Source: a virus
Reading direction: 5' to 3' (one strand)
DNA length: 25,891 nucleotides
Virus record (IMG/VR): IMGVR_UViG_3300044961_000024
Coordinates: 1 to 25,891 of that record
In this document: piece after piece, positions 1 through 25,891 of the stretch
How positions within the stretch are numbered: position 1 is the first letter of the stretch
How the letters are laid out: each line of letters opens with the position of its first letter
Notes under the pieces: generated by a model
What the model was told of the DNA's origin: nothing
What the model saw: only the letters and a program-made list of their open reading frames with translations
Database searches by the model: none
Position numbers and translations under genes: made by a program

Positions 1-776
1 GCGGGCACATGCTCGCGTTCGGCGGCACGCGGACGTGGCATCGCATCGCGTGTGCTATCGAGGACGCGGGGTTCGAGGTCCGTGACTGCTTCATGTGGCT
101 TTACGGGACAGGGTTCCCGAAGTCGCACAACCAGGGAGAAGGGAGGGGCACCGCGCTCAAGCCTGCCTGGGAGCCGATCTTCATGTTCCGCAAGCCTCTG
201 ATTGGCACCGTCGCGGCGAACGTGCTCGCGCACGGCACGGGGGCGCTCAACATCGGCGCGTGTTTTATCGGCGCGGAAGGAGGAACAAAATGGGTGCCGG
301 TCGGCGACAAAGGCGACCGAGGGCAATTTGGAGGAGGAATAAAGGACGGAGCAATAGCAGACGCCGGTCGAGGCCGATGGCCCGCGAACCTGATCGGCGA
401 CGACGATCTGCCGCAAGACTTCTGGCGGTTCTTCTATACGACCAAGGCCAGCAAGAAGGACCGCAATTCGGACTGGCATGGAAACCCCCTCCCCTATCCG
501 AACGCGCACCCGACCGTGAAACCGGCAGACCTCATGCAATGGCTCGTGCGGCTCGTCACGCCGCCCGGCGGCGTGGTGCTGGACCCGTTCGCCGGCAGCG
601 GCAGCACCGGGGTCGCCGCGCGCCGGGAGGGCTTCCGGTTCATCGGCATTGAGCAGGACCCGCGACATGCCGACTTCGCTACCATGCGGGTTGGCGGAAG
701 TGACTTCGAGGCGAAACTGGCCCGGCTTCGCGAGGCGATCCGGCGGAACGAGGAGGCGCGCGATGCCGCACGTTAA
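1..776 (+). CDS. Site-specific DNA methyltransferase (N6_N4_Mtase family), 5'-truncated by window edge
   Basis: The frame is open to the window edge and reads GHMLAFGGTRTWHR, so the ATG at 9 is probably internal and the true start lies upstream. This matches the C-terminal part of phage beta-class methyltransferases, which transfer a methyl group from S-adenosylmethionine to the exocyclic amine of adenine or cytosine. The SAM-binding motif DPFAGSGSTG is seen at nt 582-611, preceded by NAHPTVKP, which is typical just before this motif. The catalytic (D/S)PPY motif comes earlier in this class and is outside the window. A glycine-rich stretch at nt 285-360 could belong to the target-recognition region. 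The last residues, LARLREAIRRNEEAR, are nearly identical in protein and DNA to the end of the next methyltransferase. The gene overlaps the next start by 14 nt. The family is sure; the target base and site cannot be read. Confidence 0.88.
   Translation, partial: GHMLAFGGTRTWHRIACAIEDAGFEVRDCFMWLYGTGFPKSHNQGEGRGTALKPAWEPIFMFRKPLIGTVAANVLAHGTGALNIGACFIGAEGGTKWVPVGDKGDRGQFGGGIKDGAIADAGRGRWPANLIGDDDLPQDFWRFFYTTKASKKDRNSDWHGNPLPYPNAHPTVKPADLMQWLVRLVTPPGGVVLDPFAGSGSTGVAARREGFRFIGIEQDPRHADFATMRVGGSDFEAKLARLREAIRRNEEARDAAR
697..707. repeat. Palindrome GAAGTSACTTC, site 1
   Basis: GAAGTGACTTC, inside the first methyltransferase gene, 56 bp before the next start. The minus strand reads GAAGTCACTTCCG. 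Confidence 0.5.
718..765 (+). repeat. Direct repeat, copy 1 (gene end plus RBS plus ATG)
   Basis: These 48 bp match 1730-1777 at 47 of 48 positions (mismatch at 762 versus 1774), with 44 perfect bases at 718-761; weaker similarity reaches back to about 703. The copy encodes the C-terminus of the first methyltransferase, the GAGGAGG ribosome binding site (750-756) and the ATG (763) of the second. Confidence 0.95.
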
Positions 777-1794
777 TTTCCTTCAGGGTGACGCGCTTGA
801 CGTTCTGCGGACACTCCCGAGCAAGAGCGTTCAATGCGTGGTCACGAGCCCTCCCTACTACGGTTTGCGTGATTACGGCGTCGAAGGCCAGATCGGGCTT
901 GAGCCGACGCCGGATGAATACGTGGCGCGCATGGTCGATGTGTTCCGTGAGATGCGCCGCGTGTTGCGTGACGATGGGACGTTCTGGCTTAACATCGGCG
1001 ATTGCTATGCCCGCATCGGCGGGACTGATCGCGTGCCGAGCGCAACAGCCAAGGTCGGCTCAACGAAGGCGGTCATGGAGGCGCAGCCTGATCGCACGCG
1101 CCGCACTCTTTGGCCGGGCATCAAAGAGAAAGACCGCATGATGATCCCGGCTCGCGTCGCGCTGGCGCTTCAGGCAGATGGTTGGTGGCTTCGCGACGAG
1201 ATCGTGTGGCATAAACCTCGAACAACGCCGTTCCCCGCAAATGACCGGACCGTGGCGGCGCACGAAATGGTTTACCTTCTGACGAAGGCACCGCGATACT
1301 ATTTCGATTGGGCAGCCATCGAGGAGCCGTCCAAATACCCCGGTGTTGTTCGGCAGGGGCGCGAGGCGTTTCGGTTGCATGGTGCAGCCAAGGCGGCGGC
1401 GCTGGCCGACATGGACAAGACAAATGCTTATGGAGGACGAGGCGGAGAAGAAACCGTAGTCCGTGAAACACGGCGGGCACGCTCAGTATGGTCCATAAAC
1501 CCGCAGCCATACCGTGAGGCGCACTTCGCGACGATGCCGCTTGATCTTGCTGAGCGGTGCATCAAAGCAGGCACGAGACGCGGAGATGTGGTCCTTGACC
1601 CGTTTGGCGGCGTAGGGACAACAGCTCTGGCCGCAACGCGCCTCGGGCGACGCGCTGTGCTGATTGAACTGAAGACCGACTACGTGAATATAGCACGTAA
1701 TCGGCTAGGCCGCGACTTCAGGGAATCTTTGGCCCGGCTTCGCGAGGCGATCCGGCGGAACGAGGAGGCGCGCAATGGCCGGCTGGAAGAATAG
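763..1794 (+). CDS. Site-specific DNA methyltransferase (N6_N4_Mtase family)
   Basis: A complete beta-class amino-methyltransferase of 343 residues. The frame runs back to 649, but the ATG at 763 has GAGGAGG 6 nt upstream and gives the usual N-terminus (residues 5-12 NFLQGDAL), so I choose it. The catalytic TSPPY is at residues 28-32, inside TSPPYYGLRDYG, and the SAM-binding DPFGGVGTT is at residues 279-287. The order catalytic motif then SAM motif defines the class; SPPY fits both N4-cytosine and N6-adenine enzymes, so base specificity is open. The gene overlaps both neighbours (14 and 20 nt) and is flanked by a 48-bp direct repeat, suggesting it entered or can leave as a cassette. No nuclease of an R-M type is fused. 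A likely role is modification of phage DNA against host restriction, or of regulatory sites. Confidence 0.93.
   Translation: MPHVNFLQGDALDVLRTLPSKSVQCVVTSPPYYGLRDYGVEGQIGLEPTPDEYVARMVDVFREMRRVLRDDGTFWLNIGDCYARIGGTDRVPSATAKVGSTKAVMEAQPDRTRRTLWPGIKEKDRMMIPARVALALQADGWWLRDEIVWHKPRTTPFPANDRTVAAHEMVYLLTKAPRYYFDWAAIEEPSKYPGVVRQGREAFRLHGAAKAAALADMDKTNAYGGRGGEETVVRETRRARSVWSINPQPYREAHFATMPLDLAERCIKAGTRRGDVVLDPFGGVGTTALAATRLGRRAVLIELKTDYVNIARNRLGRDFRESLARLREAIRRNEEARNGRLEE
1730..1777 (+). repeat. Direct repeat, copy 2 (gene end plus RBS plus ATG)
   Basis: This is the second copy of the 48-bp repeat at 718-765, at an offset of exactly 1012 bp. It encodes the C-terminal LARLREAIRRNEEAR of the second methyltransferase, the same GAGGAGG site (1762-1768) and the ATG (1775) of the VRR-NUC gene. 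Confidence 0.95.
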
Positions 1795-2155
1795 CCTGAG
1801 CAATCAGGCAATCTCGCGCTCGATCAACGAGCGGAGGCCCGCGCGCATCCCGGACGATGAGTTGTTCGAGGCCGACTTCAAGCCGCTGCCTTCGCGCACC
1901 AAGGAAAGCAGGCTCGAAGCCAACGGCGTGCGCTACGCGGTCGAGCGCGGGTGGATGCACAAGAAGATCGGCACAAACGCGTGGCCGGACCATATGTTCC
2001 TGCGGCGCGGGCGCACGGTGTTCGTCGAGTTCAAGCGCGAGGGAGAGAAGCCACGGGCGAACCAAGACCGGCGGCTCAGCCAGTTACGTGACAACGGCTT
2101 CGAGGCCGTCGTGATCGACCGCAAGGAGCAGTTCTCGAATGTCTTTGGGTCATAA
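1775..2155 (+). CDS. VRR-NUC domain nuclease
   Basis: A 126-residue stand-alone VRR-NUC protein of the PD-(D/E)XK fold, which in phages is usually a small DNA nuclease acting on branched or flapped DNA. The active-site pattern is visible: E48 in the first helix, PD at 71-72 (in GTNAWPDHMF), EFK at 85-87 (VFVEFKREG) and Q97 in the following helix. The length is normal for the phage stand-alone form. The start at 1775 has GAGGAGG upstream and overlaps the methyltransferase end by 20 nt; its stop overlaps the helicase start by 17 nt, so the genes are translationally linked. Pairing with the SNF2-type helicase is common in phages and suggests joint action in recombination, repair or replication-fork processing; the actual substrate is not shown by the sequence. 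Confidence 0.9.
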   Translation: MAGWKNSLSNQAISRSINERRPARIPDDELFEADFKPLPSRTKESRLEANGVRYAVERGWMHKKIGTNAWPDHMFLRRGRTVFVEFKREGEKPRANQDRRLSQLRDNGFEAVVIDRKEQFSNVFGS

Positions 2156-3530
2156 CCGCGGTCCGCGGTGGGAGGTCGAACTCCACCCGTATCAGGACGT
2201 GGCGATCGAGTTCGCGCACAAGCACCCCATGTCGGCGCTTTGGATCGACATGGGGCTCGGCAAGACGGCGACAATTCTGACCGTCATCCGCGATCTCCTT
2301 GCTCGCAAGGAAATTCGACGCGTGCTGGTCATCGCGCCGCTCAAAGTGGCGACGCAGACATGGCCACACGAGATCGCGGCGTGGCGCCACCTTCAACACC
2401 TCGACTACACGGTGGTCCGGAGTTCCGATCGGCACGTTCGCACGCAACTCGCGCAGTCGCGCGCACGCATCCACATCATCAACCGCGAGATGCTCCCGTG
2501 GCTCGTCAATATGTGGGCCGAAGCGAAGAAGTGGCCCTACGACATGATCGTCGTGGACGAGTCCTCCTCATTCAAGGATCACACGACGAACCGCTTCAAG
2601 GCGCTCAAGCGGGTCCGCAGACTGGCAAAGCGGATGCACCATTTGACTGCCACGCCTGCGGCCGAATCCTACATGGGGCTGTTCTCGCAGTTCTATCTAC
2701 TCGACGGGGGCGAGCGGTTCGGTGACTCCATCACGAGGTTCCGCGAAACCTATTTCGACCGCAACCCGTACACCGGAGGCTACACGGTCAAAGAGGAGAA
2801 GAAGGCGGAGATCATCGAGAAGATCGCGAGCATCACGCTTGTCATGCGCGCCGAGGACCATCTTCAACTCGACGAGCCGCTATACCTGAAGCGACTTCTG
2901 ACACTCGAACCGGACCAGTTGAAGGCGTATCGAAAGTTCGAACGCTCGCTTATCCTGTCGCTGCCCGGAGGAGACGAGATAGAGGCGCTGACCGCCGCCG
3001 CGCTGAGCCAGAAGTTGCTTCAGGCAGCCTCCGGGGCGGTGTACGACGAGAACAAGGTCGCGCGTCCCTTCCACGAACACAAGATCGAGGACATTCAGCA
3101 ACTCGTCGAGGAATTGGACGGTTCACCCTTGATGATCGCCTACTGGTTCAAATCTTCGCTCGCGAGGCTGCGCAAGGCGTTCCCGCAGGCGACGGTCATG
3201 GACCGCGGCGGCAAGGCGGTCGTGCCTTGGAATGAAGGCAAGATACCCATTCTGCTCGTGCATCCGCAGAGCGCCGGACACGGCCTCAACATGCAATACG
3301 GTCCTGGCCACGACCTCGCGATTTTCGATATGTTCTGGTCCGGTGAACTCTACAACCAGTTGATCCGCCGCCTCGCCCGTCAGGGGCAGAAGAAAGTCGT
3401 GCGCGTCCACCACCTTCTCGCCGAGAGCACGCACGACATGGATGCGATGGCGGCGCAGGAAGCCAAGGGCGCCGAGGAGAACAAGTTGAAGGCGGCGGTC
3501 AACGAGATACGAAGGAGGGTGCTGCCGTGA
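2139..3530 (+). CDS. SNF2-type DEAD/DEAH-box helicase or translocase
   Basis: A 463-residue superfamily 2 ATPase of the phage SNF2 type. The N-terminal lobe has the Q-motif-like LHPYQ at residues 15-19, Walker A DMGLGKT at 37-43, Walker B DESS at 140-143 and motif III TATP at 170-173. The C-terminal lobe has motif V GHGLNMQ starting at residue 380 and motif VI QLIRRLARQGQ at 407-417. It should use ATP to translocate on double-stranded DNA, in the cytoplasm. It lacks extra targeting domains and is close to a bare two-lobe motor. The start is taken at the ATG at 2139, just inside the nuclease gene. Its stop TGA shares bases with the GTG start of the terminase small subunit, so replication/repair and packaging genes are in one operon. 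Confidence 0.92.
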   Translation: MSLGHNRGPRWEVELHPYQDVAIEFAHKHPMSALWIDMGLGKTATILTVIRDLLARKEIRRVLVIAPLKVATQTWPHEIAAWRHLQHLDYTVVRSSDRHVRTQLAQSRARIHIINREMLPWLVNMWAEAKKWPYDMIVVDESSSFKDHTTNRFKALKRVRRLAKRMHHLTATPAAESYMGLFSQFYLLDGGERFGDSITRFRETYFDRNPYTGGYTVKEEKKAEIIEKIASITLVMRAEDHLQLDEPLYLKRLLTLEPDQLKAYRKFERSLILSLPGGDEIEALTAAALSQKLLQAASGAVYDENKVARPFHEHKIEDIQQLVEELDGSPLMIAYWFKSSLARLRKAFPQATVMDRGGKAVVPWNEGKIPILLVHPQSAGHGLNMQYGPGHDLAIFDMFWSGELYNQLIRRLARQGQKKVVRVHHLLAESTHDMDAMAAQEAKGAEENKLKAAVNEIRRRVLP

Positions 3531-4156
3531 GCGGAACCGCGTTCGATCGGAGGCTTCGGCGTGTCAACAACGACGAACAGACGCGAACGATCATCTACGA
3601 CGGCGCTTCGGTGAATCAGATCGCGGCGATGTTCGGCATGACCAACACCGAGGTCGCGCGCAAATTGCGATCCTTGCCGCCGAGCGGCGTACGAAGCGGC
3701 TACCCGATCTATAAGGTCAAGGAGGCCGCCGAATATCTGCTGAAGCCGCGCGTGGACGTCGAGGAATACATCCGTAAGGTCGGCGTGAAAGACCTCCCGC
3801 CTTCGCTACAGAAGGACTTGTGGGCCGCGATGAACGGCCAGTTGAAGTTCGAGGAGGCGCAAGGCAACGTGTGGCGCGTCGAGCGCATCCAAGAGACCTG
3901 GGCGGAGTGGCACAAGATCGTGCGCATGACGTTGCTTCTGGCACCGGATGACGCGGAACGGGACGGCAGGCTCCCGCCGGAGTTCTACGAATGGTTCCGC
4001 GGGTTCATCGACAAGTTGCTGGCCTCGCTGCTCGCCGCCGTGTCAGAAGGGATGGCTGCGCTTGAAGCGCAACGTGCAGGAGTGGTGGATTATGAACCGG
4101 ATACCGACAGCGCCGTTGAAGATGAGGCGGCTGAGGAGGACGACGAAGAACTTTGA
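3527..4156 (+). CDS. Terminase small subunit (DNA-recognition subunit)
   Basis: A 209-residue protein placed directly before the GpA-type large terminase. Residues 28-48 (SVNQIAAMFGMTNTEVARKL) form a plausible winged-helix or helix-turn-helix like that of lambda Nu1, and the segment LPPSLQKDLWAAMNGQLKFE with later Trp residues resembles DUF1441-type phage terminase small subunits. It would bind the packaging site and load the large subunit. The GTG start at 3527 overlaps the helicase stop (GTGA) and has GAAGGAGGG just upstream at 3511-3519. The C-terminus (last 23 residues) is strongly acidic, ending in AAEEDDEEL. The family call rests on the motif pattern and position; the DNA site it recognises was not identified. 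Confidence 0.8.
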   Translation: MSGTAFDRRLRRVNNDEQTRTIIYDGASVNQIAAMFGMTNTEVARKLRSLPPSGVRSGYPIYKVKEAAEYLLKPRVDVEEYIRKVGVKDLPPSLQKDLWAAMNGQLKFEEAQGNVWRVERIQETWAEWHKIVRMTLLLAPDDAERDGRLPPEFYEWFRGFIDKLLASLLAAVSEGMAALEAQRAGVVDYEPDTDSAVEDEAAEEDDEEL

Positions 4157-6239
4157 GACGTTGAACGACATGGGCGCCTCGCTTGCGTCCATGTTCCAGC
4201 CGCCCGAGCGCATCAAGGTGTCCGAGGCGGCGGAGAAATACGTTCAACTCAACATCCCTGGCGCCTACATGGGTCCGTACGAGAATCACCGGACGCCATA
4301 CATGGTCGAGCCGATGGACATGCTCGCGTCACGCAAGCACAACGGCGTGGCGTTCTGCGGGCCAGCACAGAGCGGCAAGACCCAATCCCTCATCCTCAAC
4401 TGGCTGGCCTACTCGATTGCCGTCGATCCGATGGACATGATCATCTACAGCCCATCGCACGCTGCGGCGCGAGACTTTGCTGTCCGCCGTGTAGATCGTA
4501 TGCACCGGCACAGCCCGGAACTCGGCAAGATGCTGTCGCCTCGTGCGGACGACGACAACCGACACGACAAGATGTACCGTAACGGCATGATGCTCACGCT
4601 GTCCTGGCCGAGCGTCACGGAGTTTGCCGGCAAGCCGATCGGCCGAGCCGCGCTCACTGACTTCGACCGCATGTCTGATGACATCGACGGGGACGGCAAT
4701 CCGTTCGACCTTGCGTCCAAGCGCACGACGACATTCGGCTCGTTTGCGATGACGCTGGCAGAGAGCAGCCCGTCGCGCCCGCTCGAAGACCCCATGTGGA
4801 TCGCCGAGACACCTCATCAGGCACCGCCGGTCAAGGGCATCCTGGCCATCTACAACCGAGGGGACAGGCGCCGCTGGTACTGGCCGTGCATGAACTGCGG
4901 TCAGTATTTCGAGGGCAACTTTCGCATGATCCGATGGGCAGAAGGCGCTGGCGGCAGCAACGATCGCGCCGAGGCGGCGGAGTCCTGCTTCATGGAGTGC
5001 CCGCATTGCCAGCACCATCTCCTGCCGTCAGCACGACGAGAGATGAACGAGGACGGCGTGTGGCTCAAGGACGGCCAGTCTGTCGATGCGCACACGGGCA
5101 AGGTCGTCGGCAAAGGCATCCGCAGCAAGATCGCAAGTTTCTGGCTCAACGGAGTTGCGGCGACGTTCATCACATGGCCGGAATTGGTGACGAACTACTT
5201 GACGGCCGAGGAGGACTACCGGCGCACGCTCAGCGAGGACTCACTGAAGAAGTTTTATAACACCGATCTGGCGGAACCGTACACGCCGAAGAACGTCGTC
5301 GATGTGCGGACGCCGGAAAGCCTACGCAGCCGGGCAGAGAAGTACGGGCAGGACGGCGCACCGGAAGTGCCTTCCGTCTGCCGCGCGCTCGTGGCGGCCA
5401 TCGACGTGCAGGCCAATATGTTCGTGGTGCAAGTCTATGGGATCGCGCCGGGCAACCCGTTCGACCTCTACGTCGTTGACCGGTTCTCGGTCGTGAAGTC
5501 GAACCGCCTGGACAGCGACGGCGAGCGACTGTGGGTGAAGCCCGGTGCCTATCTCGAAGATTGGAACCTGCTTGTCGATCAAGTCATCCTCCGCACGTAC
5601 CCTATCGCCGGGACGGACGGGCAACGCATGGGCGTGCGCATGACGATCTGCGACAGCGGCGGCAAGGCCGGCGTGACGACGAACGCCTACGCCTTCTACC
5701 GTAACATCAGGAAGGGAGGGCTCGCGGATCGCTTTCATCTTGTGAAGGGCGAACCGTCACCTCTCGCTCGCCGCGTCGAGGTTCGCTATCCAGACAGTCA
5801 GACACGCGCGACCGGACCGAAGGCGGGCGCTCAAGGCGACGTGCCTGTGCTGTTCGTCGCGTCCAACGCCATGAAAGATACACTCAACAACCGGCTCGAC
5901 GTGCTCGAACCAGGGAAGGGCATGATCCACTTCGCACAATGGCTTCCGGACGAGGTATTCGTCGAACTGTGCGGCGAGGTCCGCACGATCAAGGGATGGG
6001 AGGTTGCCAAGGGAGGCAGGCGCCGCAACGAGGCATGGGACTTGACGTACTACACCCTCGGCCTCTGCTGCTCGTCCGTCCTGAATGTCGAACGGCTCGA
6101 CTGGACAAGCGGGCGGGTCCCTGCCTGGGCGGACGTTTTCGGACGGAATCCTCTCGTTTCGGGACCGGTGAAAGAAGATGTTGCGCCTATTGAGACGACT
6201 CGCTACAAGATGTCGCGTCTAGGGGCGGCCCTGGCATGA
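4092..6239 (+). CDS. Terminase large subunit, GpA-type ATPase/nuclease
   Basis: A motor and endonuclease that cuts concatemeric DNA and pumps it into the prohead. It begins with the typical FQPPERIKVSEAAEKY segment. Numbered from the ATG at 4092, Walker A-like GPAQSGKT is at residues 90-97; a zinc-finger-like pair of CxxC motifs (CMNC 266-269, CPHC 303-306) sits in the middle as in many GpA proteins; the C-terminal nuclease has D438 in AAIDVQANMF and D521 in ICDSGG. Start choice: ATG 4092 has AGGAG at 4078-4082 and gives 715 residues with a 65-nt overlap; ATG 4170 gives 689 residues and the usual N-terminus but only a poor ribosome site; the frame is open even further upstream. Lambda gpA is 641 residues, so both lengths are acceptable. 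The family call is very secure. Confidence 0.94.
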   Translation: MNRIPTAPLKMRRLRRTTKNFETLNDMGASLASMFQPPERIKVSEAAEKYVQLNIPGAYMGPYENHRTPYMVEPMDMLASRKHNGVAFCGPAQSGKTQSLILNWLAYSIAVDPMDMIIYSPSHAAARDFAVRRVDRMHRHSPELGKMLSPRADDDNRHDKMYRNGMMLTLSWPSVTEFAGKPIGRAALTDFDRMSDDIDGDGNPFDLASKRTTTFGSFAMTLAESSPSRPLEDPMWIAETPHQAPPVKGILAIYNRGDRRRWYWPCMNCGQYFEGNFRMIRWAEGAGGSNDRAEAAESCFMECPHCQHHLLPSARREMNEDGVWLKDGQSVDAHTGKVVGKGIRSKIASFWLNGVAATFITWPELVTNYLTAEEDYRRTLSEDSLKKFYNTDLAEPYTPKNVVDVRTPESLRSRAEKYGQDGAPEVPSVCRALVAAIDVQANMFVVQVYGIAPGNPFDLYVVDRFSVVKSNRLDSDGERLWVKPGAYLEDWNLLVDQVILRTYPIAGTDGQRMGVRMTICDSGGKAGVTTNAYAFYRNIRKGGLADRFHLVKGEPSPLARRVEVRYPDSQTRATGPKAGAQGDVPVLFVASNAMKDTLNNRLDVLEPGKGMIHFAQWLPDEVFVELCGEVRTIKGWEVAKGGRRRNEAWDLTYYTLGLCCSSVLNVERLDWTSGRVPAWADVFGRNPLVSGPVKEDVAPIETTRYKMSRLGAALA

Positions 6240-6246
6240 GGACCCC

Positions 6247-6450
6247 ATGTCGTACACGATCGCGACCCGACTGGCTGAAGCCGAAACGGCCCTGCACAAC
6301 CTCGTGACGGGCCGCTTGGCGCGCGTTGTCGTCGATGAGAACGGCGAGCGTGTCGAGTTCACGATGACGAACGTGGCGCAGTTGCGCGCCTACATCGAGT
6401 CGCTCCGGGCGAACGGCGCCGGCAACAAGCCCCTCGGGTTCTTCTTCTGA
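6247..6450 (+). CDS. Head completion protein, gpW-like
   Basis: A 67-residue protein matching the lambda gpW family in length and pattern: an N-terminal helix (TRLAEAETALHNLVTG), a beta hairpin (ARVVVDENGERVEFT) and a second helix (NVAQLRAYIESL). gpW binds the portal after packaging, stops DNA leakage and gives the platform for the next connector. The position between terminase and portal is the same as in lambda. GAGG lies 7 nt before the ATG. Its stop overlaps the portal start as TGATG, so the two are translationally coupled. Confidence 0.9.
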   Translation: MSYTIATRLAEAETALHNLVTGRLARVVVDENGERVEFTMTNVAQLRAYIESLRANGAGNKPLGFFF

Positions 6451-8078
6451 TGGCTCGTCGCCCGAAGTCACTTCCGACCATCACCGTCAACCGGCCGACG
6501 CCACAAGCGATGGGTGGCGGCCTTGAAGGGGCCGAGCGCACGAGCAGGGAGACCGCTCGGTGGGCACCGAACATGGGTCCGCCCGATGCGGTGATCAATC
6601 TGGCCAAGCCACTCGCGGATGCCCGCGGGCGCGACATGGCCATGAACGATGGCTACACGCTCGGCGCGGTCGCCCTCCACCGTGATTCCATCGTCGGTGC
6701 GGAGTTCAGGCTAAATGCGACGCCGAACTGGCGGGCGCTCGGCGTGTCCGAAGGGTGGGCCGAGGAATTTCAGTTGGTCGTGGAGGCGCGCTTCCACACG
6801 ATCGCGGAGAGCCCGGCCTGCTGGCTCGATGCCTCGCGTCGCCTGACGCTGACCGAGATGGTCCGGCTGGCGGTCGGCTCTTTCTGCGTGTGCGGCGAGT
6901 TTCTTGCGACCGCTGAATGGGTTCGCAACGACCCGACCCGCCCGCTACGGACAGCGATGCAGATGGTGTCTCCGGATCGCCTGAGCAATCCGAACGACCT
7001 GTCCGACTCGATGAACCTTCGCCGCGGCGTGCGAACCGACAGGTTCGGCAGGCCGACGCGCTATTGCATTCGCCGTGCCCATCCGCACGACACGACGGCG
7101 CAGATGGAAAGGTACGAGTGGCGCGAGGTCCCGGCCGAGACGCCATGGGGTCGCCTTCAAGTTCTGCACGTCATGGAGCAACGACTTCCTGACCAGACGC
7201 GCGGCATCGCGGACATGACGTCCGTGCTGAAGCAGATGCGCATGACCAAGCAGTTTCAGGAAGTCGTGCTTCAGAATGCCGTGGTCAACGCGACATTCGC
7301 GGCGGCGATTGAGAGCGAGATGCCGTCCGATCAGATCGTGCAGGCGATGGGAGGTAGCGCGGAAGGCGTGGACAACGCGCTTGGCTGGTATCTCGAAAAC
7401 CTGTCGTCCTACCTGTCGAGCAGCCGGAACATCTCGCTCGATGGCGTGAAGATTCCGCACCTGTTCCCCGGCACGAAACTCAACATGCAACTGGCCGGCA
7501 ACCCCGGCGGCGTCGGCGTTGAGTTTGAGACGAGCCTGCTTCGCCATATCGCGGCGGGCCTTGGCCTGTCCTACGAGGAGTTCGCGCGGGACTACACCAA
7601 GACGAACTACTCCTCCGCTCGTGCCAGCATGGCGACGACGTGGCGGTACATGCAGACGCGCAAGAAGATCGTGGCCGATAAGGTCGCGGACGCGGTCTAT
7701 CGGCTCGTCGTCGAGGAGGAGATCGCCAACGGCAATCTGCCGCTTCCGACCGGTAAGACCCGCGCGTGGTTCTATGAGCCGCTCGTGAAGGACGCGCTTT
7801 GCCGGGCAACATGGATCGGCGCGGCACGCGGGCAGATCGACGAACTCAAGGAAACCGAGGCCGCCGCGCTTCGTATCGAGAAGGGACTCAGCACGCTTGA
7901 ACAGGAGTGCGCCCGTCTTGGACACGATTTCCGTGACGTCATCACACAACGGGCGCGTGAAAAGCGCCTGCTCGAACAAGCCGGGTTGTGGGTTGATCCC
8001 GCGGCGAACCGGCTTGCGCCGGGCGCGGAGGCTCCGCGTGGCCGGTCGGGCAACGAAGAAGAAGGCGCTGAAGAATGA
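6450..8078 (+). CDS. Portal protein, lambda B-like
   Basis: A 542-residue portal of the lambda family, forming the dodecameric channel at one capsid vertex for DNA entry and exit. Recognisable features are the N-terminal region with ARGRDMAMNDGYTLGAV and IVGAEFRLN, and the conserved C-terminal stretch at about residues 357-405 with HIAAGLGLSYEEFARDYTKT followed by NYSSARAS. The length is close to lambda gpB (533). The ATG at 6450 is coupled to the gpW stop; the end overlaps the protease start as ATGA. The charged C-terminal tail (GRSGNEEEGAEE) is variable in the family. Confidence 0.95.
   Translation: MARRPKSLPTITVNRPTPQAMGGGLEGAERTSRETARWAPNMGPPDAVINLAKPLADARGRDMAMNDGYTLGAVALHRDSIVGAEFRLNATPNWRALGVSEGWAEEFQLVVEARFHTIAESPACWLDASRRLTLTEMVRLAVGSFCVCGEFLATAEWVRNDPTRPLRTAMQMVSPDRLSNPNDLSDSMNLRRGVRTDRFGRPTRYCIRRAHPHDTTAQMERYEWREVPAETPWGRLQVLHVMEQRLPDQTRGIADMTSVLKQMRMTKQFQEVVLQNAVVNATFAAAIESEMPSDQIVQAMGGSAEGVDNALGWYLENLSSYLSSSRNISLDGVKIPHLFPGTKLNMQLAGNPGGVGVEFETSLLRHIAAGLGLSYEEFARDYTKTNYSSARASMATTWRYMQTRKKIVADKVADAVYRLVVEEEIANGNLPLPTGKTRAWFYEPLVKDALCRATWIGAARGQIDELKETEAAALRIEKGLSTLEQECARLGHDFRDVITQRAREKRLLEQAGLWVDPAANRLAPGAEAPRGRSGNEEEGAEE
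6464..6474. repeat. Palindrome GAAGTSACTTC, site 2
   Basis: GAAGTCACTTC followed by CG, within codons 5-9 of the portal gene. Confidence 0.5.
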
Positions 8079-9409
8079 AGACCCAGGAAGACTCCGCGCT
8101 GCGTTCGTTCATGCGCCGGTTTGCCCGCGCGTCACTGATCGCGCCGGTCGATTCTCTCGGCCTGCCTCTGACGGAAGTCATTTCCGGCATGGTCGCCGCG
8201 CACCTCGCGGCCGATGCCAAGGGAGAGGACGCGCACGAGAAGCGGATGAACTGGCACTTCCGGGACGTGCTCGGCACGTACGGCCGGGCGCCCGAGGAAG
8301 GCGCACAAGGGAAACCGTTCCCGTACGCAGGGAACGGCACGGCCATCATCCCGGTGCATGGGGTCCTCCTCAACCGCTGGAACTACGCGGCGCCTTACGC
8401 GACCGGCTACAACGCCATCCGCTCGATGCTCAACGCGGCGCTCGCGGATGCGGACGTGCAGCGCATCGTGCTGGACATCAACTCGCCGGGCGGGCAGGCC
8501 GCGGGCGCGTTCGAACTCGCCGAAGACATTCGCGCGGCTCGCGACGTGAAGCCCATCCGGGCGATCGCCGACAGTTATGCGTTCTCGGCCGCCTACGCCG
8601 TGGCAAGCGCGGCAAGCGACATCGTGGTGACGCCGAGCGGCGAGGTCGGCAGCATCGGCGTGGTCTCGGCGCACATGAACATCGGACCGGCGCTGAAGGA
8701 GTTCGGCATCGAGATCACGTTCATCTACGCCGGCAAGCACAAGGTCGATGGCAACCCGTACGAGGCGCTGTCCGACGATGTGAAGGCCGGCATCCAGGCG
8801 GATGTTGACCGCATCTACGGGGTGTTCACCGCGAGCGTCGCGGCGGGCCGCAAGCGCAAGATGACGGAAGCGGACGCCCGCAAGACCGAGGCTCATTGCT
8901 ACGGCGCGGATGACGCCGTGGCGATCGGCCTCGCGGATCACATCATGCCCGCCTCGGCGGCATTGGCGTCGTTCGAGACGACGAGCACCACCGGGGCGCC
9001 CGCCTCGAATGTCATCGCTTCCAAGGAGAAGGAAGGAACCACCATGACCGACGAGAACAAGGCTCGCGAGGAGGATCGTGCGCGCATCTCCGCGATCCTC
9101 GACCACGACGAGGCGAAGGGACGCGAGTCCCTGGCCCGGCATCTCGCGCTCAAGACGGATATGTCCGTCGAGATCGCCGTCGAGGCGCTGAAGGCGGCGC
9201 CCAAGGCGACTGCCGCTTCGGCGGTCAGCGCGCTCGATCGCGCCATGGACCGCATCGAGCACCCCGAAGTCGGCGCCGATGCCGGCCAGGGCGACAAGAA
9301 GGCGGACGACGACTCGCCGAAGGCCCGCGCCGATCGCATCTGGTCGTCCTTCCAGGCGGCCGGCGGTGCGGCGCTGGCCGTGCCCTCCAAGGCGTCGAAG
9401 GCGCATTGA
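8075..9409 (+). CDS. Prohead protease, S49 (SppA/ClpP-like) family, lambda C-like, with C-terminal scaffold region
   Basis: A 444-residue serine protease that matures the prohead, close to lambda gpC (439). The ClpP-crotonase core spans about residues 85-300: NSPGG at 136-140 for the oxyanion region, catalytic Ser171 in SYAFSAAYA, GSIGVVSAH at 192-200, and a catalytic Lys in AGKHKVDGNPY (K223 most likely, K221 nearby). After a linker at about residue 305-320 the C-terminal 121 residues are charged, helical and protease-unrelated, and they begin with an internal ATG with a very good ribosome site (see the nested entry). The organisation is that of lambda C/Nu3. The start overlaps the portal stop (ATGA). 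Confidence 0.93.
   Translation: MKTQEDSALRSFMRRFARASLIAPVDSLGLPLTEVISGMVAAHLAADAKGEDAHEKRMNWHFRDVLGTYGRAPEEGAQGKPFPYAGNGTAIIPVHGVLLNRWNYAAPYATGYNAIRSMLNAALADADVQRIVLDINSPGGQAAGAFELAEDIRAARDVKPIRAIADSYAFSAAYAVASAASDIVVTPSGEVGSIGVVSAHMNIGPALKEFGIEITFIYAGKHKVDGNPYEALSDDVKAGIQADVDRIYGVFTASVAAGRKRKMTEADARKTEAHCYGADDAVAIGLADHIMPASAALASFETTSTTGAPASNVIASKEKEGTTMTDENKAREEDRARISAILDHDEAKGRESLARHLALKTDMSVEIAVEALKAAPKATAASAVSALDRAMDRIEHPEVGADAGQGDKKADDDSPKARADRIWSSFQAAGGAALAVPSKASKAH
9044..9409 (+). CDS. Putative nested scaffold protein (Nu3-like), internal in-frame start within the protease gene
   Basis: The ATG at 9044 is codon 324 of the protease gene and in the same frame. Just upstream lies AAGGAGAAGGAAGG (9023-9036), a stronger ribosome site than most true starts in this window. 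Translation from here gives 121 residues: an acidic, helix-prone chain starting MTDENKAREEDRARISAI, then an Ala/Lys/Asp-rich linker and a basic C-terminus ending PSKASKAH. Lambda makes its scaffold Nu3 exactly this way, from the 3' part of gene C, and C-terminal basic helices of scaffolds bind the capsid protein. No other scaffold candidate lies between portal and capsid. Expression is inferred, not proven. Confidence 0.72.
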   Translation: MTDENKAREEDRARISAILDHDEAKGRESLARHLALKTDMSVEIAVEALKAAPKATAASAVSALDRAMDRIEHPEVGADAGQGDKKADDDSPKARADRIWSSFQAAGGAALAVPSKASKAH

Positions 9410-9444
9410 GCGCAGGCTGACCGACAGGACAAGGAACACGAACC

Positions 9445-10161
9445 ATGACTTTCCCGGACACCCTGACCTCCTTCAACGGGGCTCGCGGCGCCTACACGCC
9501 GCCGAACCTGTTCGCGGGCGAGGCCGACATCATCACCGACCGCGCCAAGGCGCGCTACGGGATGCACCTTGCGAAGCACACGATCATCGCACAGGACGCG
9601 GACGGGCTTCTCGTCTCGTGGGACCCGGCGACGCGTGCGACCGGCGCCATCACCTTCAGCGGCACCGGTACGGCCAACGACACCGTCACGATCAACGGCC
9701 ACGTCATCACGATGGTCGCGAGCGGCGCGACGGGCGCGCAGATCAACATCGGCGCGTCGGCGGCGGCGACGGCGGCCAATCTCGCCGCCTACCTCAACCG
9801 GGCGTCCGTGCAAGCCCTGACGGGCGTCTACGCCTCCGTGGCGGCCGGCGTAGTGACGCTGACGGCGCTGGTCGGCGGCACGGCCGGCAACTCGATCACC
9901 ACGACCGAGAACGGCACGGGCGCGTCGTTCGGCGGGGCCACGCTCACGGGCGGATCGGCGACGGCGACGGCCACGTACGGCAAGGCCATCGGCATCACGC
10001 TCGAACCGATCGCCGCGTCGGAAGGCAACGTGGACTGCCCCTACTACTCGGGCGGCATCTTCAACCATGAAGCCCTGGTCTGGCCGGCGGCGGTGACTAC
10101 GCTCGCGGCGCGTCGCGCCGTGTTCAACGGCACGAACATCAACGTCGCGTCGCTGCTCTGA
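9445..10161 (+). CDS. Head decoration protein, gpD-like, with an inserted domain
   Basis: The ends match lambda gpD: residues about 20-63 (TPPNLFAGEADI to GLLVSWDPATR) and about 174-238 (YGKAIGITLEPIAASEG, HEALVWPAAV, RRAVFNGTNINVASLL). gpD trimers cap the capsid three-fold sites and hold the expanded shell against DNA pressure. The protein is 238 residues against 110 in lambda; the excess is mostly one block at residues about 67-170, rich in Gly, Thr, Ala and Val, with the pattern of a beta-rich module seen in other virion proteins (TFSGTGTANDTVTING-like strand followed by GGTAGNSITTT). It sits between protease and major capsid gene as in lambda. The ribosome site AAGGA lies shortly before the ATG. 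Confidence 0.85.
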   Translation: MTFPDTLTSFNGARGAYTPPNLFAGEADIITDRAKARYGMHLAKHTIIAQDADGLLVSWDPATRATGAITFSGTGTANDTVTINGHVITMVASGATGAQINIGASAAATAANLAAYLNRASVQALTGVYASVAAGVVTLTALVGGTAGNSITTTENGTGASFGGATLTGGSATATATYGKAIGITLEPIAASEGNVDCPYYSGGIFNHEALVWPAAVTTLAARRAVFNGTNINVASLL

Positions 10162-10191
10162 TCGCAGGCGCAAGCAGAAGGAGAACCCGCG

Positions 10192-11256
10192 ATGAGCGGC
10201 ACCCTGGCACTCTACGACACCGCGACGCTGATCGGCGTCATGCAGCGGCCGGACAACGAGCCGGACGGCTTCTGGCTCAACTTCTTCCCGCGTGAAGTCC
10301 TCTCGACCACCGAGGAGATCATGTGGGACGACCTGGGCGACCGCGACCGCCGGCTGGCGCCGTTCGTCGCGCCGATGGCGCAAGGCCGCGTGATGCGCGA
10401 CAAGGGCTTCGTCACGAAGTCCTTCAAGCCGGCCTACGTCAAGCCCAAGCATGTCGTCAGCCCGCACAAGGCGATCCATCGCCGGCCAGGCGAGGCGATC
10501 GGCGGCAGCCTGACGCCCATGCAGCGGTGGGATGCGGCGGTCGCGGCGAACATGATGGCCGAGCGGGCCATGTGCGAACGCCGGTTCGACTGGATGGCCT
10601 GCCAAGCGATCGCCAACGGCGCCGTCGTGGTGTCCGGTGAGGACTACCCCGAGCAGTACGTGGACTTCGGTCGTGACCCTTCCCTGACCGACGTGCTGAC
10701 CGGCACGGCCCGGTGGGGCGAGAGTGCGGCGAACCCGCTTCTCGACATCCGCACGATGCGGCAGACCGCGTTCACGCTCGGCGGCTATCCGGTCAACGAT
10801 CTGATCTTCGGCAGCGAGGCGTGGGAGCGGTTCACCGGCACCGCGTCGGTCGCGGCGCTGCTGTCGAATCAGGCCCGCGGTTCGACCTCGGACTGGCAGG
10901 CGCCCGTCATGTCGGACGGGCGGCCCTTCGCGCTCGAAGGCACGATCGGGAACGCCAACGCCGGGCCGGGCGGTCTCCTGCGCCTGTGGACCTACGCCAA
11001 CTACTACGAGGACACCTTGGGTGGCCCGCGGGTCTCGTACATCCACGAGAACGACGTCATCGGCGTCGGCAACCCGATGGGCGTCCAGGCGTTCGGCGCC
11101 ATCATGGACGCCGACGCCGGCCTCGCTCCGGCGCGGATGTTCCCGAAGATGTGGAAGGAGAACGACCCTTCGGTCGTCTACACCATGACGCAGAGCGCGC
11201 CGCTCATGGTGCCGATGAACCCGAACTCGACCTTCCGCATTCGCGTTCACGACTGA
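10192..11256 (+). CDS. Major capsid protein, lambda E-like
   Basis: A 354-residue capsid protein of the lambda gpE family (lambda 341 residues), HK97 fold by family. Typical features are the N-terminal DTATLIGVMQ, WLNFFPRE, FVAPMAQGRVMRDKGF, the E-loop and spine region with PGEAIGGSLTPMQRWDAAVA, the middle LGGYPVNDLIFGSEAWERF and a C-terminus ending VPMNPNSTFRIRVHD. It assembles with scaffold and portal into the prohead and is capped by the decoration protein. GAAGGAGAA precedes the start. A strong hairpin follows the gene at 11265-11289, which could help keep this highly needed message abundant. Confidence 0.95.
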   Translation: MSGTLALYDTATLIGVMQRPDNEPDGFWLNFFPREVLSTTEEIMWDDLGDRDRRLAPFVAPMAQGRVMRDKGFVTKSFKPAYVKPKHVVSPHKAIHRRPGEAIGGSLTPMQRWDAAVAANMMAERAMCERRFDWMACQAIANGAVVVSGEDYPEQYVDFGRDPSLTDVLTGTARWGESAANPLLDIRTMRQTAFTLGGYPVNDLIFGSEAWERFTGTASVAALLSNQARGSTSDWQAPVMSDGRPFALEGTIGNANAGPGGLLRLWTYANYYEDTLGGPRVSYIHENDVIGVGNPMGVQAFGAIMDADAGLAPARMFPKMWKENDPSVVYTMTQSAPLMVPMNPNSTFRIRVHD

Positions 11257-11264
11257 CGCTGACA

Positions 11265-11289
11265 CGGCCGGCGGGCTGACCGCCGGCCG
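11265..11289 (+). terminator. GC-rich hairpin after the major capsid gene
   Basis: A perfect 10-bp stem (CGGCCGGCGG with CCGCCGGCCG) and a 5-nt loop (GCTGA), starting 8 nt after the capsid stop. There is no T-run behind it, so it is not a classic Rho-independent terminator; a partial terminator or an mRNA 3'-end stabiliser is more likely. Confidence 0.6.
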
Positions 11290-11317
11290 CCGCTGACACC
11301 GAGGAAAGGGAACCCTC

Positions 11318-11596
11318 ATGCCGCTGAAGATCAACTCTTGCGCCGTCACCGTGATCCGCGACGGCCGGCGCTTCAAGGTACAGCCGTCCGGCGTGCCGTT
11401 CGACTTCACCGAGGAGGAAGTCGCTTCCGTCATTGCTGCCGGCGGCAGCATGGTGGACGCGCCTGACAAGGCCGCCAAGGCGAAGGTGATCGAGTCCAAG
11501 CCAATCGAGCAGGCCGGCGACCAGAAGCCCGAGACGAAGCCGAAGCCCAAGCGCAAGCAGGCGGCCGAGGATGACGAGGACGGCGAGGACTTCTGA
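11318..11596 (+). CDS. Small head protein of unknown function (FI position)
   Basis: A 92-residue protein. Residues 1-50 look folded (INSCAVTVIRDGRRFKVQPS followed by a short helix EEEVASVIAAGG); residues 55-92 are a disordered Lys/Pro/Glu tail ending DDEDGEDF. I do not recognise a family. It lies where lambda has FI, a non-structural helper of packaging, and like FI it has a charged flexible part, but I see no sequence match. A good ribosome site (GAGGAAAGGGAA) precedes the ATG; the stop overlaps the next start (TGATG). Confidence 0.7.
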   Translation: MPLKINSCAVTVIRDGRRFKVQPSGVPFDFTEEEVASVIAAGGSMVDAPDKAAKAKVIESKPIEQAGDQKPETKPKPKRKQAAEDDEDGEDF

Positions 11597-11940
11597 TGAC
11601 GTTCGCGCAGATCAAGCGGGACCTGCGTCGGCTCGTCCATGATACCTTCGCGGTCTCCGCGACGTATCAGGACGCCTCGATGTTGCACCCCGTCGATCTG
11701 CGCGTCCGTCTGCACACGCGCCGCGCGTCGCCGTTCGGCGACATGGAAGGCGCGGGGTTTGCCGAGGTGATCGAGAACGTCGATCGCGTCGTGTTCGACA
11801 AGGATGAACTGAGCGCGAAGGGCCTGACGCCGTGCCCCAAGGGCGTCGTGAGTTTCCCGGACTACGGAATGTGCGTTCGCCTCGATGTGCGTGAACCGTC
11901 CGATGGTCCGATCCGTGAAGCGTGGCGAGTAGTGAGATGA
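11596..11940 (+). CDS. Putative head-tail attachment protein (gpFII-like position)
   Basis: A 114-residue protein with an N-terminal helix (FAQIKRDLRRLVHDTFA) and then short beta strands, including VDLRVRLHTRR and FAEVIENVDRVVF, and a terminal REPSDGPIREAWRV. Size, fold pattern and position (capsid gene, small protein, this, minor tail Z) agree with lambda gpFII, the ring that connects gpW to the tail. The sequence itself is too divergent for a firm match. The start is coupled to the previous stop, and the end overlaps the next start as ATGA. Confidence 0.6.
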   Translation: MTFAQIKRDLRRLVHDTFAVSATYQDASMLHPVDLRVRLHTRRASPFGDMEGAGFAEVIENVDRVVFDKDELSAKGLTPCPKGVVSFPDYGMCVRLDVREPSDGPIREAWRVVR

Positions 11941-12563
11941 TCGACCTAGAAGTCTCCGGGCTGGTCGGTCTTGAACGCTATCTTGCTCTGTGCGAGCGAG
12001 AGGCGCGCACGTCCATGCGCATCGCGTTGAACCAGACGGCCGAGCGCAAAGGGCTGACTGCCATCCGCGAGGCGATGGAGGAGGAGATCGCGTTCCCGGC
12101 CGGCTACCTCCGCGACCGCAAGCGCCTGGGCGTGACGCAGCGCGCCACAAACTCGACGCTCGAAGCCCGCATCACGGCCCGCGGTCGGCCGACCAGCCTT
12201 GCCCGCTTCGCAAGCGGGGCGTCTGTCATCGGCAACCGGGCAGGATCGCGGCTCACGGTTCGCGTCAACCCGCGGGTCCGTCGCACGTTGTCTCGTGCGT
12301 TCCTTGTGCGCCTCAAGGCGGGCCAAGGGCCGGTCTCGGACGACAACTTCAACGTCGGCCTCGCGATCCGCTTGAAGCCCGGCGAGCGCATCTCGAACAA
12401 GCGGCAGATGGTCCCGTTCGGTGGTGGCCTCTATCTGCTGTACGGACCAAGCGTGGATCAGGTGTTCCTGACCACGGTTCCGAACGAGAGCGGGGCTATC
12501 GCCGATGCCGTGGCGGAGGAGTTCTTCCGTCAGTTCGAACTGCGTACGAGCGGGAAGGTCTGA
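11937..12563 (+). CDS. Minor tail protein Z-like (tail completion)
   Basis: A 208-residue basic protein. The pattern of the lambda Z family is visible: an N-terminal helix with LERYLALCEREARTSMRIAL and NQTAERKGLTAIR, a KRLGVTQRAT segment after a helix, a basic middle part (VRVNPRVRRTLSRAF) and a C-terminal helix (AIADAVAEEFFRQFEL). Z acts late on tails so that they can join heads. The ATG at 11937 overlaps the upstream stop (ATGA), a common coupled start; a GTG at 11922 in frame would add 5 residues and is less likely. Confidence 0.72.
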   Translation: MIDLEVSGLVGLERYLALCEREARTSMRIALNQTAERKGLTAIREAMEEEIAFPAGYLRDRKRLGVTQRATNSTLEARITARGRPTSLARFASGASVIGNRAGSRLTVRVNPRVRRTLSRAFLVRLKAGQGPVSDDNFNVGLAIRLKPGERISNKRQMVPFGGGLYLLYGPSVDQVFLTTVPNESGAIADAVAEEFFRQFELRTSGKV

Positions 12564-12565
12564 TC

Positions 12566-13084
12566 ATGCCGGTCCCTCGTCAACTCGACATCCTGAAGGC
12601 GCTCACCGAGCACCTTGAAGGCATCAGCGTCGTCGGCGGGTATTCACACGACCTCGCCGGCCGGGTATTCCGTGGGCGCATGGTGTTCGGGGACGAGGTT
12701 CCGCTTCCGTGCGTGTCGATCCTCGAAGCCCCCCGCCCTGATGAGCGCCCGCGCGCAGGCGGGCACGAGAATGCGTTTCGCGCCGAAGATTGGGTCCTGC
12801 TCGTGCAAGGATGGGTCGAGGACGACGCGCACAATCCGACCGACCCGGCCTACATGCTCAAGGCCGACGTCGAGTCGCGCCTGTCGCAAATCGTGGCGAT
12901 CAACGAGCAGAACGGGTTGCCCCGTTATCCCTCCGCATTCCGCCTCGGCGGGCGGATCAACGGGGCCACGATCGGCCCCGGAGTGGTGCGTCCTCCGCAG
13001 GATCGCATTTCGGCCAAGGCGTTTTTCTACATCCCGCTTGTGCTCAACGTCGCGCTCACGCCGACCGCGCCGTTCGTGGCATAG
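12566..13084 (+). CDS. Putative tail terminator protein (gpU-like position)
   Basis: A 172-residue protein starting MPVPRQLDILKALTEHLEGI. The frame is open further upstream, but the ATG at 12566, 2 nt after the previous stop and behind GGGAAGG, is the natural start. N-terminal helix then alternating strands (VPLPCVSILEAP, DWVLLVQGWVED), a helix (YMLKADVESRLSQIV) and a final strand (AFFYIPLVLNVALT) agree with the alpha/beta fold of tail terminators, which cap the tube and set its final length. The position between Z-like and tube genes fits lambda U. The call is by position and secondary-structure pattern only. Confidence 0.65.
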   Translation: MPVPRQLDILKALTEHLEGISVVGGYSHDLAGRVFRGRMVFGDEVPLPCVSILEAPRPDERPRAGGHENAFRAEDWVLLVQGWVEDDAHNPTDPAYMLKADVESRLSQIVAINEQNGLPRYPSAFRLGGRINGATIGPGVVRPPQDRISAKAFFYIPLVLNVALTPTAPFVA

Positions 13085-13110
13085 CAACTCGGCAGCGAAG
13101 GAGACCGACC

Positions 13111-13887
13111 ATGCCGACTTTCTCGAACAACCTCGTCCTCGGGCGCGGGCGGCTGTTTTTCGGCCGCTTCCCGTCCGGGACGCTCTCGGCCAAGGGCATG
13201 AAGTATTTCGGCAACACGCCCGCCGTGAACCTCAACGTCACCGAGGAGGTCCTCGAACACTTCGACAGCGACTCCGGTCTGAAGATCAAGGACCGCGTGG
13301 TGACGTTGAGCCAGGAGATCGCGGGCAGTTTCCAGACGGACAACATCAGCCCGAACAATCTGGCGCTGTTCTTCGCGGCGGAGGAGAACACGGTCGCGCA
13401 GACGTCCGGGACCAACATCGTCGAGACGTTCTCCGGGGTCGAGGAGGACGTGTATATCCAACTCGGCATCACGCCGACGCGCCCGCAAGGCCATCGCGGC
13501 ATCACGACCGTCGATGCCGTGACGAACGGCGCGACGACGCTGGTCGCCGGCGTCGACTACGAGGTCGATCTGGAAAACGGCCGCATCTGGCTGCCGAAGG
13601 AATCGACCCTGTTCGCGGCGAATGACACGCTCGTCGTCCAGTACGACGTGCCGAACCTCAACTACCAGCGCATCGCCGACCTCAACGAGACGGTCTACGG
13701 CCGCCTCGAATACGTGTCGGACAACGCGGTCGGTTCAAACTTCAACTACGTCTGGCCGTACGTGAAGTTGACGGCGGACGGCGACCTCGCGCTCAAGGGC
13801 GACGAGTGGCAGACCATGAACTTCAACTTCGAGGTGCTGCAACTCAACTCCACGACGCCTCGGCAGATCATCATTCCGCGCGAGTGA
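13111..13887 (+). CDS. Major tail tube protein
   Basis: A 258-residue protein starting MPTFSNNLVLGRGRLFFGRF at 13111 behind GAAGGAGA. It has the beta-rich character of siphophage tube proteins: a conserved-looking N-terminal part (KGMKYFGNTPAVNLNVTEEV, ETFSGV after it), a middle strand-loop module (TTLVAGVDYEVDLENGRIWL) that could be an inserted surface domain, and a C-terminus with YVSDNAVGSNFNYVWPYVKL and MNFNFEVLQL. Rings of this protein form the tube around the tape measure. It stands just before the chaperone genes, as lambda V does. A 13-bp hairpin follows the gene. Confidence 0.85.
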   Translation: MPTFSNNLVLGRGRLFFGRFPSGTLSAKGMKYFGNTPAVNLNVTEEVLEHFDSDSGLKIKDRVVTLSQEIAGSFQTDNISPNNLALFFAAEENTVAQTSGTNIVETFSGVEEDVYIQLGITPTRPQGHRGITTVDAVTNGATTLVAGVDYEVDLENGRIWLPKESTLFAANDTLVVQYDVPNLNYQRIADLNETVYGRLEYVSDNAVGSNFNYVWPYVKLTADGDLALKGDEWQTMNFNFEVLQLNSTTPRQIIIPRE

Positions 13888-13893
13888 CGGCTG

Positions 13894-13923
13894 GTGCCCG
13901 GCGGGATCGCTCCCGCCGGGCAC
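13894..13923 (+). terminator. Strong 13-bp hairpin after the tail tube gene
   Basis: A perfect inverted repeat (GTGCCCGGCGGGA, loop TCGC, TCCCGCCGGGCAC) 6 nt behind the stop. The sequence following it (TTACATTG) has only a weak T content, so it may be a leaky terminator or an mRNA stabiliser separating the abundant tube message from chaperone and tape measure. Confidence 0.65.
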
Positions 13924-13959
13924 TTACATTGAAACCGCCAATCGGAAGGGAACACCGAC

Positions 13960-14430
13960 ATGGCACTTCGGGACTACAAACCGCGCCAAGACTACATCAC
14001 GGTCAACGATGAGACCGTTGCGGTTCGAGGGCTCACGGTCGAGGACATCGCCATCCTCATCGACGCCTACAAGGACCCGATCGTCGAACTCTACGCGATC
14101 TTCGAGGGGTCGCGCAGAGCGAAAGACGCCGAGGGCGACGACGCGCTTCAGGCCCGGCTCGATCGCATCATCGTGGAAAGCGTCCAGCGCGCGCCGCATC
14201 TCGTCGGTGCGATCATCGCGCTTGCCGCAGATGAACCGGACGCATCCGAGCAGGCGAAGTCACTTCCGTTCACCGTGCAAGTGGACGCGCTGGTGAAGAT
14301 TTTCACCCTCACCTTCTCGGATGTGGGCGGCTTGGGAAACTTCTTGGCGGTGCTGCAAGGCGCAATCGCCGGAGTGATCGTCCCGCTCCGCCGCGACCCG
14401 GCCGCACCGCCAAGCCCCTCAATCCAGTAG
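13960..14430 (+). CDS. Tail assembly chaperone, gpG-like (zero-frame product)
   Basis: A 156-residue protein between tube and tape measure, where tailed phages carry their assembly chaperones. N-terminal residues form short strands (DYITVNDETVAVRGLTVED), then helices (IAILIDAYKDPIVELYAIF, LDRIIVESVQRAPHL, ALVKIFTLTF). The ATG at 13960 has GGAAGGGAA upstream. Codons 126-127 (GGA AAC) form the slippery heptamer GGGAAAC, after which part of the ribosomes would leave for the -1 frame; without a shift translation ends at TAG 14428-14430 with a Pro-rich tail. The chaperone coats the tape measure before tube polymerisation. The sequence is not obviously similar to lambda G; the call rests on position, size and the frameshift. 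Confidence 0.8.
   Translation: MALRDYKPRQDYITVNDETVAVRGLTVEDIAILIDAYKDPIVELYAIFEGSRRAKDAEGDDALQARLDRIIVESVQRAPHLVGAIIALAADEPDASEQAKSLPFTVQVDALVKIFTLTFSDVGGLGNFLAVLQGAIAGVIVPLRRDPAAPPSPSIQ
14256..14266. repeat. Palindrome GAAGTSACTTC, site 3
   Basis: GAAGTCACTTC followed by CG, inside the chaperone G gene, 68 bp before the frameshift site. Confidence 0.5.
14334..14340 (+). promoter_or_regulatory. -1 programmed ribosomal frameshift site GGGAAAC
   Basis: The heptamer fits X XXY YYZ in the zero frame (G GGA AAC). Lambda G/GT uses GGGAAAG. The -1 frame is then open without stop to 14663. A possible stem (14346-14351 with 14365-14370, one G-U pair) starts 5 nt downstream, a usual spacing for a stimulator. 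Confidence 0.8.
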
Positions 14431-14663
14431 AAGCCTTCTTCGTCCAACTGCGGCGCGATCTTAGCCTGCTCTTGGAGCATGGTCATCACGGCGCTTCCGC
14501 TTACACGGTCGGGCGGCTATGGGTGGAGGCGAGACTGGTGCGGGACCGGATTCGGCACCGGCTCGCTGACGAAGCCACGATGCTTCACGCGGTCGTCGTC
14601 GGCGCCATGTCCGATCCCAAGCACCTCAAGCGTTTCCTAGAGGACTTGGAAGATGGCGATTGA
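14340..14663 (+). CDS. Tail assembly chaperone, T-like part made by -1 frameshift (GT-type fusion)
   Basis: This frame has no good start of its own (only a TTG at 14472), but it is open from the slippery site to TGA 14661-14663. Fused after residue 127 of the upstream chaperone it gives about 234 residues, a G/GT arrangement as in lambda. The first 25 residues are Arg/Pro-rich; then comes a helical part (NPVEAFFVQLRRDLSLLLEH, YTVGRLWVEARLVRDRIRH, LKRFLEDLEDGD). In the GT fusion the T part recruits tube subunits while G holds the tape measure. The stop overlaps the tape-measure start (14653), as expected for coupled expression. That the fusion is made is inferred from the sequence. Confidence 0.75.
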   Translation, partial: LLGGAARRNRRSDRPAPPRPGRTAKPLNPVEAFFVQLRRDLSLLLEHGHHGASAYTVGRLWVEARLVRDRIRHRLADEATMLHAVVVGAMSDPKHLKRFLEDLEDGD

Positions 14664-17600
14664 GCGCCGGGACATCGACTTCGCGCTTCGCGCCAAGGAC
14701 ATGTCAACCGCCACGTTCCGTGACGTCCGCAAGGCCGTCGCGGACCTGGGCCGTGCGCTCGAAGCGCAGGCGGCAGGCATCCGGTCCGGTGACACCGCGC
14801 TCAGCGAACTCATCAACACATACAAGCAACTCGAACTCGCGGCCAAGGCGTTCTCGTCTCAGCAAGGGCTCATCGACAGATTTCGTGCGCAAACGGAGTC
14901 CTTGTCGCGCTACGAAGCCCGCGCGGCTGAGGCGCGCAAGAAGGCCGACGAGTTCGCCGCGGCGCTGGCCAACAAGGAGAAAGTCTCGCTTCGTGCGCAG
15001 GCGCGGCTCGACGCGCTCAACCGCATCGCCGAGCGCGCGGCGAAGGCGTTCGCAGATCAAAGTGAAAAGGTCTCTCGGTCCCGCGAGGCGCTACAGAGAG
15101 CCGAGATCGACGTTCGTGATCTCGACGGCGCTTCGAAGTCACTTCTGACGAGCAGCCAGCAACTCGGTGCGGCGATCAACACGGCCAAGACGCTGATCTC
15201 GGGCTACAGCCAGGAGGTCCGGCGCGGTCGCGAGGAGGAGAAGCAGGCCGCCGCGGAGCAGCGCCGCCGAGCCGAAGTGCTCGACCGATTCAACGCGGCG
15301 GTCAAGGAAAGGTCTCGCGTCATCGCGGCGGTGCGCGCGGCAGAGACCGCCGCGGCACGCGAGGAAGCCGAGGCCGCCAAGAAGACCGAACAGCAGACCC
15401 GCGCGTACCAGGAGCAGGTTGCCGCGGTCGATCGCCTGCTGGCCTCCTACGGACGGCTGAGCGCCGCCAACGTTCAACTCGCGCGCACGCGGGCACGAGA
15501 GGGCGGCGGAGCCGAGGCGGCCGTCCTGGGTGCCCGCGGGCAGCCGCAAGCACTCACTCTCACCGACATCACTCAGGCCGTCCGGCTTCAAGCCGTGGCG
15601 GTGCAGGAAACGCTCGGCAAGCCAGTACAGAACTACCTCGGGCTCCTCGAAGACCTTGAACGGTCCCTCCGGCGCGTGCAGGCGATCGCCAAACAGGTTG
15701 ACGGCTATCAAGCGCAGCGCGCGGCGGTGCAGGCGTCGCTCACTACGTACCAGCAGGCACGTGCGAACCTGAAGGCACTCAACGACGAGCAGCGCCGAAA
15801 CCCCTCCGCGGAGAACGCTGCCGCCGTCCGCGCGGCGCTGCCGGCGTACGAGCGGGCCAGGGCGGCGTTCATCGAGCAGTTGCAGGCGTTGCGTGTGCTG
15901 CGGGAAGAGCTCCGGCAGTCCGGTATCGGCACACGAGATTTCGGCGAGACGCAGCGGCGCCTCGTGGAGATCACGGCGCAAGCCAGCCGGTCGATCCGCG
16001 ACCTGACGGCGAATTATGACAAGTTCGGCGGGTCTGCGCGCTCTGGTCCGGCAGGATTCCTCGGACTCAGGCCGTACGAACTTCAGAACCTCTCGTTCCA
16101 GATCAACGACATCTTCACGCAACTTGCGAGCGGCGCGTCGTTGATGCAGACGCTTGCGCAGCAGGCAGGCCAGATTGCTCAGATTCAACCGATCTGGCAA
16201 CGCATCGTGGCGTTTGCGCCCGCCTTCGTGACTCTCGGCGCGGCGATCGGCGTAACGGTCGCGGCGCTTAGTCGATTGAACCAGGCGGCCGCGTCAACTC
16301 GTAATTTTGCTGCACAAGCGCAGATTCGAGGGTTGACCGACCTGTCGGTGACTCCGGCGCAACTTACCGCCATTGTGCGCGAGATCGAGAAAATTGGCCC
16401 GTCGTTCAACGAGGCACGAACCGCAGTCCAAGCCTTTTTCAACTCCGGCGTCTCCACTTCGCTGCTTCGCGACGCAACTGAGATCGCGGTTCGGTTTGCC
16501 AGAATCACCGGCCGCGATATACCGGACGCAACACAACTCCTTATCCGCGGGCTGACCGAAGGACGAGAAGGATTCAAGGCGCTTCTCGACGCGAACATAG
16601 GATTCAGCGAGTCCACTCGTCGCACGATCACGTCTTTGCTCGATCAAGGGCAAGTCTTGTCCGCGCAGAACGTCATCATCGCCGCGCTGCGAGACACGGT
16701 TCGAGACGCAGACGAGCGGGGTCTTAGCCCGTTTCGCGCCGCCGCCATCGCGGTGCGAAACGCATGGCTAGAAGTGCTCGATGAACTAGGTAAAACCGGC
16801 ATCGTTGCGACGCTCAGCAACGCACTCACCACTCTTGCGGAGCGCGGTCGCCAACTCGCGTCGGTCATGCGCCTGCTCCGAGGCGAAGTTGCCGCGATTG
16901 AAGGCGGCGAACCCCCTGATCCGCGCCAAGTCACCGCCGCGCAATTGCAACGTGCGCAAGAGCGACTTCAAACGCTGGAACGGCGAGTCGAAGAAGGGTC
17001 GAGCATATTCCGTTTCGGAAGTGCGGCCCAAGTCGAGGAGGCACGCCGCAATATCCCGCTCGTTCGAGCAGAGATTGAACGCCTTCGCGCGGCGCAGGAG
17101 AACGCGAATCGTGCTGCGCTCAATGGGCAGCGCATCGCGGCCGAAAGGGGGGCAGAAGCGGCTGACCAACGGCGCTTGCAAGCCCTGCAAGGGCAACTGG
17201 ACACCCTTCAACGGACGGTCCGCGAGCGCGAATTGGAAGGGCGCATCGCAGACAAGAACTTGACACAGGCGCAAAGAGAGGCGGCGGTACGCGAGAGAGA
17301 GCGCCTTCGCCTGCTTGAAAGGGCGCCCGGCGCGCTAGCGACCAACGAAGGGCAAGAACTCCTCAGACGCCAAACGGACGTCGCTCTCAGGGAACTTCGT
17401 GAGCGCATACGGTCGGAAACTGAAAGCGCAAGCAGGGAAGCCGCCGCCGCGGTCCGACGCGACTTTCAGGCGATCGCGCAAGACATCCAGAACACCCTCC
17501 GCATTCGCGACGATACTGTCCGCGCGATCCAAGAGGACGTGGCGGCAGGCGCGCTCTCTCCGGCGGAAGCGATCGCACGTATCGGACAGGCCGCCGAGCA

Positions 17601-18666
17601 GACCCGTCCGGCGCTTCAACGGCTGCGCGACGAGGCGCAGAGGTTCCTCGATCAAGGTCGCGGCCGGGACGTGGTACGCGACGCAGCCATTCAGCGGGTC
17701 ATCGCGCAGGCTGACCGCGGTCTCGCCGGAACGGCCGGCGCTCGGGCCGGAACCAACGCGATCCTTCAGCAGTCGCGGCGGGAGATTGAGCAGCAGTTCC
17801 AAGAGCGGCAGAACTTCATCCAGACGCAGGCGGCTCTTGAACAGCAAGGACTTATCACACGCGCCGAGAGTGAGCGGCAGATCGTCGCCCTTTACGGCGA
17901 GACGCGCGAGGCGCTGCAAGCCAACATTGACGCCTATGCCGAGGCGAACCGCGTCGCCGCGGAGAATGGCACGATCACGCAGGCCGCGGCCCGCGGCAAC
18001 GCCGCGCAAATCGAACTGTGGCGCGCGCAACTCGAACGCATCAACCCTGAGTGGGCGAGGCTAAAGCAAGGCATCGAGAACACGTTCACGCAGGCAGGCG
18101 TGTCGTTCTTCGATTCCGTCGCCAAGGCACTAGGCGAACTGGCGGCCGGCGTCATCACGCTCGAAGAAGCGTGGAAAGCCGCCGGACGCGCGGCGCTTCA
18201 GTTCTTCGCAGACGTGTTGAAGGGTATCGCTCAGGTCATCCTTAAGGAACAGGTACTTCAGGCCGTTCGGCTCATCACCCGGTCGATCAGCGCAGGCGTG
18301 GCGCACACAGGCGGCACGGTGGGTTCGCCGGGGGGTGTCCGCCGGTCGGTCAACTCTGGCATCTTCGCAGCCGCGCCACGGATGCACAACGGCGGCATCG
18401 TCGGCGGTCTGCGCCGCGACGAGCGGGCTGCGATCCTGCAAACCGGCGAGGAAGTCCTGGCTCGCGATGATCCGCGGAACATTCTCAACCGCAACAAGAC
18501 TTATGGGCCGGCGACGCCGGGTGGTGATGGAATGCCGATCCGTAACATCCTGGCCATCGGGGACGAGGAGATCGCCAACGCGCTCAACTCCTCGGCCGGA
18601 GAGCGCGTGCTGTTCAACCTGTTGCGACGGAACGCACCGACCGTGCGCGCCATCGTGCGAGGTTAA
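14653..18666 (+). CDS. Tail length tape measure protein
   Basis: A 1337-residue tape measure. Residues 1-450 are long, Ala/Glu/Arg/Gln-rich coiled coil; about 467-515 is the recognisable motif LGLRPYELQNLSFQINDIF followed by QLASGASLMQTLAQQAGQ, common in prophage tape measures; about 518-540 is a hydrophobic stretch (FAPAFVTLGAAIGVTVAAL) that may form a membrane helix during DNA delivery; 750-1150 is coiled coil again; the C-terminus carries HNGGIVGG and AILQTGEEVLARDDPRN, a usual tape-measure ending for binding the tail tip. It sets tail length and is ejected before DNA. The start is the ATG at 14653, overlapping the chaperone T frame. Confidence 0.95.
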   Translation: MAIERRDIDFALRAKDMSTATFRDVRKAVADLGRALEAQAAGIRSGDTALSELINTYKQLELAAKAFSSQQGLIDRFRAQTESLSRYEARAAEARKKADEFAAALANKEKVSLRAQARLDALNRIAERAAKAFADQSEKVSRSREALQRAEIDVRDLDGASKSLLTSSQQLGAAINTAKTLISGYSQEVRRGREEEKQAAAEQRRRAEVLDRFNAAVKERSRVIAAVRAAETAAAREEAEAAKKTEQQTRAYQEQVAAVDRLLASYGRLSAANVQLARTRAREGGGAEAAVLGARGQPQALTLTDITQAVRLQAVAVQETLGKPVQNYLGLLEDLERSLRRVQAIAKQVDGYQAQRAAVQASLTTYQQARANLKALNDEQRRNPSAENAAAVRAALPAYERARAAFIEQLQALRVLREELRQSGIGTRDFGETQRRLVEITAQASRSIRDLTANYDKFGGSARSGPAGFLGLRPYELQNLSFQINDIFTQLASGASLMQTLAQQAGQIAQIQPIWQRIVAFAPAFVTLGAAIGVTVAALSRLNQAAASTRNFAAQAQIRGLTDLSVTPAQLTAIVREIEKIGPSFNEARTAVQAFFNSGVSTSLLRDATEIAVRFARITGRDIPDATQLLIRGLTEGREGFKALLDANIGFSESTRRTITSLLDQGQVLSAQNVIIAALRDTVRDADERGLSPFRAAAIAVRNAWLEVLDELGKTGIVATLSNALTTLAERGRQLASVMRLLRGEVAAIEGGEPPDPRQVTAAQLQRAQERLQTLERRVEEGSSIFRFGSAAQVEEARRNIPLVRAEIERLRAAQENANRAALNGQRIAAERGAEAADQRRLQALQGQLDTLQRTVRERELEGRIADKNLTQAQREAAVRERERLRLLERAPGALATNEGQELLRRQTDVALRELRERIRSETESASREAAAAVRRDFQAIAQDIQNTLRIRDDTVRAIQEDVAAGALSPAEAIARIGQAAEQTRPALQRLRDEAQRFLDQGRGRDVVRDAAIQRVIAQADRGLAGTAGARAGTNAILQQSRREIEQQFQERQNFIQTQAALEQQGLITRAESERQIVALYGETREALQANIDAYAEANRVAAENGTITQAAARGNAAQIELWRAQLERINPEWARLKQGIENTFTQAGVSFFDSVAKALGELAAGVITLEEAWKAAGRAALQFFADVLKGIAQVILKEQVLQAVRLITRSISAGVAHTGGTVGSPGGVRRSVNSGIFAAAPRMHNGGIVGGLRRDERAAILQTGEEVLARDDPRNILNRNKTYGPATPGGDGMPIRNILAIGDEEIANALNSSAGERVLFNLLRRNAPTVRAIVRG
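15135..15145. repeat. Palindrome GAAGTSACTTC, site 4
   Basis: GAAGTCACTTC followed by TG, inside the tape-measure gene. Confidence 0.5.
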
Positions 18667-18669
18667 GCG

Positions 18670-21153
18670 ATGCCGGTGGAGAACCTTCCGCGCTGGTCCA
18701 TCCTGCCGAACTGGCGTCAGCCGGTCATCGAGCGCCTGGAAGCCCTCACGGCGGTCATGACGAGTCCGTCAGGGGCGGAACAGCGGTACGCCGCTCGCTG
18801 GTCGCCCCGTCGTACGTTCGAGGCCCTGATGACCCCCAGCGGGCTCGTCCGGACTCTGTTCGACGTGTCGGTCAGCGCGGTCGGCGGGGCGCCGTGGTAT
18901 CTGCCCGTCTGGCATGACGGACAGACGTTGGAAGCGGGGCTCGGCGCGAACACGACGGTCATCCCGGCGGATACGCGGCACTATGAGTTCGTGACCGGCG
19001 GGTTCGTCATGCTGTGGGCAGACGAGTTCACGACCGAGGTGTTGGAAGTCGCTTCCGTGGCGAGCAACAGCGTGACCGTCGTTGACGGGTCTGCGGCGGC
19101 ATGGCCGCCCGGCACGCGCTTGTTCCCGGCCGTCAAGGCGCGACTGACCGACATGCCTGAGATGCAGCGCATGGGTCCGCGCGTCCTTGAGAACGCTGTG
19201 CGCTTCATGGTTGAGACGGCCAACGACTTCACCGATGAGGAAGCGGAGATCGGTTTCCCGGAGTATCGGGGGTTCTATGTCCTGACGGCCCGGCCAGACG
19301 AAGGCCAGGACATCACGCATGGCCGCGCACGGTTGCTCGACGAGGTTGACGGCGAGACCGGCCTGACGCGCCGGTTCGACCAAGCCGGCAAAGACTTCAC
19401 CTTGCAAAAGCACCACTGGCTCTCGGTCGGCCGTAAGGAGCACGCTGACCTCCGCGCGTTGTTCTACGAACTCGACGGGCGGCGTACGCCGCTGTGGCTG
19501 CCGACATACGCGGACGACTTCACGCTTGTCGCGCCTGTCGCGTCGACCGGCACCGGCATCGAAGTGGCGCGGTGCGGGTTCACGCAGTACGGTGGTCCGC
19601 GCTTCAGCCGAGAGGACGTATGGATTTACCTGCGCGACGGGACGAACCTGTTTCGGCGCATTACCGGGTCGTCGTTCACGACCGACGGAACCGAGATCAT
19701 CCAGTTCGACTCTGCGCTCGGCGTCGCGTTCGACATCGCCGACGTGGCGCGCATCTCATTCATGGCGCTGTGTCGGCTCGACGCCGACACTATGGAGATC
19801 GAGCACTATACGAAGGCCGATGGCGCGTCGCGCGTGGCGCTGACGTTCCGGTCGGTGCCTGACACGCGCACGGCTACCGAGTGGGCGCCGCCGCCCCTTC
19901 CAAACGCCGTGCCGAATGATGAGCCTTGCGGCGAGGTTGCTTGCGTCCCGGTTATCTCCGCGGTGGGCACCCCGTTCCCGATCACACAGTCCGAACCTTC
20001 AGGCAGCGCGAACCTCAAATACCCGACCATCGAGATCGGCGAGTTCTCGACGGACTTTTTCGTGGCATATCTCAACGGATCAGGTGACAATCTTCGGTTT
20101 CGCTACGTTGGCACGGATGACTCTGTCAGCGCGGAGACAGTTGTCTCGGTCAGCACTAGCGACATCCTTGGCATCGTGTCGAACCCTCTGATCCCCATGT
20201 CGATCGGGTTCAATGTATCGGAACTTGAATACCGGCTCAGCGTGTCGGACGGCGGGTCGGTGTACGAGTTCGACCTCGGGACTTACGCGCTCGATGATAC
20301 GCGAACGATTTCAACCGGGAATGTGATTGTCGGCCTTGTCGTGGGTCCCTCATCGACCTATCGTGTCGTCATGGCGAACCCCGGAAACGGGATCACATAC
20401 GCCAACTGGACAGTCGGCGATCCACCGACCGCAGGCAACCCGGTGGTTGCGGCCAATGTCGGACCGGTGGATGCGAAGTCGCTCCCGAACACCTTCTCGA
20501 CATGGTCGATCGTCTGGAAGGACAACGACACCAGCCGACTCAACGTCAACAACGTTGTGTTCTTCTCGGCGGAAATCTACGGGCCGACGCTCGTCTCGAC
20601 GTCAGGCGGCAACGACGAGCGGCACATCGACAACGCATACGCGGCGATGTTCGACCGGCACGTATTCGCGTGGCGGCGGTTCAACGGCACGGCGCCCGGC
20701 GGATCGGTCAGGATGCGCGATCTGCTTTTCGATCTTACAGGGGGCGACCCGGAGATCGAGGTATATCCGCTCACGGGCCTTGGCGTCAGCGGGTACACGC
20801 ATCTCGCCAATCGCGAACCGGTCTGCGGCGTCGTGCTGCCGAACCGCAACCTCCTGCTCGTGGAGCGGCGGTATGAGTCGGTCGGTGCGCAACTGCGTGC
20901 CTATGAAGTTCTGGTCTTACATGCGCCGTACGAAGCGAGCAAGCAATCAAACGTGGTGCGGTTGTCTCCGCCGGGCGTAGGCCCGACAGGCGATGTCCAG
21001 CGCAGCGCGACGATCAAGGTGCTTAGCGCCGCGGACACACTGGCGGACGTGGTGGTCGTGTTCGAATACCCCGTGGACAACGAGGGGGCCACACAACTCG
21101 TGGCGCAGCGGTTCTCGATCACCACTTGCTCGTCACTGACGGAACCGGAGTGA
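18670..21153 (+). CDS. Distal-tail-like structural protein with an extended C-terminal half
   Basis: An 827-residue protein right after the tape measure, the usual place of a distal tail protein. Residues 1-400 follow a phage tail pattern (ILPNWRQPVIERLEAL, then GAEQRYAARWSPRRTFEAL; LWLPTYADDFTLV; a closing EIEHYTKADGASRVALTFRS). Residues about 415-827 are an added part: a jelly-roll or lectin-like region (FFVAYLNGSGDNLRFRYVG, VGLVVGPSSTYRVVMAN) and a last beta-rich region up to SLTEPE. It could carry receptor or polysaccharide binding, but no catalytic motif is seen. The base composition at about 20040-20420 is less GC-rich than in neighbouring genes, hinting at separate acquisition. GAGG precedes the ATG, 4 nt after the tape-measure stop. 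Confidence 0.65.
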   Translation: MPVENLPRWSILPNWRQPVIERLEALTAVMTSPSGAEQRYAARWSPRRTFEALMTPSGLVRTLFDVSVSAVGGAPWYLPVWHDGQTLEAGLGANTTVIPADTRHYEFVTGGFVMLWADEFTTEVLEVASVASNSVTVVDGSAAAWPPGTRLFPAVKARLTDMPEMQRMGPRVLENAVRFMVETANDFTDEEAEIGFPEYRGFYVLTARPDEGQDITHGRARLLDEVDGETGLTRRFDQAGKDFTLQKHHWLSVGRKEHADLRALFYELDGRRTPLWLPTYADDFTLVAPVASTGTGIEVARCGFTQYGGPRFSREDVWIYLRDGTNLFRRITGSSFTTDGTEIIQFDSALGVAFDIADVARISFMALCRLDADTMEIEHYTKADGASRVALTFRSVPDTRTATEWAPPPLPNAVPNDEPCGEVACVPVISAVGTPFPITQSEPSGSANLKYPTIEIGEFSTDFFVAYLNGSGDNLRFRYVGTDDSVSAETVVSVSTSDILGIVSNPLIPMSIGFNVSELEYRLSVSDGGSVYEFDLGTYALDDTRTISTGNVIVGLVVGPSSTYRVVMANPGNGITYANWTVGDPPTAGNPVVAANVGPVDAKSLPNTFSTWSIVWKDNDTSRLNVNNVVFFSAEIYGPTLVSTSGGNDERHIDNAYAAMFDRHVFAWRRFNGTAPGGSVRMRDLLFDLTGGDPEIEVYPLTGLGVSGYTHLANREPVCGVVLPNRNLLLVERRYESVGAQLRAYEVLVLHAPYEASKQSNVVRLSPPGVGPTGDVQRSATIKVLSAADTLADVVVVFEYPVDNEGATQLVAQRFSITTCSSLTEPE

Positions 21154-21157
21154 AATC

Positions 21158-21976
21158 ATGGTCGCTTTCGGCATCCAAGAAATCAGCAACTACTTCGGCC
21201 GCCCTTCGCTGCTGGTGACGTTCCGCCGCGGCAATCGGACGTGGTCCTACACCTCTGCTGACCGAGACATGGCGCTTGGCGGCCGGCTGTATCTCGCTCT
21301 CCCGATGAATGTCGGGCCTTTGAACCAGAGCGGCGACGTGCAATCGGACGAGGTTACGATCGAGTTGCCGGCCGACGAAGGAATGGTCAGTCGGCATATC
21401 GCCGTCCCGCCTACCGAGGAAGTCGGCGTCACCATCGCGCGTTACCATAAGGGGGGTGACGACGCCTTCATTCGCTTTGTCGGACAAGTGGATCGGGTTC
21501 GACGGCTGTCGCCGCTCCGCGCCGAGGTGAAGTGCAAGACGCTTCTGGCTTCGTACGCACGCAGCGGTGCCCGGCTCGCGTGGCAACGCGGCTGCACTCA
21601 CGCGCTTTACGATCCTGGCTGCAAGGTCAACAAGGCGCTGTATGGCGTGCCCGGCGTCGTGGCCAGCAAGACCGCCTCGGCCATCACCGCGACGGCGCTC
21701 GCGGCGCTTGCGGACAACCGATTCCAAGGCGGGTTCCTCGAATGGGATTTCGAGCCGGCGCTGAAGGCGCGGCGCGCGATCACCGACCACGCAGGGGAGT
21801 TCGCCAACATTCTCGGCGGCACATACGGGCTTGAGGTCGGCATGAACTTCGTGGCCTACCCAGGTTGCCCGCGCAACATCGAGAGTTGTGCGAACTTCTA
21901 CAACAACCTCCCGAACTACGGGGGCATCGTGCACCTTCCGAGCAAATCCCCGTTCAACGGCAACCCGGTGTTCTGA
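21158..21976 (+). CDS. Tail hub protein, BR0599 family (DUF2163-like), probable Fe-S site
   Basis: A 272-residue protein of the BR0599 family, the hub next to the distal tail protein in gene transfer agents and related phages. The N-terminal part (residues 1-135) is beta-rich; the C-terminal part holds four cysteines in two pairs, C146 and C155 (GCTHALYDPGC) and C237 and C244 (GCPRNIESC), before the closing NLPNYGGIVHLP. Lambda gpL and the homologous gene-transfer-agent hub are reported to bind a 4Fe-4S cluster through such a cysteine quartet, so a cluster is likely here. It links the distal tail to the J-like tip. It starts 4 nt after the preceding stop, behind GGAG. Confidence 0.85.
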   Translation: MVAFGIQEISNYFGRPSLLVTFRRGNRTWSYTSADRDMALGGRLYLALPMNVGPLNQSGDVQSDEVTIELPADEGMVSRHIAVPPTEEVGVTIARYHKGGDDAFIRFVGQVDRVRRLSPLRAEVKCKTLLASYARSGARLAWQRGCTHALYDPGCKVNKALYGVPGVVASKTASAITATALAALADNRFQGGFLEWDFEPALKARRAITDHAGEFANILGGTYGLEVGMNFVAYPGCPRNIESCANFYNNLPNYGGIVHLPSKSPFNGNPVF

Positions 21977-21978
21977 TC

Positions 21979-22236
21979 ATGGACCCTGTCAGCGTCATCG
22001 TGCAGATCGTCATTGCCATCGTGATGATGGCAATTTCGTACGCCATCACGGCGTCCATGGCGCGACGCGCGCCATCCAGGAAGCCGAGCGCGCTAGAGGA
22101 CTTCGATTTCCCGCAGGACGCAGAAGGCACCGCGCAGATGGTGGTGTTCGGCGACGTGTGGACAGACGGGTGGATGGTTCTCTGGTACGGTGATTTTAAT
22201 GTCATCCCGATCCGGAAGAAGGGCGGCAAGAAGTGA
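21979..22236 (+). CDS. Small tail-tip protein with an N-terminal hydrophobic helix
   Basis: An 85-residue protein starting MDPVSVIVQIVIAIVMMAIS. Residues 4-25 form one clear hydrophobic helix; residues 38-85 (LEDFDFPQDAEGTAQMVVFG, then DVWTDGWMVLWYGDFNVIPI and a Lys-rich end) resemble the short strand module that also begins many J-like tail proteins. Such small proteins recur between hub and J-like genes in alphaproteobacterial phages; their function is not established. It may sit at the tail tip and meet the membrane, or be an assembly factor. The ATG at 21979 lies 2 nt after the hub stop; the frame is open upstream but the hub covers it. Confidence 0.7.
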   Translation: MDPVSVIVQIVIAIVMMAISYAITASMARRAPSRKPSALEDFDFPQDAEGTAQMVVFGDVWTDGWMVLWYGDFNVIPIRKKGGKK

Positions 22237-22240
22237 CTTC
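22230..22240. repeat. Palindrome GAAGTSACTTC, site 5
   Basis: GAAGTGACTTC at the overlap of the stop of the 85-residue gene and the GTG of the 71-residue gene. Confidence 0.5.
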
Positions 22241-22448
22241 CGTGCGAGACCCCGTGACCGTCCACATGCGCCATGTGCGCGCGGCGAACCTCTGCTCACG
22301 CGGGGCTCGCGCGTGGTTCCACCGCCACGGTTTCTCGTGGACGAACTTCCTCATGGTCGGATATCCATCCGACGTGCTAGAGGCGACCAAAGACCCATTC
22401 GTCGAGAGGGTCGTCGCAGAAGCGCGCAAGGAGTCCCGCCGTGGGTAA
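22233..22448 (+). CDS. Small conserved-type phage protein of unknown function
   Basis: A 71-residue protein with GTG start overlapping the previous stop (GTGA). It reads VHMRHVRAANLCSRGARAWF then HRHGFSWTNFLMVGYPSDVL, a pattern I have seen in small phage proteins placed before J-like genes, without assigned function. It is soluble, mostly helical and holds a single Cys. Its end overlaps the J-like start by 8 nt, so the three genes 21979-24795 are one coupled unit. It may assist tip assembly; this is inference from position only. Confidence 0.65.
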   Translation: MTSVRDPVTVHMRHVRAANLCSRGARAWFHRHGFSWTNFLMVGYPSDVLEATKDPFVERVVAEARKESRRG

Positions 22449-24795
22449 GTCCAAAAAGGCAACCGTCGGCTACTGGTATGCCTTCTCGATCCACATGGGC
22501 GCTTGCCGCGGTCCGATCAACGCGCTCAGGCACATCAAGGTCGGCGACCTGACCGCGTGGCAAGGCGAAGTGACCAGCAGCACCGAGTTCAGCATCGACC
22601 AGCCGGCCCTGTTCGGCGGCGAGGAGAGAGAGGGCGGCATCGTCGGTACGTTCGGCGTGTGGATGGGGGAGGCCACGCAGACGTTCTCCGCGACGTTCAA
22701 GGCGCTCCTGGGCGGGCTCGTGCCGGACTTCCGGGGCGTCACGACGTTTACGTATCAAGGGAAGGTTACTGCCAACAATCCATACCCGAAGCCGTGGGCG
22801 TTCCGCCTTGCGCGATGGGACGCGGGATGGGACATCGACCCGGAGAATCCGCTTCGGCAGACCCCGTGGTATCCGGCGAAGGCACGCATCCTGCTGAGCG
22901 ACGGGCGCGGCGGATACATCTACGCGATGAACCCGGCGCACATCCTCTACGAGTGCTACACGAACCGCCTGTGGGGTCGCGGACACGATCCGAGCAGGCT
23001 GGCCGAGGAGTATTTCATCTCGGCTGCCAATGTGCTCTGTGACGAAGGATTCGGCCTCTGCCTGAAGTGGCAACGTCGGGGCGACATCTCCGAGTTCATC
23101 AACACGGTGCTCAATCACATCGGCGCGGTGCAGCGGATAGACCCGACAACGGGTAAGGTCGCGATCAAGTTGATCCGCAACGACTATGACCCTGAAAACC
23201 TCGTCGTGTTTGGCTACGACACTGGACTCATCTCGATCGAGGAGGACGAGACCGGCGGTGGCGATAGCGCGTACAGCGAGGTCGTCGTCAAGTACGTGGA
23301 TGCGGCTACCGGCGAAGAAGCAATGGAGCGTGCGCACAGCCTCGCCATCATGCAATCACTCGGCGACGTGGCGAGCACGACGGCGGCCTACCCCGGCATC
23401 CCGACAGCCGCGCTTGCGCAGCGGGTCGCCACGCGCGACTTGAACCAGCAAGCCGCCTTCCTGAAGAAGTTCAAGTTGGTGCTCGATCGCCGCGGGTGGC
23501 TCCTCGGCCTGGGCGACGTGTTCAAGGTTACTGCGGCCGACCGTGGGCTCGCCCAAGTGATCCTCCGCGTCGGATCGATAAACGACAGCGAGCTGAAGGA
23601 TGGCCGGATCACCGTTACGGCCATTCAAGATGTGTTCGGCCTGCCGGAGACCGGCTATGCGGCCCCGCAGTTGCCGGGCGCGTGGCTGCCGCCGAACAAC
23701 ACGGCGATCGCCGTAAACGAGCGGCGGATTGAAGAAGTCACGTACCGCGACCTCGTGCGCACGCTATCACCGGCCGACCTCGCTTCGGTGGACGACACTG
23801 ACAGCCGCGTGGCGATCATCGCCGCGGCGCCGACCGGAACGTCGATCAACTACGACATCGCCAGCGCCGCGACCGGCGAAGACCTCGCCGTTCGAGGCAG
23901 CGGGGACTGGACGCTATCAGCCGTGCTAGATGAGGCAGTCGGCTGGTACGACACGGCTCTCGCGTTCTCTGCTGACGCGGACCTTTCATCTGTTCTTGTC
24001 GGCGAGGAAATCCTTGTCGATGACGAGTTGATGCGCGTCGATGCTGTTGATGACATCGCCAAGACGATCGACGTTGCCCGTGGCGTCGGTGACACGTTGC
24101 CCTCGCCGCACGCGATCGGCGCGCGAGTCTGGTTCGTCGAGGACGCCAAGGGGTCCGATGGCCGAACATACTCGACGGGCGAAGACGTCGAGGTACGCCT
24201 GCTCACGCGCACGCCTAGTGACGTACTCGGCGTCGGCGAGGCGCCCGGCGATACGGTGACGATCGGCGCGCGTCAGGCTCGCCCGTACCCGCCCGGCAAC
24301 CTTCAGATCAACGGTACGCCGTTTGGCACGTTCCAAGACGACCTTATGGTCGCCACGGGCGACGTCGTGCTGACCTGGGCACATCGCGATCGCGTCGCGC
24401 AGGAAGACCAGTTGGTCGAGCACGATGCGGCCAGCGTTGGCCCCGAGGCTGGCACGACATACACCGTCGAAGTGCGTGACGGTGCCACGTTGCTGCGGAC
24501 GGCGTCGGGCATAAGCGGCACGACCTGGACATACGACGGCACCATGATTAGCGCGGACGGCGAGCCGACAGAAGAAGCCTGGACGTTCAATGTCCGCTCG
24601 GTCCGCGGCGGCCTGCCTTCGTGGCAGGAGTACGAAGTGAGGGTGCATCGAAGGTTGAGCCGGACGCTGATCGCCGCCGGGCCGAACGTCGTTGTCGGCA
24701 CCGGATTCTCGCCAACCGTTGCGGCGGATTGGCTCCTCGTTGCGCAGACCGGAGCGGCGGTTACGCGCGGTTTCCCGCCAGTCCTGGCGCTGTGA
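22441..24795 (+). CDS. Tail tip protein, J-like central hub/fibre
   Basis: A 784-residue tip protein. Start GTG 22441 (MGKSKKATVGYWYAFSIHMG). The first 130 residues hold FRGVTTFTYQGKVTANNPYP and PKPWAFRLARW, typical of J-like proteins that form the central cone; 150-400 is the phage-tail_3-like hub region (PAHILYECYTNRLWGRGHDP, AYSEVVVKYVDAATG); about 500-620 is a beta module (EEILVDDELMRVDAVDD); about 620-755 looks like a fibronectin-III-like domain (RPYPPGNLQINGT, TYTVEVRDGATLL, SVRGGLPSWQEYEVRVHR). It is shorter than lambda J (1132 residues) and ends without a long fibre, so receptor contact may be completed by the products downstream. Confidence 0.88.
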   Translation: MGKSKKATVGYWYAFSIHMGACRGPINALRHIKVGDLTAWQGEVTSSTEFSIDQPALFGGEEREGGIVGTFGVWMGEATQTFSATFKALLGGLVPDFRGVTTFTYQGKVTANNPYPKPWAFRLARWDAGWDIDPENPLRQTPWYPAKARILLSDGRGGYIYAMNPAHILYECYTNRLWGRGHDPSRLAEEYFISAANVLCDEGFGLCLKWQRRGDISEFINTVLNHIGAVQRIDPTTGKVAIKLIRNDYDPENLVVFGYDTGLISIEEDETGGGDSAYSEVVVKYVDAATGEEAMERAHSLAIMQSLGDVASTTAAYPGIPTAALAQRVATRDLNQQAAFLKKFKLVLDRRGWLLGLGDVFKVTAADRGLAQVILRVGSINDSELKDGRITVTAIQDVFGLPETGYAAPQLPGAWLPPNNTAIAVNERRIEEVTYRDLVRTLSPADLASVDDTDSRVAIIAAAPTGTSINYDIASAATGEDLAVRGSGDWTLSAVLDEAVGWYDTALAFSADADLSSVLVGEEILVDDELMRVDAVDDIAKTIDVARGVGDTLPSPHAIGARVWFVEDAKGSDGRTYSTGEDVEVRLLTRTPSDVLGVGEAPGDTVTIGARQARPYPPGNLQINGTPFGTFQDDLMVATGDVVLTWAHRDRVAQEDQLVEHDAASVGPEAGTTYTVEVRDGATLLRTASGISGTTWTYDGTMISADGEPTEEAWTFNVRSVRGGLPSWQEYEVRVHRRLSRTLIAAGPNVVVGTGFSPTVAADWLLVAQTGAAVTRGFPPVLAL

Positions 24796-24805
24796 CAAAA
24801 AACCA

Positions 24806-24833
24806 TTTACTGTAATGAGGTGTCTGCTATGGT
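24806..24833 (+). promoter_or_regulatory. Possible sigma-70-like promoter before the fibre-module genes
   Basis: The 74-nt gap 24796-24869 is the longest AT-rich non-coding spot in the window. TTTACT (24806-24811) and TATGGT (24828-24833) are spaced by 16 nt; each matches 4 of 6 consensus bases. It is weak evidence, but it is the only gap here that looks like a promoter. Confidence 0.25.
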
Positions 24834-24869
24834 GCAACTCTCAATGACTGACCGGTCGAGGGATCACAC

Positions 24870-25316
24870 ATGACCGTTGGAGCCTTCGCGCTTTACGGCT
24901 TGGCCAAGGAGGAGATCATTGCGGGCACCATCGCGCTCGCGTCGGATGATTTCTCTGCGATCCTCGTCGGAAGTTCATACACACCGGACCTTGCTGCGGA
25001 TGAGACGTACGCGGACGTGTCCGCCCACGAAGCCAGCGGCGCGGGATACACGACAGGAGGTATTGACATCGGGTCGATCGGCGTCAGCCGGGTCGGCGCT
25101 GTCGTAACTCTCGATTCTGCGGTGACGTTGGCTTGGCCGGCGTCGAGCATCACGGCGAAGTATCTCGTGCTGGTCCGCCGCGCCGGAGTGTCGCTGGCTC
25201 CGACTGACCGGCTGCTCGGTGTCCTCAACCTCAACACGAACGGCGGGTCGGTACATACGGCCGGCGGCACGCTCGAAGTCCAATGGAACCCGAACGGCAT
25301 CTACGAGTTCAACTGA
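24870..25316 (+). CDS. Small tail/virion structural protein (paralogue A)
   Basis: A 148-residue beta-rich protein without membrane segment, signal or catalytic motif. It reads FALYGLAKEEIIAGTIALAS at the start, then TPDLAADETYADVSAHEASG and AGYTTGGIDIG, later AKYLVLVRRAGVSLAPTDRL and ends EVQWNPNGIYEFN. The middle pattern (TPD, AD, then GYTTGG, strands, then a Y-V-L-strand and a closing IxxFx end) recurs in the next gene, so the two are probably diverged duplicates. The place after J suggests a tail-tip accessory, fibre-base or chaperone part. GAGGG lies upstream of the ATG. Confidence 0.7.
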   Translation: MTVGAFALYGLAKEEIIAGTIALASDDFSAILVGSSYTPDLAADETYADVSAHEASGAGYTTGGIDIGSIGVSRVGAVVTLDSAVTLAWPASSITAKYLVLVRRAGVSLAPTDRLLGVLNLNTNGGSVHTAGGTLEVQWNPNGIYEFN

Positions 25317-25327
25317 GAAGTCACTTC
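25317..25327. repeat. Palindrome GAAGTSACTTC, site 6
   Basis: GAAGTCACTTC followed by CG, in the non-coding gap directly after the stop of paralogue A, 20 bp before the start of paralogue B. Confidence 0.5.
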
Positions 25328-25347
25328 CGAACCCAGGAGACGGGACC

Positions 25348-25779
25348 ATGGCCACCTATCAGAAGTTCCATCAGTTCGTCGAAGACCTCGCCCGCGGGGT
25401 CCACGATCTGAGTGCAGACACGCTCAAGTTCTATCTGACGAACGCGACGCCCGATGCGGCGGCAGATGCGGTCAAGGCCGATCTCGCGGAGATCGCTGGC
25501 GGCAATGGCTACACCGCGGGCGGCGTGACTCCGGCGATCACTTCGGCCGTGCAGACGGGCGGCACGTTCAAGTTGGTCCTGGCCGACCCGGCGGTCATCA
25601 CCGCGAGCGGCGGTTCGATCGGGCCGTTCCGCTACGTCGTACTATACAACGACACGCCCACGTCGCCGGCTGACCCGCTCATCGCGTGGTGGGACTACGG
25701 GTCGGCGCTGACGATCCCGGATGGCGAGTCGTTCACGATCGACTGCGACCCGACGACCGGCGTTCTGACGATCGCCTGA
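25348..25779 (+). CDS. Small tail/virion structural protein (paralogue B)
   Basis: A 143-residue protein starting MATYQKFHQFVEDLARGVHD at 25348 behind CCAGGAGA; an earlier in-frame start at 25219 is inside the previous gene and is not used. It has LKFYLTNATPDAAADAVKAD, then GGNGYTAGGVTPAI, FRYVVLYNDTPTSPADPLIA and a C-terminal TIDCDPTTGVLTIA. Such proteins are frequent near tail-fibre genes of phages, with no proven function. The shared pattern with the gene before (TPD, GYTxGG, Y-V-L strand) suggests a duplication. I expect a virion-surface or fibre-attachment role. Confidence 0.75.
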   Translation: MATYQKFHQFVEDLARGVHDLSADTLKFYLTNATPDAAADAVKADLAEIAGGNGYTAGGVTPAITSAVQTGGTFKLVLADPAVITASGGSIGPFRYVVLYNDTPTSPADPLIAWWDYGSALTIPDGESFTIDCDPTTGVLTIA

Positions 25780-25789
25780 CGGTGACGCC

Positions 25790-25891
25790 ATGAGCGACAG
25801 CAAGGTCTCCGCGCTGACGGCGGCGCCCACGCCGCTTGATGAGGACTGGCTGCTCAAACTGAGCAAGGGCACGCCGGACAATCTCGACCGG
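25790..25891 (+). CDS. Start of a tail-fibre-type protein, truncated by window end
   Basis: Thirty-four codons of an open frame starting MSDSKVSALTAAPTPLDEDW. The pattern SDxKVSALTAAxTPL followed by a short strand is a usual opening of phage fibre or collar-type proteins, where it serves attachment to the tail. The rest is outside the window, so length and C-terminal receptor domain are unknown. It begins 10 nt after the preceding stop. Confidence 0.6.
   Translation, partial: MSDSKVSALTAAPTPLDEDWLLKLSKGTPDNLDR

Follow-up and report, generated by a model that had tools for sequence, protein, structure and literature searches.

A Casjensviridae-like siphophage, represented here by a virus record of 25,891 bases (hereafter "the window", meaning the whole stretch of DNA analysed), very probably uses a programmed −1 ribosomal frameshift to translate its pre-tape-measure gene. 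The making of two protein versions through a −1 ribosome slip has long been known in phages, and we regard the present finding as both correct and ordinary: the two frames are already joined in homologous GenBank/RefSeq records and GGGAAAC has already been predicted in print to be a slip site of tail-chaperone genes, so that frameshifts of this type are already known. The less expected detail is the presence of a strong RNA hairpin right after a weak slip site. Together, these data support the recoding predicted for this uncultured phage, whose annotation would be corrected to hold one 234-residue GT protein besides the 156-residue G protein.

Reading frames and slip site in the window

The features of the locus are listed below, each with its coordinates in the window, its strand and the evidence for it.

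12790..13887, + strand: major tail (tube) protein, the upstream neighbour of G (phrog_807, E 2e-55; NF052337 phage tail tube, E 1e-56)
13960..14430, + strand: G, 156-residue pre-tape-measure protein / tail assembly chaperone, the zero-frame product (PF23789, phrog_5260, phrog_11703, predicted fold)
14334..14340, + strand: slippery heptamer G_GGA_AAC (zero-frame slippery phase; homologous column canonical in 78/92 representatives)
14340..14663, + strand: T, the −1 frame extension of 107 residues, with a linker (1–28) and then a helical domain (phrog_11703, phrog_9221, tblastn relatives, model)
13960..14663, + strand: GT, the predicted 234-residue fusion from a −1 shift (computed; joined coding sequence annotated in relatives)
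14343..14353, + strand: 5′ arm of the predicted stimulatory hairpin, with its core at 14346–14353 after a 5-nt spacer (RNA fold; compensatory pairs in one relative, L048)
14404..14414, + strand: 3′ arm of the predicted stimulatory hairpin (pairs with 14343–14353)
14653..18666, + strand: tape measure protein, the downstream neighbour (phrog_2335, E 5e-61; PF06791 TMP_2, E 1e-17)

The original prediction had placed GGGAAAC in the zero frame near the end of the chaperone gene and had described the −1 frame as open up to the tape-measure start, and both statements were borne out. The heptamer (14334–14340) is read as TTG GGA AAC in the open reading frame (ORF) 13960–14430, i.e., in the slippery phase X_XXY_YYZ, and the −1 frame stays open between 14235 and a stop whose last base is 14663, where it overlaps the tape-measure ATG (14653) by 11 nt. 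A −1 shift after AAC computes to 127 + 107 = 234 residues with the −1 part beginning LLGG, which agrees with the predicted fusion of about 234 residues beside the 156-residue G and with the LLGG expected after residue 127. The + strand of the 25.9-kb window contains five heptamers of the form XXX(AAA/TTT)N, four of them within listed ORFs, and among those four the 14334 site is the only one in slippery phase; the other GGGAAAC in the window, at 8309, is in phase 0. Given the codon use of the window (GGA for 12% of Gly, AAC for 85% of Asn, TTG plus CTG for 41% of Leu), the chance that Leu-Gly-Asn would be spelled TTG/CTG-GGA-AAC is about 0.04. The heptamer is present in all four representatives of the window's clade (the window, L027, L048 and L049; support 100/99), and the window and L027 are identical over the heptamer and the next 14 nt, though their G and T are 62% identical. 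Directly upstream of the heptamer, a Shine-Dalgarno-like GGCGG (14326–14330) codes for a Gly-Gly pair that many relatives keep.

Mechanistically, most ribosomes would terminate at the G stop (14430), releasing the 156-residue chaperone, while a minority would be held up on G_GGA_AAC by the hairpin that begins about 5 nt further on, move back by one base and resume translation in the −1 frame, which would yield a 234-residue GT made up of 127 zero-frame residues, a short linker and the helical T domain. We infer from the features of the locus that such slippage happens and, further, the ratio of the two products and the functions of G and GT. By analogy to lambda, as described in a published review, G may bind the tape measure protein and T may bring the tail-tube protein, with both absent from the virion.

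Family of G and T and comparison with known systems

The gene order at the locus is tail tube, G, T and tape measure, and both G and T had clear relatives in phage protein families. G matched the Pre_tape_measure family PF23789 (E 2.3e-38, 131.7 bits against a curated cut-off of 27) and phrog_5260 (E 3e-34), while T matched phrog_9221 (E 1.1e-10) and had relatives, detected by tblastn, in 148 phage records. The 232-position profile phrog_11703 matched G over positions 1–129 and the −1 frame over positions 141–232 (E 5.6e-15); since this profile spans both G and T, the family itself includes the fused product. Models of the two proteins (pLDDT 84.2 for G and 82.9 for T) were consistent with these matches in that the G model resembles two predicted chaperones, a Serratia phage JS26 tail assembly chaperone (E 1e-9) and the G protein of Xylella phage Sano (E 8e-8), and the best match of the T model likewise came from Serratia phage JS26. 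In the AlphaFold model of T, residues 1–28 form a linker modelled with low to moderate confidence, and confident helices follow, as expected if T is made solely as a fusion, and the stretch shared by G and T (30 codons) is near the length of this linker. Judging from these profile and model matches, G and T correspond to the two pre-tape-measure frames found in Casjensviridae-like phages. When major head proteins were compared, the closest named phages were AH2, Erythrobacter phages R16L/R22L, SS2019XI and BcepNazgul, and the identity to them (44–48%) marks the record, on the basis of this protein, as Casjensviridae-like yet distant from all of these phages. In a Foldseek search of the G model against the PDB, there was no match (best E 2.0). 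Two other assignments of G were rejected: a comparison of its profile with solved structures returned TAL-effector repeat proteins, with no stretch passing alone, plus weak hits, all of which we judged to be due to chance, and NCBIfam matches to beta-lactamase were dismissed as far below the cut-offs.

The heptamer of lambda G/GT is GGGAAAG as compared with GGGAAAC in the window, and the profile and Foldseek searches brought out no clear kinship between G and proteins of the lambda type, giving weak matches at best (phrog_1442 tail assembly chaperone, E 0.12; N15 GT by Foldseek, E 0.2). The two systems are alike in gene order and, going by the prediction for the window, in a −1 shift towards the 3′ end of G and a fusion made as the minority product (PMC5009743). 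According to the available text of the same paper, low-level −1 frameshifting in g-t genes is widely conserved among long-tailed phages, and the g-t site of the haloarchaeal virus HCTV-1 is G_GGA_AAC (PMC5009743); HCTV-1 is similar to the window by its heptamer, rather than by aligned sequences, and differs from it in having an archaeal host. Predicted slip sites have also been given, in the parts of these reports available to us, as GGGAAAC in KL1 and AAAAAAG in AH2, both with possible downstream stem-loops (PMC3483164), and as GGGAAAC in the Colossus chaperone gene (PMC3556154). Burkholderia phage KL1 (gp18/gp19) and Caulobacter phage Colossus share GGGAAAC with the window in corresponding genes, a likeness drawn from the site and not from protein alignment. 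BcepNazgul, Chi and AH2 resemble the window in protein family, in the place before the tape measure gene, in the −1 relation and in the joined coding sequence, but they differ from its combination of GGGAAAC and a long hairpin, as AH2 and Chi have AAAAAAG and BcepNazgul has CCCAAAA at the same place.

Conservation of the predicted frameshift site and rival readings

We fetched 22 named-phage loci, and a script found an in-phase heptamer with the −1 frame reaching the tape-measure start in 20 of them; S-ESS1, which was read by eye, has A_AAA_AAG, and Ruegeria phage V18 has GTG GAA AAG only. A joined coding sequence is annotated in 7 of the 22 (BcepNazgul, Redjac, Chi, Saba, Smarc5, AH2 and Enc34). 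In S-ESS1 (KY249644; L016), the tail protein ends at locus position 1153 and the tape measure has a late start at 2577, and both the G and T frames are present in this interval (1153–2577) with no gene annotated. With IMG/VR loci added, the full set came to 194 loci, a count that takes in the window's locus and in which several contigs appear more than once. G was found in all 194 and T in 191, the loci lacking T being L170, L171 and L082, the last of which ends 2 nt past the G stop. Of the 191 T frames, 190 are −1 relative to G, the exception being a locus with an early G stop (L175).

Clustering of 190 loci at 90% nucleotide identity gave 92 representatives, in which we counted as canonical those heptamers with Y being A or T, in phase and inside the G/T overlap. 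Such a heptamer occurs in 87 of the 92, as compared with 29/92 and 7/92 for heptamers in the other two phases of the overlap and 8/92 for slippery-phase heptamers in upstream G, and in 78 representatives it sits at one alignment column, which includes that of the window. Counting one site each, the classes were AAAAAAG (43), AAAAAAA (13), GGGAAAC (9), CCCAAAA (7), GGGAAAA (6) and five others (3 or fewer each). The gene order, the family matches of both halves, the −1 relation (190/191 loci) and the in-phase heptamers (87/92) fit a G/GT-type programmed −1 frameshift, which is the reading that the original prediction had offered. That prediction had named loss of the heptamer from relatives with both frames as the observation that would count against it, and we found the heptamer kept, with exceptions in 5 of 92: L017 (GGAAAAG), L029 and L034 (CGA AAG), L168 (GGAAAAA) and L095 (none). 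Four of these five retain just an A-site A run, and L095 is without any. In L029 (~2860), L034 (~2668) and L017 (~1444), CGA AAG or GAA AAG replaces the heptamer while the A-site A_AAG run remains, and these are possibly single-tRNA (tetramer) slip sites. Single-protein scans of viral contigs with G and with the tape-measure start returned nothing but a near-identical contig (L001/L025; L001 is IMG/VR contig 3300045902_000033), whose copy of the locus differs from the window at 3 of 6468 bases, all outside the frameshift region. No prophage copy was seen in genome contigs scanned with a near-clade alignment (337 pattern matches, no relative).

The absence of a usable start for T bears most directly on whether T could be a separate gene, translated by coupling from its own start inside the overlap. 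Some records do annotate a short separate ORF (e.g., KPN U2874 and phiAxp-2), and 5 of the 74 representatives with a recognised T motif (a set that excludes 13 more with the heptamer but not the motif pattern) have a start and a Shine-Dalgarno-like stretch before this conserved motif. However, 54 of the 74, the window among them, have no ATG/GTG/TTG before the motif and 70 have no ATG, and the heptamer is conserved in phase. In the window's own −1 frame, the stretch from the heptamer to the conserved R...(S).(L)...G motif is free of ATG/GTG/TTG, and the first such codon after the heptamer (TTG 14472) lies inside the conserved T domain, as the original prediction of a −1 frame without a proper start would have it; we therefore consider a separate T gene very unlikely. 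Transcriptional slippage, in which the fusion would arise from the polymerase instead of the ribosome, could contribute in the many relatives that carry A runs (A_AAA_AAG/A) at the same column, but the GGGAAAC of the window has no homopolymer longer than 3 bases, so the run needed for slippage is absent there and this origin of the fusion seems to us scarcely credible. If a real mutation, or an error in sequencing or assembly, had split one gene in two, a single genome would look the same, as only one base need be lost or gained, and L175 has T in a different frame in addition to its early G stop. This locus is from an IMG/VR copy of a 55,391-base phage record whose protein is 94% identical to that of Chi, and its frame anomaly is probably a sequencing indel in the record. 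Against a broken gene in the window, the arrangement recurs in 190 of 191 loci, records of cultured phages included, and the near-identical contig L001 has no differences here, which leaves such breakage exceedingly improbable. A ribosomal frameshift at the conserved heptamer thus stays the preferred reading.

The downstream hairpin and its relation to heptamer class

The best fold downstream of the heptamer is an 11-bp stem (14343–14353/14404–14414) with an 8-bp core after the 5-nt spacer TTCTT. A 6-bp stem beginning 5 nt downstream had been noted as possible, and the stem and its spacer held up while its size had been understated. The 80-nt RNA fold reached −42.6 kcal/mol (z −4.9 from 60 shuffles), a stability that 54 of 8604 80-nt stretches in the window equal or exceed; the 100-nt fold gave z −3.45 (2 of 200 shuffles as good), and the 60-nt downstream fold was ordinary (z −0.30). 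In L027/L028, the 5′ arm is unchanged and the 3′ arm is altered by G-U/G-C changes. In L048, the arms GGCGUCGC/GCGACGCC, compared with GGCGGUGC/GCACCGCC in the window, show two double substitutions within the 8-bp core that leave the pairing intact, and L049 builds another 8-bp stem, also beginning at +6, whose total fold energy is ordinary. As judged in silico from few sequences, a hairpin a few nucleotides past the heptamer is kept by covariation, and it would be expected to stimulate slippage.

We next compared heptamer classes using a helix criterion that was chosen after the window's hairpin was known (a stem of 7 bp or longer, counting G-U pairs, that begins between +4 and +9 and lies within 80 nt). 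A helix was present in 9/9 GGGAAAC representatives (expected 1.95 from shuffles and 2.05 from own-locus controls) versus 11/43 AAAAAAG representatives (Fisher p 4.6e-5). Pooled counts were 12/13 for A_AAC sites versus 13/46 for A_AAG sites (p 4.5e-5), and 15/26 for A_AAA sites. Since the tree requires 4 changes for GGGAAAC, with no fewer than 2 of them imposed by well-supported branches, the rows are not independent. Without the window's clade, the helix was still found in 5/5 GGGAAAC representatives (p 0.0026 at the same setting). Over 40 settings, the p value of the GGGAAAC-versus-AAAAAAG contrast ranged from 2.5e-5 to 0.074 with the window's clade and from 0.0018 to 1 without it, where most of the 8- and 9-bp Watson-Crick-only settings were not significant. 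The GC content of the 80 nt was 0.644 for GGGAAAC and 0.578 for AAAAAAG, and among AAAAAAG sites with GC of at least 0.58 the helix occurred in 5/21. A more general claim, that downstream folds at these sites are unusually stable, failed (all sites versus controls, p 0.063).

The hairpin could also be a mere by-product of dual coding and high GC at a heptamer that is nonetheless used, given that the window has 64% GC, that the region is read in two frames, and that energy-based tests of the GGGAAAC sites were marginal (p 0.039 versus controls; z below −2 in 3/9). The helix counts at GGGAAAC sites, well above both expectations, and the compensatory changes within the window's clade argue the other way, and on balance we think a by-product unlikely, although it deserves to be taken seriously. 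If the hairpin is instead functional, its position may allow it to compensate for a weak heptamer. The available text of one study in E. coli describes G_GGA_AAC as a low-efficiency motif and A_AAA_AAG, G_GGA_AAG and C_CCA_AAG as the best (PMC4066793), and with these efficiencies the direction of the heptamer/hairpin contrast makes sense. A family-wide trade-off can tentatively be proposed, at a little under even chances, in which lineages with the weak GGGAAAC always have a hairpin 4–9 nt downstream, lineages with the strong A_AAA_AAG mostly do without, and selection maintains the G:GT ratio as signal parts are swapped; with 4 changes to GGGAAAC on the tree, such an exchange would have happened more than once. 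We treat the heptamer/hairpin association as a lead and not as a result. A limited literature search, which did not extend to Xu, Hendrix and Duda (2004, 2013, 2014), found no report of this trade-off for tail chaperones in the texts available. In this family, one frameshift signal exists in about 90 divergent natural forms, all of which presumably have to deliver a similar output, and, if the trade-off holds, these would be a ready-made set for studying how ribosomes weigh slip site versus RNA structure.

Elsewhere in the window, the adjoining and overlapping ORFs 9–776 and 649–1794 both match the DNA methyltransferase family phrog_67, which suggests tandem methyltransferase genes at the window start, and the TTG at 649 may be too far upstream as the start of the second ORF.
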